This document shows positions 1 to 64,000 of a DNA stretch of 64,000 nt, one piece after another (the first letter of the stretch is position 1; the number at the start of each line of letters is the position of its first letter). The notes beneath the pieces are model-generated. The model was not told the origin of the DNA, did not search any database, and saw nothing but the letters and a program-made list of their open reading frames with translations. Source of the DNA: Myxococcota bacterium (GTDB lineage Bacteria; Myxococcota; B64-G9); the NCBI GenBank assembly GCA_022710975.1, contig JAKLGA010000014.1, forward strand, positions 124,001-188,000, in the 5' to 3' direction. A program made the position numbers and the translations under genes.

Positions 1-577
1 CGGTGCTGCCGTCCACGGGGGTGTAGCGCACCGACAGCGCGAGCTGCGAGCCGGCCGGCAGCGCCTCGTTCAGCGTGCCCGCAGGGTTCACCACGAACTC
101 CGGCGAGGTGCCGGCCTCCAGGGTCACCGAGAACACCGTCAGCTCGGCGTCACCCACCGAGCTCACGTGCAGCGCGGCCTCCACGCTCTCGCCGATGCGG
201 GCGTTGCCGAACTCGACCAGCGCGGGCTCCACCTCCACCTTCGGCCCGACGGCCTGGTCGGCGCCGTCGCCCTCGTCTGCGCCGTCGTCGCCGTCGCCGC
301 CGTCGGCGGCCTCCTCGCCGGGCACGCACTGGCCCAGCACGCAGCGCTCGCCGGCGCCGCACTCGAGGTCGGAGGCGCAGCCGCCGTCCGCGGGCTGGGC
401 GCACAGGCCCGACTGGCAGGTGAGCGGCCGCGGGCAGTCGCGGTCGTCCAGGCAGGTGATGATGCCCGAGTCCTCGCCCGGCCCGGACGAGCCCGAGCAG
501 CCGGGGCCCAGCGCGAGCAGCAGCAGGCCCGCGATCAGCGACGATATACCGAAGGAACGGCAACTCAGACGCAGCAT
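1..577 (-). CDS. Cys-rich lipoprotein with ASH/choice-of-anchor-D-like domain, 3' end outside window
   Basis: Partial gene; 192 residues are visible and the C-terminus lies beyond the window edge. The ATG at 577 opens a hydrophobic signal ending in LALGPGC (Cys27), a somewhat non-canonical lipobox, so export and lipid anchoring are likely. Residues 38-88 hold two short four-Cys modules (CLDDRDCP..CQSGLC and CASDLECG..CVLGQC) of the kind common in myxobacterial surface proteins. A Gly/Asp-rich linker (about 93-110) follows. From residue 113 the sequence VEFGNARIGES and a later VGDAELTV match the immunoglobulin-like ASH / choice-of-anchor D fold. It lies 77 bases beyond the stop of the next lipoprotein and is probably a separate transcription unit or the end of that operon. 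Function unknown; a surface structural or adhesive role is inferred. Confidence 0.75.
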   Translation of the reverse strand, partial: MLRLSCRSFGISSLIAGLLLLALGPGCSGSSGPGEDSGIITCLDDRDCPRPLTCQSGLCAQPADGGCASDLECGAGERCVLGQCVPGEEAADGGDGDDGADEGDGADQAVGPKVEVEPALVEFGNARIGESVEAALHVSSVGDAELTVFSVTLEAGTSPEFVVNPAGTLNEALPAGSQLALSVRYTPVDGST

Positions 578-654
578 CGCCACACCTCCCGCGATCCAGC
601 GCCATTCTTGCAGCAAAGGGGCGGCGGCTTCAACCCGGACGGATCGGGCGGGGC

Positions 655-2877
655 TCAGGTCTCGGGCAGGCACACCACGTCGTCGACGCGACCGAGGTTG
701 TTCTGCTCGCGGCACTCCGAGGTCTGGCCGGAGGGCACGGCCCCGCCGCCCTGATCGTCGACCACGGCGAAGACGGTGAACACCTGCCGCAGCGGCAGCC
801 CCCAGACCAGGAAGGCCACCACCTCGGCCTGGCCCGGGCCCAGCGCGTGGCGGGTGACCTCGACCCCCAGGAACTGCCCGCCCTGGCGGGGATCGCCCAG
901 GTAGAAGGCCACCGGCACGCCCGCGGCCACCGCCTGCAGCCCGCGGTTCTGCACCTCCACGTACACCACCACACCGTCGGCCTGGCAGTTGCCCGCGGCG
1001 AAGCCCAGCCCGCGCAGGGTGAGATCCGGGGCGTCGAACAGCCCCGAGGTCTGCACGTTCTGGCGGAAGTTGTTCAGCCCCTCGGTCAGCCAGTTCTTGG
1101 CCGCCACGGCCGGGACGCCGCCGTCCGCCTCCACGTTCGTCACGTGGTAGGCGTGCTGGTTCCAGATCGGTCGCGTGGTCACCCAGTTGTCCTGGGCGTC
1201 GCCGAACACCCGCACCCCCTTGAACTTCTGGGGCGCGTCGGCCATCAGGTCGTTCTGGGCGATGACGATCTCGGCGTTGTGGTCGCCGTCCACGTCGGCG
1301 ATGACCGGGTACTCGCAGGCGGTCAGCGAGGAGTGCGGCTGCTGGTACAGCACCGTCCCGTCCCGCCCGCGCAGCACCCGCAGCGCGATCTCGTCCGCGT
1401 ACACCACCTCCGCCCGCCGGTCGCCCTCGAAGTCGAACACCGCGCTGCCGGTGATGTTCGAGGAGGAGTCGCGCGAGGCGATGTGCCACAGCACGTCCCC
1501 GAAGGTGTCCAGCACCAGGTAGATGCCCGCGCCGGCCACGCCGATCTCCGGCAGGCCGTCGCCGTCGAAGTCGGCCACGGTGGGCGGCCCGAGCAGGCCG
1601 CAGTCCGGCTCGCACTCCGGCAGCTCGGACAGGAAGGCGGCCTCCCTCAGCCAGACGATCTCGCCCGTGGCCGAGCTCTGCACCCGCACCGAGCCGCGCG
1701 CCACCACCACGATCTCGGGCGTGTCGCCGCCGATCAGGTTGGCGACCGCCACGAACCCGTCGCCGTAGTGGGTGTTCCACAGCTCGTTGCCGTCCGCGTC
1801 GTACAGCGTGTCGCCGGTCACGATCTCCAGGCGCGCGTCGCCCACCACGTCCGCGGGCACGGAGAAGGGGGCCGAGGCGAACTGGCGGAAGTTGTCCCCG
1901 CGCGAGCCGGAGCGCTGCCAGCGCACGGCGCCGTCCGCGTCGACCACGGCCGCGCCGATCACCACCTCGGGCACGCCGTCGCCCTCGAGGTCGGCGATGG
2001 CCGGGCCGCCCCAGCCCACGCTGAGCGAGTCGGTCGTGGTCTCCCACAGGAAGGTGCCGTCGGCGCGGAAGCAGAGCAGATCGCGCCCGCCGCTCTTGCC
2101 GGTCACGATCTCGGGTCGCCCGTCGCCGTCCAGGTCGGCGGCGGCGATGTTGCTGACCGGGTGGGTGCGGTGGGCCGGATCGGTCACGCTCCACAGCGGC
2201 GCGCCCGTGTCGCCGCGCACCGCCCGCAGCACGCCCTCCTGGGAGTAGCCGAGATCCGCACGGAAGGAGTTGAAGATCACCGCCGGCCCCGGGTAGTCGG
2301 TGTCCGGCACGCTCGGGTCGAGCGCCACCACCACCGGGGTCATCATCACCTCGTCCCACTCCGGGGCCTCGAGCGGGTGCTCCCAGACCCACTCCTCGCG
2401 CGGGGTGAACTGGCCCTCGGGCGGGATGTACTCGCAGGTCGGAGCCGGCTCGCCGTGGGCGTCCCAGGACACGCAGCCGTGCAGCGACGGCTCGCAGTAG
2501 GCGTCGTCCTCGCAGCGATCGTCCTCGCCCTCGGCGCAGTCGGGGGGCGGCTCCACCGTCACGCACAGGCCCTGGTGGCAGCGCTCGCCCGCGGCGCAGT
2601 CGCCCTGCACCGCGCAGGGCGTGAGCGCGCCGGCGTCCCAGCTCCCCAGGTCCTCCCGGTCGGGCCGCGGCCCGTGATCCTCGAGCAGCCCGCCGTCCGT
2701 CTGCCCGCCGTCGTCCCCGCCCCCGTCACCCGCCTGGCAGCGCCCGGCCTCGCACACCTGGGGGAAGGGGCAGTCCGCGTCGATGGCGCAGGGCTGGCCG
2801 GGGTCCGGGTCGGAGCAGCCCGCGAGCGCGCAGAGCGCCGCGGCCAGGAGCAGTCGGACCAGGTGCTCAGCGTCCAT
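655..2877 (-). CDS. FG-GAP/VCBS repeat lipoprotein
   Basis: 740 residues with a clear lipoprotein signal (lipobox LAGC, Cys21). Residues 30-135 contain three Cys-rich modules separated by a Gly/Asp linker. Residues about 190-560 carry at least five FG-GAP-type blades with calcium-binding loops: ADLDGDGRPEI near 247, ADLEGDGVPEV near 295, ADFDGDGLPEI near 435, FDFEGDRRAEV near 481 and ADVDGDHNAEI near 527. Together they suggest an integrin-like beta-propeller. The last ~120 residues (DLTLRGLGF...VEVQNRGLQAV) look like a CARDB-type beta domain. Its start is 15 bases after the kinase gene stop, so the two may be co-transcribed. Probably an outer-surface calcium-binding adhesin or ligand-binding protein; the specific ligand cannot be read from the sequence. 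Confidence 0.85.
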   Translation of the reverse strand: MDAEHLVRLLLAAALCALAGCSDPDPGQPCAIDADCPFPQVCEAGRCQAGDGGGDDGGQTDGGLLEDHGPRPDREDLGSWDAGALTPCAVQGDCAAGERCHQGLCVTVEPPPDCAEGEDDRCEDDAYCEPSLHGCVSWDAHGEPAPTCEYIPPEGQFTPREEWVWEHPLEAPEWDEVMMTPVVVALDPSVPDTDYPGPAVIFNSFRADLGYSQEGVLRAVRGDTGAPLWSVTDPAHRTHPVSNIAAADLDGDGRPEIVTGKSGGRDLLCFRADGTFLWETTTDSLSVGWGGPAIADLEGDGVPEVVIGAAVVDADGAVRWQRSGSRGDNFRQFASAPFSVPADVVGDARLEIVTGDTLYDADGNELWNTHYGDGFVAVANLIGGDTPEIVVVARGSVRVQSSATGEIVWLREAAFLSELPECEPDCGLLGPPTVADFDGDGLPEIGVAGAGIYLVLDTFGDVLWHIASRDSSSNITGSAVFDFEGDRRAEVVYADEIALRVLRGRDGTVLYQQPHSSLTACEYPVIADVDGDHNAEIVIAQNDLMADAPQKFKGVRVFGDAQDNWVTTRPIWNQHAYHVTNVEADGGVPAVAAKNWLTEGLNNFRQNVQTSGLFDAPDLTLRGLGFAAGNCQADGVVVYVEVQNRGLQAVAAGVPVAFYLGDPRQGGQFLGVEVTRHALGPGQAEVVAFLVWGLPLRQVFTVFAVVDDQGGGAVPSGQTSECREQNNLGRVDDVVCLPET

Positions 2878-2892
2878 GGCGCACCCCCGGGA

Positions 2893-4206
2893 TCACAGGA
2901 AACGGGTGTACTGGAGCAGGATCTCGCGGATCAGGGCCGGCACGGTGAGCCCGTGTCGCGCGGCCAGCGCCGCCAGCCGCTCGTACTGGGCCCGCTCGAT
3001 CTCCAGGCCGACCGACAGGTGGTTCTCCCGCGCGGCCATGATCTCGGCCTCCAGCGGATCGGGGTTCTCCCCGTTCAGCGCGGGCGCCTGGCCCGCAGGC
3101 AGCGCCTTCACCTTGGAGCTCTGGCGGCGCGGGGTCCGCTGGCGCTTGCCCTCGGCCGGCGCCTCGCCGGGCGGGCCGCCCACCGCCACGGCCGGGGTGA
3201 CCTCGCCCTGCGGCCGGCTGGCCTCGTCGGCCTCCTGCTCGGCCTCGGCCGAGGCCAGGGCCTGGTCCTCCTTGGCGATGTCCTCGGCGAAGAGCTGGCG
3301 CAGGAAGTTCGACAGGTGGATGTTGGTCGGGTTGAACTCGCCCCCGGACAGGAACTGGTTGAGGTCGTACTGCAGCTCCCAGGCGGACTGGTAGCGCTCT
3401 TCGCGGTTCCTGGCGAGCGCTTTCTGCACGATGGCCTCCACCGGCTGGGGCAGATCCGGGCGGAAGGAGGTGGGCGGGTAGATCTTGCCGTCGGCCACGG
3501 CCTTGAGGATCTCCACGTCGTTCTGGCCGGTGAAGGGCTTGTGGCCGGTCAGCCACTCGTACAGCACCACCCCCAGGCTGAACACGTCCGAGCGCTGGTC
3601 GAGGGTCTTGCCCATGACCTGCTCGGGGCTCATGTAGCCGAGCTTGCCCTTGATCTCGCCCACCCGGGTCTCGCTCACGGTGGTCTCGGCCTTGGCGATG
3701 CCGAAGTCGAGGATCTTCACCTCGCCGTCGAAGGACACCATCACGTTCTCGGGGGTCACGTCGCGGTGGACGATGTGCAGCGGCCGGCCCTGGTCGTCCA
3801 CCTTGCGGTGGGCGTAGTACAGCCCCTCGCACACCGCGCTGGCGACCTTGAGGGCGTACACCACCGGGAACTCGATGCCCTTCTTGTCGGCCCGGCTGAC
3901 CACCTGGCGCATGTCCCGCCCGCGCACGTACTCCATGGCGATGAAGTACGACTCGTCGATCCGGCCCAGATCGTAGATCTGGCAGATGTTGGAGTGGTTG
4001 AGCTGCGCCGCCAGCTTGGCCTCGTTGAGGAACATGGTGATGAAGCTCTGTTCCTTCGACAGGTGCGGGCGGATGCGCTTGATGACGATCTTGCGGGAGA
4101 AGCCCTGCAGGCCCTGGTGCCGGGCGATGAAGATCTCGGCCATGCCGCCCACCGCCAGGCGGTGCAGCAGGTTGTACTTCCCAAAGTGCTTGTCGGTCGA
4201 GGCCAT
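2893..4206 (-). CDS. Ser/Thr protein kinase with ribbon-helix-helix-like C-terminal tail
   Basis: 437 residues from the ATG at 4206; upstream in-frame codons lack kinase character. The Hanks-type kinase domain spans about 11-290: a modified glycine loop LAVGGMAEIF, ATP-binding Lys43 in VIKRI, the catalytic loop HRDVTPEN (Asp149, Asn154), DFG at 167-169 and APE-like SPEQ at 193-196. All catalytic residues are present, so it should be active. No transmembrane segment is visible, so it is cytoplasmic. A basic/Ala-rich linker (about 310-390) leads to a 43-residue tail (VGLEIERAQYERLAAL...LTVPALIREILLQY). This resembles the strand-helix-helix of CopG/Arc-type DNA-binding proteins and is an unusual partner for a kinase. 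A promoter lies at 4242-4270. Substrate unknown. Confidence 0.88.
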   Translation of the reverse strand: MASTDKHFGKYNLLHRLAVGGMAEIFIARHQGLQGFSRKIVIKRIRPHLSKEQSFITMFLNEAKLAAQLNHSNICQIYDLGRIDESYFIAMEYVRGRDMRQVVSRADKKGIEFPVVYALKVASAVCEGLYYAHRKVDDQGRPLHIVHRDVTPENVMVSFDGEVKILDFGIAKAETTVSETRVGEIKGKLGYMSPEQVMGKTLDQRSDVFSLGVVLYEWLTGHKPFTGQNDVEILKAVADGKIYPPTSFRPDLPQPVEAIVQKALARNREERYQSAWELQYDLNQFLSGGEFNPTNIHLSNFLRQLFAEDIAKEDQALASAEAEQEADEASRPQGEVTPAVAVGGPPGEAPAEGKRQRTPRRQSSKVKALPAGQAPALNGENPDPLEAEIMAARENHLSVGLEIERAQYERLAALAARHGLTVPALIREILLQYTRFL

Positions 4207-4241
4207 GGCGTCCTCGCGCCCGCCCTCCCCGGGCCGCCCCG

Positions 4242-4270
4242 AGTCTACCCCGCCGGGAGAGCGGCTCCAA
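4242..4270 (-). promoter_or_regulatory. Predicted promoter of the Ser/Thr kinase gene
   Basis: On the minus strand, TTGGAG (4270-4265) is followed after 17 bases by TAGACT (4247-4242). The spacing is ideal and the -10 matches the TAGxxT type seen at other genes here. The predicted start of transcription is about 30 bases upstream of the ATG. Confidence 0.5.
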
Positions 4271-4304
4271 GGTTCTTGTCGCCCGGCCAGCTCCTCTTCA
4301 GCCC

Positions 4305-4335
4305 TTGATCCCCCCCTGGAGGTCGGGGATATGCT
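4305..4335 (+). promoter_or_regulatory. Possible promoter for the ssnA-tnaA transcription unit
   Basis: TTGATC at 4305-4310 is followed by GATATGCT at 4328-4335. Read as GATATG the spacer is 17; read as TATGCT it is 19. It is the only good candidate in the 154-base divergent gap and lies 26 bases before the ssnA start, but the -10 alignment is ambiguous. Confidence 0.4.
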
Positions 4336-4360
4336 CGGGCGCGAAGGGCAGGAGGGACCC

Positions 4361-5683
4361 ATGGAGCGCGTGTGGATCAGGAACGGCTGGGTGTTCACCG
4401 GCGGCGACCACCCGCGGGCCTTCGCCGGCGGGGTGCTGTGCCAGGGCGCGAGAATCGAGCGGGTCGGGCCCGACCCCGAGCTCCAGCCGCTGGCCACCGG
4501 GGCCGAGGAGCTCGACGCGGGCGGGCGGCTCATCCTGCCCGGCTTCATCAACGCCCACATGCACCTGTACTCCACCCTGTCCCGCGGCATGGGGCTCAAG
4601 GACCCGCCGCCCGCGGACTTCAACCAGATCCTCGAGCGCCTGTGGTGGCGGCTGGACAAGCAGCTCACCCTCGCGGACCTCGGGCCCTCGGCCGAGCTGC
4701 CGCTGCTGGACGCGCTCCGGGCCGGGGTGACCACGGTCCTCGACCACCACGCCAGCCCGCGCGCCATCGACGGCAGCCTGGACGTGCTGGCCGAGGCGGC
4801 CCAGCGGCTCGGGGTGCGCTTCTCCACCTGCTACGAGGTGAGCGATCGCGACGGGCCGGAGGCCTTCCGCGCCGGCCTGGCCGAGAACCTGCGCTTCGCC
4901 CGGAGGGTGAAGGGCGAGCCCATGCTGGCGGCCATGTTCGGGCTGCACGCCTCCTTCACCCTGTCCGACGAGAGCCTGCGCGCATGCGCCGATGCGGCCC
5001 GCGGCGCGACGCTGGCCTGCCACGTGCACGTGGCCGAGGCCGCCTCCGACGCGGCCGACGCCCGCAGGCGCGGGGCGGCTGGACCGCTCGCGCGCCTGGC
5101 CGCGCTGGGGGCGCTCCCGCCCGGCAGCCTGGCGGTGCACTGCGTGCACACCCACATGGACGAGTGGGCGCTGCTGCGCAGGGCGGACGGCTACGCGGTG
5201 CACAACCCGCAGTCGAACATGAACAACGCGGTCGGCGCCGCGCCGGTGGAGGCCATGCAGGCCGCGGGCGTGCGCGTGGGCCTGGGCACCGACGGCATGC
5301 AGGCGGACGTGCGCCAGGACGCGCGCGCGGCCTTCCTGCTCATGCACCACCGCACGGCCGACCCGCGCACCGCCTGGGGCGAGCTGGGCGGCCTGCTGGC
5401 GGTCAACCGCGAGCTCGCCAGCCGCCTGTTCGGCGTGCGTCTGGGCGCGCTCGAGCCCGGGGCGGCCGCCGACGTGGTGGTGTACGAGCACCACCCGCCC
5501 ACCCCGCTCGACGCGGGCAACTTCCTGGGCCACCTGCTGTTCGGGCTGTACCAGGTCCCGGCCCGTGACGTGGTGGTGGGCGGGCGGGTGCGGCTGCGCG
5601 CGGGCGAGGCGCCGGGCGTGGATCCGGCCGCGCTGGCCGCGCGCGCCCGCGCCCTGGCCGTGGAGCTCTGGCGGCGCTTCTGA
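4361..5683 (+). CDS. ssnA: SsnA-family amidohydrolase (chlorohydrolase/aminohydrolase type)
   Basis: 440 residues. The ATG at 4361 follows GGAGGGACCC, a usable ribosome site. This is a metal-dependent amidohydrolase of the TrzN/AtzA superfamily. The HxH metal site is HMH at 66-68; further expected ligands appear in CHVHVAE and GTDGMQAD. Several blocks match E. coli SsnA: LWWRLD, DHHASP, SNMNNAVG, the PTPLDAGN-GHL segment and the terminal LWRRF. Length equals the family norm (about 440). SsnA proteins are usually near purine or selenium-linked hydroxylase genes, but none is present here. Instead tryptophanase follows 69 bases downstream behind its own promoter. The substrate is not known; hydrolytic deamination of a heterocycle is the family expectation. 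Confidence 0.85.
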   Translation: MERVWIRNGWVFTGGDHPRAFAGGVLCQGARIERVGPDPELQPLATGAEELDAGGRLILPGFINAHMHLYSTLSRGMGLKDPPPADFNQILERLWWRLDKQLTLADLGPSAELPLLDALRAGVTTVLDHHASPRAIDGSLDVLAEAAQRLGVRFSTCYEVSDRDGPEAFRAGLAENLRFARRVKGEPMLAAMFGLHASFTLSDESLRACADAARGATLACHVHVAEAASDAADARRRGAAGPLARLAALGALPPGSLAVHCVHTHMDEWALLRRADGYAVHNPQSNMNNAVGAAPVEAMQAAGVRVGLGTDGMQADVRQDARAAFLLMHHRTADPRTAWGELGGLLAVNRELASRLFGVRLGALEPGAAADVVVYEHHPPTPLDAGNFLGHLLFGLYQVPARDVVVGGRVRLRAGEAPGVDPAALAARARALAVELWRRF

Positions 5684-5699
5684 GGCCGCCCGGCGCGTT

Positions 5700-5729
5700 T
5701 TGACCCCGTCGGCCAGCCGGTGGTACCGT
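5700..5729 (+). promoter_or_regulatory. Predicted promoter of tnaA
   Basis: TTGACC (5700-5705) and TACCGT (5724-5729) are separated by 18 bases. The pair lies 23 bases before the tnaA ATG, with AGGAGGCGAGG as ribosome site between. The -10 is identical to that in front of the glycan operon at 24585. Confidence 0.55.
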
Positions 5730-5752
5730 GCCGGCCAGGAGGCGAGGAACCC

Positions 5753-7126
5753 ATGCGCACAATCATCGAACCCTTCCGCATCAAGGCCGTCGAGCCCCTC
5801 CGCATGATCGACGAGGCGGAGCGCAAGGAGCTGCTGAAGGCCGCCCACTACAACCTGTTCAACCTGCGGGCCGAGCACGTGCTGATCGACCTGCTGACCG
5901 ACTCGGGCACCGCGGCCATGAGCCAGGAGCAGTGGGCCCAGATCATGCGCGGCGACGAGTCCTACGCCGGCGCCAAGTCCTACTACGAGATGGAGGACCA
6001 GGTCCGCTCCATCTTCGGCTACAAGCACATGCTGCCCACCCACCAGGGGCGGGCGGCCGAGCGCATCCTGTTCTCGGTGGTGCTGCGGCCGGGCATGGTC
6101 GTGCCCAACAACAACCACTTCGACACCACCCGGGCCAACGTCGAGTACCAGGGCGCCGAGGCCGTGGATCTGGTCATCGACGAGGGCAAGGTGCCCTCGC
6201 TGGACCACCCCTTCAAGGGCAACCTGGACGTGGGCAAGCTCGAGGCGCTCATCCGCGACAAGGGCCGGGAGAAGATCCCGCTGGTGATGATCACCGTGAC
6301 CAACAACTCGGGCGGCGGCCAGCCGGTCAGCATGGAGAACATCAAGGCGGTCTCCGCGGTGTGCCGCAAGCACCACATCCCGCTGTTCTTCGACGCCTGC
6401 CGCTTCGCCGAGAACGCCTACTTCATCAAGCTGCGGGAGAAGGGCTACCAGGACAAGACCCCGCTCGAGATCGCCCGCGAGATGTTCTCCCACGCCGACG
6501 GCGCCACCATGAGCGCCAAGAAGGACGCCCTGGTCAACATCGGCGGGTTCCTGACCATGAACCACGATGGCTGGTTCCAGCAGTGCGCCAACCTGCTGAT
6601 CCTGACCGAGGGCTTCCCCACCTACGGCGGCCTGGCCGGGCGGGATCTGGCGGCCATCGCCCAGGGCCTGAGGGAGGTGCTGGACGAGGACTACCTGTGC
6701 TACCGCATCGCCTCGGTGGCCTACCTGGGCAAGCACCTCGAGGAGCTGGGCGTGCCCTTCGTGAAACCGGCCGGCGGCCACGCCATCTTCGTGGACGCCC
6801 GGGCCTGGCTGGACCACCTGCCGCCCGAGCAGCTCCCGGGCCAGGCGCTGTCCGCCGCGCTCTACGAGAAGGGCGGCATCCGCTCGGTCGAGATCGGCAC
6901 GGTCATGTTCGGTCACCAGGATCCCAAGACGGGCAAGGAGGTGCCGGCCACCATGGATCTGGTGCGCCTGGCCATCCCGCGCCGCGTGTACACCCAGAGC
7001 CACATCGACTACGTGATCGAGGTGTTCGCCGAGCTGGCCAAGGGCAGGAAGAAGATCCGCGGGCTCGCCTTCACCTACCAGCCGCCGTTCCTGCGCCACT
7101 TCACGGCGCGCTTCAAGCGGCTGTAG
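5753..7126 (+). CDS. tnaA: Tryptophanase (tryptophan indole-lyase)
   Basis: 457 residues, the family length. This PLP enzyme splits L-tryptophan into indole, pyruvate and ammonia. The close relative tyrosine phenol-lyase must be excluded. Asp124 in NNNHFDTT matches tryptophanase, where the lyase has Thr. The late motif SVEIG matches tryptophanase, where the lyase has SMERG with its phenol-binding Arg. DACRFAENAYF and EGFPTYGGL also follow tryptophanase. The PLP lysine is Lys257 in MSAKKDA. Start ATG 5753 follows a strong AGGAGG. No TnaC-like leader peptide is apparent in the 24 bases between the predicted transcript start and the ATG, so E. coli-type attenuation is unlikely. A V4R-domain gene starts 19 bases downstream. 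Confidence 0.92.
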   Translation: MRTIIEPFRIKAVEPLRMIDEAERKELLKAAHYNLFNLRAEHVLIDLLTDSGTAAMSQEQWAQIMRGDESYAGAKSYYEMEDQVRSIFGYKHMLPTHQGRAAERILFSVVLRPGMVVPNNNHFDTTRANVEYQGAEAVDLVIDEGKVPSLDHPFKGNLDVGKLEALIRDKGREKIPLVMITVTNNSGGGQPVSMENIKAVSAVCRKHHIPLFFDACRFAENAYFIKLREKGYQDKTPLEIAREMFSHADGATMSAKKDALVNIGGFLTMNHDGWFQQCANLLILTEGFPTYGGLAGRDLAAIAQGLREVLDEDYLCYRIASVAYLGKHLEELGVPFVKPAGGHAIFVDARAWLDHLPPEQLPGQALSAALYEKGGIRSVEIGTVMFGHQDPKTGKEVPATMDLVRLAIPRRVYTQSHIDYVIEVFAELAKGRKKIRGLAFTYQPPFLRHFTARFKRL

Positions 7127-7145
7127 CTCCGGAGGGCTGCGTCCC

Positions 7146-7691
7146 ATGGGCGGACAGGCGGTCGAGCGGCCGACGAAGGCGCTGAGCGTGGGCGGCCCGG
7201 GCCGGCTGCAGCTCGGCCCCGGCCGCGTGCTGCTCATGCGGCCGGAGACGCTGGCCGAGCTGCAGCGGGGGGTCGAGGATCGCCTGGGCCCCAAGGCGCC
7301 CGAGTACCTGTACGCCGCCGGCGCCGCCTGGGCGCACGACGCCGCCAAGCGCGTCCTGGCGGCCACCGGCGAGGAGGGCGTGGAGCTGGTCCGGCTGGTG
7401 TGCCAGCAGGCCACCGAGCTGGGCTGGGGCGAGTGGCGCGTGGAGGCCTTCCGGGCGGAGGAGAAGGCGCTGGCGGTGCGCGTGCTGGGCTCGCCGTTCG
7501 CCGAGGCCTACGGCTCGGCCGACACGCCGGCCTGCCACCTGGCGGCAGGGGCCGTGGGCGGACTGACCGAGTTCGTGTTCCGGGTGCCAGCGCCGTGCAC
7601 GGAGCAAGCCTGCCTCGTGCAGGGGGCGCCGGGCTGTCTGTTCGTGGCTGCGGGTCAAGAGGTGGACGCGGCCGATAGCTGGAGCTGGTGA
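7146..7691 (+). CDS. V4R (4-vinyl reductase) domain protein
   Basis: 181 residues, soluble. The C-terminal half (about 100-170) carries the V4R signature: ...EFVFRVPAPCTEQACLVQGAPGCLFVA, with the Glu-x-x-Cys and final Cys-x-Phe pattern. V4R domains bind small hydrophobic molecules; in XylR/DmpR-type regulators they form the aromatic effector-sensing domain, and in BchJ they take part in bacteriochlorophyll synthesis. No DNA-binding or ATPase domain is attached, so this is a stand-alone module. It lies 19 bases after tnaA and 12 bases before a receiver protein, suggesting one operon. A role in sensing an aromatic compound such as indole is an inference from context only. Confidence 0.8.
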   Translation: MGGQAVERPTKALSVGGPGRLQLGPGRVLLMRPETLAELQRGVEDRLGPKAPEYLYAAGAAWAHDAAKRVLAATGEEGVELVRLVCQQATELGWGEWRVEAFRAEEKALAVRVLGSPFAEAYGSADTPACHLAAGAVGGLTEFVFRVPAPCTEQACLVQGAPGCLFVAAGQEVDAADSWSW

Positions 7692-7703
7692 GAGGAGGCT
7701 GCC

Positions 7704-8084
7704 ATGCCGGCCCGCAAGCGGATCCTGATCGTGGATGACGATCCCGCCGTCCTGGAGATGCTCAAGACGCTCCTCGAGCGCTCGGGCTACGACGTCCGCA
7801 CCGCGGCCAACACCATCGGGGCGGGCTACCTGCTCAAGGACTTCTCCCCGGATCTGGTGGTGCTCGACATCATGTTGCCCGGCTCCCTGTCGGGCGACCA
7901 GGCCTGCGACACCCTCCGCTCGCTGTGCGCCGGCATCAAGATCGTCTTCTACTCCGGGCTGACCGAGGACAAGCTCAGCGAGCTGGGCGCCAAGCACCGG
8001 GCGGACGCGGTCTTCGCCAAGGGCGGCCGGCCCTCGGCCCTGGTCAAGGCCATCGGCCGGTTGCTGGGGGTGGCCGCGCCGTGA
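7704..8084 (+). CDS. Single-domain response regulator (receiver)
   Basis: 126 residues: only a CheY-like receiver. The acidic pocket is DDD at 11-13, the phospho-acceptor is Asp55 in VVLDIMLPG, the switch Ser is in FYSG, and the conserved Lys is present in FAKGG. It should be phosphorylatable. No output domain and no partner kinase are encoded nearby, so it must act by protein-protein contact or as part of a phosphorelay. The ribosome site GAGGAGG precedes the ATG at 7704. Its stop overlaps the GTG start of the following zinc-finger gene (GTGA), indicating translational coupling. Confidence 0.9.
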   Translation: MPARKRILIVDDDPAVLEMLKTLLERSGYDVRTAANTIGAGYLLKDFSPDLVVLDIMLPGSLSGDQACDTLRSLCAGIKIVFYSGLTEDKLSELGAKHRADAVFAKGGRPSALVKAIGRLLGVAAP

Positions 8085-8812
8085 GCGACGCCGGCGTCCC
8101 CCACTGCCCCATCTGCGGCGGGCCCGCCCCGGCGGCCACCCCGGTGGCCGGGGTGGGCGCGCTGTGCCAGGGCTGCCTGCTGGGCGGCCGCTTCTTCGGC
8201 TCGACCGGCGCCCCGAGCCTGCAGGCCGCGGCCGAGCAGGTCCTGGCGCAGAGCCCCGCCGCGCTGGAGCCGGCCGCCCGGGCGCTCGAGCGCGCCGAGG
8301 AGCTGGCCGCGGCCAGGCGCTTCGAGGAGGCCCGGGGCGCGCTGCTGTCCGAGGCGCAGCGCCACCTGGCCGAGCGGCCGCTGCTGGCCTCGCACCTCGC
8401 CTTCCGCGCGCTGCGGCTGCCCGGGCCCTCGGCCGAGGTGTACGTCTGCCTGGGCCGGGCCGCGAAGCGCATGGACTGCGCCCGCGAGGCCGTGCAGCAC
8501 CTCAAGACCGCCGGCTGGCTGGCGCAGAAGTTCGAGGACCGCGCCCTGGTCGAGGCGGTGGTGGCCGAGCTCGAGCCGCTGGCGCCCGACGACGGCTGGC
8601 TGCCGCGCGCGCGGGGCTGGCTCGCGCCGGCACAGCCGCCTCCGGCCGACCCGCCTCCGGCGGCCGACCCGCCGGCGGGCTCCGCCGCCGGGCTGCGCTG
8701 CGGCTTCTGCGGCCGCCCGGCCGGGGAGGCCGGCGCGCTGGTCGAGGGGCCCGCGGCGGCCATCTGCGAGGACTGCCTCGAACGCCTGGCCGGCCGGCGC
8801 CGGCCGAGCTGA
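8081..8812 (+). CDS. Zinc-ribbon / helical-repeat protein with ClpX-type C4 zinc finger
   Basis: 243 residues, GTG start at 8081 overlapping the receiver stop. The N-terminus has CPICGG...CQGC (about 8-29), a four-Cys zinc ribbon. The middle (about 45-170) is Ala/Leu-rich and helical, with TPR-like segments (AEELAAARRFEEARGALL; YVCLGRAAKRMDCAREAVQHL). A Pro-rich linker follows. The C-terminus (about 206-240) reads CGFCGRPAGEAGALVEGP..ICEDCLERL, which closely follows the C4 zinc finger at the N-terminus of the ClpX unfoldase, a substrate/adaptor docking module. No AAA+ domain is present. It may act as an adaptor or scaffold with the coupled receiver; this is inference. Confidence 0.75.
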   Translation: MSDAGVPHCPICGGPAPAATPVAGVGALCQGCLLGGRFFGSTGAPSLQAAAEQVLAQSPAALEPAARALERAEELAAARRFEEARGALLSEAQRHLAERPLLASHLAFRALRLPGPSAEVYVCLGRAAKRMDCAREAVQHLKTAGWLAQKFEDRALVEAVVAELEPLAPDDGWLPRARGWLAPAQPPPADPPPAADPPAGSAAGLRCGFCGRPAGEAGALVEGPAAAICEDCLERLAGRRRPS

Positions 8813-8821
8813 GGGGGACGC

Positions 8822-9652
8822 ATGGATCCCACCCTGTTCCTGGTCGCGCTGCTGGCCGCGGCCGCCGCGCTCGGGTTCCTGGTGTGGGCGCGTCACCACG
8901 CCCACCACGCCGCGCGCATCGGCCGCCCCGTGAGCCGCCTGGCCGACGCCCGCCCCGGCCCGGTCACCCTGCGCGGCAAGGTGCAGGGCAAGGACCTGGT
9001 CGTCTCCCCGGTCTCCGAGCGCAGGTGCCTGTACCTGCGGGTGGCGATCCACGCGGACAGCGCGCTCGGGGTGGGCCTGGGGGTGCGCACCGACCGGGGC
9101 ATGCTCGGCGGCCACCACCATCACCTGGGCCTCGATTTCAACAGCCATGGCGAGGACTACGTCCACCAGCTGCAGGCCGACCACCTCCAGCTCACCGACG
9201 GCCAGACCGAGGTCGAGGTGGAGCTGAAGGACGCCGACATCGAGCTGGTGATCGACCGCAAGTTCCACGCCGACGCCAGCCTGTGGGACGACGGCGAGGT
9301 GATGAAGCTGCTGCGCTCCTTCGGGGTGGCCACCGGCGACGCGCCCAGCGGCAAGTACCGGCTGACCGAGACCCTCCTGGAGCCGGGCGACGAGGTGGTG
9401 GCCGTGGGCACGCTGGGCATGGACGGGGCCGGCAAGCTGCGGCTGTCGGGCAGCCCGGACGAGCCGCTGCTGCTGACCGACGTGGACCCCGCGGAGCTCG
9501 CGCGCTCCTCGCGCGGCAAGGCCGTCGGCGGCACGATCGGGGCCGTGATCCTGTTCCTCCTGGCGCTGGGGCTGGCCGGCCTGGGTTTCGTCGAGGGGCT
9601 CGCCCCCCCGCCCCCGCCGCCCGACACGGGCATGCAGGAATTCGACCGCTGA
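8822..9652 (+). CDS. Membrane protein with GIDE-like domain
   Basis: 276 residues. A first transmembrane helix covers about 5-22, a second about 237-257, and a Pro-rich tail follows. The soluble part between them begins GPVTLRGKVQGKDLVVSPVSERRCLYLRV and later has VELKDADIELV, YRLTETLLEPGDEVVAVGTL and LRLSGSPDEPLLL. This order of short beta motifs resembles the GIDE domain of MUL1-like membrane proteins, which in bacteria lacks the RING finger and has no known biochemical role. A His-rich patch (HHHHLGL) lies near residue 99. The ATG at 8822 is 9 bases after the zinc-finger gene, so it belongs to the same operon. Confidence 0.65.
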   Translation: MDPTLFLVALLAAAAALGFLVWARHHAHHAARIGRPVSRLADARPGPVTLRGKVQGKDLVVSPVSERRCLYLRVAIHADSALGVGLGVRTDRGMLGGHHHHLGLDFNSHGEDYVHQLQADHLQLTDGQTEVEVELKDADIELVIDRKFHADASLWDDGEVMKLLRSFGVATGDAPSGKYRLTETLLEPGDEVVAVGTLGMDGAGKLRLSGSPDEPLLLTDVDPAELARSSRGKAVGGTIGAVILFLLALGLAGLGFVEGLAPPPPPPDTGMQEFDR

Positions 9653-9669
9653 ACCCCGTCGAACATTTC

Positions 9670-9708
9670 GGATAGGGACTATCCCTTGAGAGGGAAACCC
9701 ACTAGACT
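9670..9708 (+). promoter_or_regulatory. Palindrome over the -35 position of the tetraheme lipoprotein promoter
   Basis: A perfect 6+6 inverted repeat (GGATAG GGA CTATCC, 9670-9684) sits where a -35 box should be for the -10 candidate TAGACT at 9703-9708. No recognisable -35 hexamer exists at proper spacing. This arrangement fits an activator-dependent promoter, the palindrome being the operator. The ATG of the downstream gene is 27 bases after the -10. Confidence 0.4.
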
Positions 9709-9735
9709 GCCTCCAGGGGAGACCAGGAGGTTCGC

Positions 9736-10431
9736 ATGCGACGATGTACCCTGATCCCGGTGGTCGGTCTCGGCGCTCTGCTCGCCCTGGCGGTCGCTGG
9801 CTGTTCCTCGGAGGGCGACCCCTGCGCGCCGGACTGCGCCGGCCGGGAGTGCGGGCTCGATCCGCTGTGCGGGGAGAGCTGCGGCGACTGCCTCACCGGC
9901 GAGCGCTGCGACCCGCAGGGCGTGTGCCAGCCGGGCTGCACCCCGGACTGCGCCGGGAAGGCGTGCGGCAGCGACGGCTGCCAGGGCAGCTGCGGCACCT
10001 GCCAGGCCGGCGAGAGCTGCGACGCCAGCGGCCAGTGCCAGGCCTGCGCGCCCGACTGCGCGGGCAGGCAGTGCGGCGACGACGGTTGCCAGGGCAGCTG
10101 CGGCACCTGCCAGGCCGGCGAGAGCTGCGACGCGAACGGCCTATGCGCGGCCGCGCCCGTGGTGCTGGGCTCGGGCCACTCGGGCTGGAAGGACACGAGC
10201 TGCTCGGGCTGCCACACCCTGGCCGACCTGCCTGCCCCTCCGCACGACGCGAGCTGGAACGGCGCCGACTGCGCCGCCTGCCACGGCGCGAACGGCGCGT
10301 GCGACGCGCGCGGCCACCAGACGGGGAACGACTGCACGAACTGCCACAACTCGCGCCACGGCTACTCCGCCCGGGCCGACTGCGTCGCCTGCCACCAGAA
10401 CACGCTGGGCGGCCTGGCCAACTGCCCCTGA
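9736..10431 (+). CDS. Tetraheme cytochrome c-type lipoprotein with tandem Cys-rich repeats
   Basis: 231 residues with lipobox VAGC (Cys23). Residues 30-137 consist of three imperfect Cys-rich units (CAPDCAGRECG / CTPDCAGKACGSDGCQGSCGTC / CAPDCAGRQCGDDGCQGSCGTC, each ending in ESCD.. or ERCD..). The last ~85 residues hold four CxxCH heme-attachment motifs: CSGCH at 156, CAACH at 179, CTNCH at 200 and CVACH at 216, with extra His residues as possible distal ligands. It is therefore probably an outer-membrane-anchored multiheme electron carrier, with the Cys repeats as a stalk or binding module. No cytochrome maturation or terminal reductase genes lie nearby. ATG 9736 follows CCAGGAGG. Redox partner unknown. 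Confidence 0.85.
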   Translation: MRRCTLIPVVGLGALLALAVAGCSSEGDPCAPDCAGRECGLDPLCGESCGDCLTGERCDPQGVCQPGCTPDCAGKACGSDGCQGSCGTCQAGESCDASGQCQACAPDCAGRQCGDDGCQGSCGTCQAGESCDANGLCAAAPVVLGSGHSGWKDTSCSGCHTLADLPAPPHDASWNGADCAACHGANGACDARGHQTGNDCTNCHNSRHGYSARADCVACHQNTLGGLANCP

Positions 10432-10789
10432 CCCTCCACCCTCGAACCAGGCCCCCGCCCCCATCCGGATGGGCAGATGCAGTGCCTGCGCAAAGAGAGC
10501 GCGCCAATCGGGGTCCTGTCGGCTCGTTTCCCCCGCGGTGCTCGTTCGCCACGCCCTGAGAGGCGGGCGCAGCGAGACTGCGCGCCGCGGGGGACCCCCT
10601 GCTCGCCGCCACCCCTCTGCAACGCAGGGTCCGGCCTCCTGGTTGTCTGCAGGTTCCCCTCCAAGGCCTCCCCTAAGAGAATGCGACCCCGGCCCCAGAC
10701 GAAGGCACCTGATCAGGGACGTGTCGGAGCCTTCCCTCGAAGGATTCCCCTCGGGATCCTCCCTGCGAAGCAGCCAATTCTTCTTCTGC
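10432..10789 (+). other. Non-coding spacer with several inverted repeats
   Basis: 358 bases between the heme lipoprotein and the end of cdd, visibly less GC-biased than the genes. I find no convincing coding frame. It contains a 14-base palindrome (10460-10473), and a 9-base perfect inverted repeat CCCCCGCGG / CCGCGGGGG (10530-10538 with 10585-10593) whose 46-base interior can itself pair (CTCG/CGAG, CGCC/GGCG). It also has small hairpins around 10732-10760 and AAGCAG/CTGCTT (10768-10773, 10786-10791) overlapping the cdd stop codon. No T-run typical of an intrinsic terminator follows any of them. A structured RNA is possible; orientation is not determined. Confidence 0.4.
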
Positions 10790-11215
10790 TTACAGGTGGG
10801 CCTTGGTGAAGGCCATGGGCAGCAGGCGATCCAGGCGGGTGCGCACCACCTCGCCGCGGTCGTTCACCAGCAGGATGCGCAGGCGCGGGGCGAACTCGGC
10901 CAGCACCTGGCGGCACAGGCCGCAGGGCGGGGTGGGCGGCCGGGTGCCGGTGGCGATGGCGAGCAGATCGAACTCCCGCCGCCCCGCGGCCACGGCGTTC
11001 CCCACCGCGTTCCGCTCCGCGCACACCGTGGCCCCGTAGGATGCGTTCTCCACGTTGCAGCCCACGAACACGGTCCCGTCCGCGGCGCGGATGGCCGCGC
11101 CCACCCGGAACCTCGAGTAGGGCGCGTAGGCCCGCTCGCGCGCGGCCAGCGCGGCCTCGGCCACGTCGCGCTCCGCGTCCTTCAGCGCGTCGAGCCGGAG
11201 GGCGCGGGGGCTCAT
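10790..11215 (-). CDS. cdd: Cytidine deaminase
   Basis: 141 residues, the size of the small homotetrameric class. It converts cytidine and deoxycytidine to uridine and deoxyuridine. The zinc ligands are Cys in TVCAERNA and the pair in PPCGLC, with the catalytic Glu in [15 protein letters not shown] is the substrate-binding block. The ATG at 11215 overlaps the stop of the upstream phosphorylase gene by four bases (ATGA), and a longer in-frame extension to 11374 would run inside that gene, so it is rejected. It is the last gene of the deoB-pdp-PNP-cdd salvage operon. Confidence 0.93.
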
Positions 11216-12069
11216 CGGGCGGCCCCCGTCCCGGGCCGCGGCGGGAGCTCGAGCTTGGCGACCAGCCCGAGCACCAGGCGGCTGAAGACCGCCTTGACCC
11301 GCTCGGCCGTCTCGGTCACCTCGGCGTGGCTCAAGGGCTTGTCCGAGATGCCCGCGGCCAGGTTGGAGATGCACGACATGCCCAGCACCGGCACGCCCAT
11401 GTGGCAGGCGGCGATCACCTCGGGGATGGTGCTCATGCCGACCGCGTCCGCGCCCAGGGTGCGCAGCGCGCGGATCTCGGCCGGGGTCTCGTAGGAGGGC
11501 CCGGTGAAGGCGGCGTACACGCCCTCCTTGATGGGGATGCCGAGCTCGGCCGCCACGGCCCGGGCCTGCGCCCGCAGCGCCCGGGTGTAGGCGTCGCTCA
11601 TGTCCGGGAAGCGGGGCCCCAGCGCGTCCAGGTTCCTGCCGATCAGCGGGTTCGAGCCCATCAGGTTGATGTGGTCATTGATCAGCATCAGGTCGCCGGG
11701 GTGCAGGTCCGCGCGCACCCCGCCGGCCGCGTTGGTGATGAGCAGCCCGCGCACTCCCAGGCGCGCGAGCAGGCGCACCCCGGAGGTGACCTGCGCGAGC
11801 CCGTAGCCCTCGTAGAAGTGGAAGCGGCCCTGCATGACCACCACCGGACGGCCGCTCAGCCGGCCGAGCACCAGCCGGCCGGCGTGACCCGGCACGGTGG
11901 ACACCGGCAGCCCGGGCAGCTCGCCGTAGGGCACGACCGTGGCCGCCTCCACCTGGTCGCCCAGGAAGCCGAGCCCGCTGCCCAGCACCAGGCCGAGCTC
12001 GGGCACCAGGGAGCAGCGGGCCCGCACGCGCGCGGCGCTCTCCTCGACGGTCTGCATGGGGTCCTGCAT
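11212..12069 (-). CDS. Purine-nucleoside phosphorylase (trimeric type)
   Basis: 285 residues. The enzyme splits inosine and guanosine with phosphate to the base and ribose-1-phosphate. The trimeric PNP signature is complete: LVLGSGLG phosphate loop, [46 protein letters not shown] and [12 protein letters not shown]. The start at 12069 has GGAGAAGG just upstream; ATG 12057 is an alternative. It follows pdp by 46 bases and overlaps cdd by four bases. Ribose-1-phosphate produced here would be isomerised by the operon's DeoB. Symbol left open because punA, deoD and pnp are all used for this class. Confidence 0.92.
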
Positions 12070-12115
12070 GTTCCTTCTCCTGCGGCCCGCCGGGAGCCTG
12101 CGAGGCCGCTCGCCG

Positions 12116-13420
12116 CTAGCTGATGATCCGCTGGATGAGCTTCGCCTTCGGCGGCGGCTCGGCGCCGAGCGTGAAGGCCGACTTGAGCCTGGCGTGGGCC
12201 TCGTCGAGCGCCTTGGCGTCGTTGAAGTACAGGGTCGCCAGCGGTGTGCCCTCCTGGACCGCGGCGCCCACCTTGTGCCGCAGCACGATGCCGGCGCCGT
12301 GGTCGATGACGGAGTCCACCGTGGCCCGGCCGGCGCCGAGCAGCATGGCGGCGATGCCCACCTCCTCGGCGTTGATGCGCTGGATCACGCCGGGGCCCAC
12401 GGCGCGCACGTCCTCGGTGCGCTTGGCGGAGGGCATGCGCGCGTAGTCCTCGAGCGCCAGCGGATCGCCGCCCTGGGCCGCCACCACCTCCTGGAACTTC
12501 TTGAGCGCCGCGCCCTTGTCCACCAGCTCGCGCACCCGGCGGCGGGCCGCGTGCATGTCGGGGGCCACGTCACCCAGCACCAGCATGTGGGCGGCCAGCT
12601 CGAAGCTCAGCTCGGACAGATCGTTCTTCACGTGGCCCTTGAGCACCTCGACCGACTCGATCACCTCGAGCGTGTTGCCCACGTGCGTGCCGAGCGGCTG
12701 CTCCATGTCGGTCAGCAGCGCCACCACCCTCTTGCCGGCCCGCTTGCCGATGGACACCAGGGTGCGGGCCAGGTGCGCCGCGTCGGCCTTCTTCTTCATG
12801 AAGGCGCCCGCGCCCACCTTGACGTCCAGCACCAGGGCGTCGATGCCCTCGGCCAGCTTCTTGGACAGGATGCTCGAGCAGATGAGCGGGATGCACTCGA
12901 CCGTGCCGGTCACGTCCCGCAGGGAGTACAGCTTGCGGTCGGCCGGGGCAACCTCCGAGGTCTGCCCGGCCAGCACCAGCCCGGTGGCCTGCAGCACCTC
13001 GCGGAAGCGGGCGGCGGTCAGGCGCACGTCGAAGCCCGGGATGGACTCCAGCTTGTCCAGCGTGCCGCCGGTGTGGCCCAGGCCGCGGCCCGAGATCATC
13101 GGCACCACCACCCCGGCCGCGGCCGCGATGGGGGCCAGGATGAGGGAGGTCTTGTCGCCGACCCCGCCGGTGGAGTGCTTGTCCACCTTGATCCCGGGGA
13201 TGTCCGACCAGTCCAGCACCTCGCCCGAGTGCAGCATCTCGTCGGTCAGGGTGAGCGTCTCGTCGTCGGTCATGCCGTTGAGGTAGGTGGCCATGAGCAG
13301 CGCCGAGGCCTGGTAGTCCGGGATGTCCCCCTTGGCGTAGCCCTGCACGAAGAAGCGGATCTCCTCCGAGCTGAGAGAGACCCGATCGCGCTTCTTGTGG
13401 ATGATCTCGACCATCCTCAT
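12116..13420 (-). CDS. pdp: Pyrimidine-nucleoside phosphorylase
   Basis: 434 residues. It cleaves uridine, thymidine or deoxyuridine with phosphate to the base and pentose-1-phosphate. The N-terminus RMVEIIHKK, FFVQGYAKGDIPDYQASAL and the block KVDKHSTGGVGD closely follow Bacillus Pdp; SGRGLGHTGGTLDKLE is the family signature. These favour the broad-specificity pyrimidine enzyme over thymidine-specific DeoA (440 residues), though DeoA activity cannot be excluded. The ATG at 13420 overlaps the deoB stop (ATGA), so translation is coupled. A second ATG two codons later is possible. Confidence 0.92.
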   Translation of the reverse strand: MRMVEIIHKKRDRVSLSSEEIRFFVQGYAKGDIPDYQASALLMATYLNGMTDDETLTLTDEMLHSGEVLDWSDIPGIKVDKHSTGGVGDKTSLILAPIAAAAGVVVPMISGRGLGHTGGTLDKLESIPGFDVRLTAARFREVLQATGLVLAGQTSEVAPADRKLYSLRDVTGTVECIPLICSSILSKKLAEGIDALVLDVKVGAGAFMKKKADAAHLARTLVSIGKRAGKRVVALLTDMEQPLGTHVGNTLEVIESVEVLKGHVKNDLSELSFELAAHMLVLGDVAPDMHAARRRVRELVDKGAALKKFQEVVAAQGGDPLALEDYARMPSAKRTEDVRAVGPGVIQRINAEEVGIAAMLLGAGRATVDSVIDHGAGIVLRHKVGAAVQEGTPLATLYFNDAKALDEAHARLKSAFTLGAEPPPKAKLIQRIIS

Positions 13421-14628
13421 GCCGCACCTCCACCGCCGACCCCGTGTCCGGGCAGCCCCAGCGCGGGCAGGATGCTCCGCCCGGGCCCGCCCCATGCCAC
13501 CCCCAGGAAGTCCGCCACCGTGGCGCCCACGTCCGCGAAGCCCCGCCGCACGCCGAGATCCCCGCCCCGCCCGAGCGCCGGAGACCAGGCCACCAGGGGC
13601 ACGTACTCCCGGGTGTGGTCGGTGTGCGCCCGGAAGGTCGGATCGCAGCCGTGATCGGCGGTGATCAGCAGGAGATCGTCCGGGCCGAGCGCGGCCTGGA
13701 TCCCCGGCAGCGCGGCGTCGATCTCTTCGAGCGCCCGGGCGTAGCCGGCCGCGTCCCGGCGGTGGCCGTACACCATGTCGGTGTCCACGTAGTTGACGAA
13801 CAGGAGCCCGCGCTGGAGCTCGCCCAGCAGCGCGAGGGTCTTCCGTAGCCCGTCGGCGTTGCCCTCGCTGCCCACGTTCCGCGGCACGCCCACCCCGGCG
13901 AAGATATCGGAGATCTTGCCCACCCCGACCACCGGCACGCCGGCCTCGCCCAGGCGGTCGAGCACGGTCGGCCGGTCGGGTTTCATCGAGAAGTCGTGGC
14001 GGTGGTAGGTGCGCTTGAAGGCGCCGGGCACGCCCACGAACGGCCGGGCGATCACCCGGCCCACGCGGTGGGCGTCCAGGAGCTCCCGGGCCAGCCGGCA
14101 GGCACGGTAGAGCTCTTCGAGCGGGATCTTCTCCTCGTGGGCGGCGAGCTGGAACACGCTGTCGGCGGACGTGTACAGGATCCACTTGCCCGTCCGGAGC
14201 TGCTCCGCGCCCAGCTCGTCCAGGATGGCGGTGCCGGAGGCGGCCTTGTTGCCCAGCACCCCGCGGCCCGTCCGGGCGACGAAGGGCTCCACGATCTCCG
14301 CCGGGAACCCCTGGGGGAACACGGAGAAGGCGCGCGCGAGCTCGACCCCCATCAGCTCCCAGTGACCGGTGGTGGTGTCCTTGCCAGGGCTCACCTCGGC
14401 CAGCTTGCCGGCGAACCCGGTGGGCGCAGGCGCCGCGGACAGCCCCCGGATGGGGGCCACCCGGCCCAGCCCGAGCCGCTCGAGGTGCGGACAGCGCAGG
14501 CCACCCACGGCCTCGGCCGTGTTCTGCCAGGTGGCCGCGCCGGCGTCGCCGTAGTCGGCCGCGTCAGGCAGGGCGCCGATCCCGGCCGAGTCGATCACCA
14601 GCACCACGGCTCTGCGTCCAGCGTTCAA
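13417..14628 (-). CDS. deoB: Phosphopentomutase
   Basis: 403 residues. It interconverts pentose-1-phosphate and pentose-5-phosphate, linking the two phosphorylases of this operon to central metabolism. It is an alkaline-phosphatase-superfamily protein: VLVIDSAGIGALPDAADYGD (first metal site), DTTTGHWE (nucleophile Thr region), FVNYVDTDMVYGHRRD and ITADHGCDPT (metal ligands). The start codon appears to be TTG at 14628, preceded by GGGAGCGG; no in-frame ATG lies close, and the next usable codon would cut into the first conserved strand. First gene of the operon, with a promoter at 14679-14707. Confidence 0.93.
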   Translation of the reverse strand: MNAGRRAVVLVIDSAGIGALPDAADYGDAGAATWQNTAEAVGGLRCPHLERLGLGRVAPIRGLSAAPAPTGFAGKLAEVSPGKDTTTGHWELMGVELARAFSVFPQGFPAEIVEPFVARTGRGVLGNKAASGTAILDELGAEQLRTGKWILYTSADSVFQLAAHEEKIPLEELYRACRLARELLDAHRVGRVIARPFVGVPGAFKRTYHRHDFSMKPDRPTVLDRLGEAGVPVVGVGKISDIFAGVGVPRNVGSEGNADGLRKTLALLGELQRGLLFVNYVDTDMVYGHRRDAAGYARALEEIDAALPGIQAALGPDDLLLITADHGCDPTFRAHTDHTREYVPLVAWSPALGRGGDLGVRRGFADVGATVADFLGVAWGGPGRSILPALGLPGHGVGGGGAA

Positions 14629-14678
14629 GGGCCGCTCCCATCCACCCGCCGCGAGAACCCGCGGCGGCGCGAGGGTAC

Positions 14679-14707
14679 ACTCTACCCAACCAGCGGCCGC
14701 AGCTCAA
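14679..14707 (-). promoter_or_regulatory. Predicted promoter of the deoB-pdp-PNP-cdd operon
   Basis: Minus-strand TTGAGC (14707-14702), a 17-base spacer, then TAGAGT (14684-14679). It lies about 50 bases upstream of the deoB start and back to back with the PilZ promoter. Confidence 0.55.
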
Positions 14708-14734
14708 GAAAAGCTGCAAGCGCCCGGCACCGGC

Positions 14735-14764
14735 TTGACCGGGGCGGGCCGTTGGGGGTACACC
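14735..14764 (+). promoter_or_regulatory. Predicted promoter of the PilZ gene
   Basis: TTGACC (14735-14740) and TACACC (14759-14764), spacer 18. The pair is divergent from the deoB promoter, with 27 bases between the two -35 boxes, so a regulator bound between them could affect both. Confidence 0.5.
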
Positions 14765-14817
14765 CTGGCCCCGAATGGCAGCACCCGGGCCCCCGGCGGG
14801 GCACCACGGGAGGATCC

Positions 14818-15156
14818 ATGGACGAGCGGCAGTTCGGCGGGCAGCGCAAGGACAAGCGCCTGACCATCAACATGGAGTTCCGCGGCGTCGACCAGTTCAT
14901 CGTCGAGTACGTGCAGAACATCTCCAAGAGCGGGGCCTTCATCAAGAGCGCCGAGCCGCTGCCGGTCGGCACCCGGGTGCACCTGCGCTTCACCGTCATC
15001 ATGGACGAGCTCGAGACCCTCGAGGGCGAGGGCAAGGTGGTGCGCGTGGTGGAGCCGGGCGGCGCCACCCCGCCGGGCATGGGGGTGGTGTTCACCCAGC
15101 TCACCACCCACTCGGAGAAGCTGCTGGCGAAGCTCCTCACCCGGGAGAACGGATGA
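14818..15156 (+). CDS. PilZ-domain protein
   Basis: 112 residues: a single PilZ-fold domain. DKRLTINMEFR supplies the basic start of the domain and NISKSGAFIKSAEPLPVGTRVHLRFT is the [DN]xSxxG-type motif with the following strands. The spacing and length resemble the myxobacterial PilZ variant. A canonical RxxxR c-di-GMP motif is not obvious (only QRKDKR), so nucleotide binding is uncertain. The ATG at 14818 follows GGGAGGATCC. The stop overlaps the next start (ATGA), coupling it to an acyl-CoA synthetase gene. Confidence 0.85.
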   Translation: MDERQFGGQRKDKRLTINMEFRGVDQFIVEYVQNISKSGAFIKSAEPLPVGTRVHLRFTVIMDELETLEGEGKVVRVVEPGGATPPGMGVVFTQLTTHSEKLLAKLLTRENG

Positions 15157-16601
15157 GCCCGGACCCGGCGCGCTCGCTCGCGCCCATCTTCCAGCCCCGC
15201 TCGGTGGCCTTCGTGGGGGCGTCCAACAACTTCACCACCATGGGCACCGTGCAGATGGTCAACACCCTGCGCGGGGGGTTCCAGGGGCCGGTCATCCCGG
15301 TGCACCCGAGCGAGCCCGTGGTGCTGGGGCAGAAGGCCTACAAGCGCCTGACCGACCTGCCCGAGCCGGTGGACCTGGCGGTGCTGATCGTGCCGACCGC
15401 GGTCGTGCTGGACGTGGTCCGGGACGCCATCCAGCGCGGCATCCGCCACCTGGTCATCACCACGGCCGGTTTCCGCGAGGTGGGCCCGGAGGGCGCGGCC
15501 CGCGAGGCCGAGCTGCGCGAGCTGGCGGCGGGGGCGGGGCTGCGGTTCGTCGGGCCCAACTGCATCGGGGTGATGAACACCCACCTGGGGCTGAACACCA
15601 CCTTCTTCCCCTACCGGCACGCCCCGGGCGGGCTGTCGCTGGCCTCCCAGAGCGGCACCTACATCACCCAGACGCTCGAGCTGCTGGCGCGCTGGGGCAT
15701 CTCGCTCGCCAAGGCGGCCTCGGTGGGCAACGCGGTCGACATCGATCTGGCCGACTGCCTGGACTACTTCGCCGACGATCCCGACACCCGGGCCGTGGGC
15801 CTGTACGTGGAGGGCATCCGCGATGGGCGCCGCTTCCTGGCGGCCGCGCGGCGCTGCACCGCCAGGAAGCCCGTGGTGGCCGTGTACGTCGGCGGCAGCG
15901 AGGGCGGCGCGCGCTCGGGCCACTCGCACACCGGCGCCCTGGCCGGGCCCGACGCGCTGTACGACGGCGTGTTCCGCCAGGCCGGCATCCTGCGCGCCCC
16001 GGACATGGCGTCGCTCTACCAGTGGGGCTGGGCGCTGGCCAGCCAGCCGCTGCCCCGGGGCCCGCGCGTGGCGGTGCTCACCCACTCGGGCGGCCCGGCC
16101 ACCTCCATGGCGGACGCGGTCTACCGCTGGGGGCTCGAGCTGCCGCTGCTGCCCGAGGCCCTGCAGGCCGACATCAAGAAGCGCATCCCCTCGACCGGCT
16201 CGGCGCTGAACCCGGTGGACCTGACCTTCAGCATGAACCCCAAGCTCCTGGGGGTGAAGCTGCCGCACATGCTGCTCTCCGAACCCGGCATCGACGGGCT
16301 GCTGATCCACGGCATCCAGGGCTCGAGCTTCTTCGGCGCCATGGCCGAGATGGCCAGGGGCCTGGTGAACATCGAGGTGGAGCAGCTGGCCGAGTTCACC
16401 GAGGCCTTCGTGCCGCCGCTGGTGGAGATGAACCGCGAGCTGGGGAAACCCATCGTGATGAGCGGCTTCTTCGGCCGCGACGACAACATGGTCAAGCGCC
16501 TGCAGGACGGCGGCATCCCCTACTACGACAGCCCGGAGCGGGCGGTGTCCGCCATGGCCGCGCTCTACCGCGCCGGCCGGCTCCAGGCCCGGCGCGGCTA
16601 G
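15153..16601 (+). CDS. NDP-forming acyl-CoA synthetase, alpha chain only
   Basis: 482 residues. The N-terminus (about 12-130) is a CoA-binding Rossmann domain (RSVAFVGASNNFTTMGT; FVGPNCIGVMN). The middle and C-terminal parts (about 150-460) are succinyl-CoA-ligase-like: LASQSGTYITQTLELLARWGI, SVGNAVDIDLAD, SGHSHTGALAGPDALYDGVFRQAGI, LTHSGGPATSMAD. Such enzymes make ATP (or GTP) from acyl-CoA, or the reverse. The beta part with the ATP-grasp fold, fused in the common ~700-residue form, is absent from the protein and from this window, so a partner subunit must be elsewhere or the protein acts differently. It is translationally coupled to the PilZ gene. Its end overlaps the convergent protease gene by four bases. 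Confidence 0.82.
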   Translation: MSPDPARSLAPIFQPRSVAFVGASNNFTTMGTVQMVNTLRGGFQGPVIPVHPSEPVVLGQKAYKRLTDLPEPVDLAVLIVPTAVVLDVVRDAIQRGIRHLVITTAGFREVGPEGAAREAELRELAAGAGLRFVGPNCIGVMNTHLGLNTTFFPYRHAPGGLSLASQSGTYITQTLELLARWGISLAKAASVGNAVDIDLADCLDYFADDPDTRAVGLYVEGIRDGRRFLAAARRCTARKPVVAVYVGGSEGGARSGHSHTGALAGPDALYDGVFRQAGILRAPDMASLYQWGWALASQPLPRGPRVAVLTHSGGPATSMADAVYRWGLELPLLPEALQADIKKRIPSTGSALNPVDLTFSMNPKLLGVKLPHMLLSEPGIDGLLIHGIQGSSFFGAMAEMARGLVNIEVEQLAEFTEAFVPPLVEMNRELGKPIVMSGFFGRDDNMVKRLQDGGIPYYDSPERAVSAMAALYRAGRLQARRG

Positions 16602-17458
16602 CGCTTCTTCCTGGCCTCCTCCAGCAGCTGTTCCAGGGGCAGCTTCGTCACCCCGCCCTGGTCCTCGCCCTCTTCGCCCTGCCCGGCCGCGGCGGGCCCG
16701 GCCTCCACCGGCCCGTCCTCGAACAGCCACTGGCGCAGGAAGCGGTTCTTCAGATCCCACTCCAGGAAGCCGTCCAGGTGGCGAAAGGCCGGGAGCTGGC
16801 CGAGCACCTCGTCCTGGCCGACCCGCTCGATCAGGCGCTGGGTGAGGGCCAGGCAGCGCAGGTAGTCGAGGTGGCGCTCGGCCGGATCGAGATCGGGCTG
16901 GCGCCAGCGCAGCTCGAGGGCCACGAGCTCGTCCCCGCTCGCGGGCAGGCCGGGCGCGCCCCGGGTGCGATCGCCCGACAGGTACTGGGCCAGGCCCTCG
17001 TTCAGCCAGCGGGGCAGGCGCCCGGCGGTCACGCGGTCGAGCAGCATGTGCACCAGCTCGTGGGTCACGTTGCGCTCGACGTCGGCGCTGAGCTGGAGCC
17101 CGGGCCGCAGCACGACCAGGCCGCGCCGGGCGGTGGTGTACAGCGCCGCGGCCCAGCCCGCCGCGGGGCCGGCCACGGCCTGCCAGGACGCCATGCTGCC
17201 TGGCAGCAGCAGCCGGGCCCACTGGTTGTGCCGCAGGCCGAGGGCGAGCGACAGCTCGCGGGTGGCGCCGCACACGAACTCCCCCAGGCGCTGCGCCGGC
17301 TCCCTGGCCGCGGGATCCTCGAAGAACACGACCACCTCGCGGCAGGGGTGCACCTCGCCCCCCTCGTCCGCCCCGGCGGCGAGCGGCAGGCACGCGCCGA
17401 GCAGCAGCGCGGCGAGCCGGCGGGCTCCGCTACGGGGGGGTCGCCACGCAGCCGCCAT
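16598..17458 (-). CDS. Exported zinc metalloprotease, peptidase MA (gluzincin) type
   Basis: 286 residues with an N-terminal signal (about 1-29, cleavable after AAGA). The zinc motif HELVH is at 133-137, and a downstream LPRWLNEGLAQYLSG supplies Glu154 as the third ligand in the gluzincin pattern. This matches the peptidase MA family, often seen as uncharacterised periplasmic proteins in this lineage. The C-terminal tail is Gly/Glu-rich and ends in EEARKKR. Its start lies inside the end of the hydrolase gene (29-base overlap), so the two are co-transcribed. Substrate unknown. Confidence 0.8.
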   Translation of the reverse strand: MAAAWRPPRSGARRLAALLLGACLPLAAGADEGGEVHPCREVVVFFEDPAAREPAQRLGEFVCGATRELSLALGLRHNQWARLLLPGSMASWQAVAGPAAGWAAALYTTARRGLVVLRPGLQLSADVERNVTHELVHMLLDRVTAGRLPRWLNEGLAQYLSGDRTRGAPGLPASGDELVALELRWRQPDLDPAERHLDYLRCLALTQRLIERVGQDEVLGQLPAFRHLDGFLEWDLKNRFLRQWLFEDGPVEAGPAAAGQGEEGEDQGGVTKLPLEQLLEEARKKR

Positions 17459-18716
17459 CGGGCCACTCCGGCACCTGGCCCGCGTGGAACAGGCAGCGCG
17501 GGAAGGGATCGTCCTGGCGCTGGACCAGCTCGGCCTGGGTGCCCGGGGACTCGCGCAGGTACACGTTGAACATGGCGACGGAGTAGTGGTTGATGATGCG
17601 CATGGCGTCGTCCCAGGGCAGGTTGTCCGGGCCGCAGCCGTCCTCCAGCGCGTCGCGGGCCTGCTCGCCCAGCACCAGCGCGTCGTCCAGGCTGAGCAGG
17701 TTCAGCCGGCAGATGTCCGAGAAGGTGAAGTGCCCGCCGTCCAGGATCTCCACCAGGTACTTGGGCTGATCGCCCAGGAAGGAGCGGTAGCCGCAGTACT
17801 GGTCGCGGTAGCGCAGGGTGCTGTCCAGGGTGCCGCCCTGGACCATCACCGGCTTGGGGAAGTCGGGGCAGGTGTTGCTCTGCACGTCGCAGGCACAGAA
17901 CGGGTAGGCCAGGCCGATCTCGGGGGCGTGGGCCACCCCGACCTTGAAGCGGATGTCCTGGCACAGCATGACCAGCGTGGTCCAGCCGCCGAAGGAGTGG
18001 CCGCTGATGCCGACCTGCCGCCGGTTGAGCAGCCCCTGGAAGAAGTCGCCCTCGGTCTGCGCCCGGTCGAGGAAGTGGTCGAGCAGGAAGGTCGCGTCGT
18101 CGATGCGCATGGGCGCGGACACGGCCACCGCGGAGGGGTCCCAGCCGTCCTTCAGGATGTCCCAGAGGAGGTTCCTCTCGTGGTCCGGGGAGATCACCAC
18201 GTAGCCGTGGGAGGCCAGGTGGATGGTGTAGGAGAAGGACTGCCAGCGCATGCCGTTCGCGCCGTGCGAGTAGAGGATGACCGGGTAAGGGCCGTGGCGC
18301 TTGTCGGGCTCGGCGTCCCGCACGGTCTGGGTGGGGATGATGGGCAGCTCGGCCGCCATCATGATGGCGTAGTTGTCCGCGCCCACGTTCTCCGGGGTGA
18401 TCTCGTCCTTGAGGTCGTACACCATGAACGGCCCGTCCCGGGCCGCGGCCGTGGCCGGGTAATACACCTCGGTCTTCAGCCGGCGGGGCTCTCCGGTGTC
18501 CGAGTAGGTGCGCGACTCGTCCACCAGGTCGAGGGTCATCACGCCCACCGGGAAGGGCCCCGGCGCGCCCGGATCGGGCACGGACGCGGGCCCGGCCGGC
18601 TCGAACGGCAAGGCGTCTGGATCCGGTCCCCCGCCCTCGTCGCAGCCGAGGAAGGGCAGACACGCGAGGAGCCCGAGGCCGAACACGCCGCCGGTGAAGG
18701 TGCTGGTGGTCTGCAT
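17430..18716 (-). CDS. Alpha/beta hydrolase lipoprotein (platelet-activating-factor acetylhydrolase-like)
   Basis: 428 residues. The signal FLACLPFLGC-type stretch ends in LGC (Cys25), suggesting a lipoprotein. The hydrolase core follows the PAF-acetylhydrolase/dienelactone-hydrolase order: TEVYYPAT, PVILYSHGANGM (oxyanion region), VVISPDHERN, ISGHSFGGWTT with nucleophile Ser, and GGHFTFSD with a likely catalytic His. Extra Cys residues (FCACDVQSNTC; CGYRSF) suggest disulfides in the mature exported protein. The promoter at 18723-18751 ends only six bases before the ATG, so the mRNA is probably leaderless. An ester or lipid substrate is likely but not determined. Confidence 0.85.
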   Translation of the reverse strand: MQTTSTFTGGVFGLGLLACLPFLGCDEGGGPDPDALPFEPAGPASVPDPGAPGPFPVGVMTLDLVDESRTYSDTGEPRRLKTEVYYPATAAARDGPFMVYDLKDEITPENVGADNYAIMMAAELPIIPTQTVRDAEPDKRHGPYPVILYSHGANGMRWQSFSYTIHLASHGYVVISPDHERNLLWDILKDGWDPSAVAVSAPMRIDDATFLLDHFLDRAQTEGDFFQGLLNRRQVGISGHSFGGWTTLVMLCQDIRFKVGVAHAPEIGLAYPFCACDVQSNTCPDFPKPVMVQGGTLDSTLRYRDQYCGYRSFLGDQPKYLVEILDGGHFTFSDICRLNLLSLDDALVLGEQARDALEDGCGPDNLPWDDAMRIINHYSVAMFNVYLRESPGTQAELVQRQDDPFPRCLFHAGQVPEWPDGGCVATPP

Positions 18717-18722
18717 GGGACG

Positions 18723-18751
18723 ATACTAGCCTCCCCCCGAGGACCAGACAA
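18723..18751 (-). promoter_or_regulatory. Predicted leaderless promoter of the hydrolase gene
   Basis: Minus-strand TTGTCT (18751-18746), 17-base spacer, TAGTAT (18728-18723). The A of the ATG (18716) falls seven bases after the -10, exactly where transcription should begin. Confidence 0.55.
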
Positions 18752-18810
18752 GGCCGCGTTCCAGCCGGGCTGGAACCGGTCCCGCTCCGGCAGAACCACG
18801 CCCGAGGGTC

Positions 18811-18839
18811 TTGCACGCGTGCGGGGATCGCGATACCTG
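18811..18839 (+). promoter_or_regulatory. Predicted promoter of the orphan response regulator gene
   Basis: TTGCAC (18811-18816), 17-base spacer, TACCTG (18834-18839). The ATG at 18864 follows 24 bases later with GAGGGGAGAAGG as ribosome site. Confidence 0.5.
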
Positions 18840-18863
18840 TGAGGTCTATTCGAGGGGAGAAGG

Positions 18864-19595
18864 ATGATGAGAGAGACCAAGCTCGAATCGATGGAGCTGG
18901 ACGACCTCGAGTACACCATGCTGGTGGACCAGACCAGCAACATCCTGGTGGTGGACGACGAGGACGTCATCCGCCTGGTGTTCGACGCCATGCTGGCGGA
19001 CGCCAGCTACAAGGTCGGCTTCGCCACCAGCGGCGAGGAGGCCATGGGGCTCGCCGAGCGCGACGACTACAACCTCTTCATCGTGGACAAGAACCTGCCT
19101 GGCGTCTCCGGGCTGGAGCTGGTGCGCCGGGTGCGCGAGCGCAAGCCGGAAAGCGAGTTCATCGTCATCACCGGCTACGCCTCCTACGAGTCGGCCATCG
19201 AGGCGCTGCGGCTGGGGGCCTTCGACTACCTGGAGAAGCCCTTCGACGATCTCGACCTGGTGCGCGAGAAGATCACCCGGGCGCTGGATCGCCAGCGGCT
19301 CACCCACGAGAACGTGGTGCTGGCCGACCAGCTCCGCTCGGTGCACAAGGACCTCAAGCACAAGCTGGCCGAGGCCCGCCGCGACCCGGCGGCCGCGGCC
19401 GCCATCGAGACCCTGCGGGCGCGCATGGCCCAGGCCGCCCAGTCCCTCCAGGAGGCCCACACCCGCCTGCAGGCGCTGGGCCAGAACCGGCTCATCCCGC
19501 CCGCCCCGGCCGCCCACATCCTGGCGCTGCTCGGGCAGGCCTGGCAGCTCCTCACCCAGCCCGAGCAGGGCCAGCCCGCCCCCCGGCCGAACTGA
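18864..19595 (+). CDS. Response regulator with coiled-coil C-terminus
   Basis: 243 residues. A 25-residue acidic leader precedes a full receiver domain (about 26-140): acidic pair DDED near 31-34, phospho-acceptor Asp75 in FIVDKNLPG, Thr in VITGYAS and Lys125 in LEKPF. The rest (about 140-210) is strongly helical and probably coiled-coil (LADQLRSVHKDLKHKLAEARRD), and then a Pro-rich end. There is no DNA-binding or enzymatic output domain. It is a monocistronic, orphan regulator with no kinase nearby, convergent with the M48-like gene (3-base gap). Likely acts by dimerisation or partner binding. Confidence 0.87.
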   Translation: MMRETKLESMELDDLEYTMLVDQTSNILVVDDEDVIRLVFDAMLADASYKVGFATSGEEAMGLAERDDYNLFIVDKNLPGVSGLELVRRVRERKPESEFIVITGYASYESAIEALRLGAFDYLEKPFDDLDLVREKITRALDRQRLTHENVVLADQLRSVHKDLKHKLAEARRDPAAAAAIETLRARMAQAAQSLQEAHTRLQALGQNRLIPPAPAAHILALLGQAWQLLTQPEQGQPAPRPN

Positions 19596-19598
19596 AGC

Positions 19599-20648
19599 TC
19601 AGCGCGGCAGGCGCCCGAGGAAGGACTGGAAGCGCGCCCGGCCGTCGGCCGAGGCCGGTCCCGGGCTGAAGCCCGCACAGGCGGCCCAGCGCGAGCCCAG
19701 CGCCGCGGCGGCGGCGTCCTCGGCCGGGCCGCGCGGCGCGAGCAGCACCCGGGCGGCCTCGTCGAGCGCGCGCGCGGCGGGCACGGGCGGAGGCCCCGCC
19801 AGGCGCGCGGACAGCTCGTCCGCGCCCTGCCCCAGGCACACCCGCGCGATCTCGCGCCCCAGCGCCGCGGCCAGCGCGACCTCGTCGGGCAAGCCGGCCA
19901 CCAGGCCGGTCGACAGCAGCACCAGGCCGCCGGGCAGGCCCACCGCCCGCGGGCGGGGATCCGCGACCAGGGCGAAGCTCCAGCCGAGGTCGAAGCGCGA
20001 CGAGCGCTCGGCCACCCGCAGCCCCAGCGCGCCCAGGTAGCGCGCGGCGGCCGGCTCGGTCACCAGGCGCGCCCCGTCCAGCCAGCGCGCGCCGAGCAGC
20101 AAGCCCAGCCGCCGCTCGCCAGCCTCCCGGGCCGGATCGCCGGCCGGCTCCTCGTCCTGCCGGCAGGCAGGCCCGGACGGCGGCGCGAGGCGCTCGACCT
20201 CCGCGGCCGTGGGCGCGCCCGCGGACAGCGCCAGCTCCAGGCCCACGGCGGCCAGCCCGTCGGGCCCCTCGGGCGCGAGCGCCCGGGAGGCCATGGTGAC
20301 CACCGGGGCCGACACCCCGGGCAGGCCGGGCTTGCCGAGCAAGGCGCCGTATCCGCTGGGCGCGGGCGCGGCCAGGAAGGCCCGCGCGCTCACCCAGCCC
20401 ACCAGCCCGGAGGCGGTGCGCACCTCGAGCCAGCGCTGGCCGTCCTGGAGCACGTCCACCTCGGCCCCCTCGGGCAGGCTCTCGAGCACCGCGTGGTACA
20501 GCGCCGGGCCGGAGCGCAGGTGGGCCGGTCGGAGGATCTCGCGCTGGGTGGGAGCGGCCGCGGGGACGGCCGGCGCGCCGGCCTGGGCGGCGCCAGCCAG
20601 CCCGAGCCCCAGCAGCCACCAAGCCCAGCGCAGAACGCGCGCGCGCAT
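19599..20648 (-). CDS. SH3-domain protein with M48-like fold lacking the zinc motif
   Basis: 349 residues with a signal peptide (about 1-23). Residues 36-92 form a bacterial SH3-like domain (LRSGPALYHAVLESLPEGAEVDVL...WLEVRTASGLVGWV). From about 175 to 300 the order resembles M48 metallopeptidases: YLGALGLRVAERSS, SFALVADPRPRAVGLPGGLVLLSTGLV and LPDEVALAAALGREIARV. In active enzymes the last block is HExxH; here it is Arg265-Glu-Ile-Ala-Arg269, so both zinc His residues are lost. The protein is probably a non-enzymatic descendant with a binding or chaperone role. Predicted promoter 20719-20747. Confidence 0.7.
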   Translation of the reverse strand: MRARVLRWAWWLLGLGLAGAAQAGAPAVPAAAPTQREILRPAHLRSGPALYHAVLESLPEGAEVDVLQDGQRWLEVRTASGLVGWVSARAFLAAPAPSGYGALLGKPGLPGVSAPVVTMASRALAPEGPDGLAAVGLELALSAGAPTAAEVERLAPPSGPACRQDEEPAGDPAREAGERRLGLLLGARWLDGARLVTEPAAARYLGALGLRVAERSSRFDLGWSFALVADPRPRAVGLPGGLVLLSTGLVAGLPDEVALAAALGREIARVCLGQGADELSARLAGPPPVPAARALDEAARVLLAPRGPAEDAAAAALGSRWAACAGFSPGPASADGRARFQSFLGRLPR

Positions 20649-20718
20649 CGGTTCACACCTCGCACGCCCCCGCCACCTCCTTCATGGGACGGAGGCGTCG
20701 GGGCGAGTCCCGGCCGCC

Positions 20719-20747
20719 AGTCTACCCGGGAACGGGGTCCGGGTCAC
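20719..20747 (-). promoter_or_regulatory. Predicted promoter of the SH3/M48-like gene
   Basis: Minus-strand GTGACC (20747-20742), 17-base spacer, TAGACT (20724-20719). The -35 overlaps the last codons of the upstream cyclase gene, so the downstream gene can be transcribed independently. Confidence 0.45.
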
Positions 20748-22927
20748 TTGTGCTGCATGGAGGAGACGCCGTCCCAGGTCTGCGCCGGGGGCGCGGCCTG
20801 GAACGTCAGGCAGCGCTGGAGGTAGGTGCGGGTGGGCACGTCCTCGGTCCACAGGCCGTGGAGCTGCTCGAACAGGGCCCGGGCCTCCTCGAAGCGCCGC
20901 TCGAAGAAGGCCCGCCGCCCGCGCTCGAACAGCTCCAGGTGATCGTGCAGCCGCTGCGGGACGTCGCGGGCCGCGCCGACGAGCTCGTACACCTCGACCG
21001 GCTCCTGCTTGCCCTTGACCCGCAGGCGGTCGAGCTCCCGGAACACGAACTCCTCGCCTGCCAGGCGGCGGGTCTCGGGGCCCACGATGATGGCCGTGCC
21101 GAAGTCCTTGTTGACCCCCTCCAGCCGGGAGGCCAGGTTGACCGCGTCGCCCATGACCGTGTAGTTCATGCGCCGCTCGGAGCCCATGTTGCCCACGATC
21201 ATCGGGCCGCTGTTGACGCCCACCCGCACGCGCAGCTCGGGCACGCCCAGCGGGCGCAGCACCAGCCGCAGCTCCTCCGCCTTGCGCTGGCAGCCCAGCG
21301 CCGCCCGGCAGCCGGCCGCGGCGTGCCCGGGCAGGTCCATGGGCGCGCCGAACACCGCCATGACCGCGTCCCCGATGTACTTGTCGACGAACCCGCCGTG
21401 CTGCAGGACGACCTCGGTCATGCCGCCCAGGAAGCGGTTGATGACCTCCACCAGCCGCTCGGGCTCGAGCTGCTCGGACAGCCCGGTGAAGCCGGCGATG
21501 TCGGCGAACGAGGCCGTGCACACGCGTTTCTCGCCGCCCAGCTTGAGGGTGGTGGAGGACTCGAGCAGGCGGCGCACCACGCCCGGGTCCAGGTAGTGCT
21601 GGAACAGGTTGCGGATCTGACGCTTGGAGCGTCGCTCGACCAGGAAGTTGGCGTAGGCCGTCACCGCCAGGGTGACCAGCAGCCCCACCTCCACCACCAC
21701 CAGGTCCACCACCACGCCCGCCCGGTGGAAGCCCACCACCGCGGCCAGGTGGCCGGCGGCCGTGCCCCCCGCGATGACCGCGCTCCAGTACAGCCGCTGC
21801 ACCGCCAACTCGGCCAGCGCGCAGATCAGGCACACCAGCAGCACCAGCAGCGCGGCGCCCCAGCGCGGGATGCGGGAGAAGAAGCCGCCGTGCAGCAGGT
21901 TGTCCAGCACCGCGGCGTGGATCTCCATGCCGGGGAATGTGCCCTCGTGGGAGAAGGGCGTGGCCCGCAGGTCGAACAGATCCGGGGAGGTGGCGCCGAT
22001 CACCACCCACTTGTCGCGGAAGGTCTCGGGCGGCACCGGCGGGGCCACCCCGTGGTCGGTGTTGGCGATGGAGATGAGCAGGTTGACGATGGGCAGGTAG
22101 GGGTAGGTCCGCCCGCGCCCGTCCTCCACGCCGCCCTGGCCATGGAAGCGGATCCAGGCCAGGCCCTGGTCGTCCACCGGCACGCGCAGCTCGCCCAGGC
22201 GCAGCTCGCCGGGCTCGACCGACAGCCGCTCCAGCATGTCCTCGTCGAGCACCGTCGCCAGGCTGAGCGCCGGCACCAGCTGGTCGCCCACCCGCGCCAG
22301 CAGGGCCGCGCGGCGCACGAGCCCGTCCTCGTCCACGACCGCGTTGGTGAACCCGAAGCGGGCGGTGGACGACAGGATGGCCCAGGCCAGCGGGTCGGCC
22401 CGGGCGAAGGCCGGTAGCGGCCCCTCGGCCCGGGCCGGGAGCGCCATGCGCCTCAGCAGCGCCTGCGAGCGCTCGCTGGCCGGGGTCGGATCGGGCGGCC
22501 GCAGGGTGACCCCCAGCGTCACCTTGCCGGCGCCGCTCAGGGCCTGGACGAAGTGGGCATCCGACTCGGTGCCGCGCACCTCGTCGTCGCTGTGGTCGGT
22601 CGACTGGAGGCTGAGGTCGAGCAGGATGCCCTTCGGCCCCCCGCGGTGGATGTAGGCCAGCACGTCCCCGAACACCGCCCGCGGCCAGGGGAACCGCAGG
22701 CGCTGGATCTCCTCCACCATCTCCAGGCTGCCCTGGTCGATGGCCACCAGCAGGATGTCGTCGGCCGCGCGGGTCGGATCGGCCGCGGCCCGCTGCAGGC
22801 CGTCCACCGCCAGCCGCTCGGCCGGCTCGAACACCCCGGCCAGCATGAGCGCCACCATGAGGGCGCCCACCGCGCCGCCCAGGCCCAGCCCGCCCAGCAC
22901 GCCGCCGAGCCGCCGCCGCGGCCCCAT
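20744..22927 (-). CDS. CHASE2-domain adenylate/guanylate cyclase
   Basis: 727 residues from the ATG at 22927, chosen because GGGAG lies seven bases upstream; the frame also opens at a TTG (22951). One transmembrane helix (about 16-34) leads into a periplasmic CHASE2 sensor (about 40-360; DILLVAIDQGSLE, FPWPRAVFGDVLAYI, GILLDLSLQS). Three further helices (about 355-430) and then a class III cyclase domain (about 460-640) follow. Metal-binding Asp residues are in FADIAGFT and GDAVMAVFGAP; NSGPMIVGNMG and YTVMGDAVNLASRLE complete the catalytic site. The C-terminal ~80 residues are helical and TPR-like. It should make cAMP in response to an external signal; cGMP is less likely but not excluded. 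Confidence 0.9.
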   Translation of the reverse strand: MGPRRRLGGVLGGLGLGGAVGALMVALMLAGVFEPAERLAVDGLQRAAADPTRAADDILLVAIDQGSLEMVEEIQRLRFPWPRAVFGDVLAYIHRGGPKGILLDLSLQSTDHSDDEVRGTESDAHFVQALSGAGKVTLGVTLRPPDPTPASERSQALLRRMALPARAEGPLPAFARADPLAWAILSSTARFGFTNAVVDEDGLVRRAALLARVGDQLVPALSLATVLDEDMLERLSVEPGELRLGELRVPVDDQGLAWIRFHGQGGVEDGRGRTYPYLPIVNLLISIANTDHGVAPPVPPETFRDKWVVIGATSPDLFDLRATPFSHEGTFPGMEIHAAVLDNLLHGGFFSRIPRWGAALLVLLVCLICALAELAVQRLYWSAVIAGGTAAGHLAAVVGFHRAGVVVDLVVVEVGLLVTLAVTAYANFLVERRSKRQIRNLFQHYLDPGVVRRLLESSTTLKLGGEKRVCTASFADIAGFTGLSEQLEPERLVEVINRFLGGMTEVVLQHGGFVDKYIGDAVMAVFGAPMDLPGHAAAGCRAALGCQRKAEELRLVLRPLGVPELRVRVGVNSGPMIVGNMGSERRMNYTVMGDAVNLASRLEGVNKDFGTAIIVGPETRRLAGEEFVFRELDRLRVKGKQEPVEVYELVGAARDVPQRLHDHLELFERGRRAFFERRFEEARALFEQLHGLWTEDVPTRTYLQRCLTFQAAPPAQTWDGVSSMQHK

Positions 22928-22972
22928 CTTGAGCTCCCGGGTTCCCTCCAACCGCCTGGCCCTCCGCCCGCA

Positions 22973-23001
22973 GGGTTACCACGGCCGGGCGGCCCTGTCA
23001 C
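22973..23001 (-). promoter_or_regulatory. Possible promoter of the CHASE2 cyclase gene
   Basis: Minus-strand GTGACA (23001-22996), 17-base spacer, TAACCC (22978-22973). The -10 is weak. It is 46 bases upstream of the chosen ATG, in the divergent gap with the DUF2156 gene. Confidence 0.35.
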
Positions 23002-23072
23002 CAGCCCCCGGGGCGCGGCCGCCGGGTTGCGCGGGTCCGCCGATGGTGCCAGAGTCGACGCCCGGAGGACGC

Positions 23073-23981
23073 ATGCTGGAGCCGCCGCGCTTCCCCGACT
23101 TCAAGCCGCTGGAGCTCGCCGACCGCCCGCGCGTGCAGCCGGCGCTGTGGGCCTTCCAGCCGGTGACCTCCGAGCTCACCTTCACCAACCTGTACATGTG
23201 GCGCCGCCACTACGGCATCCGCTGGTGCCTGGCGGACGGGTGGCTGCTGCTGCTGTACGCCGCCCACCCCGGGGGGGCCTGCCTGCTCGAGCCGATCGGG
23301 CCGCCGGGGCGGGCCGCGCTGGCGCGCCGGGCGCTCGGGTGGCTGGCGGGGCCGGGCGGCTCTCCGGACGCCCGCCTGGAGCGCGCCGGGGCCGCGCTGG
23401 CGGACGAGCTCGCCGCGGCCGGCGGGTTCGCCCTGGAGCCCACCCGCGAGCACTTCGACTACGTCTACTCCGCGCCGGCGCTGATCGCGCTGGCGGGCAA
23501 GAAGCTCCACGCCAAGCGCAACCACCTGGCCCGCTTCCGCCGCGAGCACAGCGCGCGTTTCCTGCCGCTCGTGCCGGAGCTGGTGCCGGCCTGCCTGGCG
23601 GTGGCCGAGCGCTGGTGCGCGCTGCGCGGCTGCGCTGAGGACGTCGACCTCGACAGCGAGTGGCAGGCGGTCCGCGACCTGCTCGAGCACGCCCAGGCGC
23701 TGGAGGTGCGGGGCGGGGCGCTGGAGGTGGACGGGCGGGTCGAGGCCTTCGGGCTGGGCGAGCTGCTGAACGCGCGCACCGCGGTCATCCACGTGGAGAA
23801 GGCCGACCCCGGGGTGCCGGGCATGTACGCCGCGATCCACCAGCAGCACCTCGAGCACGTGTGGGCCGGAGTGGAGCTGGTCAACCGCGAGCAGGATCTC
23901 GGCGAGGAGAACCTGCGCAAGGCCAAGGAGTCCTACCAGCCGCTGCGGCTGGAGCCGAAGCACAGGGTGAGGCTGTCGTGA
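23073..23981 (+). CDS. DUF2156 / phosphatidylglycerol-lysyltransferase-like GNAT protein
   Basis: 302 residues from ATG 23073, preceded by CGGAGGAC. It matches the soluble DUF2156 family (GNAT-like acyltransferase fold shared with the catalytic part of MprF): FKPLELADRP, SELTFTNLYMWRRHYGIRW, LAGKKLHAKRNHLARF, and near the end EKADPGVPGMYAAIHQQ and NREQDLGEENLRKAKESY. No membrane flippase part is attached. MprF-like proteins transfer an amino acid from aminoacyl-tRNA to a lipid, but the substrate of the free-standing family is not established. Its stop overlaps the GTG start of the FMN reductase gene. Confidence 0.82.
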   Translation: MLEPPRFPDFKPLELADRPRVQPALWAFQPVTSELTFTNLYMWRRHYGIRWCLADGWLLLLYAAHPGGACLLEPIGPPGRAALARRALGWLAGPGGSPDARLERAGAALADELAAAGGFALEPTREHFDYVYSAPALIALAGKKLHAKRNHLARFRREHSARFLPLVPELVPACLAVAERWCALRGCAEDVDLDSEWQAVRDLLEHAQALEVRGGALEVDGRVEAFGLGELLNARTAVIHVEKADPGVPGMYAAIHQQHLEHVWAGVELVNREQDLGEENLRKAKESYQPLRLEPKHRVRLS

Positions 23982-24565
23982 GGGTGCTGCCCATCGCCGG
24001 CAGCCCCCGGACCGGGGGCAACAGCCAGCGGCTGCTCGAGGCGGCCGTCGAGGGCGCCCGCGAGGCCGGCGCCGAGGTGCTGGACGCGCTCCGCCCGGCG
24101 GACCTGCGCCTGGCCCCGTGCCGCGGCTGCGACCGCTGCCAGCGCGACGGCGTGTGCGTGCTCCACGACGACGGGCCGGCGGCCCTGCTGCGGCTGAGCG
24201 CGGCCGACGCCATCCTGCTGGCGGCGCCGATCTACTTCAGCGGCCTGCCCTCCCAGCTCAAGGCGCTGGTGGATCGCACCCAGGTCCTGTGGTGGCGCGG
24301 CGAGCTCCTGCGCCGGGCCGGCACGCCGCCCGCGCGCCCGCGGCGGGGCTACCTGCTGCTGTGCGCCGGGACGCACCGGGCGCGGGTGTTCGACGGCGCG
24401 CGCGAGACGGCCCGGGCCTGCCTCTACGCCCTGGACGGCCGCCTGCGCGGGGAGCTCCTGGTGCCCGACGTGGACGAGTCCGGCGCGATCCTGCGGCGGC
24501 CCGAGGCGCTCGCGCAGGCCCGCGCGCTGGGCCGCGCGGCCGCCCTGGATCCCGCGCTTCCTTGA
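23978..24565 (+). CDS. NADPH-dependent FMN reductase-like flavoprotein
   Basis: 195 residues from a GTG at 23978 overlapping the previous stop (GTGA); a GTG two codons later is also possible. Flavodoxin-like fold: the FMN phosphate loop is GSPRTGGNSQRLL, followed by PCRGCDRCQRDGVCVLHDDG, a Cys-rich block common in the iron-sulfur-flavoprotein-like branch, and LAAPIYFSGLPSQLKALVDR. It would carry electrons from NAD(P)H to flavin or a quinone/nitro-type acceptor. The Cys cluster (CxxCxxCxxxxxC) could bind an Fe-S cluster as in Isf proteins, but this is not certain. Confidence 0.82.
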   Translation: MRVLPIAGSPRTGGNSQRLLEAAVEGAREAGAEVLDALRPADLRLAPCRGCDRCQRDGVCVLHDDGPAALLRLSAADAILLAAPIYFSGLPSQLKALVDRTQVLWWRGELLRRAGTPPARPRRGYLLLCAGTHRARVFDGARETARACLYALDGRLRGELLVPDVDESGAILRRPEALAQARALGRAAALDPALP

Positions 24566-24590
24566 CCGGCGCGGCCCGCGCGCATACCGT
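24562..24590 (+). promoter_or_regulatory. Predicted promoter of the glycan biosynthesis operon
   Basis: TTGACC (24562-24567), 17-base spacer, TACCGT (24585-24590). It overlaps the end of the FMN reductase gene. The GT2 ATG at 24599 is only eight bases beyond the -10, so the transcript is leaderless or has a leader of one to three bases. Confidence 0.55.
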
Positions 24591-24598
24591 AAGGTCCC

Positions 24599-25477
24599 AT
24601 GGAAGCCCCCACGCGCGCGCCCGAGGTCACCGTGCTGATCCCGGCCCTGGACGAGGCGATCAACCTGCCAGGCCTGCTGCCGCGCCTGCAGGCCGCCCTG
24701 GCGGGCATCGATCACGAGCTCCTGGTGGTGGACGACGGCTCGCGCGACGGGACCGGCGAGCTGGCCCGGGCGCACGGCGCGCGCGTGCTGCGCCACCCCT
24801 ACGCCAAGGGCAACGGGGCGGCGGTCAAGCGCGGCATCCGCGAGGCCCGCGGGCGGCTGCTGGTGATGATGGACGCCGACGGCCAGCACCGGCCCGAGGA
24901 CATCCCGCGCCTGCTGGCGGCCCTCGAGCAGCACGACATGGCCGTGGGCGCGCGCACCCGCGGCGGGGATCAGCAGGCCCACCGCTGGGCGGCCAACCGG
25001 GTGTTCTCGGCCCTGGCTTCCTACCTGGCCGGCGAGCGCATCCCCGACCTCACCTCCGGCTTCCGCGCCCTGCCCACCGCGCTGGCCCGGCGCTACGTGG
25101 ACCTCCTGCCCAACACCTTCTCCTACCCGTCCACGCTGACCGTCACCCTGGCCCGCTCCGGCTACACCCTGGCCCACCTGCCCATCACGGTCGAGCGGCG
25201 CGGCGGGCGCAGCAAGATCCGCCTGCTCCCGGACGGCCTGCGCTTCCTGTTCATCCTGCTCAAGGTCGGCGTGGGGCTGGCGCCCTTCCGCGTGTTCCTG
25301 CCGCTCAGCCTGGTGCTGTTCGCCTCCGGCCTGGGCTGGTACGCCTACACCTTCTGGACCGCGCACCGCTTCACCAACATGTCGCTGCTCTTGCTGTGCA
25401 CCGCGGTGATCATCTTCATGATGGGGCTGGTGGCGGAGCAGATCGCCCAGCTCCGCCGGGAGCGCCGTGAGCGCTGA
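24599..25477 (+). CDS. Family 2 glycosyltransferase (polyprenyl-phosphate sugar synthase type)
   Basis: 292 residues. A GT-A catalytic domain covers about 8-220: VTVLIPALDEAINL, VVDDGSRDGT, the DxD-type MMDADGQHRPEDI, and RGGRSKIRLL. Two transmembrane helices follow (about 233-253 and 262-283), as in DPM1/GtrB-like enzymes that load a sugar onto undecaprenyl phosphate at the inner membrane. Start ATG 24599 lies just after a strong promoter. It is the first gene of a plus-strand operon reaching 33800. The lipid-linked sugar made here could be the donor used by the two GT-C-like membrane proteins that follow. Confidence 0.9.
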   Translation: MEAPTRAPEVTVLIPALDEAINLPGLLPRLQAALAGIDHELLVVDDGSRDGTGELARAHGARVLRHPYAKGNGAAVKRGIREARGRLLVMMDADGQHRPEDIPRLLAALEQHDMAVGARTRGGDQQAHRWAANRVFSALASYLAGERIPDLTSGFRALPTALARRYVDLLPNTFSYPSTLTVTLARSGYTLAHLPITVERRGGRSKIRLLPDGLRFLFILLKVGVGLAPFRVFLPLSLVLFASGLGWYAYTFWTAHRFTNMSLLLLCTAVIIFMMGLVAEQIAQLRRERRER

Positions 25478-27443
25478 GGCCGGACCGGGCCGGCGCGGCC
25501 TGGCCGTCGACGCGGCCCTGCTCGCCGCCGCGCTGGCGTTCGGGCTGTGGCTGCACCAGCCCGGCGTGTTCACCGTGGACGAGAGCCACTACCTGCTGGC
25601 GGCCCACGCCCTGGCCAGCCAGGGCTCGTTCCTGGTGGAGAACGGCTACGCGCAGGTCCAGGATCCGGCCCTGCTCTTCTTCTACACCGTGGTGCCGGCG
25701 CGCCTGGCGGAGCTGGGGACGGTGGCCACCGTCCCGCCGCTGCAGGCCGTGCTCGGCGCGCCGCTCCTCGGCTGGCTCGGCCTGCGCGCGCTGCTGGTGC
25801 TCAACCTGCTGGCCTTCGGCCTGACGCTGGCGGCCGTGCGCCGGCTGGCCGCGCGGGTGCGGCCCGGCGGCGGCTTCCCGCTCGTGGCCGTGGGGCTGTT
25901 CGCGCTGGCCGGCTTCAGCCTCGAGTACGCGCTCGGCCTGTGGCCCCACGCGCTCAGCCAGGCCCTGGTGGCCTGGGCGCTGGTGGCGCTGGCCGGGAGC
26001 GGCGAGCCCGGCCGCCGGGGGGCGCTGGCGGCCACGGCCTGCGGCCTGCTGGCCGGCCTGGCCGTGGCCACACGCCTGCAGGACGTGCTGCTCTTGCCGG
26101 CGCTCGTCGCGGCGGCCCTGGTCTGGCCGCGCCCGGGCGCGCGCCGGCTCGGCCTGCTGCTGGCCGCCTGGCTGCCGGGCGTGCTCGGCCTGGCGGCCGT
26201 CAACGCGGCCCGGCTGGGGACCTGGAACCCGTTCACCTACGGCGCCGCCGGGGAGGGCGGCCCGCTGCTGAGCGCGCTGCAGGCCCTGGCGGCCCGGCCG
26301 TGGATGCTCGGCCTGCTGCTGGTCTCGGCCCTGGCGGGCCTGGTCGCGGCGGCGTGGCTCTGGCGCCGCACCCGGCGCCCGTGGGTGTGGCTCGGGCTGG
26401 CCGGGGCCGGCCTGCTGGCCGGGCTGCTCGTGCCACCCACCCGCCAGCTGCTGCTGCGCACCCTGGGGACCGCCGGCTTCCACCTGCTCGACAGCTCGCT
26501 CGGCCCGCCCGACCTGGTGTCGGTAGGCGGGCACGCCAACGCGCTCGGCCAGGTGCTCTACGGGGGCGTGCTCAAGAAGGGCCTGCTGGAGGCCGCCCCG
26601 TACCTGGCGCTCGCGCTGGCGCTGCTGCTCCCCGCCCGCGCCCGGTCCGGCCTGCCCCGGGCCGCGCTGGGGCTGCTGGTCTTCGCCGCGACCGGGCTGC
26701 TGCTGCTGCCCTTCGTGCTCTCGGCCGGCGGGCTGTGCTACAGCCCGCGCTACCTGCTCGAGCTGGTGCCCCCGCTGTGCGTGGCCTGCCTGGCCGTGGC
26801 CTGGCCCGCGAACGGCGAGCGCGCCCGGCGCGCGCGCGGCGCGGCGCTCGCCGGCGGGCTGCTCGGGCTGCTGACCGCCCTGCCGCTGCTGGCCGCGCCC
26901 GGGAGCGTGGAGGCGCCGGCCGGCGGCCTCCTGCCGATGCTGCTGCCGCTCGGCCTGGCGCTCGGGCTGCTCGTCGCCCTGGGGCTGGCCCGGCTCGGCC
27001 CCGTGGCGCTGCGCCCGGCCGCGGCCGCGGTCACGCTCGGCCTGTTCGCGGCCGGCGCGGTCCACGCCGGCGCGGTCCACCTGGGGCTGGACGTGCCGGC
27101 CTCCCTGGAGGTGCGCCGGGTGGCCGCGGCCATGCTGGACGAGGGCCGCAGCGCGGTGCCCGCCGGCGCCACCCTGGTCGCCTGGGAGGGCCGCAAGGAC
27201 GTGTTCAGCCCCCTGAAGCTCGAGCGGGACGTGTGGATCGCCGCCGCCGGCGGGCTGCAGCGCGCGCGCCCCGCGGTGGTCGACTGGAGCCTGGGCCGGC
27301 GCCGGGTGGTGGTGCTGGAGTCCGGCATGCCGCCCGGCTTGCTGGCGGCCTGGAGCGCGGGGCTGCCGACGCGCGCGCAGGAGCGGCGCGGGCTGCGTTT
27401 CGTCGAGCTGCTGCCGCCGCCGGGCAGCGGGGGCGCGCCGTGA
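25467..27443 (+). CDS. Polytopic membrane glycosyltransferase, GT-C type
   Basis: 658 residues, GTG start at 25467 overlapping the GT2 gene by 11 bases. It has about a dozen hydrophobic segments and a soluble C-terminal part (about 560-658). Shortly after the first membrane helix lies VFTVDESHYLLAAHAL, the acidic motif in the first periplasmic loop of PMT/ArnT-like GT-C enzymes. These use polyprenyl-phosphate sugars as donors on the periplasmic side, which suits the upstream DPM1-like enzyme. The acceptor could be a lipid, polysaccharide or protein. Low sequence conservation outside the acidic motif leaves the exact activity open. Confidence 0.72.
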   Translation: MSAEAGPGRRGLAVDAALLAAALAFGLWLHQPGVFTVDESHYLLAAHALASQGSFLVENGYAQVQDPALLFFYTVVPARLAELGTVATVPPLQAVLGAPLLGWLGLRALLVLNLLAFGLTLAAVRRLAARVRPGGGFPLVAVGLFALAGFSLEYALGLWPHALSQALVAWALVALAGSGEPGRRGALAATACGLLAGLAVATRLQDVLLLPALVAAALVWPRPGARRLGLLLAAWLPGVLGLAAVNAARLGTWNPFTYGAAGEGGPLLSALQALAARPWMLGLLLVSALAGLVAAAWLWRRTRRPWVWLGLAGAGLLAGLLVPPTRQLLLRTLGTAGFHLLDSSLGPPDLVSVGGHANALGQVLYGGVLKKGLLEAAPYLALALALLLPARARSGLPRAALGLLVFAATGLLLLPFVLSAGGLCYSPRYLLELVPPLCVACLAVAWPANGERARRARGAALAGGLLGLLTALPLLAAPGSVEAPAGGLLPMLLPLGLALGLLVALGLARLGPVALRPAAAAVTLGLFAAGAVHAGAVHLGLDVPASLEVRRVAAAMLDEGRSAVPAGATLVAWEGRKDVFSPLKLERDVWIAAAGGLQRARPAVVDWSLGRRRVVVLESGMPPGLLAAWSAGLPTRAQERRGLRFVELLPPPGSGGAP

Positions 27444-29755
27444 GACGCCTGACCCCCGCGCTCGCCTGGCTGCTCGGCCTGGCGCTGCTCACCCCGCTGC
27501 TGCTGTGGGCCTACGGCTTCGATCCGCTGGGCACGCCCGTGGCGGGTTGGCGCGATCACCCCTTCACCCTCGGCAACCTGGAGCACGCCCGGGCCGCGCT
27601 CGACTGGCAGGCGCGCCTGCTGGCCTACGACCCCATGCACCTGTTCGGCTGGACCCCCCAGGCGCTCTACAACCCGCTGTCCACCCTGGCGGGCGCGGCG
27701 GTGGTCGGCGCGGCCGGGGGCGGCGAGGGGGCCTACCGCCTGTGGCTGGTGCTGCTGCTGTTCGGCACCGCGCTCGCCCTGGCCGCGCTCCTGCCGCGCG
27801 GGTTGCCGGCCTGGTGCCGGGCCGCGGGCGGGCTGCTGGCCGGGGGGCTGAGCCTGCTGGTCTACCCGCTGGACGTGGGCATCCTGGACGCCAACCCGGT
27901 CCAGGTGTTGTACACCGGCCAGTGGCCCCAGCGCCTGGGGGTGGCGCTCGGGCTGTGCTGCCTGGCCGCGGCCTGGCGGACGCTCGAGCTCCTGGGGAGG
28001 TCCGGCCAGGCCGCGACGGGCCAGGCCGGGCCGCGCGCGGCGCTCGGCCCGGCCCTGGCCACGGGCGCCCTGCTCGGCGCGGCCCTGTTCGCCCACGCCA
28101 TGAGCGGGGCGGCCACGGCGCTCGGCCTGGGGCTGCTCGTGGCACTGCGCCTGGCGGGGCCTGGCGGCGGCCCGCGCTGGAGTGCGCTCGCGCTGCTCGC
28201 GGTGGCGCCGCTCTCGGCGGCGCTCCTGTGGGCCGATCCGCTGCACGCCCTGCTCACCGTCCAGGCCAGCCACCACGCGCTGCCCTTCCTCGGCTGGCAG
28301 CTCCCGGAGGCGGCCGTGGAGTGCGTGCGCGAGGTGGCGGTGCCCGGCCTGCCGCTGCTCATCCTGCCGCTGGTGGGAGGGTTCGGGGCGCTGCGCGCCG
28401 GCGGCCCCGGACGCCGGGCGGCGCTGGCGCGGGGGCTGCTGCCGCTGCTCGTCCTGGTGGGGCTGCTGCTCGCCAGCCCGGGCAGCGCGCTGGCCGTCGC
28501 CCTGGGGCTGAGCGCCGCGGCCCTGCTGACGGCCCGGCTGGAGGGCGAGCTCGCGCTCCGCCACCTGCTGCCCGCCCTGGCCGCCTGGCTGCTGTGCCTG
28601 GCGGCCGGCCCGGACAGCCTGCGCTTCTGGGGGCTGGAGCTCGACGCGCTCCTGCCGTTCGGAGCCGGCCTGGGCTGGGCCAAGCTGGCGGCCTTCGCCC
28701 GCCTGCTGCTCGTCGCCTGGCTGGGCCTGCTGCTGGCCGAGGGGCTGGCGGCCGCGCCGGCCGGCCGCGCCCGGGGGCTGGTCCTGGCGCTCGGCCTGGC
28801 GGGCCTGCTGCTGCCGCTCGGGCTATCGCTCGAGTCGACCGGCCGCACCGGCGCCCAGACCTTCTTCGGCTGGATGCGGGCCGCCGACCGGCAGGCGACC
28901 GGCGCCCTGACCGCCCGCCTGGAGCAGGCGGCCAGGCTGGTGCCCGAGGACGGACTCGGGCTGGCCGAGGACACGCTGCACCACCCGGAGGGCTCGCCGC
29001 TGGCCGGGGCCGGCGTGCCCCACGGCCACCTGCCCTACCTGGCCGGCCCGGCCGCGGGCCGGCCGCTGCTGGGCGGCGAGGTGACCACCCGCTGGCTCAC
29101 CCACCCGCTGGCCCAGACGGGCCGCGGCCAGCTCCTGTGCCGCCCGTTCGACGAGCTCGAGCGCGCGGGCGCCGGGGAGGTGGTCGCGCGCCTGCGCTCC
29201 CTGTCCATCGCCGAGGTCGTGGCCCACAGCCCGGCCCTGGTGCGCGCCCTCTCGGCCGTGCCGGGGGTCGAGCGCCTGGACGCGGCGGCGGGGCTCACCC
29301 GCCTGCGCCTGGGCGGCCACCGCCCGCTGGTGACCGACCAGGCCGGCCAGGCCATCCCCGGCGCCCGGCTCGGCTGGCGCCCGGACGGCTTCAGCCTCGA
29401 GCTGCCGGACGGGGCGCGCCGGGCGAGGCTGCGCCTGGTGTGGAACCCGGCGCTCACCTGCGCCCCCGAGGCGCCCGGGCAGACCTGCGCCGCCCGCCCC
29501 TGGCGCGAGGCGCCGCTCGCGCTGTCGGGCTGCCAGGACGCGGCCGACGCGGGGGCGCAGGCCAACCTCGCGCCGCTCCAGGTGGACGTGCCCTGGCTCG
29601 AGCTCGAGGTGGCCGGCGCGGGCCCGGCCCGCCTGGAGGTCCGCGGGCGGGCCCCGGCCTGGCCGCTCGCGCTCATGGCGCTCGCCTGGCTGGGCGCCCT
29701 GGGGGTCTGGGTTGGTCCCCGCCTGCGGGCCCGGCGCAGGGCAGGTGGCGCATGA
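27440..29755 (+). CDS. Large polytopic membrane protein, GT-C-like, unknown function
   Basis: 771 residues from a GTG at 27440 that overlaps the previous stop (GTGA). The N-terminal two thirds contain about a dozen membrane helices; a periplasmic region spans about 460-740 and a final helix sits near 745-765. The first loop has DHPFTLGNLEHARAAL and later YDPMHLFGWTPQALYNPLS, reminiscent of large bacterial membrane glycosyltransferases or polysaccharide-assembly proteins (YfhO / 6-pyruvoyl-tetrahydropterin-synthase-related type). I cannot assign a reaction. Overlaps with both neighbours imply co-translation in the glycan operon. Confidence 0.65.
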   Translation: MRRLTPALAWLLGLALLTPLLLWAYGFDPLGTPVAGWRDHPFTLGNLEHARAALDWQARLLAYDPMHLFGWTPQALYNPLSTLAGAAVVGAAGGGEGAYRLWLVLLLFGTALALAALLPRGLPAWCRAAGGLLAGGLSLLVYPLDVGILDANPVQVLYTGQWPQRLGVALGLCCLAAAWRTLELLGRSGQAATGQAGPRAALGPALATGALLGAALFAHAMSGAATALGLGLLVALRLAGPGGGPRWSALALLAVAPLSAALLWADPLHALLTVQASHHALPFLGWQLPEAAVECVREVAVPGLPLLILPLVGGFGALRAGGPGRRAALARGLLPLLVLVGLLLASPGSALAVALGLSAAALLTARLEGELALRHLLPALAAWLLCLAAGPDSLRFWGLELDALLPFGAGLGWAKLAAFARLLLVAWLGLLLAEGLAAAPAGRARGLVLALGLAGLLLPLGLSLESTGRTGAQTFFGWMRAADRQATGALTARLEQAARLVPEDGLGLAEDTLHHPEGSPLAGAGVPHGHLPYLAGPAAGRPLLGGEVTTRWLTHPLAQTGRGQLLCRPFDELERAGAGEVVARLRSLSIAEVVAHSPALVRALSAVPGVERLDAAAGLTRLRLGGHRPLVTDQAGQAIPGARLGWRPDGFSLELPDGARRARLRLVWNPALTCAPEAPGQTCAARPWREAPLALSGCQDAADAGAQANLAPLQVDVPWLELEVAGAGPARLEVRGRAPAWPLALMALAWLGALGVWVGPRLRARRRAGGA

Positions 29756-30933
29756 GCCAGCCCGGCCGCCCGCGTCTGCTGTGGCTCACCAGCAGCTTCC
29801 CCCAGCAGGGTCGCCCGGCCGGGTTGTTCCTGCCCGATCTGTTCGCGGAGCTCACGGGCCGGGGCGCCGCGATCGCGGTGCTGACGCAGAACACGGCCGG
29901 GAGGCGGACCGAGCGCGAGGCGCTGCCGTGCGGGGCCGAGGTGACGCGCTTCGGCTGGAGCGGCGGGGACCGCCCCCTCGTCTCCCAGGCGGAGGCCGGC
30001 TGGCGCGGCCTGCGGCACGTCTCCGACTACTTCGCCCGCGGCCTGCTGGCCGGCCGGCGCCTGCTCGCGACGTTCCGCCCCGACTGCCTGGTGGCGGAGT
30101 GGCTCGTGCCGGCGGGCCTGCTGGCACTGCTGCTCGCGCGGCTCGGCCGGGTGCCCTTCGCCGCCCGCGCGCTCGGCTCGGACGTGCTGGTGGTCGGCCG
30201 CCAGCCGCTGGCACGCCCGCTGGTGGCCTGGGTGGCCCGCAGCGCCGGGGTCCTGTTCGCCGACGGCTTCGACCTGGCCGCGGAGACCTCGCGCCTGGCG
30301 GGCGGCCGCCCCTGCCTGTTCGCCGCCACCGCCCGCCGGCTGGGGGACGAGCGCAGCACGTTCCGCCTGCCGGAGGCCCCGGGCTTCTTCACCCTGCTCA
30401 CCGTCGGCCGGCTGCACCCGGCCAAGGGCCAGGACGTGCTGCTCGAGGCGCTCGGGCGGCTGGCCGCGCGGGGGTGCCCGGTGCGGGCGGTGCTGGTCGG
30501 CGACGGCCCCCTGCGCGCCCGCCTGGAGCAGCGCGCCGCCGAGCTCGGGCTCGGCCCGCGCCTGGTGCTGACCGGGGTCCTGCCGGATGGCGACCTGGCC
30601 GCCCTGCTCGCGCGGGTGGACTGCGTGGTCATCCCCTCGCGCAGCGAGAGCATCCCGCTGGTCCTGGGCGAGGCGGCCCGCCACCGCCGCCCGCTGGTGG
30701 TCAGCGCGGTGGGGGACATGGCCACCCTGGTCCGCCGCTTCGAGCTGGGCTATGATGTCCCCGCCGAGGCGCCGGAGGCCCTGGCCGCGGCCATCGAACG
30801 GATGCGCGCCGAGCCCGACCGCGCGCGCTTCGGCCGCCAGGCCAGCGCGCTGGCCGACCTGCTGAGCACCCCGGAGGCCGCCCGGACCATGCTCGGCGCG
30901 ATCGAGGAGCTGCTGACCCGCGGCCGGGGGTGA
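29752..30933 (+). CDS. Family 4 glycosyltransferase
   Basis: 393 residues, ATG at 29752 overlapping the previous stop (ATGA). GT-B fold: the N-terminal half begins LLWLTSSFPQQGRPAGLFLPDL. The nucleotide-sugar half has LLTVGRLHPAKGQDVLLEAL, VLVGDGPLRARLE, LTGVLPDGDLAALLARVD and the donor-site acidic motif in VIPSRSESIPLVLGEA. It is a cytoplasmic or membrane-associated retaining transferase that adds a sugar from a nucleotide donor to the growing glycan. Donor and acceptor are not deducible. Confidence 0.9.
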   Translation: MSQPGRPRLLWLTSSFPQQGRPAGLFLPDLFAELTGRGAAIAVLTQNTAGRRTEREALPCGAEVTRFGWSGGDRPLVSQAEAGWRGLRHVSDYFARGLLAGRRLLATFRPDCLVAEWLVPAGLLALLLARLGRVPFAARALGSDVLVVGRQPLARPLVAWVARSAGVLFADGFDLAAETSRLAGGRPCLFAATARRLGDERSTFRLPEAPGFFTLLTVGRLHPAKGQDVLLEALGRLAARGCPVRAVLVGDGPLRARLEQRAAELGLGPRLVLTGVLPDGDLAALLARVDCVVIPSRSESIPLVLGEAARHRRPLVVSAVGDMATLVRRFELGYDVPAEAPEALAAAIERMRAEPDRARFGRQASALADLLSTPEAARTMLGAIEELLTRGRG

Positions 30934-31919
30934 GGGACGAACGCGTGGACAAGGTCCTGGTCACGGGAGCCGGCGGGTTCATCGGCAGCCACCTGGTGGA
31001 GGCGCTGGTGCGCCGAGGCGAGTCGGTGCGCGCGTTCGTCCACTACCGCGGGGACGGGCGCCGCGGCTGGCTGGAGAGTTGCGCCTGCCGCGACGAGCTC
31101 GAGGTGGTGGCCGGCGACGTGCGCGACCTCGATTCGCTGCAGGCGGCCGCGCGCGGGTGCAAGCAGCTCTTCCACCTGGCGGCGCTGATCGCCATCCCGC
31201 ACTCCTACACCACGCCGCTGGCCTACCTGCGCACCAACACGCTGGGCACCTACAACGCGCTCGAGTGCGCGCGCCAGCAGGACCTCGAGCGGGTGATCCT
31301 GGCCTCGACCAGCGAGACCTACGGCACGCCGCAGAGCGTGCCCATCCGCGAGGACCACCCGCCGGCGGCGCAGTCCCCCTACGCCGCCAGCAAGGTGGGC
31401 GCCGATCAGCTGGCGCTCAGCTACCACCGCGCCTTCGGCACGCCGGTCCACATCGTCCGGCCGTTCAACACCTACGGCCCGCGCCAGAGCGCCCGGGCGA
31501 TCATCCCGGCCATCGCCGTCCAGCTCCTGTCCGGCGCGACGCGCCTGCGCCTGGGGAACCTGAGCCCCACCCGCGACCTGACCTTCGTCGAGGACACGGT
31601 CGCCGGTTTCCTGGCCGTCCGCGACGCGGCCGCGCTGCGCGGGCGGCCCGTGCACGTGGGCAGCGACATGGAGATCTCCATCGGCGACCTGGCCCGGCTG
31701 CTGGGGAGGCTGTGCGGTCTGGAGGTCGAGCTCACGACCGAGCCCGAGCGGACGCGCCCCCCGCACAGCGAGGTCGACCGCCTGCGCTGCGACGCCACGC
31801 TGCTGCGCACGACCACGGCCTGGCGGCCGCGGGTGGGCCTGGAGGAGGGCCTGCGGCGCACCCTCGACTGGCTGCGGCAGAACCTGGCCAGCTACGATCC
31901 CGCGCGCTACGCGCGCTGA
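30930..31919 (+). CDS. LegB-like NAD-dependent sugar 4,6-dehydratase
   Basis: 329 residues, GTG start at 30930 within the previous stop (GTGA). Extended SDR: NAD loop VLVTGAGGFIGSHL, FHLAALIAIP, the catalytic triad region STSETYG and SPYAASKVGADQLALSY, then IVRPFNTYGPRQSARAIIPAI. The later blocks LRLGNLSPTRDLTFVEDT, EISIGDLARLL and the RTRPPHSEVDRL segment match LegB, which makes the 4-keto-6-deoxy sugar nucleotide on the way to bacillosamine or legionaminic acid. The next two genes supply a nucleotidyltransferase and an aminotransferase, as expected for a 4-amino-4,6-dideoxy sugar. Confidence 0.85.
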   Translation: MRDERVDKVLVTGAGGFIGSHLVEALVRRGESVRAFVHYRGDGRRGWLESCACRDELEVVAGDVRDLDSLQAAARGCKQLFHLAALIAIPHSYTTPLAYLRTNTLGTYNALECARQQDLERVILASTSETYGTPQSVPIREDHPPAAQSPYAASKVGADQLALSYHRAFGTPVHIVRPFNTYGPRQSARAIIPAIAVQLLSGATRLRLGNLSPTRDLTFVEDTVAGFLAVRDAAALRGRPVHVGSDMEISIGDLARLLGRLCGLEVELTTEPERTRPPHSEVDRLRCDATLLRTTTAWRPRVGLEEGLRRTLDWLRQNLASYDPARYAR

Positions 31920-31935
31920 GCAGGAGGACGCGTCC

Positions 31936-32640
31936 ATGCAGGCCGTCTTGCTCGCCGGCGGGAAGGGCACCAGGCTGCGACCCTACACCACCGTGCTCCC
32001 CAAGCCGCTGATGCCGATAGGCGATCAGCCCATCCTGGAGATCCTCATCCGCCAGCTCCAGCGCGCCGGCTTCGACGACCTGGTGCTGGCCGCCGGCCCC
32101 CACCACGAGCTGTTCCGCACCTTCTTCGGCAACGGCGAGCGCTGGGGCGTGCGCCTGCGCTACTCGGTCGAGCCGCGGCCGCTGGGCACCGCGGCGCCCC
32201 TGCGCCTGATCGAGGGACTGGACGAGGACTTCCTGCTGCTCAACGGCGACATCCTCACCGACCTGCCCTTCGCCGGGCTGATGGAGCTGCACCGCCAGCG
32301 CGGCGCGGACCTGACCATCGCCACCAGCGAGCGCTCGGTGTTCATCGACTACGGCACGCTGCACACGGACGCGGCCGGGCGCCTGACCGCCTTCGAGGAG
32401 AAGCCCACCCTGCGCTACCGGGTGAGCATGGGCGTGTACGCCGTCCGGCGCGGCGCGCTGGAGCTGCTCCCGGGCGACCGGCCGTTCGACTTCCCGGACT
32501 GGGTGCTGGCGCTGCACCACGGCGGGCGGCCCGTGTGGACGTTCCCCTGGGCGGGCTACTGGCGGGACATCGGCCGGCCCGACGACTACGCGGCCGCGGC
32601 GGAGGAGTTCGAGCAGCGCCACCGGGAGCTGCTGCCGTGA
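31936..32640 (+). CDS. Sugar-1-phosphate nucleotidyltransferase
   Basis: 234 residues, ATG at 31936 preceded by AGCAGGAGG. Nucleotide-binding signature AVLLAGGKGTRLRPYT..PKPLMPIGDQPILE, catalytic Asp in LLLNGDILTDLPF and FEEKPTLRYRVSMGVYAV. It activates a hexose-1-phosphate to a nucleotide sugar. The short form without the C-terminal beta-helix resembles the guanylyltransferase (PtmE-like) of legionaminic pathways; the base preferred cannot be told. It sits between the LegB-like and aminotransferase genes and overlaps the latter by four bases minus one (GTGA), so the three are coupled. Confidence 0.85.
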   Translation: MQAVLLAGGKGTRLRPYTTVLPKPLMPIGDQPILEILIRQLQRAGFDDLVLAAGPHHELFRTFFGNGERWGVRLRYSVEPRPLGTAAPLRLIEGLDEDFLLLNGDILTDLPFAGLMELHRQRGADLTIATSERSVFIDYGTLHTDAAGRLTAFEEKPTLRYRVSMGVYAVRRGALELLPGDRPFDFPDWVLALHHGGRPVWTFPWAGYWRDIGRPDDYAAAAEEFEQRHRELLP

Positions 32641-33800
32641 GCGCTCCCGAGCCCGGCCCGCTGCGCATCCCCCTGGCCGATCTGGACTACGATCAGGCGG
32701 AGGCCGCCGCCGTCCAGCGCGTGCTCGCCAGCCGCTGGTTGACCATGGGGCCGGAGACCGCCGCCTTCGAGGCCGAGTTCGCCGCCCGGCTGGGCGCGCG
32801 CCACGCCATCTCGGTTTGCAACGGGACCGCGGCCCTCCACCTAGCCCTGCTGGCCGCCGGCATCCAGCCCGGCGACGAGGTCATCGTCCCCGCGCTCACC
32901 TTCGTGGCCACGGCCAACGCCGTGCGCGCCTGCGGCGCCCGGCCGGTGTTCGCTGACGTCTGCTCCCTGGAGGAGTGGACCCTCGATCCCGCGGACGTCC
33001 AGCGGCGCATCGGGCCGCGCACCCGCGCGCTGCTGGCCATGCACTACGGCGGGTTCCCCTGCCGCATGCCCGAGCTGCTGGCGCTGTGCCGCGCGCACGG
33101 CCTGCTGCTCCTGGAGGACGCGGCCCACGCGCCCGGGGCCAGCCTGGACGGCCGCCAGGCCGGCACCTTCGGCGCGGCGGGCTGCTTCTCCTTCTTCTCC
33201 AACAAGAACCTGGCCGTCGGCGAGGGCGGCATGCTGGTCACCGACCAGGACGAGATCGCCGCGCGGGCGCGCCTGCTGCGCAGCCACGGCCTGACCTCCT
33301 CGACCAGCGAGCGCCACCACGGCCGGGCCCTGGACTACGACGCCCTCGAGGTGGGCTACAACTACCGCCTGGACGAGCTGCGCGCCGCCCTGGGCCGGGT
33401 GCAGCTCGGCAAGCTCGAGGCGGGCAACCGTCGGCGCGCCGCGCTGAGCGCGCTGTACCGCCGCGCCCTGGCCGGGCTCGAGGGCGTGCACGTCCCGTTC
33501 ACCGGCGCCCGGGGCACGAGCGCCCACCACCTGATGGCGGTGCTGGTCCCGGCGGAGCTGCGCGACGCGACCCGCGCGGCCCTACGCCGGCGCGGCGTCC
33601 AGACCAGCGTCCACTACCGCCCGGTCCACACCCTGTCCGCCTACCGCGCGCTCGCTGGGGAGGTGCACCTCCCGCGGACCGAGGAGATCGGGCGGCGCGA
33701 GCTCAGCCTGCCCCTGTTCCCCGGGCTCGCGGAGGAGTCGGTGGGCGAGGTGGTGGACGACCTGGCGGAGTGCCTCCGGGCTCAACGCCCATCGGGCTGA
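32637..33800 (+). CDS. DegT/DnrJ/EryC1-family sugar aminotransferase
   Basis: 387 residues, GTG start at 32637 in the previous stop. PLP-dependent: SVCNGTAALHLALLAAGI, EVIVPALTFVATANAV, LLEDAAHAPGA, and the PLP lysine in FFSNKNLAVGEGGML. GYNYRLDELRAALGRVQL and the HYRPVHTLSAYR stretch complete the family pattern. It would transaminate the 4-keto sugar from the LegB-like enzyme (a LegC/PglE-like step). It is the last gene of the plus-strand glycan operon; its 3' end overlaps the convergent flippase-like gene by 19 bases. Confidence 0.88.
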   Translation: MSAPEPGPLRIPLADLDYDQAEAAAVQRVLASRWLTMGPETAAFEAEFAARLGARHAISVCNGTAALHLALLAAGIQPGDEVIVPALTFVATANAVRACGARPVFADVCSLEEWTLDPADVQRRIGPRTRALLAMHYGGFPCRMPELLALCRAHGLLLLEDAAHAPGASLDGRQAGTFGAAGCFSFFSNKNLAVGEGGMLVTDQDEIAARARLLRSHGLTSSTSERHHGRALDYDALEVGYNYRLDELRAALGRVQLGKLEAGNRRRAALSALYRRALAGLEGVHVPFTGARGTSAHHLMAVLVPAELRDATRAALRRRGVQTSVHYRPVHTLSAYRALAGEVHLPRTEEIGRRELSLPLFPGLAEESVGEVVDDLAECLRAQRPSG

Positions 33801-34753
33801 GACGCGGCCTCCGGGCCCGCCTGGGGGAAACGCCGCCCGGCGGCCCACGCGGCGATGGAACCGCCCACCACCAGCGGGGCCGTGGTCACCAGCCGCTCGA
33901 GCACCACGGCCAGGCCAGCGGTCTCCCAGGGCAGGCCCAGCCACACCAGCAGCGAGGCCAGGCCCGCGTCGCGCACGCCCAGCCCCATGGGCACCATGCT
34001 CACCACCCCGGCCAGGTAGGCCAGGGCCTGGCAGGCGAACAGGGGCCCCAGGGGCAGCGCCGTGTCGAGGCAGGCGAGCACCAGCACCAGGCGCAGCAGC
34101 GCCAGGCCGTAGTCGAGCAGGAAGACGGCCAGCATGACCAGCAGGGGCGTGGGGCGCATCCGCCGCAGCTCGCCCAGCGTCTCGCGCACCCAGGCGTAGG
34201 GCCGGCCGCCCCGCCGCCGGAGCCAGAGGTAGCCGAGCCCCAGCACGACCAGCAGGCCGCCCAGCCCCAGCCCCAGCCAGCCGCCGGCGCCCGCGCGCCA
34301 CTCCAGATCCGGCCCCAGGAACAGGGCGGCCGCGAGCAGCCCGGCCAGGGCCGCGAACGCGTACGCGGCCAGGTTCTCGACGGCCAGGCCGGCCACGGCC
34401 CTGGACAGCGGCACGCCGAGCAGGCGGTGCATGAGCGCGGCCCGCAAGGGGATGCCCGCCGGGAGCGGCAGCAGGGAGTTGGCGGAGGAGGCCAGCAGGG
34501 TGATCCACAGCTGATCGCCGAACCCGCTGCGCTGGCCGGTGGCCCGCAGGCTGCACATGGCGACCAGCGGCGGCACCAGGCGCTGCGCGCTGGCCACCCC
34601 CAGCGCCAGGCCGAGCGCCAGCCAGCCCAGCGCCTGGGCGTCGCCCACCGCGCGCCAGGCCGCGTGCAGCGCCACGGCCCCGGCCGCCGCCAGCACCAGG
34701 GCGACGAGCGCCGCCCACGCGGCGGGCCGGCGCCAGACCGACCAGGCGCTCAT
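33782..34753 (-). CDS. Lysylphosphatidylglycerol synthase transmembrane-region / flippase-like protein
   Basis: 323 residues, ATG at 34753 overlapping the methyltransferase stop (ATGA). Eight or so membrane helices with the family pattern of the UPF0104 / LPG_synthase_TM domain: SSANSLLPLPAGIPLRAALMHRLLGVPLSRAVA near 90-122, and near the end LAYLAGVVSMVPMGLGVRDAGLASLLVWLGLPWETAG. This is the membrane half of MprF-like proteins but appears alone in many polysaccharide loci, where it is thought to move lipids or lipid-linked sugars. It is the last gene of the minus-strand glycan operon. Confidence 0.82.
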   Translation of the reverse strand: MSAWSVWRRPAAWAALVALVLAAAGAVALHAAWRAVGDAQALGWLALGLALGVASAQRLVPPLVAMCSLRATGQRSGFGDQLWITLLASSANSLLPLPAGIPLRAALMHRLLGVPLSRAVAGLAVENLAAYAFAALAGLLAAALFLGPDLEWRAGAGGWLGLGLGGLLVVLGLGYLWLRRRGGRPYAWVRETLGELRRMRPTPLLVMLAVFLLDYGLALLRLVLVLACLDTALPLGPLFACQALAYLAGVVSMVPMGLGVRDAGLASLLVWLGLPWETAGLAVVLERLVTTAPLVVGGSIAAWAAGRRFPQAGPEAASQPDGR

Positions 34754-35487
34754 CGGGCGGGCTCCCGCCCGGCCAGGACCATCAGCACCCAGCCGCAGCG
34801 ATCGAAGGGCCAGCGCAGCCCCCAGCGCTCCTCGAGCAGGTGCAACGGCAGGCGCTCCAGCCAGGCCAGCGGCAGGACGCCCCGCGCCAGCCTGTAGGGC
34901 AGGTGGTAGCCGCCCGCCCAGGCGAGCGGCCGCCAGCCGTGGCGCCCGAGCAGCCCGGCCAGGGAGCGCGGGCCCCACAGGCGCAGGTGCTCGGGGTCCA
35001 TGCCCAGGTACCGGCCCCGGCCCAGCGCCCAGGAGCCCGCCTGGCCGAGGAGGAACTGCAGGGAGCAGGCGTTGTGGGTCGCGAGCAGCAGGCGGCTGTC
35101 CGCCCGGGCGTGCGCCCCGACCCGGGCCATGAAGCGCTCCTCGTCCACGTGCTCGAGGACGTCCTTGGCCACCAGCAGGTCGAAGCGCTCGCCCAGCTCG
35201 AGCTCGCACACGTCGCCCTCGACGAACCGCAGGCGGTGCTCCAGCCCCGCCCGGGCGGCGGCCAGCCGCGCCGCGGCCACCCGCGCGGGGACGCGCTCCA
35301 CGCCGGTCACCCGGGCGCCCCGCCGCACGAGCTCGAGGCTGATCGGGCCGGCGCCGCTGCCCAGATCGAGCGCGGTCCGGCCGCGCCAGTCCTCGGCCAG
35401 CAGGCGCCACACCAGGCCCGCCTTGTGCCGGTCGTAGGCGTTGTCCTGACCCGCGCGCAGCTCCGCCAGTGTCTGCTCGACGCGCAT
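34750..35487 (-). CDS. Class I SAM-dependent methyltransferase
   Basis: 245 residues. Motif I is ALDLGSGAGPISLEL, followed by the acidic residue of motif II in VTGVERV; FVEGDVCELEL and DLLVAKDVLEHVDEERF follow. The type (Methyltransf_11/23-like) is common in sugar or lipid modification. Residues from 155 on contain aromatic/basic stretches (GGYHLPYRLARGVLPLAWLERLPL) that may be a membrane-contacting segment. Separated by three bases from the glycosyltransferase gene upstream and overlapping the flippase gene downstream. Probably O-methylates a glycan residue. Confidence 0.87.
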   Translation of the reverse strand: MRVEQTLAELRAGQDNAYDRHKAGLVWRLLAEDWRGRTALDLGSGAGPISLELVRRGARVTGVERVPARVAAARLAAARAGLEHRLRFVEGDVCELELGERFDLLVAKDVLEHVDEERFMARVGAHARADSRLLLATHNACSLQFLLGQAGSWALGRGRYLGMDPEHLRLWGPRSLAGLLGRHGWRPLAWAGGYHLPYRLARGVLPLAWLERLPLHLLEERWGLRWPFDRCGWVLMVLAGREPAR

Positions 35488-35490
35488 GCC

Positions 35491-36666
35491 TCAGTCCCTC
35501 GCCGCCAGGCGGGCGTCCAGGTGGTCGGCGAACGCCCCGGCCTGGGCGCCCGAGGCGAACCGCGCCCGCGCGGCGTCGACGCGCGCGCGCATGGCCTGGA
35601 GCTCCCGCGGATCCGCGGCCAGCGCCTCCAGCGCCTCGACCAGCGCCCGGGGCTGCCCGTGGCGGCAGAACAACCCGAGCCGCTCCCCCGCCACCAGATC
35701 GCGCAGGGCGCCGTCGGGGCCCACCGCGAGCAGCGGGGTGCCCGCGCCCAGGTACTGGATGGCCTTGGACGGGATGCGGTAGGCGTTGCCGGCCGGGCGC
35801 AGGCTCACCAGCCCCAGATCCGCCGCGGCCACCTCGGCCAGGGCGGCCTGGTACGGCAGGTAGCCGTGGAAGCGCACCTCGGCCGACAGGTGGCGCGGCA
35901 GGAGCCAGCGGGTGTAGTAGTTCTCCGGGCCGTAGTAGTCGACGCGCACCCGCGGCCCGCCCGCGGGCGGCCGGTGGCCCTGCGCCAGCGCGCGGGCCAG
36001 GCAGGCGGGATCCTGGTCGAGGTTGAGCAACCCGGTGTACACCACCCGCAGCCCCCCGGGCGGGTCCGCCCGCCGGACCGCGCCCCGCTCCTCGTCGTAG
36101 CCGTTGTACACGACCCGCCCGCGGGCCGGCGGCAGGCGGTAGCGCGCGAGCATGTCCGCGAGGGATCGCGGCGTCGAGGCGAACACGGCCCGGCAGGCCT
36201 GCACCCAGGCCGCGGGCAGGCCGCGCACGTTGTCGCGGAAGTCGAGCGCCAGCGGCAGGCCGGTCTCGCGGGCCAGCTCGAAGGCCACGCGCAGGTTGGT
36301 CGCCGGCGGCACGATGGCCACCACCCAACCCCGCTCGCGCCGCACCAGCTCCCGGGCCGCCTTCAGGGCCGGGCCGGCCCAGTTGCCGAAGGGATCCCGC
36401 GCCAGGCCGGCCAGCTGCAGCAGGCCGCCCACGGGCCCCCACGGCCAGCCGCGGATGGGGTGCCGTCTCACGTCGTCCGGCAGCAGCTCCAGCAAGGACG
36501 GATCCCGCTGGAAGCTGCGCAGCGGCGCGGACGGGTTCTCGCACTGCACCACCTCCACGCGCCAGCCGCGGCGTACCAGCCCGCGGGCCAGCAGCGCGCG
36601 GTTGACCCCGTCGGCGCGGCCGAGCGGGGCGAAGTAGTAGGAGACCAGGTAGAGCGTCCTCAGCAC
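35491..36666 (-). CDS. Family 4-type glycosyltransferase
   Basis: 391 residues from a GTG at 36666; the start overlaps the previous stop by seven bases, and no ATG is close. The N-terminal part begins LRTLYLVSYYFAPLGRADGVNRALLARGL, typical of GT-B enzymes. Then LPLALDFRDNVRG, VYNGYDEE, LRVVYTGLLNLDQDPACLARAL, and AADLGLVSLRPAGNAYRIPSKAIQYLGAGTPLLAVGP, with the donor-binding stretch. Cytoplasmic. It belongs to the minus-strand operon with two methyltransferases; donor unknown. Confidence 0.85.
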   Translation of the reverse strand: MLRTLYLVSYYFAPLGRADGVNRALLARGLVRRGWRVEVVQCENPSAPLRSFQRDPSLLELLPDDVRRHPIRGWPWGPVGGLLQLAGLARDPFGNWAGPALKAARELVRRERGWVVAIVPPATNLRVAFELARETGLPLALDFRDNVRGLPAAWVQACRAVFASTPRSLADMLARYRLPPARGRVVYNGYDEERGAVRRADPPGGLRVVYTGLLNLDQDPACLARALAQGHRPPAGGPRVRVDYYGPENYYTRWLLPRHLSAEVRFHGYLPYQAALAEVAAADLGLVSLRPAGNAYRIPSKAIQYLGAGTPLLAVGPDGALRDLVAGERLGLFCRHGQPRALVEALEALAADPRELQAMRARVDAARARFASGAQAGAFADHLDARLAARD

Positions 36667-37445
36667 CCGCCCGCTCCTCGCTCGGCCGCCCAGGCGACGT
36701 ACAGGCTGGGCAGGGCCAGGGCCGTCGTCCAGCGGTCGAGGCGCGCGGCGGCGCGCAGGGCAGGCCGCGCGGCCGGCCCCGCCAGCAGGCCGAGCAGCGC
36801 CAGGGGCAGGATGCAGACGGAGGTCGCCGGCAGCCGCCGCTCCCAGCACAGGCGCAGGCCGGCGCCGCCCAGGGCGGCGCGCACCTCTCCGGCCTCGAGG
36901 TACCTGCCGCCCGTGCCGGTCCGCGCGGGCTTCCCGATCAGGCCGCCCGCGGTCAGGAAGCCGAGCCCCGAGCGGTCGTTCTCCACCAGGATCAGCCGGC
37001 CCCCGGGGCGCAGCCGCGCGGCGAGCGCCGCCACGCAGGGGGCGAGCTCCGCGGGCGCGAGGTACATCAGCGCAGTCACGCACAGCACCGCGTCGAAGCT
37101 GCCCAGATCGGCCGGCAGCCGCCGCAGGTCCGCCACCACCGCGGGCTGGCCGAGTCGCTCGCGGAACAGGGCCGCGAAGTGCGGGCTCGCGTCGAGCCCG
37201 ACGAGCTCGGCCTGCGGGCGGGCGGCCCGGATCACCTCGGCCAGGCGGCCCCAGCCGCAGCCCACGTCGAGCACCCTCACCGCGCCCTGCGCGGGCAGCC
37301 CGGCCAGGACCACCTCGGCGTGCCAGGCGTGCAGGTGCTGGTTGAGCACCCCGGGGAAGTTGCGGAACAGCACGGCGCGCAGGCTGTCCCCGTCCCGCCT
37401 GGCGCGCTGCTCCCAGGCCTCTCGCGGATCGGGTGCGGCGCCCAT
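36660..37445 (-). CDS. SAM-dependent methyltransferase with C-terminal hydrophobic segment
   Basis: 261 residues; ATG at 37445 shares one base with the stop of the lipoprotein gene (TGATG). Motif I VRVLDVGCGWGRLAEVI, motif II ELVGLDASP, and DAVLCVTALMYLAPAEL. A longer in-frame reading exists but would run antisense-free through the lipoprotein gene in another frame, so it is rejected. Residues about 205-225 (SVCILPLALLGLLAGPAA) are hydrophobic and may attach the enzyme to the membrane. Likely modifies a glycan or lipid-linked sugar. Confidence 0.85.
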   Translation of the reverse strand: MGAAPDPREAWEQRARRDGDSLRAVLFRNFPGVLNQHLHAWHAEVVLAGLPAQGAVRVLDVGCGWGRLAEVIRAARPQAELVGLDASPHFAALFRERLGQPAVVADLRRLPADLGSFDAVLCVTALMYLAPAELAPCVAALAARLRPGGRLILVENDRSGLGFLTAGGLIGKPARTGTGGRYLEAGEVRAALGGAGLRLCWERRLPATSVCILPLALLGLLAGPAARPALRAAARLDRWTTALALPSLYVAWAAERGAGGC

Positions 37446-40400
37446 CACGGACAGACCTCGACCCAGACGAGCGCGCCCACCTCGGCCGGGTCCTCCAGGC
37501 TGTCGGCCGGCAGGCCCGGGCCGAGCACGTAGTCGCCGCTGGCGTCCACGATGCGCGCGAACAGGCCCAGGCGGGTGCAGGCCGCGAGCCCGCCCAGGCT
37601 CGTCCAGGGCACGGCCGCCTCCAGCGCGCCCTGGCCCGGGGCCGCGGCCCCGGCCACCACCAGGGCCGGCAGCCAGGCGAGCTCGGCCGGATCGGCCAGC
37701 CCGCGCAGGCCGGCGCGCGCGCGCAGCCCCGGCGCCTGCTCGTCCAGGGCCACGCCGGCCAGCCCCTGGGAGGCCAGGGCGAAGTCCGCGCCGAACCCCG
37801 GCACGCCCACGCGGCAGCGCGACGAGATGGCGGCGTCGATGCCGGGCAGGCCCTCGGCCCCGGTCTCGTCGGTCAGGCCGCGCAGGTCGGCCACCCCGGT
37901 GGCGAAGCCCCCGTCCACGTCCAGGTACACCACCACGCTGGTGCCCGACTCGGAGTCCACCCAGCCCTCCAGGCCGAGGTAGAGGTTGTCTCGATCGTAG
38001 GCCAGGAGCAGGCGCTGCAGGCCGTGGCTGCCCCAGGGCCCGGCGGCCTCGGCCTCGGCCAGCACGTGCTCCGGGCGCCAGTCGCTGCCGTCGAGCGCCA
38101 GCCAGCCATCGATGCGCGGAGCGCCGCGCCGGAGCGCGCCGAAGGCCCCCGGCAGCTCGGCGGCTTCCCCGCCCGGCAGGCTCACGCGCAGCGCGGCCCG
38201 CCCCAGCGGCAGGGCCGGCGTCGAGAGCTCCAGCCGCCCGGGTTCGAGCCCGGTGAGCTCGGCCGCCAGGCCGCCCAGCTCCACCTCGGCGCCCGCGACG
38301 AACCCGCGCCCGAGCACCGCCAGGGCCTCCCCGCCCTGGGTGCCGCCGGTCCCGGGTTCGAGCCCGTGGATGGCCAGCGGGGCCTCCGGCGCCGACCACA
38401 GCAGGTGGCCGGCCTCGGCTGGCTGGAAGCCGTCCAGGGAGGCCAGGCCCCCGTCCGCCAGCACCCAGGTCTCGCCGCCGTCCAGGGAGAAACGCAGCGC
38501 CACGGCCCAGCCGCCCGCGGCCGCGGGGGCCGGGCTGGCGGACACCCACACCTCGTCCGCTCCGCCGCCGCAGTCCTGGCAGCAGCCCGCCTCGAGCCAG
38601 CTCCAGGCCCCGGGCTCGGACTCGGGCGAGGAGCCCACCGGCCCCCAGCCCAGCTCGGCGCGCAGCTCCGGCGGGCACTGCTGGGCGGCGGCGCCCGGCA
38701 GGCTGGCCCGCCCGCGGAACGCAGGGGCGGGCTGATCCAGGTCGGCGCCCCGCGCGCGCGGCTCCTCCAGGGCGGCGAAGGACACCCGCGGCGAGGCGTA
38801 GGTGAAGGCCGCGGGCAGCTCGTCGGCCAGCGCGTCGGGGTTCTCCACGCGCACCGCGACGCAGCCCGCGGCGTGGGCCGGGCTCAGGCACTCCGCCAGC
38901 CCCTCGCCCAGCACCTGCACCTCGGCGGCCTCCGCGCCGTCGAAGGTCACCCGGGCGCCGGCCGCGAACCCGCCCCCCAGGAGCCGCACGCGCGTGCCGC
39001 CCGCGGTGCTGCCCTCGGCGGGCGCGAGCCGTCGCAGGCGCGGGCCCGGCCGGTCGCTGTAGACGTAGCCTGCGCCCAGCGCCGCCCGCCCGCCGTCGGG
39101 GTTCTGCAGCACCAGCTCGACCGCTCCCGGCGCCTGGGCCGGCGCGAGGCAGCGCAGCTCGCCCTCCGAGAGCCACTCGACCCCGGCAGCGGCCAGCCCG
39201 CCGAAGGCCACCTGCGCGCCCGGCTGGAAGCCCCGCCCCTCCAGGCGGACCAGGGTCCCGCCCTCGGGCGGGCCGACCTCGGGCATCACCCCCAGCAGCT
39301 CGGGGCTGGGACCCGCGCCGAAACGGAAGGCCGCCGGGGCCCGCCCGAAGGCGCCATCCGGGTTGGAGACCCGCAGGTCCACCGTGCCCGAGGGCGAGGC
39401 CGGCGTGCGCACGACGAGCTGCCGCTCGTCCACGTAGGACACCTCGCTGGCCAGCCGGCCGCCGAAGGCGACCAGGGCCCCGGGCCGGAAGCCCTGGCCG
39501 AAGACGGCCACGCGCTCGCCGCCGGTGCCGAGCCCCTCGGAAGGCACCACGGCGGTCAGCGGCAGGCCGCCCGCCCCCTCGCACAGGGCCACGGCCAGGT
39601 TCCAGCCCAGGCCCAGGTGGTCGGGCTCGGGGAACAGCGGCGCGGGCGCCCAGCCGCCGCCGCAGTCGCTCTCGGCCGACACCGAGGCGGGCACCGTGGA
39701 GCCGCGCTGGACCGCCCGCCCACTGACCAGCAGCCCGAAGGCCAGGTGCTGGCCCCCGGGCAGCAGCCCGCCGTAGGGCCCGAGGTGGGCGCTGTGCAGG
39801 TAGGTGTACAGGCCGTCGCCGGCCTCCCGGTCCCCGGCCAGGCCGTCGTCGCGGAGCTCGAGCGGCAGCCAGCCGCCGGGCGCGCCGCGGAACACCACCT
39901 GATCCAGGGCGGGGTCGAAGGGCGGCGAACCCGGCTCCACGACGCGCGTGTCGAGGGTGACGCGCAGGTCGAAGGGCCCGAACGCGCCCAGGAACAGCCC
40001 GGGCGCGTCCAGCCGCGCGCTGCTCCCGGCCGGCAGGCTCACCTCGCCCAGCGGGCCCGACCAGATCCAGCGCCCGTCCACGTCCACCACGCCGTAGCGC
40101 AGCGGCGTGGCCGCGTCGGGATCGGCCCGCAGGTACAGCTCGGTCGAGAAGATGTGGTCTCCGGCCGCCGCGCCGGGCATCTCGTGCCCGCTCGAGGCGA
40201 CGGGCCCGTCGTCGTACAGCCAGGGGAAGAGCTCCTCCCGGCTGGCCCAGTCCGCGTCGTACACCCCCACGTTGGTCTCGGCGTCGTAGACGAACGTCCC
40301 CTTCCAGCGCAGCTCGCGGTCGCGGTAGGTGCGGTTGGCCGTGTCGTCGACGAAGAAGGTGATCGAGGCGTACCCGGCCGGCTTGACGTAGGTGGCCGCG

Positions 40401-40534
40401 CCGCCGTCGGCCTGGCCGTCCGCGTCCGGGCCGCCGTCGGCCTCGAAGCCCGAGCCGCCGCAGGCGGCGACGGCGAGAGCCAGACCGGCAGCGGCGATGG
40501 TCGTCAAGCTGGCGCTCGGTCCGCGCCGTCTCAT
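37445..40534 (-). CDS. Large TIG/IPT-domain surface lipoprotein
   Basis: 1029 residues. Signal with AVAAC (Cys25), then a Gly/Asp linker. An N-terminal beta region (about 50-330) includes YASITFFVDDTANRTYRD and LRDDGLAGDREAGDGLYT, a glycan/starch-binding-like style. Four IPT/TIG immunoglobulin-like domains follow, recognisable by PxxG.xxGG...V.G.GF....V.FGG near 340, 425, 510 and 705. A Cys-containing insert (EAGCCQDCGGG) sits near 645. The C-terminal ~220 residues (APRIDGWLALDGSDW, LLAYDRDNLYLGLEGWVDS, VVVYLDVDGG) resemble CBM9/DOMON-like sugar- or heme-binding domains. It is the first gene of the glycan/methyltransferase operon, joined to the next gene by TGATG. Perhaps an adhesin or an acceptor of the glycan. 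Confidence 0.8.
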   Translation of the reverse strand: MRRRGPSASLTTIAAAGLALAVAACGGSGFEADGGPDADGQADGGAATYVKPAGYASITFFVDDTANRTYRDRELRWKGTFVYDAETNVGVYDADWASREELFPWLYDDGPVASSGHEMPGAAAGDHIFSTELYLRADPDAATPLRYGVVDVDGRWIWSGPLGEVSLPAGSSARLDAPGLFLGAFGPFDLRVTLDTRVVEPGSPPFDPALDQVVFRGAPGGWLPLELRDDGLAGDREAGDGLYTYLHSAHLGPYGGLLPGGQHLAFGLLVSGRAVQRGSTVPASVSAESDCGGGWAPAPLFPEPDHLGLGWNLAVALCEGAGGLPLTAVVPSEGLGTGGERVAVFGQGFRPGALVAFGGRLASEVSYVDERQLVVRTPASPSGTVDLRVSNPDGAFGRAPAAFRFGAGPSPELLGVMPEVGPPEGGTLVRLEGRGFQPGAQVAFGGLAAAGVEWLSEGELRCLAPAQAPGAVELVLQNPDGGRAALGAGYVYSDRPGPRLRRLAPAEGSTAGGTRVRLLGGGFAAGARVTFDGAEAAEVQVLGEGLAECLSPAHAAGCVAVRVENPDALADELPAAFTYASPRVSFAALEEPRARGADLDQPAPAFRGRASLPGAAAQQCPPELRAELGWGPVGSSPESEPGAWSWLEAGCCQDCGGGADEVWVSASPAPAAAGGWAVALRFSLDGGETWVLADGGLASLDGFQPAEAGHLLWSAPEAPLAIHGLEPGTGGTQGGEALAVLGRGFVAGAEVELGGLAAELTGLEPGRLELSTPALPLGRAALRVSLPGGEAAELPGAFGALRRGAPRIDGWLALDGSDWRPEHVLAEAEAAGPWGSHGLQRLLLAYDRDNLYLGLEGWVDSESGTSVVVYLDVDGGFATGVADLRGLTDETGAEGLPGIDAAISSRCRVGVPGFGADFALASQGLAGVALDEQAPGLRARAGLRGLADPAELAWLPALVVAGAAAPGQGALEAAVPWTSLGGLAACTRLGLFARIVDASGDYVLGPGLPADSLEDPAEVGALVWVEVCP

Positions 40535-40595
40535 CGGTCACCTCCGCCCCATCCTACACGAGACTCGCGGGCCGGACCAGTTGGCGACCTCTCTG

Positions 40596-40624
40596 TTGTG
40601 CGGCGCCGCTCCGCGCGCTACACT
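40596..40624 (+). promoter_or_regulatory. Predicted promoter of the 40658-42422 operon
   Basis: TTGTGC (40596-40601), 17-base spacer, TACACT (40619-40624). The ATG lies 34 bases beyond, with CGCGGAGG as ribosome site. Confidence 0.5.
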
Positions 40625-40657
40625 GCACGGCCGGAAGCAACCCGCGGAGGTCGGACC

Positions 40658-41140
40658 ATGCAGCTCCACGCCGTGCGCATGACCCTGCCCAAGGACGCGA
40701 ACATCATCCTGGCGCGCTCGCACTTCATCAAGACGGTGGAGGACGTGGCCGAGGCGCTGATCAACACCGTGCCCGGGGTGCAGTACGCGGTGGCCTTCAA
40801 CGAGGCCTCCGGCCCCTGCCTGGTGCGGGTCGAGGCCAACGACGCGGAGCTCGGCGCCGCGGCGGTGGAGAACGCCCGGGCCCTGGGCGCCGGGCACTGC
40901 CTGGTGGTGCTGCTGCGCAAGGCCTACCCCATCAACGTGCTCGCGCGCCTGCGCGACGTGCCCGAGGTGTGCGAGATCGTGTGCGCCACGGCCAACCCGC
41001 TGGAGGTGATCGTGGCCGAGACCGAGCAGGGCCGGGGCGTGCTGGGGGTGATCGACGGCTCGTCCCCCAGGGGCGTCGAGGGCCCCGCGGACGTCCAGGA
41101 CCGCAAGGCCATGCTGCGCAAGTTCGGCTACAAGTTCTGA
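40658..41140 (+). CDS. Adenosine-specific kinase family protein (PF04008)
   Basis: 160 residues, the family length. Almost every block of the family is present: DANIILARSHFIKTVEDVAEAL, NTVPGVQYAVAFNEASGPCLVR, VENARALGAGHCLVVLLRKAYPINVLARL, VPEVCEIVCATANPLEVIVAETEQGRGVLGVIDG and the terminal LRKFGYKF. The name comes from archaeal members; the enzymatic activity is not firmly established for bacteria. Cytoplasmic. It begins an operon with a small Cys-rich protein (18 bases on) and a two-gene sulfur transporter. Confidence 0.9.
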   Translation: MQLHAVRMTLPKDANIILARSHFIKTVEDVAEALINTVPGVQYAVAFNEASGPCLVRVEANDAELGAAAVENARALGAGHCLVVLLRKAYPINVLARLRDVPEVCEIVCATANPLEVIVAETEQGRGVLGVIDGSSPRGVEGPADVQDRKAMLRKFGYKF

Positions 41141-41158
41141 GCGAGGGGGGGCCGGGCC

Positions 41159-41380
41159 ATGCCAGGCGGCGACTGCAAGCACATCGACTCGTGCACGCTC
41201 TTCCCGGTCTTCAAGGTCAAGAGCTTCATGTCCATCTGGAAGATCTCCTACTGCCAGGGCAACTGGTCCGCGTGCGTGCGCTACCAGCGCGCCGAGCGTG
41301 GGGAGCCCATCCCCACCAACCTGCTGCCCGACGGCCAGGTGCTGGGCGCGCCGGCCTCCGCGGGCGCCAAGGGGCGCTGA
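41159..41380 (+). CDS. Small conserved Cys-rich protein of unknown function
   Basis: 73 residues: MPGGDCKHIDSCTLFPVF, then SFMSIWKISYCQG, WSACVRYQRAERGEPIPTNLLPDG. Four Cys residues in a C-x5-C ... C-x6-C arrangement suggest metal or Fe-S binding. I recall the pattern CPLF..W..YC.G....C.RY....G..VP..LLP.G as a small widespread family without assigned role. It is 18 bases after the kinase-family gene and five bases before the first YeeE/YedE-like gene, so a function linked to sulfur or redox chemistry is plausible. Confidence 0.75.
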   Translation: MPGGDCKHIDSCTLFPVFKVKSFMSIWKISYCQGNWSACVRYQRAERGEPIPTNLLPDGQVLGAPASAGAKGR

Positions 41381-41385
41381 GGGCC

Positions 41386-42018
41386 ATGGACGCCGCGTGG
41401 CCCTGGTGGCTGGGGAGCCTCCTGCTGGCGGGCACGGCCCTGGGCTACTTCGCCGCGCTGCGCCGGCCGCTGGGCGTGACCGGCCTGTGGCGCCAGGTGA
41501 TCGGTTTCCGGGTCGAGCGGGAGCTCGCCCGGGCCGAGGCCAGCCTGCCCGCGGACGAGGCGGCGCTGGAGGCCATGCTGCGGGCGGCGACCGAGCGCGC
41601 CTTCGGCCCCCAGGGCGACTCGACCTGCGCGGCGCCCGGCGCAGCGCGCGCGCCGGCGGCGCGAGCCGACGTCGCCCCGCGGCCTCCCGCCCGGCTGCCC
41701 TGGACCGCGGCGCTCGCCTTCCTGGTCATGCTGGCCGCGGGGGGGCTGCTGGCCGCGCTCGCGCGCGGGGGGCTGCGCCTGCGCCTGGAGCCGGACCTCG
41801 GCCCGGCGCTCGGCGCGGGCGGGGCCTGGCTGGCCCTGCTCCTGGGCGGTGTCCTGGTGGGCTTCGGCGCGCGGCTGTGCGCGGGCTGCACCTCGGGCCA
41901 CGGGCTGAACGGTGCCGCCCGGCTGCAACCCGGGAGCCTCCTCGCGGTGGCCTGCTTCTTCGCGGCCGGGGCGGGCGTGTCCTTCGCGCTCCGGGCGCTC
42001 GGCGGAGGCGGCGCGTGA
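41386..42018 (+). CDS. YeeE/YedE-family sulfur transporter, first half
   Basis: 210 residues. One N-terminal helix (about 8-25) and a cytosolic Ala/Glu-rich stretch (about 40-100), then helices at about 105-125, 140-160 and 180-205. The signature GARLCAGCTSGHGLNGAARL is the Cys-containing half-repeat of YeeE/YedE (thiosulfate or selenium uptake). In long family members two such halves are joined; here the second half is a separate gene starting in this gene's stop codon (GTGA). The 45-residue hydrophilic stretch before the second helix is not typical of the family. Confidence 0.85.
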   Translation: MDAAWPWWLGSLLLAGTALGYFAALRRPLGVTGLWRQVIGFRVERELARAEASLPADEAALEAMLRAATERAFGPQGDSTCAAPGAARAPAARADVAPRPPARLPWTAALAFLVMLAAGGLLAALARGGLRLRLEPDLGPALGAGGAWLALLLGGVLVGFGARLCAGCTSGHGLNGAARLQPGSLLAVACFFAAGAGVSFALRALGGGGA

Positions 42019-42422
42019 AGCTCCACGCCTGGACCGGCCTGTTCGGCCTGCTGCTCGGCTTCGCGCTGGGTGGCCTGGGCTTCGCCGACGGGGAGCAGAT
42101 CCGCGCCATGCTGACCTTCGCCGACCCGCGGCTGCTCTTCGCCTTCGCCGGGGCGCTGCCGCTGTGCGCTCTGGGCTACTGGCTGCTCGGGCGGGGCCGC
42201 CTGCTCGACCGCCGGCCGATCCACCCGGGCACGGTGCCGGGCGGCCTGCTGTTCGGGGCCGGCTGGGCGCTCACCGGCGCCTGCCCGGCCGTGCCGCTCA
42301 TCCAGCTCGGCCAGGGCCAGCTGCCGGCCGCGGCCACCCTGGCCGGCCTGGTGATCGGCGTCGCGCTCTACCCCGTGGTCCACAAGCGCTTCTTCCGCTG
42401 GGACCCCGGCTCCTGCGGCTGA
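42015..42422 (+). CDS. YeeE/YedE-family sulfur transporter, second half
   Basis: 135 residues, GTG start at 42015 in the previous stop. Four helices; the signature is PGTVPGGLLFGAGWALTGACPAVPLIQLGQGQ, with the single Cys of this half-repeat. Together with the preceding gene it makes a two-chain transporter of the PmpA/PmpB type, likely moving a small sulfur compound such as thiosulfate or sulfide species across the inner membrane. Specificity for sulfur versus selenium cannot be read from sequence. Confidence 0.87.
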   Translation: MKLHAWTGLFGLLLGFALGGLGFADGEQIRAMLTFADPRLLFAFAGALPLCALGYWLLGRGRLLDRRPIHPGTVPGGLLFGAGWALTGACPAVPLIQLGQGQLPAAATLAGLVIGVALYPVVHKRFFRWDPGSCG

Positions 42423-42429
42423 GCCCGCC

Positions 42430-42458
42430 TTGACGGGCGCGAGGGCCCCGGCTACGGT
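42430..42458 (+). promoter_or_regulatory. Predicted promoter of ftcD
   Basis: TTGACG (42430-42435), 17-base spacer, TACGGT (42453-42458), 39 bases before the ATG. One of the closest matches to the pattern in this window. Confidence 0.58.
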
Positions 42459-42497
42459 AGGCGCCCGGAGCCCCTGAACCACACGAGGATCGCCGCC

Positions 42498-44162
42498 ATG
42501 AAGCTCGTCGAGTGCGTGCCCAACTTCTCCGAGGGCCGGGACGCGGCCAAGATCGAGGCCATCACCGAGGCGGTCTGCGCCTGCGAGGGCGTGGCGCTGC
42601 TCGACGTGGATCCGGGCAAGGACACGAACCGCACCGTGGTCACCTTCCTGGGCGCGCCCGAGGCGGTGCTGGAGGCGGCCTTCCGCGCCATCGCCCGGGC
42701 CGCCCAGCTCATCGACATGTCCCAGCACCACGGCGCCCACGCGCGCATGGGCGCCACCGACGTGTGCCCCTTCGTGCCCGTCCAGGACGTGAGCATGGCC
42801 GAGTGCGTGGAGCTGGCCCGCCGGCTCGGGGCGCGCGTGGCCGCCGAGCTCGGCGTCCCGGTCTTCCTGTACGAGGAGGCCGCCAGCCGGCCCGAGCGGC
42901 GCAACCTGGCCACCATCCGCGAGGGCGAGTACGAGGGGCTGGCCGCCAAGCTCGCCCTGCCCGAGTGGGCCCCGGACTTCGGCCGGGCCGAGTTCAACCC
43001 GCGCGCGGGCGCCACGGTGATCGGCGCGCGCGAGTTCCTGATCGCCTACAACTTCAACCTGAACACGCGCGACTCGAAGATCGCCCACGACATCGCCCTC
43101 GAGATCCGCGAGGCCGGCCGGACCACCAAGGACGCCGGGGGCAAGAGCGTCAAGGTGGCCGGCAAGTTCAAGCACGTCAAGGCCGTGGGCTGGTACATGG
43201 AGAACTTCCAGTGCGCCCAGATCTCCATGAACCTGACCAACTACCGCGCCACCCCGCTGGCGACGGTGTTCGACGAGGTCTGCCGCCTGGCCGAGGCGCG
43301 CGGGGTGCGCTGCACCGGCTCCGAGCTGGTGGGGCTCGCGCCCAAGGACTGCCTGCTCGAGGCCGGCCGGCACTTCCTGCGCAAGGCCGGCAAGAGCGCC
43401 GGGGTGCCCGAGCGCGAGCTCATCCGCGTGGCCGTGCAGAGCCTCGGCCTGGCCGAGCTCGGGCCCTTCGATCCGGCCAAGAAGATCGTCGAGGCGCGCA
43501 TCCCCGACCCGCGCCCGCTGGCCGGGCTGAGCGTCCAGGCCTTCGCCGACGAGACCTCCAGCGACTCCCCGGCCCCGGGCGGCGGCAGCGTGGCGGCCGT
43601 GTGCGGCGCGCTGTCCGCGGCGCTGGCCGCCATGGTGGCCCAGCTCAGCGTGGGCAAGAAGGGCTACGAGGCGGTGGCCGGGCCGATGAAGGCCCTGGCC
43701 GAGGCCGCCCAGCCGCTCAAGGACGCTTGCCTGCGGGCCATCGACGACGACACGGCCGCGTTCGACGGCCTGATGGCGGCCATGAAGCTCCCCAGGAAGA
43801 CCGAGGAGCAGAAGGCCGCGCGCGAGGCGGCCGTCCAGGCGGCCACCCGCCGGGCCATCGCCGTGCCGCTCTCCCTGCTCGGCCGGATGCCCGAGGTCCT
43901 GGCCCTGGCGGCGCAGGCGGGCGAGCAGGGCAACCAGAACTCGCTGTCCGACGCCGGGGTCGCGGTGCTGTGCGCCCGCGCCGCGGCCGAGGGCGCCTAC
44001 TACAACGTGGTGATCAACCTGGCCGGGGTGAGCGACGCCGCCTGGCGGGCGGCCACCCTGGCCGAGGCCCGCGCGCTGGTGGCCCGGGTGCGCGAGCAGG
44101 CGGACGCGGCCTCGCGGCGCGTCGAGGGCGTCCTGCTCCAGCGCGCCGGGCCGCCGGTCTGA
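42498..44162 (+). CDS. ftcD: Bifunctional glutamate formiminotransferase / formimino-THF cyclodeaminase
   Basis: 554 residues. The N-terminal transferase (about 1-320) moves the formimino group from formiminoglutamate, the end product of histidine breakdown, to tetrahydrofolate: LVECVPNFSEGRD, MSQHHGAHARMGATDVCPF (catalytic His), FLIAYNFNLNT, QISMNLTNY. The C-terminal cyclodeaminase (about 345-550) releases ammonia to give methenyl-THF: DSPAPGGGSVAAVCGALSAAL and AEQGNQNSLSDAGVA-type motif EQGNQNSLSDAGVAV. The fused form is found in vertebrates and many bacteria. hutH, hutU and hutI are not in the window. The rhomboid gene starts five bases downstream. Confidence 0.93.
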   Translation: MKLVECVPNFSEGRDAAKIEAITEAVCACEGVALLDVDPGKDTNRTVVTFLGAPEAVLEAAFRAIARAAQLIDMSQHHGAHARMGATDVCPFVPVQDVSMAECVELARRLGARVAAELGVPVFLYEEAASRPERRNLATIREGEYEGLAAKLALPEWAPDFGRAEFNPRAGATVIGAREFLIAYNFNLNTRDSKIAHDIALEIREAGRTTKDAGGKSVKVAGKFKHVKAVGWYMENFQCAQISMNLTNYRATPLATVFDEVCRLAEARGVRCTGSELVGLAPKDCLLEAGRHFLRKAGKSAGVPERELIRVAVQSLGLAELGPFDPAKKIVEARIPDPRPLAGLSVQAFADETSSDSPAPGGGSVAAVCGALSAALAAMVAQLSVGKKGYEAVAGPMKALAEAAQPLKDACLRAIDDDTAAFDGLMAAMKLPRKTEEQKAAREAAVQAATRRAIAVPLSLLGRMPEVLALAAQAGEQGNQNSLSDAGVAVLCARAAAEGAYYNVVINLAGVSDAAWRAATLAEARALVARVREQADAASRRVEGVLLQRAGPPV

Positions 44163-44166
44163 GCCC

Positions 44167-45279
44167 ATGCCCGGCATCTGCCCCAAGTGCCTGGCCGATC
44201 TCAGCCCGCTCCGCGTGGAGGGGGTCGAGCTCGACCTGTGCCCGGCCTGCCGCGGGGTGTGGCTCGACCCGGGCGAGCTGGCGCGGATGCGCGGGGCGCG
44301 GGCGGACCTGCCGGCCGACCAGGCGCCGCTGACCACGGGCGCGCGCGCCCTGGCGTCCACGACCTCCATCTGCCCGCGCTGCGACGGCGCCTTCGAGACG
44401 CTCGAGTTCGCGCGCGGCACGGCGCTCTACATCGACCGCTGCAAGAGCTGCCACGGGATCTGGCTGGACGCCGGCGAGCTCAAGCGCATCCGCGCGGTGA
44501 CCGCCCAGCGCCACGGCCTGGGGCTGGACAGCCCGCCCCCGGCCGACGCGCGCCTGCGCGACCTGGCCCGGCCGGTCGAGGCCGGCGGCTCGTCGCCCGG
44601 GGTGTACCTGTTCCAGCTGCTGACCGCGCTGCCGGTCGAGGTGGACGCGCCCAGGGAGCGCTTCCCCCTGGTGACGCTCGGGCTGGTGCTCGCCTGCGCG
44701 GTGACCTTCCTCTACCAGGCGTTCGGGGTGACCGATCCCGAGGCCTTCCTCGCCGCCTGGGCCTTCCTGCCGGCCCAGGTGTCCCAGGGGCGCGAGCTGC
44801 AGGGGCTGTGGACCCACATGTTCCTGCACGGCGGCCTGCTGCACCTGCTGGGCAACATGTACTTCCTGTGGCTGTTCGGGGACAACGTCGAGGACCGCCT
44901 CAACCGCTTCCTGTACCTGGTGTTCTTCGTCACCTGCGGCCTGGGGGCGGCCGGGCTGCACGCCTGGATCACCTCGGAGCCGGGCATCCCCACCCTGGGC
45001 GCCTCGGGCGCGGTCTCGGGCGTGATGGGCGCCTACCTGCTGCTCTACCCGCGCCGCAAGATGTACCAGGTGCTGTGGTTCTTCCAGTTCAAGGTGTCGG
45101 TGGGCTTCTACCTGTTCTTCTGGCTCGGCCTGCAGCTCGTGTACGCGTCCCTGGGCATGCCCGGCGTGGCCTGGTGGGCCCACGTGGGCGGCTTCGGCGT
45201 GGGGGCCGGGCTGCTGTGGCTCTTCAGGCGGCTCGGCCTGGTGCGCCCCGAGCCGGACCCGGCGACCGCCCCGGCCTGA
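44167..45279 (+). CDS. Rhomboid serine protease with two N-terminal zinc ribbons
   Basis: 370 residues. Residues 5-45 and 69-108 are two TFIIB-type zinc ribbons (CPKC..CPAC with GVWLDPGEL; CPRC..CKSC with GIWLDAGEL). The rhomboid core (about 165-355) has six helices: HxxxN in LLHLLGN (His226, Asn230), nucleophile Ser280 in LGASGAVSG, and catalytic His339 in WWAHVGGFG. The dyad is complete, so intramembrane proteolysis is expected. The zinc ribbons probably lie in the cytoplasm and may recruit substrates. Its start is five bases after ftcD, though a functional link is not obvious; the end is four bases from the convergent tlyA. Confidence 0.9.
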   Translation: MPGICPKCLADLSPLRVEGVELDLCPACRGVWLDPGELARMRGARADLPADQAPLTTGARALASTTSICPRCDGAFETLEFARGTALYIDRCKSCHGIWLDAGELKRIRAVTAQRHGLGLDSPPPADARLRDLARPVEAGGSSPGVYLFQLLTALPVEVDAPRERFPLVTLGLVLACAVTFLYQAFGVTDPEAFLAAWAFLPAQVSQGRELQGLWTHMFLHGGLLHLLGNMYFLWLFGDNVEDRLNRFLYLVFFVTCGLGAAGLHAWITSEPGIPTLGASGAVSGVMGAYLLLYPRRKMYQVLWFFQFKVSVGFYLFFWLGLQLVYASLGMPGVAWWAHVGGFGVGAGLLWLFRRLGLVRPEPDPATAPA

Positions 45280-45283
45280 CGGG

Positions 45284-46033
45284 TCACGGGGCGCGCAGCC
45301 CCAGCAGGAACTCCACGTTGCCGTCCGCGCCGGTGATGGGGGACGGCACGCGCCCGAGCTCCACCAGGCCGAGCGCCCGGGCGCAGGCGGCCACCTGCTC
45401 CAGCGCCTCCTGCCGGGCCGCCTCGTCGCGCACGATGCCGCCCTTGCCCACCCGCTCCCGACCGACCTCGAACTGGGGCTTCACCAGCAGCACCAGCCAG
45501 GCGCCAGGCGCCAGGCAGGCCAGCACGGGCGGCAGCACCAGCCGCAGCGAGATGAAGGACAGGTCGAAGACCGCGAACTCGGGCACCGCCGGCAGGTGGC
45601 CGGGCGCGAGGAAGCGCGCGTTGAACCGCTCCATCACCACCACGCGCGGATCGCCGCGCAGCCGGGGCAGGAGCTGGCCCCAGCCCACGTCGAGCGCGAT
45701 CACCCGCGCCGCGCCGCGCTGCAGCAGGCAGTCGGTGAAGCCGCCGGTGGAGGCGCCCACGTCCAGGCCCGTCCGCCCGGCCGGATCGAGCCCGAAGGCC
45801 TCCAGCGCGGCCTCGAGCTTCAGCCCCCCGCGGGAGGCGAACGGGTGCGCGGGCCCCTTGATCCGCACCGGGCTGCCCGCCGGCACCCGCGTGCCCGGCT
45901 TGTCCACCCGGTTCTCGCCCACCACCACCTGGCCCGCCAGCACCAGGGCCCGGGCCAGGGTGCGCGAGCTGGCCAGGCCCCGCTCCACCAGCAGCTGATC
46001 GAGGCGGATCTTCTCCTCCCCGCGCGGCGCCAC
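45284..46033 (-). CDS. tlyA: TlyA-family rRNA methyltransferase / hemolysin-like protein
   Basis: 249 residues, GTG start at 46033, four bases after dxs. An S4 RNA-binding domain (about 8-65; IRLDQLLVERGLASSRTLARALVLAGQV) is followed by an FtsJ-like SAM domain (about 66-240): SRGGLKLEAAL, GLDVGASTGGFTDCLLQRGA, ALDVGWGQL, DLSFISLR, LVKPQFEVGR. The K-D-K-E set of 2'-O-methyltransferases is present. Known TlyA enzymes methylate 16S and 23S rRNA cytidines (capreomycin sites). The pairing dxs-tlyA is common. Confidence 0.9.
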   Translation of the reverse strand: MAPRGEEKIRLDQLLVERGLASSRTLARALVLAGQVVVGENRVDKPGTRVPAGSPVRIKGPAHPFASRGGLKLEAALEAFGLDPAGRTGLDVGASTGGFTDCLLQRGAARVIALDVGWGQLLPRLRGDPRVVVMERFNARFLAPGHLPAVPEFAVFDLSFISLRLVLPPVLACLAPGAWLVLLVKPQFEVGRERVGKGGIVRDEAARQEALEQVAACARALGLVELGRVPSPITGADGNVEFLLGLRAP

Positions 46034-46036
46034 GGC

Positions 46037-47917
46037 TCACCCCCGGCCGCACAGGCGCGCGGCCGCCCGGGCGATGCCCGGGCCGTCGAGCTCGAGCAGG
46101 CGCCGGAGCTCCTCGGGGCGGCCGTGGGGGACGAAGCGGTCGGGCAGGCCGAGGCAGCGCAGCGGCACCGGCCGGCCGGCCTCCAGCAGGAGCGCGGCCA
46201 CCGCCTGGCCGAAGCCGCCCTCGAGCGCCCCCTCCTCGACGGTCACCAGGCGCCCGGCCTCCTCCGCCAGCGAGAGCACCAGCTCGCGGTCGAGGGGCTT
46301 CACGAAACGGGCGTCGGCCACCACGGCCTGCAGGCCGTGCTCGGCGCGCAGGCGCTCGGCGGCCTCCAGGGCCGGGTCGAGGCAGTGGCCGCAGGCGAGC
46401 AGGGCCAGGTCCGGGCGGCCCGCGGGCGTCCGCACCCGCCGGCCGCGGCCGAGCTGCAGGGCGGGCGCCCCGGGCGCGCCGGCCGGGGCCGCGCCGCGCG
46501 GGAAGCGGATGGCCACCGGCTGCCCGACGGCCACGGCCCAGGCCAGCATGCTCCGCAGCTCGTCCCCGTCCGCGGGCGCCAGCACCACCAGGTTCGGCAC
46601 GCAGCGCAGGAAGCACAGGTCGAGCTGGCCGTGGTGGGTGGGGCCGTCCTCGCCCACCACCCCGGCCCGGTCGAGGACGAACACCACCGGCAGGCGCTGC
46701 AGGCACACGTCGTGCACGAGCTGATCGAAACCGCGCTGCAGGAAGGTCGAGTAGATGGCCACCACCGGGCGCCGGCCCTCGCAGGCCAGCCCCGCGGCGA
46801 AGGTGACCGCGTGCTCCTCGGCGATGCCCACGTCGTAGAAGCGCTCCGGGAAGCGGCCCGCGAAGGCGGCCAGTCCGGTGCCATCCGGCATGGCCGCGGT
46901 GATGGCCACCACGCGCTCGTCCCGCCCGGCCAGCTCCACGAGGGCCTCGGAGAACACCGCGGTGAAGCTCGGGTTCGGGTGGGCGGGCGCCGCCCCCGGC
47001 TCCTCGTCCGGGCAGTAGGGCGCCACACCGTGGAAGCGGCGGGGATCGTCCTCGGCGCAGGACAGGCCGCGGCCCTTCACGGTCCGTGCGTGCACCAGCA
47101 CCGGCCCGTCCAGGAGCTTCACCCGCCGCAGCAGCGCGACCAGCCCGGGCAGATCGTGCCCGTCCACCGGGCCGACGTACTGGAAGTTGAGCCCCTCGAA
47201 CAGGATGCCGGGGGTGAGCAGGGCCTTGGTGCCCTCCACGCCGCGCCGCAGCCAGTCGAGGGCCACGTCGCCCCAGCGGGGAAAGCCGGTCAGCAGGTCC
47301 TTGACCCGGCGCCGGGCCAGGTTGAAGCCGCGGCCCGTCAGGCGGCGGCTGAGCCAGGCGGACATGGCGCCCACCTTGTCCGAGATGAACATGCCGTTGT
47401 CGTTGAGCACCACCACCAGGTCGCGCTCGAGGGTGCCCGCGTGGTTGAGGCCCTCGAAGGCCAGCCCCCCCGTCATGCCGCCGTCGCCGATGACCGCCAC
47501 CACCTTGCCGCGCTGCCCGCGCAGCCTGCGCCCCTCCGCCAGCCCGAGCGCGGCGCTGATGCTGGTGGAGGCGTGCCCGGCCCCGAAGGCGTCGTGCTCG
47601 CTCTCGTCCCGGCGGGTGAAGCCCGACAGGCCGCCCTGCTGCCGCAGGCTGGCGAACCGCTCGCGCCGGCCGGTGAGCAGCTTGTGCGCGTAGGCCTGGT
47701 TGCCCACGTCCCAGACGATCGGCTCGGCCGGCGACTCGAACACGTAGTGCAGCGCGACCGTCAACTCCACCACCCCCAGCGACGAGGCCAGGTGCCCGCC
47801 GTTCTGGGTGACCACCCCGATGATCCGCCCGCGCAGCTCACGGCAGAGCGCCGGGAGCTGATCCTCCCGCAGCCGTCGGAGATCCTCCGGGGAGGAGATG
47901 GTGTCGAGCAGCTCCAT
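46037..47917 (-). CDS. dxs: 1-deoxy-D-xylulose-5-phosphate synthase
   Basis: 626 residues, usual size. It is the first enzyme of the MEP isoprenoid pathway, joining pyruvate and glyceraldehyde-3-phosphate with thiamine diphosphate. ThDP and substrate motifs are in place: NGGHLASSLGVVELTVALHYVF, WDVGNQAYAHKLLTGR, GHASTSISAALGLA, the Mg-ThDP motif GDGGMTGG...NDNGM, and IAEEHAVTFAAGLA with the catalytic Glu. ATG 47917 follows GGAAGGTGG. Own promoter at 47964-47992. Elsewhere it commonly follows ispA directly; here three plus-strand lipoprotein genes separate them. Confidence 0.95.
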   Translation of the reverse strand: MELLDTISSPEDLRRLREDQLPALCRELRGRIIGVVTQNGGHLASSLGVVELTVALHYVFESPAEPIVWDVGNQAYAHKLLTGRRERFASLRQQGGLSGFTRRDESEHDAFGAGHASTSISAALGLAEGRRLRGQRGKVVAVIGDGGMTGGLAFEGLNHAGTLERDLVVVLNDNGMFISDKVGAMSAWLSRRLTGRGFNLARRRVKDLLTGFPRWGDVALDWLRRGVEGTKALLTPGILFEGLNFQYVGPVDGHDLPGLVALLRRVKLLDGPVLVHARTVKGRGLSCAEDDPRRFHGVAPYCPDEEPGAAPAHPNPSFTAVFSEALVELAGRDERVVAITAAMPDGTGLAAFAGRFPERFYDVGIAEEHAVTFAAGLACEGRRPVVAIYSTFLQRGFDQLVHDVCLQRLPVVFVLDRAGVVGEDGPTHHGQLDLCFLRCVPNLVVLAPADGDELRSMLAWAVAVGQPVAIRFPRGAAPAGAPGAPALQLGRGRRVRTPAGRPDLALLACGHCLDPALEAAERLRAEHGLQAVVADARFVKPLDRELVLSLAEEAGRLVTVEEGALEGGFGQAVAALLLEAGRPVPLRCLGLPDRFVPHGRPEELRRLLELDGPGIARAAARLCGRG

Positions 47918-47963
47918 TCCACCTTCCGGACCGGGGCGCCCAGGGGCCCCCGGTCGCGGAGGC

Positions 47964-47992
47964 AGCCTAGCCGGAAAGTACTACTGGATCAA
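47964..47992 (-). promoter_or_regulatory. Predicted promoter of dxs-tlyA
   Basis: Minus-strand TTGATC (47992-47987), 17-base spacer, TAGGCT (47969-47964). It lies 47 bases upstream of the dxs ATG. Confidence 0.55.
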
Positions 47993-48016
47993 GTCGCTCG
48001 GAGCGCCTTGAGGACC

Positions 48017-48045
48017 TTGCCCGGTCGGGGGCAGCATGCTAGCAT
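48017..48045 (+). promoter_or_regulatory. Predicted promoter of the first MopE-type lipoprotein gene
   Basis: TTGCCC (48017-48022), 17-base spacer, TAGCAT (48040-48045), 65 bases upstream of the ATG and divergent from the dxs promoter. Confidence 0.45.
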
Positions 48046-48110
48046 CACCCCATGCGAGGCGACGCAGGCGGCGGTCCCCAGGCCGGCCGCCGGGCGCCCG
48101 GGAAGGTCCG

Positions 48111-49478
<1,368 letters not shown>

Positions 49479-49507
49479 CTCGGACGGGCCCAAGGACTGG
49501 AAGACCA

Positions 49508-51253
49508 ATGACGCGCACCGCAAGCATCTGCTGTCTGTCGCTGCTCGCCGCCGCCCTGGGGGCCGCCGCAGGCTGCGGTCCCCAGGAGGACGGCGGCCTG
49601 GCGCTGAAGATCTACTACTACACCCCGCCGGGGGACGATGGCCTGCGGGCCGATCCGCCGCCGCAGGGAGAGGCGCCGGGGGACATCACCGACTACCGCG
49701 TGTGCGTCTCGGCGCCCGACATGGGCAAGATCCGCTGCCAGAACTTCGTGCGCGCGGCCAACCCCACCAAGGCCCGCATCTCGGGCCTGCCGGTGGGCCG
49801 GGACCGCCGGGTCACCTTCCAGGGCTACACGGTCTCGGTCACCAACTTCGTCTCCCAGTGGTGCGGCGAGGCGAGCGGGGTGGAGGTGCGCGACGGCGCC
49901 ACCACCCAGGTCAGCATGTACCTCAGCATCTGCTCGAACTTCACCCCGACGCGCAACGCCATGAGCGCGCCGCGCGCGTTCCACACCGCCACCCCCATGC
50001 CCGACGGCCGCGTGCTGCTGGTGGGCGGCTTCAACAGCGTCAGCGGCGTGCAGGACTGTGACGTGGGGCGCTGCCACGTGCTGACGGCCACCTCGTCCAT
50101 CGACGTCTACGATCCGCGCACCGGCTCCTTCGCCGCCACGAGCATCAGCCTCAACTACCCGCGCGGGCTGCACACCGCCACCCTGCTGCCCGGGGGCCGG
50201 CTGCTGGTGGCCGGCGGCGCGGGCCGGGCCTTCCTCCGCGTGAGCTTCCCCGCGGGCCCGCGGCCGGTGGTCGAGGTGGACCCGGCGGACACGGGCCAGG
50301 CCGGCAGCACGGCGGAGGTGATCAACCTCGTCACCCTGGCGCACGAGGGCGAGATCCCGCTGGCGCCGGCCTCCCCGCGGGCGCACCACGCCGCGCTCGC
50401 CATGGCCGGCGGCGATGCCCTGCTGCTGGGCGGCATCGTCCCCAGCACCAACGCGGCGCTGAACACCATCGCCCGCTACCAGGCCGCGGCCAACGCCTTC
50501 GTGGAGCCCCCCGCGCCGCAGCTGCGCGAGGGCCGCCAGGGCATGGCGCTCGTCCCCTACGGGACGGCCTCCTTCCTGGTGTGGGGCGGGAACCACGCCG
50601 CGGGCGGCGGCCCCGGCCAGTTCGCCGAGATCATCACCGAGGGCGCGGACGGCTCGCCCCTGGACCGCACGCCGGCCTTCGTGACCAACGACCCGGGCCG
50701 GGGGGCGCCGCTGTTCTACCCGGCCGGGGTGAGCATGGGCGGCACCCGCGCGCTGCTGACCGGCGGCATGATCGTGGACCAGTCCTTCGAGCCGCTGCTC
50801 ACCGACAAGGTGCGGCCCACCAACCTGGTGCGCATGGTCGACCTGCAGGAGGGCGCCGAGTCCTTCACCGAGCCCACCAGCATCGTGCTCAACTTCCCGC
50901 GGGCGCTGCACGCCATGATCCCCCTGCCGGGCAGCGAGCTGGTCAACGGCGCGGAGAAGACGATCGTGACCGCGGCGGTGCTGGGCGGGGTGACGGGCTT
51001 CACCGTCCTGTCCCAGAGCTTCCAGCTGACCAACCGCGTCGAGTTCTTCACCGAGCAGAACGTGTTCCGGGAGATGCAGACCAACCTGAGCGAGATCTGG
51101 ATGAACGCCAACCGCGCGGGCCACGCAGTCGTGGCGCTGCCGGACAACACGTTCCTGGTGAGCGGCGGGCTGAACGACCAGACCGGGTCGCTGATCTCCC
51201 TCGACAGCGCCGAGGTGTTCAACCCCGCCTCGCGCGAGCTGCAGGTGCGCTGA
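49508..51253 (+). CDS. Kelch-like beta-propeller lipoprotein
   Basis: 581 residues, lipobox AAGC (Cys23). Residues about 30-140 form a beta domain with paired Cys. From about 150 come Kelch-type blades: MSAPRAFHTATPMPDGRVLLVGGFN, YPRGLHTATLLPGGRLLVAGGAG, SPRAHHAALAMAGGDALLLGGI, FPRALHAMIPLPGS, and NRAGHAVVALPDNTFLVSGGLN. These give roughly six blades, each with the R.xHtA....G.vll.GG pattern. It starts 29 bases after the first MopE-type gene and ends 61 bases before the second, so all three seem to be one transcription unit. No catalytic residues of galactose oxidase are visible. A surface-binding role is inferred. Confidence 0.85.
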   Translation: MTRTASICCLSLLAAALGAAAGCGPQEDGGLALKIYYYTPPGDDGLRADPPPQGEAPGDITDYRVCVSAPDMGKIRCQNFVRAANPTKARISGLPVGRDRRVTFQGYTVSVTNFVSQWCGEASGVEVRDGATTQVSMYLSICSNFTPTRNAMSAPRAFHTATPMPDGRVLLVGGFNSVSGVQDCDVGRCHVLTATSSIDVYDPRTGSFAATSISLNYPRGLHTATLLPGGRLLVAGGAGRAFLRVSFPAGPRPVVEVDPADTGQAGSTAEVINLVTLAHEGEIPLAPASPRAHHAALAMAGGDALLLGGIVPSTNAALNTIARYQAAANAFVEPPAPQLREGRQGMALVPYGTASFLVWGGNHAAGGGPGQFAEIITEGADGSPLDRTPAFVTNDPGRGAPLFYPAGVSMGGTRALLTGGMIVDQSFEPLLTDKVRPTNLVRMVDLQEGAESFTEPTSIVLNFPRALHAMIPLPGSELVNGAEKTIVTAAVLGGVTGFTVLSQSFQLTNRVEFFTEQNVFREMQTNLSEIWMNANRAGHAVVALPDNTFLVSGGLNDQTGSLISLDSAEVFNPASRELQVR

Positions 51254-51314
51254 GGGAGTGCGTTCGCAGACCGTGGAGGCGGGCGAGCCCGCCCCGACGG
51301 GAGGAGGTGCCGTG

Positions 51315-53402
51315 ATGAGGAGCTGGTTCTGGACCAGGAACGTGCTCGCCCTGGCGGCGGTGCTGGCCGTGGGCTGCAGCGACTCCCTGGTGGGCGAGGG
51401 CGGGTTCTGCGACGCCACCTCCGACTGCCAGGCGGGCCTGGAGTGCGAGCAGAACACCTGTGTGCAACCGCACACCGACGAGTGCGTGCCCGCCTGCGGG
51501 GCTCTCGAGGTGTGCGTGAGCGGCCAGTGCCGGCCCATCGACGTGGGCCCGGACAAGGATGGCGACGGCATCCCCGCCACCAACGACTGCGACGATCTCG
51601 ACGCCTTCATCCACCCCGGCGACGAGACCCTGGGCATCCAGCCCGGGTTCGAGTACTGCGACGGGCAGGACAACGACTGCGACGGCGCGACCGACGAGGA
51701 CTGCTGGGCCTGCGAGCAGGGCACCTTCCAGCCCTGCGGCACGGACGTGGGCGCCTGCACCTCGGGCACCCAGACCTGCGACGCCGGGACCTGGGGCGCC
51801 TGCTCGGGCCAGGGCCCGGTGGCCGAGACCCCGGACGAGGTGGACAACGACTGCGACGGCGTGACCGACGAGGACCTGCCCTGCCTGGCAGGCTCGCAGC
51901 GCGCCTGCCAGGAGGCCCAGGGCACCTGCCAGCCCGGCCAGCAGTCGTGTCAGGAGGACGGCACCTGGAGCACCTGCGAGGACGGCGTCCCCCCCAGGCC
52001 CGAGGAGTGTGACGGCCTGGACAACGACTGCGACGGGCTGACCGACGAGGGCTTCATGCTCACCCAGGCCTGCACCGGCAGCGGCCAGTGCGGCGCGGGC
52101 ACGATCGAGTGCGCCGGCCCGTTCGAGACCCGCTGCAGCACGGATCCGGGCGGCTCCCAGGATCAGGCCCGGCCGGAGACCTGCGACGGGCAGGACAACG
52201 ACTGCGACGGCGCGGCCGACGAGGACTTCCACTGCGCCATCCCCGACCAGGCCGCCATCGGCGCGGCCTGCATCGGGGTCGGCATGTGCGGGGCCGGCGT
52301 GTGCGAGTGCCAGGGCACCAGCCAGGCCGTGTGCTCCTCGGACCCGGGCGGCAGTCAGGACCACTCCATGGCCGAGATCTGCGACCGCGCGGACAACGAC
52401 TGCGACGGCCAGGCGGACGAGGACTTCCTGACCGGCACGGCCTGCGACGGCATCGGCGAGTGCGGGCAGGGCATCCTGGAGTGCGCCGGCACCAGCACCA
52501 CCCGCTGCTCCACGGATCCCACCGGATCGGCGCCCGAGAGCGTGCCGGAGATCTGCGACGGCCGGGACAACGACTGCGACGGCAGCCTCGATGACGGTTT
52601 CGAGATCGGCGCGCCCTGCGACGGCGTGGGCGAGTGCGGCGCGGGCGCGATCGAGTGCCTGACCACCGAGGCGACCATCTGCAGCACCAACCCGGGCGGC
52701 ACGCAGTTCACCCTGGTGGACGAGGTGTGCGACGGGCTGGACAACGACTGCGACGGACAGCCCGACAACGGCGAGGATCAGGTCCTGTGCGCTCCGCTGC
52801 CGGGCCACGTGACCATCGCCAGCTGCGTGACCGGCGCCTGCCGCGTGCTGAATCCCATCACCGACTGCGAGGATGGGTTCTGGGACCTCGACGGGCAGTG
52901 GGCCAACGGCTGCGAGCAGCAGCTCGACGACGGCCCCGGCTTCGTGTGGCCCAACACCTGCGACGGCGGCTTCCGCCTGACCGCGGTGCGCGACTACCCG
53001 GCCATGGGCCAGACCAGCGTGCACGGCAACCTGGTCCCGGCCGGCGACGAGGACTGGTTCGTGATCTCCGCCGAGGACGAGACCGCCAACGACGATCTCC
53101 TGGCGGGCGACCGCTGCGACAACTTCCTGCTGCGCATCCGGCTCGGGCAGGACGGCGCCCCGGACACCCCGCCCGCGGGCGTGATCCTCGACGTGAAGGT
53201 CAACGGCTGCGCGGACACGAGCTGCAACGCGGACACCGTCTACTCCTTCGAGTCCTCGGAGTGCCCCTGCATCCCGGACGCCCAGAACCGGCCCGGCACG
53301 GCCTGCACCGACAACAGCCGCGAGGTGTACATCCACGTCTACTCCGCCAGCGGCCAGGCGGTGAGCCAGCCCTACCTGCTGACCATCACCAACGGCAGCT
53401 GA
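51315..53402 (+). CDS. MopE-type metal-binding repeat lipoprotein (seven motifs), paralogue of 48111
   Basis: 695 residues from ATG 51315, which follows GGAGG by eight bases; an upstream in-frame ATG (51258) would put 19 polar residues before the signal. Lipobox LAVGC (Cys21). Seven DNDCDG motifs at about 115, 174, 232, 290, 356, 414 and 472, mostly 58 residues apart, each unit with the C.G.G.CG.G..EC pattern. The mature start (CSDSLVGEGGFC) and the C-terminal domain (PAGDEDWFVISA..CDNFLLRIRL) are clearly related to the protein at 48111. The extra three units look like internal duplication. Convergent with ispA, three bases apart. Confidence 0.87.
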   Translation: MRSWFWTRNVLALAAVLAVGCSDSLVGEGGFCDATSDCQAGLECEQNTCVQPHTDECVPACGALEVCVSGQCRPIDVGPDKDGDGIPATNDCDDLDAFIHPGDETLGIQPGFEYCDGQDNDCDGATDEDCWACEQGTFQPCGTDVGACTSGTQTCDAGTWGACSGQGPVAETPDEVDNDCDGVTDEDLPCLAGSQRACQEAQGTCQPGQQSCQEDGTWSTCEDGVPPRPEECDGLDNDCDGLTDEGFMLTQACTGSGQCGAGTIECAGPFETRCSTDPGGSQDQARPETCDGQDNDCDGAADEDFHCAIPDQAAIGAACIGVGMCGAGVCECQGTSQAVCSSDPGGSQDHSMAEICDRADNDCDGQADEDFLTGTACDGIGECGQGILECAGTSTTRCSTDPTGSAPESVPEICDGRDNDCDGSLDDGFEIGAPCDGVGECGAGAIECLTTEATICSTNPGGTQFTLVDEVCDGLDNDCDGQPDNGEDQVLCAPLPGHVTIASCVTGACRVLNPITDCEDGFWDLDGQWANGCEQQLDDGPGFVWPNTCDGGFRLTAVRDYPAMGQTSVHGNLVPAGDEDWFVISAEDETANDDLLAGDRCDNFLLRIRLGQDGAPDTPPAGVILDVKVNGCADTSCNADTVYSFESSECPCIPDAQNRPGTACTDNSREVYIHVYSASGQAVSQPYLLTITNGS

Positions 53403-53405
53403 CGG

Positions 53406-54311
53406 TCACGCGCCCAGGCGAGCCTGCACCCGATCCACGATCGACAGGAGGGCCTGGGCGCGCTCCCCGAACGGGAGGAGCGCGGCGCGGGCCTCCGCGA
53501 GGAGCGCCTGCCCGCGCGCCCGGGAGGCGGGCAGCCCCGCCAGGAGCGGGTGCAGGCGCCTGAGCCTGGCCTGATCGCTGGTGGTCGGGCGGCCCAGGCT
53601 GGCCTCGTCCCCGGTGAAGCTCAGCACGTCGTCGGCCACCTGGAATGCCAGGCCCAGGGCCCGGCCGGCCCGGCCGAGCGCCAGGAGCGCGGGCTCCCCG
53701 GCCCGCGCCGCCAGAGCGCCCAGCTCGAGCGCGGCCACCAGCAGGCAAGCGGTCTTGCGCAGGTGGATGGACTCCACCTCGGCCAGCGGCAGCGCCCGCC
53801 CGTCCCAGGGCCGCACGTCGTCGGCCTGGCCGCCCACCATGCCCGCCGGGCCCGCGGCCGCAGCCAGGAGGCCGACGGCGCGCGCGGCGCGTTCGTCCGG
53901 GAAGGCCCGGGCCAGCGCCTCGAAGGCCAGGCTGAGCAGGCCATCGCCGGCCAGGATGGCCAGGGCCTCGCCGAAGCGCCTGTGGCAGGTGGGCTGCCCC
54001 CGGCGGAGGTCGTCGTCGTCCATGGCCGGCAGGTCGTCGTGCACCAGGGAGTAGGCGTGCACCAGCTCCAGCGCGCAGCCCGCCTCGAGCGCCAGCCCGG
54101 GCTCGGCCCCGGTCGCCTCGGCGGCGGCCATGGCCAGCAGCGGCCGGAGCCGCTTGCCTCCCCCCAGCAGCGCGTAGCGCATGGCCTCGGCCAGGTCCGG
54201 GGGGCAGCCCGGGCGCGCGGCCAGGGCGTCCATCCAGCCCGCCAGGCAGCCCTCCACCCGCTCCCGCCAGGCCTCCAGGCGCGCGGGCCCCGCCTCCCCG
54301 GTCTCGCTCAC
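53406..54311 (-). CDS. ispA: Short-chain polyprenyl diphosphate synthase (farnesyl diphosphate synthase type)
   Basis: 301 residues from a GTG at 54311 within the stop of the receiver-like gene (GTGA). It condenses IPP with allylic diphosphates. First Asp-rich motif HDDLPAMDDDDLRRG, with the lone Arg-rich stretch GGGKRLRP upstream; the second is FQVADDVLSFTGD. VGGQADDV and SIHLRKTACLL also fit the IspA group. In the second motif the usual DDxxD reads DDVLSF, so its last Asp is missing, a small deviation. Part of the xseA-xseB-ispA order. Product chain length (C15 or C20) is not certain. Confidence 0.9.
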   Translation of the reverse strand: MSETGEAGPARLEAWRERVEGCLAGWMDALAARPGCPPDLAEAMRYALLGGGKRLRPLLAMAAAEATGAEPGLALEAGCALELVHAYSLVHDDLPAMDDDDLRRGQPTCHRRFGEALAILAGDGLLSLAFEALARAFPDERAARAVGLLAAAAGPAGMVGGQADDVRPWDGRALPLAEVESIHLRKTACLLVAALELGALAARAGEPALLALGRAGRALGLAFQVADDVLSFTGDEASLGRPTTSDQARLRRLHPLLAGLPASRARGQALLAEARAALLPFGERAQALLSIVDRVQARLGA

Positions 54312-54679
54312 CGGGGCTCCAGCAGCTCGCCCAGCGCGGCCAGCACGCTGCCCGGCGCGCCGTCCGAGTCCAGGCAGCGGTCGCAGCCCGACTCGAGCGC
54401 CCGGGCGGCGGGGGCGCGCGCGCCCAGCAGCAGCACCGGCAGGTGGCCGAAGGCCGGCGAGCGCTTGAGCGAGCGGCACAGGGCGTAGCAGTCGGTCCAG
54501 GCCTGGCGGGTCTCGAGCAGCACCGCGTCGGGGCGATCCACCTGCAGCCGGCTGACCAGGCGGACCGGGCTGGGCGCGTCCCAGACCGTGTAGCCGGCGC
54601 CCTCCAGGGCGCGCCGCAGGGCGGTCCGGGAGGGCGGGTGATCGTTCACCATGAGCACGGCCGGCCGTCGGGTGGTCAT
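54308..54679 (-). CDS. Degenerate receiver-domain protein
   Basis: 123 residues with the length and hydrophobic pattern of a CheY-like receiver: VLMVNDHPPSRTALRRALEGAGYTV, DAVLLETRQA, LPVLLLGARAPA, ALESGCDRCLDSDG. The acidic pair is Asn-Asp (12-13), the phospho-acceptor position is Glu56 instead of Asp, and the conserved Lys is replaced within CLDSDG. It therefore cannot be phosphorylated in the usual way; Glu may mimic the active state. It lies between xseB (15 bases) and ispA (overlap), an unusual insertion into this operon. Confidence 0.72.
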   Translation of the reverse strand: MTTRRPAVLMVNDHPPSRTALRRALEGAGYTVWDAPSPVRLVSRLQVDRPDAVLLETRQAWTDCYALCRSLKRSPAFGHLPVLLLGARAPAARALESGCDRCLDSDGAPGSVLAALGELLEPR

Positions 54680-54694
54680 GGACGCGCTCCTCCT

Positions 54695-54994
54695 TCAGGA
54701 CTCCTCGGACTCCTCGGACTCCTCGGACTCGTCGGAGGCGAACTCCTCCTCGCGCTCCTCCCCGTCCGCCTCCACCAGCACGGCCACGCGCTGTTCGGCG
54801 GCGTCCAGCCGGGCCATGCCCGCGCGGGTGAGCGCCACGCCCTCCTCGAACAGGGCCACCGAGCGCTCCAGGGGCTGCTCGCCCTTCTCCAGCTCGGCCA
54901 CGATGGCCTGCAGGCGCTCGAGCAACGACTCGAAGCTCGGGCCGCCGTCGGCCGCGGTCGTGGGGGACGATGGCTTGCTCTTCCTGGGCGTCAT
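54695..54994 (-). CDS. xseB: Exodeoxyribonuclease VII small subunit
   Basis: 99 residues. The family core is SFESLLERLQAIVAELEKGEQPLERSVALFEEGVALTRAG, a helical hairpin that binds XseA to form the single-strand-specific nuclease. The N-terminal 18 residues are Ser/Lys/Thr-rich. The C-terminus is extended by an acidic low-complexity tail (EEREEEFASDES then EES repeats) encoded by four 9-base repeats at 54698-54733. It follows xseA with a 45-base gap. Confidence 0.92.
   Translation of the reverse strand: MTPRKSKPSSPTTAADGGPSFESLLERLQAIVAELEKGEQPLERSVALFEEGVALTRAGMARLDAAEQRVAVLVEADGEEREEEFASDESEESEESEES
54698..54733. repeat. Four tandem 9-base repeats in the 3' end of xseB
   Basis: GGACTCCTC three times, then GGACTCGTC, on the plus strand. 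Read on the minus strand they encode the repeated Glu/Ser tail of XseB. Because the unit is a multiple of three, slippage would change tail length without a frameshift. Confidence 0.9.
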
Positions 54995-55039
54995 GGCAGG
55001 CTCCTCGCGCGTCCTGTCTACCCTGGCCCGCCGGGCCGG

Positions 55040-56485
55040 TCAAGGGCGGGGCTCGCCCGGATCCTCGTCCGGGGGCGGATGGGTGCGCTCGACCCGCACC
55101 GAGAGCTCGCCGCGGTGGAGCCGCAGGCGCAGGCCGTCTCCCGGGGCGACCTGATCCCAGGCGCGCACCGCGCGGCCGTCCGCATCCAGCGCCAGGCTGT
55201 ACCCGCGGGCCAGCACGGCCAGCGGGCTGTGGGCCGTGAGCGCGGCCTGGGTCGCCAGCAGCCCGAACCGCCGCTGCCCGAGCGAGCTGCGCGCCGAGGC
55301 CCGCAGGCGGCCGCCCAGCTCCTCCAGCCGCGCCCGGTCGGCCGCCAGGCGGGCGCGCGGCTCCCGCGCGGCCAGCCTGAGCCGCAGGTCGGTCAAGCGC
55401 CGGTGCGCCTCGCCGAGCCTGCGCCGGGCCGCCGCGGCCAGCTGGCGGCTGGACTCGTCCAGGCGCAGGCGGTGGGCGGCCAGCGCCAGGCGCGGGTCGC
55501 GCAGCTCCTGGCCGGTCTCGAGCAGCTCCCGGTGGGCCCGGACCAGGCGCGCGAGCAGGAGCCGCCGGGCCTCGAGGAGCGGCGCCCGCAGCAGGGCCTC
55601 GAGGCCCTCGCGGTCGGGCGTCACCAGCTCGGCCGCGGCGCTGGGGGTGGGGGCGCGCAGGTCCGCGGCCAGGTCGGACAGCACCACGTCCACCTCGTGC
55701 CCCACGGCCGAGATGACCGGCACGCGGCTGCGGGCCACGGCCCGCACGACCGCCTCCTCGTTGAAGGCCCACAGGTCCTCGGCCGAGCCGCCCCCGCGCC
55801 CGACGATGAGCACGTCGCAGCGGCGGCCATCGCCCAGCCGGTCCACCGCCCGGGCGATCTCGAGGGCGGCGCCCTCGCCCTGCACCCGGGTCGGGGCGAG
55901 CAGCACGGGCAGCGCAGGGTTCCGGCGCCGCAGCACGCGCAGGATGTCGCGCAGCGCGGCGCCGGTCGGGCTGGTCACCACCCCGACGCGCCTGGGGATC
56001 CGCGGCAGCGGCCTGCGCCTGGCCGGATCGAACAGCCCCTCGGCCTCCAGCCGGGCCTTGAGCTCCCTGAAGCGCAGCTCCAGCGCCCCGGCCCCGGTCG
56101 GCACCAGCTCCTCGACGAGGAGCTGGAAACGCCCGCGGGCCTCGAACAGGGTCAGTCGTCCGCGCGCCAGCACGGCGGTGCCCTCGGGGGGCAGCCCCTG
56201 GCGCAACCGCATGAGCGACATGCGGAACATGACCGCAGGCAGCACCGCGCGATCGTCCTTCAGGCTGAAGTACGCGTGCCCGGAGCTGGCCACGGTGAGG
56301 CCCGAGAGCTCACCGGTCACCAGGACCTCCCGGTAGCGGTCCTCCAGCGCTTGACGCACCAGGCCAACGATCTCGGAGACGGTGAAGGCACGCGGCTCCT
56401 CGCCGGCCGGCGGACCGGAGCGGCGCCCGGGTCCCGAGAACAGGTCCACCTGGACCCCGCGCTTCTTCCTTCCGTGCTCGGCCAC
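55040..56485 (-). CDS. xseA: Exodeoxyribonuclease VII large subunit
   Basis: 481 residues; the frame opens with a GTG at 56485. An OB-fold (about 33-130; FTVSEIVGLVRQALEDRYREVLVTGELSGL; GHAYFSLKDDRAVLPAVMFR) is followed by the catalytic region (about 140-330): RVGVVTSPTGAALRDIL, VLIVGRGGGSAEDLWAFNEEAVVRAV and PVISAVGHEVDVVLSDLAADLRAPTPSAAAEL. The C-terminal part is helical. It degrades single-stranded DNA to short oligonucleotides in repair. First gene of xseA-xseB-receiver-ispA. Confidence 0.94.
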   Translation of the reverse strand: MAEHGRKKRGVQVDLFSGPGRRSGPPAGEEPRAFTVSEIVGLVRQALEDRYREVLVTGELSGLTVASSGHAYFSLKDDRAVLPAVMFRMSLMRLRQGLPPEGTAVLARGRLTLFEARGRFQLLVEELVPTGAGALELRFRELKARLEAEGLFDPARRRPLPRIPRRVGVVTSPTGAALRDILRVLRRRNPALPVLLAPTRVQGEGAALEIARAVDRLGDGRRCDVLIVGRGGGSAEDLWAFNEEAVVRAVARSRVPVISAVGHEVDVVLSDLAADLRAPTPSAAAELVTPDREGLEALLRAPLLEARRLLLARLVRAHRELLETGQELRDPRLALAAHRLRLDESSRQLAAAARRRLGEAHRRLTDLRLRLAAREPRARLAADRARLEELGGRLRASARSSLGQRRFGLLATQAALTAHSPLAVLARGYSLALDADGRAVRAWDQVAPGDGLRLRLHRGELSVRVERTHPPPDEDPGEPRP

Positions 56486-56548
56486 CCGCCACCTCGTGCG
56501 GCGAGAATAGGCTCAACCCCTCGGGTGCGCAACGTTTTTCCGCCGGGC

Positions 56549-56576
56549 TTGACTTCGGAGGGGCAGGAGGTATCTT
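56549..56576 (+). promoter_or_regulatory. Predicted promoter of kup
   Basis: TTGACT (56549-56554), 16-base spacer, TATCTT (56571-56576). The predicted transcript starts near 56583, giving a leader of about 74 bases. Confidence 0.55.
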
Positions 56577-56601
56577 GCGTGCCCCAAGAGAGGTCCATCA
56601 G

Positions 56602-56631
56602 GGCCAGGCGCCCTCGCTTGCCTGCCTGGCC
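56602..56631 (+). promoter_or_regulatory. Hairpin in the kup leader
   Basis: GGCCAGGC (56602-56609) is the exact inverse of GCCTGGCC (56624-56631), with a 14-base loop. It ends 25 bases before the kup ATG and no T-run follows, so it is not a plain terminator. The leader is too short for the known c-di-AMP (ydaO) riboswitch. Confidence 0.45.
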
Positions 56632-56656
56632 TCACCCCGAGGAGCAGAGCAGCCCA

Positions 56657-58672
56657 ATGACCCCGGTCCCGCGCCAGGCACGACTGTTTCCGCTGGCCCT
56701 CGGGGCGCTGGGCGTGGTGTACGGCGACATCGGCACGAGCCCGCTGTACGCCATGAAGGAGACCTTCTTCGGGACCCACCCCCTGTCCCGCTCCCTGCCC
56801 GAGGTGCTGGGCATCCTATCCCTCGTGTTCTGGGCGCTGACCCTGGTGGTCAGCCTCAAGTACCTGATCTTCATCCTGCAGGCCGATCACAACGGCGAGG
56901 GTGGCGTGTTCGCGCTGATCGCCCAGATCAGGGGCCAGGGTGGCCCGGGCCCGGGTTCGGGCCCTGGCAAGGCCCGGCGCCGGGGCTGGATCATCGGCGT
57001 GATCCTGCTCGGCGCCGCCCTGATCTACGGCGAGGGGATCATCACCCCGGCCATCTCGGTGCTGTCGGCCTACGAGGGCCTGAAGGTGGCCACCACCGCC
57101 CTCCAGCCGCTGGTCGTGCCGCTCACCCTGGTCACCCTGCTGCTGCTGTTCCTGTTCCAGCGGGTGGGCACGGGCCGGGTGGGCCGGGCCTTCGGCCCGA
57201 TCATGACGCTGTGGTTCCTGGTGATCGGCGCGGCGGGCGTCTACTGGTTCGTCCGCCACCCGGAGCTCATCCAGGCCGTGGACCCGCGCTGGGCCGTGCG
57301 CCTGCTCGCCACCCACGGCCTCGACAGCCTGTGGGTGCTGGGCGCGGTGGTGCTGGCCATCACCGGCTGCGAGGCGCTGTACGCCGATCTCGGCCACTTC
57401 GGCCGGAGACCCATCCGCCTGGCCTGGTTCGGCCTGGCCTACCCGGCGCTGCTGCTCAACTACTTCGGGCAGGGCGCGCGGCTGCTCGAGCCGGGCGCCA
57501 TCCCGCAGAACCACGTGTTCTTCAGCCTGTTCCCCCAGGAGCCCTGGATCCTGTACCCCGTGGTGGCGCTGGCGGCCCTGGCCACGGTGATCGCCTCCCA
57601 GGCGCTCATCTCGGGCGCCTTCAGCCTGACCCGCCAGGCCATGGCGCTCGGCTACTTCCCGCGCCTGGCCATCGTCAACACCTCGGCGGCCATGCCCGGC
57701 CAGGTCTACATGCCCGGGGTGAACTGGCTGCTGTTCGCGGGCTGCGCGCTGCTGGTGGTCTCCTTCCAGTCCTCGTCGAAGCTGGCCGCGGCCTACGGCG
57801 TGGCGGTCACCGGCACCATGACCATCACCACCTTCGCCTTCTACCACGTGGCCCGCGGCTGGGGCTGGCGCGCCTGGGTGGCCGGGCCGCTGTGCGCCGC
57901 GCTGCTGCTGGTGGATCTGGCCTTCTTCACCTCGACCTCGGTCAAGTTCGTCCAGGGCGGCTGGATCCCGCTGGTCATCGCCGCGGGCCTGTACCTGCTC
58001 ATGCGCACCTGGCAGTGGGGCCGGGCGCTCCTGGCCCAGGCCTACGCCCGCTTCCCGCGCATGGGCCTGACCCGGCTGGTCGAGCTCAAGCAGCAGCTCA
58101 TCGACAGCCCCGAGCGGCGCGTGGCCTACGCCGGCCGCACCCTGGCCGAGGTGGACCGGGCCATCGTGTTCCTGACCTCGCGGGCCTTCCCCACCCCGGA
58201 TGATCCCTGCCCGGTGGGGGTGCGCATCTTCATGAAGCGCACCGGCGCGCTGCCCAAGCACGTCACGCTCCTGCACGTGGACCAGCAGAGCCGGCCCTAC
58301 GTGCCGGAGGAGGAGCGGCACACGGTGGTGCAGCTCGGGGGCCGGGTGGTCTCGGTGCACGCCCGGTACGGCTACATGGAGCCGCCGGACGTGCCGGCGC
58401 TGCTGCTCGAGCTCAAGAAGCGGGGCCTGATCAAGATCAACCAGAAGCGCTGGACCGTGCAGACCGGCGAGGAGGAGATCCTGCTGGAGGCCGATCTGCC
58501 CACGCTGCGCCGGCTGGCCATGCGCTTCTTCCAGCTCATCCTGCGCATCTCCACCCCGGCCGACCGCTACTTCGGCCTGCGGGAGTACGCCGGCCGGGCC
58601 AAGACGGTGGTGCCCATCCAGGTGGGCGCCCAGGGCTCGCGCATCGTGATCTTCGACGACGTCGCCGACTAG
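56657..58672 (+). CDS. kup: Kup-type potassium uptake permease
   Basis: 671 residues. A K+/H+ symporter of the KUP/HAK/KT family: the N-terminus LALGALGVVYGDIGTSPLYAMKETFFG with the GDIGTSP selectivity/proton motif, DHNGEGGVFALIAQI, LIYGEGIITPAISVLSAYEGL, CEALYADLGHFGRRPIRLAW, and NYFGQGA. Twelve helices to about residue 440, then a soluble C-terminal domain. A Gly/Pro insert (about 96-112) lies in a cytoplasmic loop. ATG 56657. Monocistronic, with a promoter and a hairpin-bearing leader upstream. Confidence 0.94.
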   Translation: MTPVPRQARLFPLALGALGVVYGDIGTSPLYAMKETFFGTHPLSRSLPEVLGILSLVFWALTLVVSLKYLIFILQADHNGEGGVFALIAQIRGQGGPGPGSGPGKARRRGWIIGVILLGAALIYGEGIITPAISVLSAYEGLKVATTALQPLVVPLTLVTLLLLFLFQRVGTGRVGRAFGPIMTLWFLVIGAAGVYWFVRHPELIQAVDPRWAVRLLATHGLDSLWVLGAVVLAITGCEALYADLGHFGRRPIRLAWFGLAYPALLLNYFGQGARLLEPGAIPQNHVFFSLFPQEPWILYPVVALAALATVIASQALISGAFSLTRQAMALGYFPRLAIVNTSAAMPGQVYMPGVNWLLFAGCALLVVSFQSSSKLAAAYGVAVTGTMTITTFAFYHVARGWGWRAWVAGPLCAALLLVDLAFFTSTSVKFVQGGWIPLVIAAGLYLLMRTWQWGRALLAQAYARFPRMGLTRLVELKQQLIDSPERRVAYAGRTLAEVDRAIVFLTSRAFPTPDDPCPVGVRIFMKRTGALPKHVTLLHVDQQSRPYVPEEERHTVVQLGGRVVSVHARYGYMEPPDVPALLLELKKRGLIKINQKRWTVQTGEEEILLEADLPTLRRLAMRFFQLILRISTPADRYFGLREYAGRAKTVVPIQVGAQGSRIVIFDDVAD

Positions 58673-58689
58673 GGCTGGCGGGGCCGCGC

Positions 58690-58719
58690 TTGACAGCCCG
58701 GCCCCCGGCCTGCTAGCGA
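58690..58719 (+). promoter_or_regulatory. Predicted promoter of the secretin-N/PilP-like gene
   Basis: TTGACA (perfect consensus, 58690-58695), 18-base spacer, TAGCGA (58714-58719). The start codon lies nine bases past the -10, so the mRNA has almost no leader. Confidence 0.5.
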
Positions 58720-58728
58720 GCAACCGGA

Positions 58729-60696
58729 TTGACGAACCACCGCCACGCCGCGCGACTGCTCCTCGGCCTGTGCCTGGCCCTGCCGGCCCCGGGCCTGGCC
58801 CAGGGCCTGGCCCCGGCCTCGCCCCGCGCGGAGCTGCTCGAGGCGGAGGTGGATGGCCTGCTCCAGCGCCTGGCCGCGGCCACCGCCAGGCCGGTCAAGC
58901 CCCCGGCGCCCGACCTGCAGGAGACCCTCGAGCCACGCCGGACCGGCAAGCCGTTCGCCGGCCTGGCCCTGGAGGAGAGCGATCTGCGCCTGCAGGGCGC
59001 GCCGCCGGCCGTGCTGCGGCGGCTGCTCCTGCTGGCCCGTGCCCGCCAGGCCCTCGGGCCGCCGCTCGAGGTCGAGCTGGACGGCCCGACGCTGCGGCTC
59101 GAGGTGCGCCTGTTCGCCCTGCCCCCGGGGGCGCGGCCGGCCGCCGGCGCCCCGGAGGCGGAGCTGGCCAGGCTGCGCGACAACCTGGTCTGGCTGGAGC
59201 GGCGGGCGCAGGGCGCCCGGCGCCTGGCGGTGCTGGTGGGCAGCCTGGTGGACAGCGAGGGCGTGCGGCTGGAGAAGGCCCGCCTGGCCAGGCGCGGCCT
59301 GCGGGTCGAGGGCTGGGCGCTCGGCCCCGCGGCGCGCGAGGGCTACGCCCGCCTGCTCACCCGGCGCTGCAAGGCGTTGCCCCACCCGCCGGCCCTCGAG
59401 CTGGAAGGGCTGCGCGTCCTGGCCTGGGCGCCGGCGCAGCCGGCGGCGGCGTTGCAGCTCAGCGGCGCGCCGCTGCTGGACGTGCTGGCCTGGCTGGCGC
59501 CCGCGGGCGGTGAGGAGTACCTGGCGGTGGAGGCCGTGCCGCCGGTGCGGCTCAGCCTGGACCTGGCGCCGCCCCTGCGCGGAGGCTGGCTGCCCGCGCT
59601 GTTCGCCCGGGCCGGGGTGGCCGCCGAGGCGCGGGACGGGGTCTGGCTCGTCCCCCCGCCCGGCCGGTCCGCGAGCCGCCCGGCCAGCGGCTCCGCCAGG
59701 CCGCTCGACCTGGCCTGCCTGCGCGCGCCGGCCCGGGAGGTGCTGCGCATGGTCCTGGGCGCCCCCCACCGCGCCCTGGTGCTCGGCCCGGCGGGCGCGC
59801 GGCCGCTGGGCGCCTGGCTGGCCCGGCGCCCGACCGGGCGCGTGGCCGCGCTCACCCTCGACCTGCTCGGGCTCGAGGCCCGCGAGGCCCCGGGCCTGAC
59901 GGAGGTGGCCGCGCCCGGCGGCCCGCCGGCCGAGGCCCCGGCGCTGGCCGGACCGGTGGAGCTCACGGCGGTCCAGGCCCCGGCCGCGGCGCTCGTCGCC
60001 GGGCTCCTGGGCCAGGCCGGGCTGGTGGCCTGCCCGCCGCCGGCCGAGCCGCTGCCGCAATCCTTCTCCGCCCACGACGTGGACGCGCAGGCGCTCGTGC
60101 GCGCGCTGCTCGGCGCGCTGCAGTACCGCCTCGAGGCGGACCCGCGCGGTCCGCGCCTGGTGCCCCGCGCGGGCCCGGCCGCGGACCCGGCCGAGTGCGC
60201 GCCCGGACCGGCGCCCGCCGGCCCCACCCAGGCCCGCCTGGCCGGCCTGCTCGGGCGGCCCGGGCAGGAGCGCCTGGCGCTGGTGCAGGAGGGCGCGGAG
60301 CTCCGCTGGCTCGGCGCGGGCGCGCAGCTCCGGGACGGCCGCAGGATCGAGGCGGTGGGCCGCAGGGACCTGCGCCTGGTGGGCGAGGACGGCCAGCGCG
60401 AGCGGCTCCAGCCCGAGGCGGCGCCGGGGCTCGCGGCGGCGAGGACGGGCGCCTCGCAGACCCGCCACCCGCTCTCCCGGCTGCGCCTGGTGGGCACCCT
60501 CAGGCGGCCGGGGCAGCCGGCCGAGGCCCTGCTGCTCGCCCCGGACGGCACGACCTTCCGGGTGCGCGCCGGCGCCCCGCTGGGCACGCGCTGCGGCCAG
60601 GTGAGCGCGGTGCGCCCGGGCGAGCTCGAGGTGCGGCTGGGCTGCGCGCTCGACGAGGAGCCCCGCGCCCTCGTCCTGGGCCTCGAGGCGCCCTGA
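58729..60696 (+). CDS. Exported multi-module protein with secretin-N-like and PilP/GspC-like domains
   Basis: 655 residues from a TTG at 58729; signal peptide about 1-24, cleaved near GLAQ. Residues 75-130 and 180-230 (LALEESDLRLQGAPPAVLRRLLLL; RRGLRVEGWALGPAAREGYARLL) resemble the periplasmic ferredoxin-like folds of PilO and PilN. Three segments, about 240-310, 325-395 and 410-480 (LQLSGAPLLDVLAWLAP; LDLACLRAPAREVLRMVL; VELTAVQAPAAALVAGLL), resemble secretin N-terminal (STN/N0) repeats. Two C-terminal segments, 503-562 and 582-655 (LALVQEGAELRWLGAGAQL; LRLVGTLRRPGQPAEALLLAPDGTTFRVRAGAPLG in parts), look like PilP/GspC homology-region domains. All matches are by eye. No pilus or secretion genes adjoin it. 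Confidence 0.6.
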   Translation: MTNHRHAARLLLGLCLALPAPGLAQGLAPASPRAELLEAEVDGLLQRLAAATARPVKPPAPDLQETLEPRRTGKPFAGLALEESDLRLQGAPPAVLRRLLLLARARQALGPPLEVELDGPTLRLEVRLFALPPGARPAAGAPEAELARLRDNLVWLERRAQGARRLAVLVGSLVDSEGVRLEKARLARRGLRVEGWALGPAAREGYARLLTRRCKALPHPPALELEGLRVLAWAPAQPAAALQLSGAPLLDVLAWLAPAGGEEYLAVEAVPPVRLSLDLAPPLRGGWLPALFARAGVAAEARDGVWLVPPPGRSASRPASGSARPLDLACLRAPAREVLRMVLGAPHRALVLGPAGARPLGAWLARRPTGRVAALTLDLLGLEAREAPGLTEVAAPGGPPAEAPALAGPVELTAVQAPAAALVAGLLGQAGLVACPPPAEPLPQSFSAHDVDAQALVRALLGALQYRLEADPRGPRLVPRAGPAADPAECAPGPAPAGPTQARLAGLLGRPGQERLALVQEGAELRWLGAGAQLRDGRRIEAVGRRDLRLVGEDGQRERLQPEAAPGLAAARTGASQTRHPLSRLRLVGTLRRPGQPAEALLLAPDGTTFRVRAGAPLGTRCGQVSAVRPGELEVRLGCALDEEPRALVLGLEAP

Positions 60697-60712
60697 GCCA
60701 GGCCGCGCGCCC

Positions 60713-62101
60713 TCAGGCCCGGACCAGCCCGGCGAAGGTCTCCACGTGCGCGGTCTGGGGGAACATGTCCACCGCCTCCAGGGTGTGCAGGCGGTAGCCC
60801 AGCGTACGCAGCTCGGCCAGATCGCGGGCCAGGGTGCCCGGGTGGCAGCTCACGTAGGCCACCCGGGGCACGCGGCTGCGGGCCAGGGCCTCCAGCACGG
60901 CCGGCTCGCAGCCCTTGCGCGGGGGATCGAGCACCACCGCCCCGGGCCGCAGCCCGCGGGCCACCAGGCGCGGCAGCACCTCCTCCACCAGGCCCTCGTG
61001 GAACTCGAGCCCGCCCAGGCCCTGGGCCCGGGCCGAGGCGCGGGCGTCGGCCACGGCCTGCGGCACGACCTCGATGCCCACCACGGGCAGGTTCGCCTGC
61101 GCCAGCACCTGGGCCAGGACGCCCACCCCGGAGTAGGCGTCCACCACCGGCCGGCCGCGCTCGGCCGCCTCGCCCAGGAAGGCACGCACGCGGCCGAAGA
61201 GCTGCTCGGCCTGACGCGTGTTCACCTGGAAGAAGGACCCGACCGACAGCCGGAAGCGCAGGCCGAACAGGGACTCCTCCACGTGCGGCTGGCCCCACAG
61301 CGGCAGGCTGCGCCGGCCCAGGATCACGTTGGAGGAGGCCGGCTGCAGGTTCAGCACCAGGCCCACCACCCCCGGCACCCGCGCGCCGAGCTCGCGCGTG
61401 AGCGCGCGCCAGTCGCAGCGCAGCTCGTGGCGCCCGACCAGGACCACCAGGACCTGGCCGCTCGCCACGCCCACCCGCGCCATCACGTGCCGGAGCCAGC
61501 CGGTGCGGCGCTCCTCGTCGTACACCCGCAGCCGCTCGCGCTGCGCCCAGGCCCGCACCACCCGCACCGCCTGGTCGACCCGCGGATCGTGGATCGCGCA
61601 GGCCTCCACCGGCACCACCGCGTGCGAGCGGGGGGCGAAGAAGCCGGTCACCACCCGCCGCGCCTGCCGGGCCACCGGGTACTGGCCGCGGTTGCGGTAG
61701 CCCAGGGGCTCGGGCGCGGCCAGCACCCGGGGGCCGCCGTCGCGCTCGCCGACCTCCAGGCCGCCCACGCTGCGCAGCGTCTCCACCAGCAGCCGGCGCT
61801 TGAGGGCGAGCTGGGCGGAGTAGCCGGCGTGCTGGAGCTGGCAGCCGCCGCAGCGGCCGAAGACCGGGCAGGGCGGCCGCACGCGCTCGGGCGCGGGCTC
61901 GAGCACCTCGTCGAGCTCGGCCACCAGCCGGCGCGCGCCCGCGTGGACCACGCGGGCCAGCACGCGCTCGCCCGGCAGGGCGAACGGCACGAACACCGCC
62001 CGCCCCTGGGCCCGGCCCACGCCCTCCCCCTCGGACCCCAGCCCCTCGATGAGCAGCCGCAGCCGGGGGCCGCCCGGCGGGGCGCGACGGGTGCGCCTCA
62101 C
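60713..62101 (-). CDS. rlmD: 23S rRNA (uracil-5-)-methyltransferase, RlmD type
   Basis: 462 residues; the GTG at 62101 overlaps the stop of the upstream phosphatase-like gene (GTGA). The TRAM domain (about 15-65; LLIEGLGSEGEGVGRAQGRAVFV) precedes the 4Fe-4S cluster Cys set CPVFGRCGGCQLQH (about 79-92) with a fourth Cys in EACAIHD. SAM domain: GSFFQVNTRQAEQLF, VDAYSGVGVLAQVLA, LDPPRKGCEP, catalytic Cys in VAYVSCHPGTLARDL. It methylates a uridine in 23S rRNA (U1939 in E. coli RlmD); the exact position for this lineage may differ (RlmCD-like). Confidence 0.9.
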   Translation of the reverse strand: MRRTRRAPPGGPRLRLLIEGLGSEGEGVGRAQGRAVFVPFALPGERVLARVVHAGARRLVAELDEVLEPAPERVRPPCPVFGRCGGCQLQHAGYSAQLALKRRLLVETLRSVGGLEVGERDGGPRVLAAPEPLGYRNRGQYPVARQARRVVTGFFAPRSHAVVPVEACAIHDPRVDQAVRVVRAWAQRERLRVYDEERRTGWLRHVMARVGVASGQVLVVLVGRHELRCDWRALTRELGARVPGVVGLVLNLQPASSNVILGRRSLPLWGQPHVEESLFGLRFRLSVGSFFQVNTRQAEQLFGRVRAFLGEAAERGRPVVDAYSGVGVLAQVLAQANLPVVGIEVVPQAVADARASARAQGLGGLEFHEGLVEEVLPRLVARGLRPGAVVLDPPRKGCEPAVLEALARSRVPRVAYVSCHPGTLARDLAELRTLGYRLHTLEAVDMFPQTAHVETFAGLVRA

Positions 62102-63153
62102 TTGCACGGCAGGTTGACGAACTCGAAGGAGCCCTGCCCGCCCTTGAAGCGCGCGATGGCGCCCATGCCGCAGGAGGTCTTCCCGCCGTTGAGCTGCCAG
62201 GCCAGCGGGTTGGCCGAGCCCACGTTGAGGAAGAAGTCCGCGCGCATGACCCCGCCCTGGACCGGCTTGCCCTGGGCGTCCACCGCCCGGCCGCCGGACT
62301 CCAGGATGTGGGAGAACAGGCCGAAGGCGATCTTCTGGTCCCGGAGGAAGCCGGCCAGCACCGGATCGCCCACGTTGCCGGCCTCGACCGCCACGTCCAG
62401 CCCGTGGGCGTCCCTGCCGGCCGGGGGGCCGTGGCTGACCAGGACCGTCGTGCCGCTGCCCGGGAGCAGGGCCTTGAGGGCCTCCACGTCCGCGGGCTTG
62501 TAGGTGCAACCCGAGGACTGGTGCATGAAGCGGCGGTCCTGGTACCCCGGCAGGTTCACCAGGCTGACCGCGCCGAAGTCCACCCGCCGGATGAAGTCCA
62601 GGTTGATCAGGTTCGGGGCCACCTTGAGGGCGGCCAGGAAGGCGTTGTTGAAGGCCGCGCGGCCCTCGGTGTTCCCGATCAGCGCGAGCACCGGCCACTT
62701 GCGCTCGGCCGAGAACAGCAGGATCTGCGTCAGCTCGGTCTCGGTGGCGGCCAGATCGCCCAGCAGCAGCACGGCGTCGGCGCCGGCCTTTTGGAACCGC
62801 TCGAAGAACACCCGCAGCGCCGCGCGCGACTCGTCCGAGAAGTCCTTGGGGGCGCCCAGCACCCCCAGGGTGAACACGCCGTCCGGATCCGGGCCGAGCG
62901 CCTCGAGGGTCGGACCGCGGAAGGAGAAACGCGCGCCGCCCAGGGCGAGCTCCGCGGGCGGCTCGACCGCCGCGCCGTCCCCGGTGCAGCTCGCGCGGCG
63001 GGCCTTCAGGTAGGCGTAGTAGGCCGAGGCCGGCTCGGCCAGGTCGGTCAGCCCCTCGGGATCGTCGAGGTACTCCTCGTAGGTCCCTGCGCCCGCGGCG
63101 GCGGGGAGGGCGCACAGGCAGACCAGCCACAGGCTCGCGAGAAAGGTACGCAA
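62098..63153 (-). CDS. Exported metallophosphoesterase-like protein
   Basis: 351 residues from a TTG at 63153, chosen because GGGAGG lies six bases upstream and it yields a proper signal peptide (RTFLASLWLVCLCALPAAAGA); an upstream GTG (63192) would add 13 Arg/Gly-rich residues. The domain shows reduced metallophosphoesterase motifs: VLLLGDLAAT (GD), ALIGNTEG (GN[HE], with Thr in place of His) and LVSHGPPAG (GH-type). The first DxH motif is not seen. Some metal ligands therefore seem to be missing and activity is uncertain. It may belong to a divergent family. Translationally coupled to rlmD downstream. Confidence 0.65.
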   Translation of the reverse strand: MRTFLASLWLVCLCALPAAAGAGTYEEYLDDPEGLTDLAEPASAYYAYLKARRASCTGDGAAVEPPAELALGGARFSFRGPTLEALGPDPDGVFTLGVLGAPKDFSDESRAALRVFFERFQKAGADAVLLLGDLAATETELTQILLFSAERKWPVLALIGNTEGRAAFNNAFLAALKVAPNLINLDFIRRVDFGAVSLVNLPGYQDRRFMHQSSGCTYKPADVEALKALLPGSGTTVLVSHGPPAGRDAHGLDVAVEAGNVGDPVLAGFLRDQKIAFGLFSHILESGGRAVDAQGKPVQGGVMRADFFLNVGSANPLAWQLNGGKTSCGMGAIARFKGGQGSFEFVNLPCK

Positions 63154-63251
63154 GCACCACCTCCCGGCGCCCGCTCCGGGACGCGCACGCACCCTTGTCC
63201 CACGGGCTCGCGGCGCGTGTCAACCTCGGATTTTGCAGACCTTTTTTCCAG

Positions 63252-63281
63252 TTGACAGCCCTCCGTCTCTCCCCGCAGAAT
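63252..63281 (+). promoter_or_regulatory. Predicted promoter of the Cys-rich lipoprotein at the window end
   Basis: TTGACA (63252-63257), 18-base spacer, CAGAAT (63276-63281). A T-rich stretch just upstream (63231-63247) could act as an UP element. A second TTGACA on the minus strand (63223-63218) lies back to back and may serve the phosphatase-like gene, but its -10 is poor. Confidence 0.45.
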
Positions 63282-63351
63282 GGCGCTGCGAAAACCCGAT
63301 CTACCGTTCGAGTAGGCGCGGCGCGCCTCCCGACGAAAGGAGAAGTTGCCC

Positions 63352-64000
63352 ATGAGGATCAGAAGCTGGACGCTGGTCGCCTGCCTGGCGGCCCTGGCCC
63401 TGGTGGCTGGCTGTGCCGGGACCGAGGAACTCACCTGCTTCGAGGGCGCCTGCGATCCCGGCACCTGCGACGAGACGAGCGGTACGCCGGTGTGCACCTG
63501 TCCTGCCAATTACACCGCCGGCCCGAACCTGACCTGCACCACCGGCCTCGCGCGGATGGGCGAGCCCTGCACGGAGTCGGGCGAGTGCGTGACCGGCTGG
63601 TGCCTGCGCTACAGCGACGGCACGGGCTACTGCTCCAAGCGCGACTGCCTGGACAACGACGGCTGCGTGAACTACGCCGCGGGCGAGACGGCCGAGATGT
63701 GCTGCGTGGACGTGGGCGGCGACTTCAAGGTCTGCCTGAAGATCGACCCCGGCTACGCCTGCGGCAACCAGGACAAGACCTGCGGCGAGTCCTGCCTGGG
63801 CCAGGTGGACTCGGCCTGCGATCCCAACCACGCCTGCCTGAGCGGCTCGGACGTGTACTGCTCGCACGCCTGCGTCACCAACCCGGACTGCAACGACTGC
63901 CAGGCCGAGGATCCGGACGTGACGTTCCAGTGCATGGTGATCGGCGGCGGTGACTCCTACTGCATCGCGGCGAACTCGGCCACCTGCACCGCCTCCTCCC
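63352..64000 (+). CDS. Cys-rich lipoprotein, 3' end outside window
   Basis: 216 residues visible. ATG 63352 follows CGAAAGGAGAAG. Lipobox VAGC (Cys21). An EGF-like start (CFEGACDPGTCDETSGTPVCTC, 29-50) is followed by several Cys modules: CTESGECVTGWCLRYSDGTGYC, CLDNDGCVNY, MCCVDV, CGNQDKTCGESCLGQVDSACD, CSHACVTNPDCNDC. The many Cys pairs suggest a disulfide-stabilised surface protein of the same style as the lipoprotein at the other end of the window. No function can be assigned. Confidence 0.8.
   Translation, partial: MRIRSWTLVACLAALALVAGCAGTEELTCFEGACDPGTCDETSGTPVCTCPANYTAGPNLTCTTGLARMGEPCTESGECVTGWCLRYSDGTGYCSKRDCLDNDGCVNYAAGETAEMCCVDVGGDFKVCLKIDPGYACGNQDKTCGESCLGQVDSACDPNHACLSGSDVYCSHACVTNPDCNDCQAEDPDVTFQCMVIGGGDSYCIAANSATCTASS

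Follow-up and report, generated by a model that had tools for sequence, protein, structure and literature searches.

In type IV pili and type II secretion systems (T2SS), the barrel of PilP or GspC is located on one protein and the N0 domain of the secretin on another, and the contact between them links the inner and outer membranes. The C-terminal barrel of PilP binds the N0 domain of PilQ edge-on through its first strands, like the homology region (HR) of GspC with the N0 domain of GspD, and PilP has PilN and PilO as further binding partners (PMC3441751). PflD, a membrane-anchored flagellar protein of Campylobacterota, combines a PilQ-N1 domain with a PilP-like loop (PMC11870540). The gene described here is found in a 64,000-nucleotide stretch of DNA from a Myxococcota bacterium (the window) and encodes a fusion for which PflD and FcpMNO (PMC11870540) offer a precedent, the re-use and recombination of pilus alignment-complex parts in another periplasmic scaffold. 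PflD differs from it in having a membrane anchor and PilQ-N1, and in lacking an N0 triplet and a PilP barrel. Searches of Pfam, NCBIfam, the PDB and the open-access literature found no described protein with the architecture of the fusion; its parts are known, and their combination is apparently new to us.

Domain architecture of the fusion protein

A preliminary description of the gene had proposed that PilN/PilO-like, secretin-N-like and PilP/GspC-like modules follow one another in a single exported chain. The three module types were found in this order, PilP and N0 by sequence and PilN/PilO at fold level only. Neither unrelated folds nor a single module emerged, two of the module types being recognised by sequence statistics. 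The features are the following:

58729-60696, + strand: fusion gene, stop codon included, with a TTG start and a 655-aa product
58729-58803, + strand: signal-peptide-like segment without lipobox, residues 1-25 (hydropathy and inspection of the N terminus)
58810-59136, + strand: first alpha/beta unit (helix, strands, helix, strands), PilN/PilO-like, residues 28-136 (AlphaFold, pLDDT mostly 75-88 in the model of the window protein; Foldseek match to PilO)
59146-59430, + strand: second unit (long helix, then strand-strand-helix-strand), PilN/PilO-like, residues 140-234 (AlphaFold, Foldseek)
59434-59670, + strand: STN1, N0/STN-like, residues 236-314 (PilQ match when searched alone, topology, similarity to STN2)
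59680-59925, + strand: STN2, N0/STN, closest to PilQ N0, residues ~318-399 (profile matches to the PDB and to the PilQ of the same genome)
59935-60183, + strand: STN3, N0/STN-like, residues 403-485 (AlphaFold topology, internal homology)
60223-60420, + strand: HR1, GspC homology region-like beta barrel, residues 499-564 (weak Pfam matches, topology, Foldseek)
60460-60687, + strand: HR2, PilP-type barrel, residues 578-653 (Pfam, PDB profile, Foldseek)

Domain borders were transferred to the window protein through the alignment from the AlphaFold model of its orthologue in genome G005, both models having been built on the same five-sequence alignment. The model of the window protein is good only at about residues 60-230 (pLDDT 75-89) and poor in its middle part (mean 58); the orthologue gave a mean pLDDT of 79.9, a pTM of 0.69 and a clean domain topology. 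The top Foldseek matches of this model included PilP (probability 1.00), the GspC HR (1.00), PilQ N0 (0.99) and PilO (0.97). The whole-chain Foldseek E-values are weak (0.0016 at best) and the tables carry no aligned residues, so the fold argument depends on these probabilities and on the recurrence of the right families.

The middle part, described earlier as secretin-N-like, was confirmed as N0/STN and refined to three domains that are nearer to PilQ than to GspD. With the family profile, STN2 matched the PilQ N0 structure 4AR0 (E=2.6e-8) and the further PilQ entries 9SH1, 4AV2, 6VE2 and 6W6M, the PilQ-specific N0 matches of the PDB search spanning E=2.6e-8 to 1.2e-4. A T2SS origin of these domains is not favoured, because GspD was never matched among the PDB entries. 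The PilQ of the same genome was also recovered by STN2 (E=9.4e-5 in the profile search, 3e-5 with hhalign), and the alignment falls on its N0 domain, with STN and GspD_N0 Pfam matches at PilQ residues 500-566. Two STN2 shuffles that outscored the real sequence in the shuffle control were artefacts of 3-15 aligned columns. STN1, when searched alone, matched the N0 domain of P. aeruginosa PilQ (residues 293-361, E=1.1e-4) and resembled STN2 at profile level (E=4.4e-4). STN3 had no direct database match; it was similar to STN2 (E=2e-4) and STN1 (E=1.1e-3) in the profile comparison and its model displays the same order strand-helix-strand-strand-helix-strand, so that its probable N0/STN assignment is supported by predicted fold and internal homology.

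STN2 and STN1 thus match the PilQ N0/STN domain (4AR0) specifically and with equal topology. Unlike PilQ, the fusion contains three N0-like copies and lacks AMIN, N1 and the secretin barrel, and consequently it is not an outer-membrane channel. Neither the secretin barrel (PF00263) nor N1 was matched in any scanned fusion member, while Pfam secretin profiles easily matched the real PilQ and GspD of the genome. The idea of a secretin mimic, raised in the preliminary description, is weakened by the absence of both elements; like a degenerate secretin, it was not retained.

The PilP/GspC-like character of the C-terminal part also stood, with a PilP match above threshold, and was refined to two barrels, one of them GspC-HR-like. 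In HR2, the Pfam PilP family (PF04351) matched residues 579-635 (60463-60633) with E=7.9e-7 and 29.5 bits, versus a gathering cut-off of 25.6. A PilP match at E<=1 was obtained in all 7 scanned members, and four fusion genes exceeded the cut-off in the whole-genome scan. HR2 also matched solved PilP structures (E=6e-6 to 4e-5), with PilP of P. aeruginosa and M. xanthus among its matches, and the PilP proteins of the same genomes (hhalign, E=1.1e-6). Canonical PilP differs in being a small inner-membrane lipoprotein, whereas the fusion, with its 655 residues, has neither a lipobox nor a natively unfolded PilN/PilO-binding N terminus, carries the barrel as the last of about seven domains and is encoded outside the pilMNOPQ operon, beside xseA and kup.

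For HR1, four of the seven members matched T2SSC of Pfam, with E=0.006 at best, and two matched T2SSB; GspC_delta was matched by one member (E=9e-4). Against the GspC of its own genome, 6 of 100 shuffles reached the real score, and the profile comparison with the PilP barrel gave E=0.004. The strands of a small barrel are present in the G005 orthologue model, and Foldseek returned the GspC HR 3oss_C with probability 1.00, a value for the whole chain with the aligned residues not printed. HR1 may resemble GspC HR/GspB of the T2SS, by its predicted barrel topology and its weak T2SSC/T2SSB profile matches; in contrast to GspC, the fusion has no transmembrane helix or PDZ domain and lies outside the gsp locus.

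At the N-terminal end, both AlphaFold models contain two alpha/beta units at residues 28-234, for which Foldseek found PilO over the two models (5uvr, probability 0.92-0.97; 3jc8_Oa, 0.82-0.93). The ferredoxin-like periplasmic fold that follows a helix in PilN/PilO is present at fold level only. Sequence and profile searches gave nothing significant for PilN or PilO; the second unit aligned to the PilN of its own genome where expected, with E=0.32 and 3 of 100 shuffles scoring equally. Homology to PilN/PilO by sequence was accordingly not obtained by profile alignment, Pfam-type or shuffle-controlled comparisons, and neither a recognisable PilN/PilO sequence (PF05137/PF04350) nor a transmembrane anchor was found in the fusion. 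The predicted helix and ferredoxin-like strands, with the Foldseek PilO match, liken the module to the periplasmic domains of PilN, PilO, GspL and GspM, from which it differs by the missing anchor and the lack of significant sequence similarity. It is designated PilN/PilO-like from the comparison of predicted folds.

The signal-peptide-like segment was assigned by hydropathy and inspection. Every family member complete at the N-terminal end has a hydrophobic N terminus, and inspection of these termini found no lipobox. Hydropathy revealed no other strong membrane segment in the fusion family, the borderline peak at residue 417 (KD19 1.71) lying within the STN3 helix. Cys622 and Cys639 of HR2 are both present in 7 of 8 members and both missing in the eighth. 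Cys435 of STN3 (or an adjacent cysteine) and a cysteine near position 490 in the following linker occur in all six full-length members, are both missing in the partial G004 sequence and were paired by this co-occurrence. Since each pair is kept or lost together, cysteine co-conservation suggests two predicted disulfides in an oxidising compartment.

Reading frame and conservation within the family

The stop codon of the preceding potassium transporter gene (Kup type) lies 56 bases before the TTG start, and the GC content of the fusion gene by codon position is 0.89/0.59/0.98. Long antisense frames overlap it, which would fit a chance reading frame in GC-rich DNA. However, the fusion has Pfam, PDB-profile and structure matches, and a search for the same architecture in related genomes, proposed earlier, recovered full-length orthologues with open frames in five other genera of the family, at 24-33% identity, some of them in genomes whose codon use and base composition are less extreme (e.g. 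G005). The frame is thus not an artefact of GC content; conservation already refutes a chance origin, whose probability is practically nil. On the basis of conserved frames and neighbours, with a GC3 of 0.98, 58729-60696 is a genuine gene.

The family profile detected the fusion in 8 of the 9 genomes of its GTDB family, and the module order is shown to be kept in most genera of this one bacterial family. Two of these members are incomplete, one being shortened (G001) and the other split over two contigs (G004). The ninth genome, G008 (97% complete), has a pilus locus and no fusion, with another gene in its place beside xseA. Among 186 genomes from the same phylum but outside the family, none yielded such a protein at E<=1e-12. 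At E<=1e-5, the matches listed from outside the family were N0-like or PilP-like proteins separately, never in one frame.

Compared pairwise across genera, the fusion proteins are on average 26% identical, as against 49% for PilP, 53% for PilN, 58% for PilO and PilQ, 60% for GspC and 84% for PilM. Divergence much faster than that of the pilus core is as expected of an accessory factor, and the absence from the pilus-bearing G008 indicates that the fusion is dispensable for that machine; together, they argue against a core role. Low identity could also mark a decaying, non-functional remnant of a rearranged pilus locus, as could the shortened G001 member without STN3 and HR1. Such an origin is very improbable, given the intact open frames in many genera, the coding composition, the conserved fold-defining glycines and the co-conserved cysteine pairs. 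The G001 gene (L021 950-2410) is a natural short version of the fusion, in which STN3 and the GspC-like barrel are missing, as are the two cysteines of the PilP domain.

Genomic context and proposed function

The fusion gene is preceded by kup (K_trans, E=3.5e-167); after it comes an RNA methyltransferase gene (tRNA_U5-meth_tr, TRAM) in the opposite orientation. It adjoins xseA in G003, G004, G005 and G006. In G007 its neighbour is a polyprenyl synthetase gene, and in G002 and the window an RNA methyltransferase gene; in the window xseA is close by, with kup in between. These shared housekeeping neighbours indicate that its position is largely inherited. Pilus genes were never seen beside it in the family genomes checked, and the earlier statement on its distance from pilus and secretion genes holds true, the pil, gsp and third secretin loci lying elsewhere. 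The pilMNOPQ locus, of the kind resident in the family genomes, is on contig C1 of the window genome (PilP and PilQ recognised by Pfam; PilM, PilN and PilO from their position and sequence) and the fusion on C6. The genome further has a gsp (T2SS) locus and a third secretin locus, whose gene content is Tad-like, on C28. A canonical PilP displaced from an incomplete operon was ruled out, because a PilP is already encoded within the pil locus.

PilP-HR and PilQ-N0 are binding partners in the type IVa pilus, so both halves of this joint are present in the single fusion chain. From domain matches and predicted folds, we tentatively propose, at slightly less than even confidence, that the fusion serves in the periplasm as a soluble, accessory connector or regulator, derived from joined and duplicated docking modules of the type IVa alignment complex. 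Its PilP/GspC-like barrels could dock on secretin N0 domains, its three N0 domains could receive barrels of the PilP or GspC type, and the N-terminal module could pair with PilN/PilO or with itself. In this way, as a non-core component, it would bridge, cap, time or regulate the joint between inner membrane and secretin in the resident pilus or in the sister T2SS. Alternatively, its own barrels and N0 domains could pair mutually to form a periplasmic string or ring. Against the connector proposal stand the lack of linkage to pilus genes and the pilus locus of G008 without the fusion, and the mean identity of 26% also counts against it, since conserved partners and fixed contacts would lead one to expect a higher value. 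A more far-reaching version, where one soluble protein with paired N0 domains and barrels would replace the PilN-PilO-PilP/secretin-N bridge as an independent connector, with no anchor or secretin, is rather doubtful.

The main rival to the accessory connector is a fully independent scaffold, in which the modules would have been exapted for an envelope structure other than the pilus or the T2SS through intramolecular or homotypic N0-barrel pairing. The housekeeping location apart from pilus genes and the rapid divergence from PilP and PilQ agree with it, and the Campylobacterota flagellar motor, which recruited PilMNOPQF (PMC11870540), provides a precedent. However, no candidate partner structure was found and the N0 and PilP domains retain recognisable PilQ- and PilP-specific sequence, so that the independent scaffold is considered possible and on the unlikely side. 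A flagellar role like that in Campylobacterota is not favoured, since a FliF-sized YscJ_FliF match was obtained only in the family genome where the fusion is missing. Smaller YscJ-type matches occur in five fusion-bearing genomes and are missing in three others, which gives no link to a T3SS. The FliF-sized match itself is at C128:10311-10835 of G008; its coincidence with the missing fusion is one case and could be due to chance.

The presence of both sides of the PilP-N0 joint, with neither anchor, N1 nor secretin barrel, and the absence from one pilus-bearing relative would also fit a competitive decoy that occupies PilQ N0 or PilP and so prevents the trans-envelope bridge from assembling or sets the time of its assembly. 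A decoy would need fewer modules than three N0 copies and two barrels, and judging from the domain content this regulatory role is improbable.

A natural anchor-free protein that holds both contact partners in multiple copies would be a ready reagent for studying the barrel-N0 contact. Such a protein would also demonstrate that parts of the alignment complex are recyclable outside their own operon, as happened to pilus parts in the Campylobacterota flagellar motor.

Other detached docking modules and neighbouring frames

Detached pilus docking modules seem to be common in the phylum. In other families, small exported N0-N1 'mini-secretins' of 160-175 aa, consisting of STN and Secretin_N without a barrel (two checked with Pfam), are encoded at L079 4759-5271, L080 4243-4755, L081 4364-4882, L082 4063-4581, L083 3943-4467, L084 4364-4846 and L085 4477-5004. 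Stand-alone exported second PilP-like proteins of 157-161 aa (Pfam PilP, E=2.5e-9 and 1.3e-14) are encoded far from the pil operon in the window genome (C7:185420-185905; L024 7421-7906) and in G005 (C139; L058 2050-2523).

Elsewhere in the window, positions 62098-63192 (- strand) encode an exported 364-aa protein that is metallophosphoesterase-like by reading, with no Pfam match at E<=1e-4, and positions 54695-54994 (- strand) hold an xseB-like ORF whose end is a run of Ser-Asp/Glu-Glu repeats (SDESEESEESEES).
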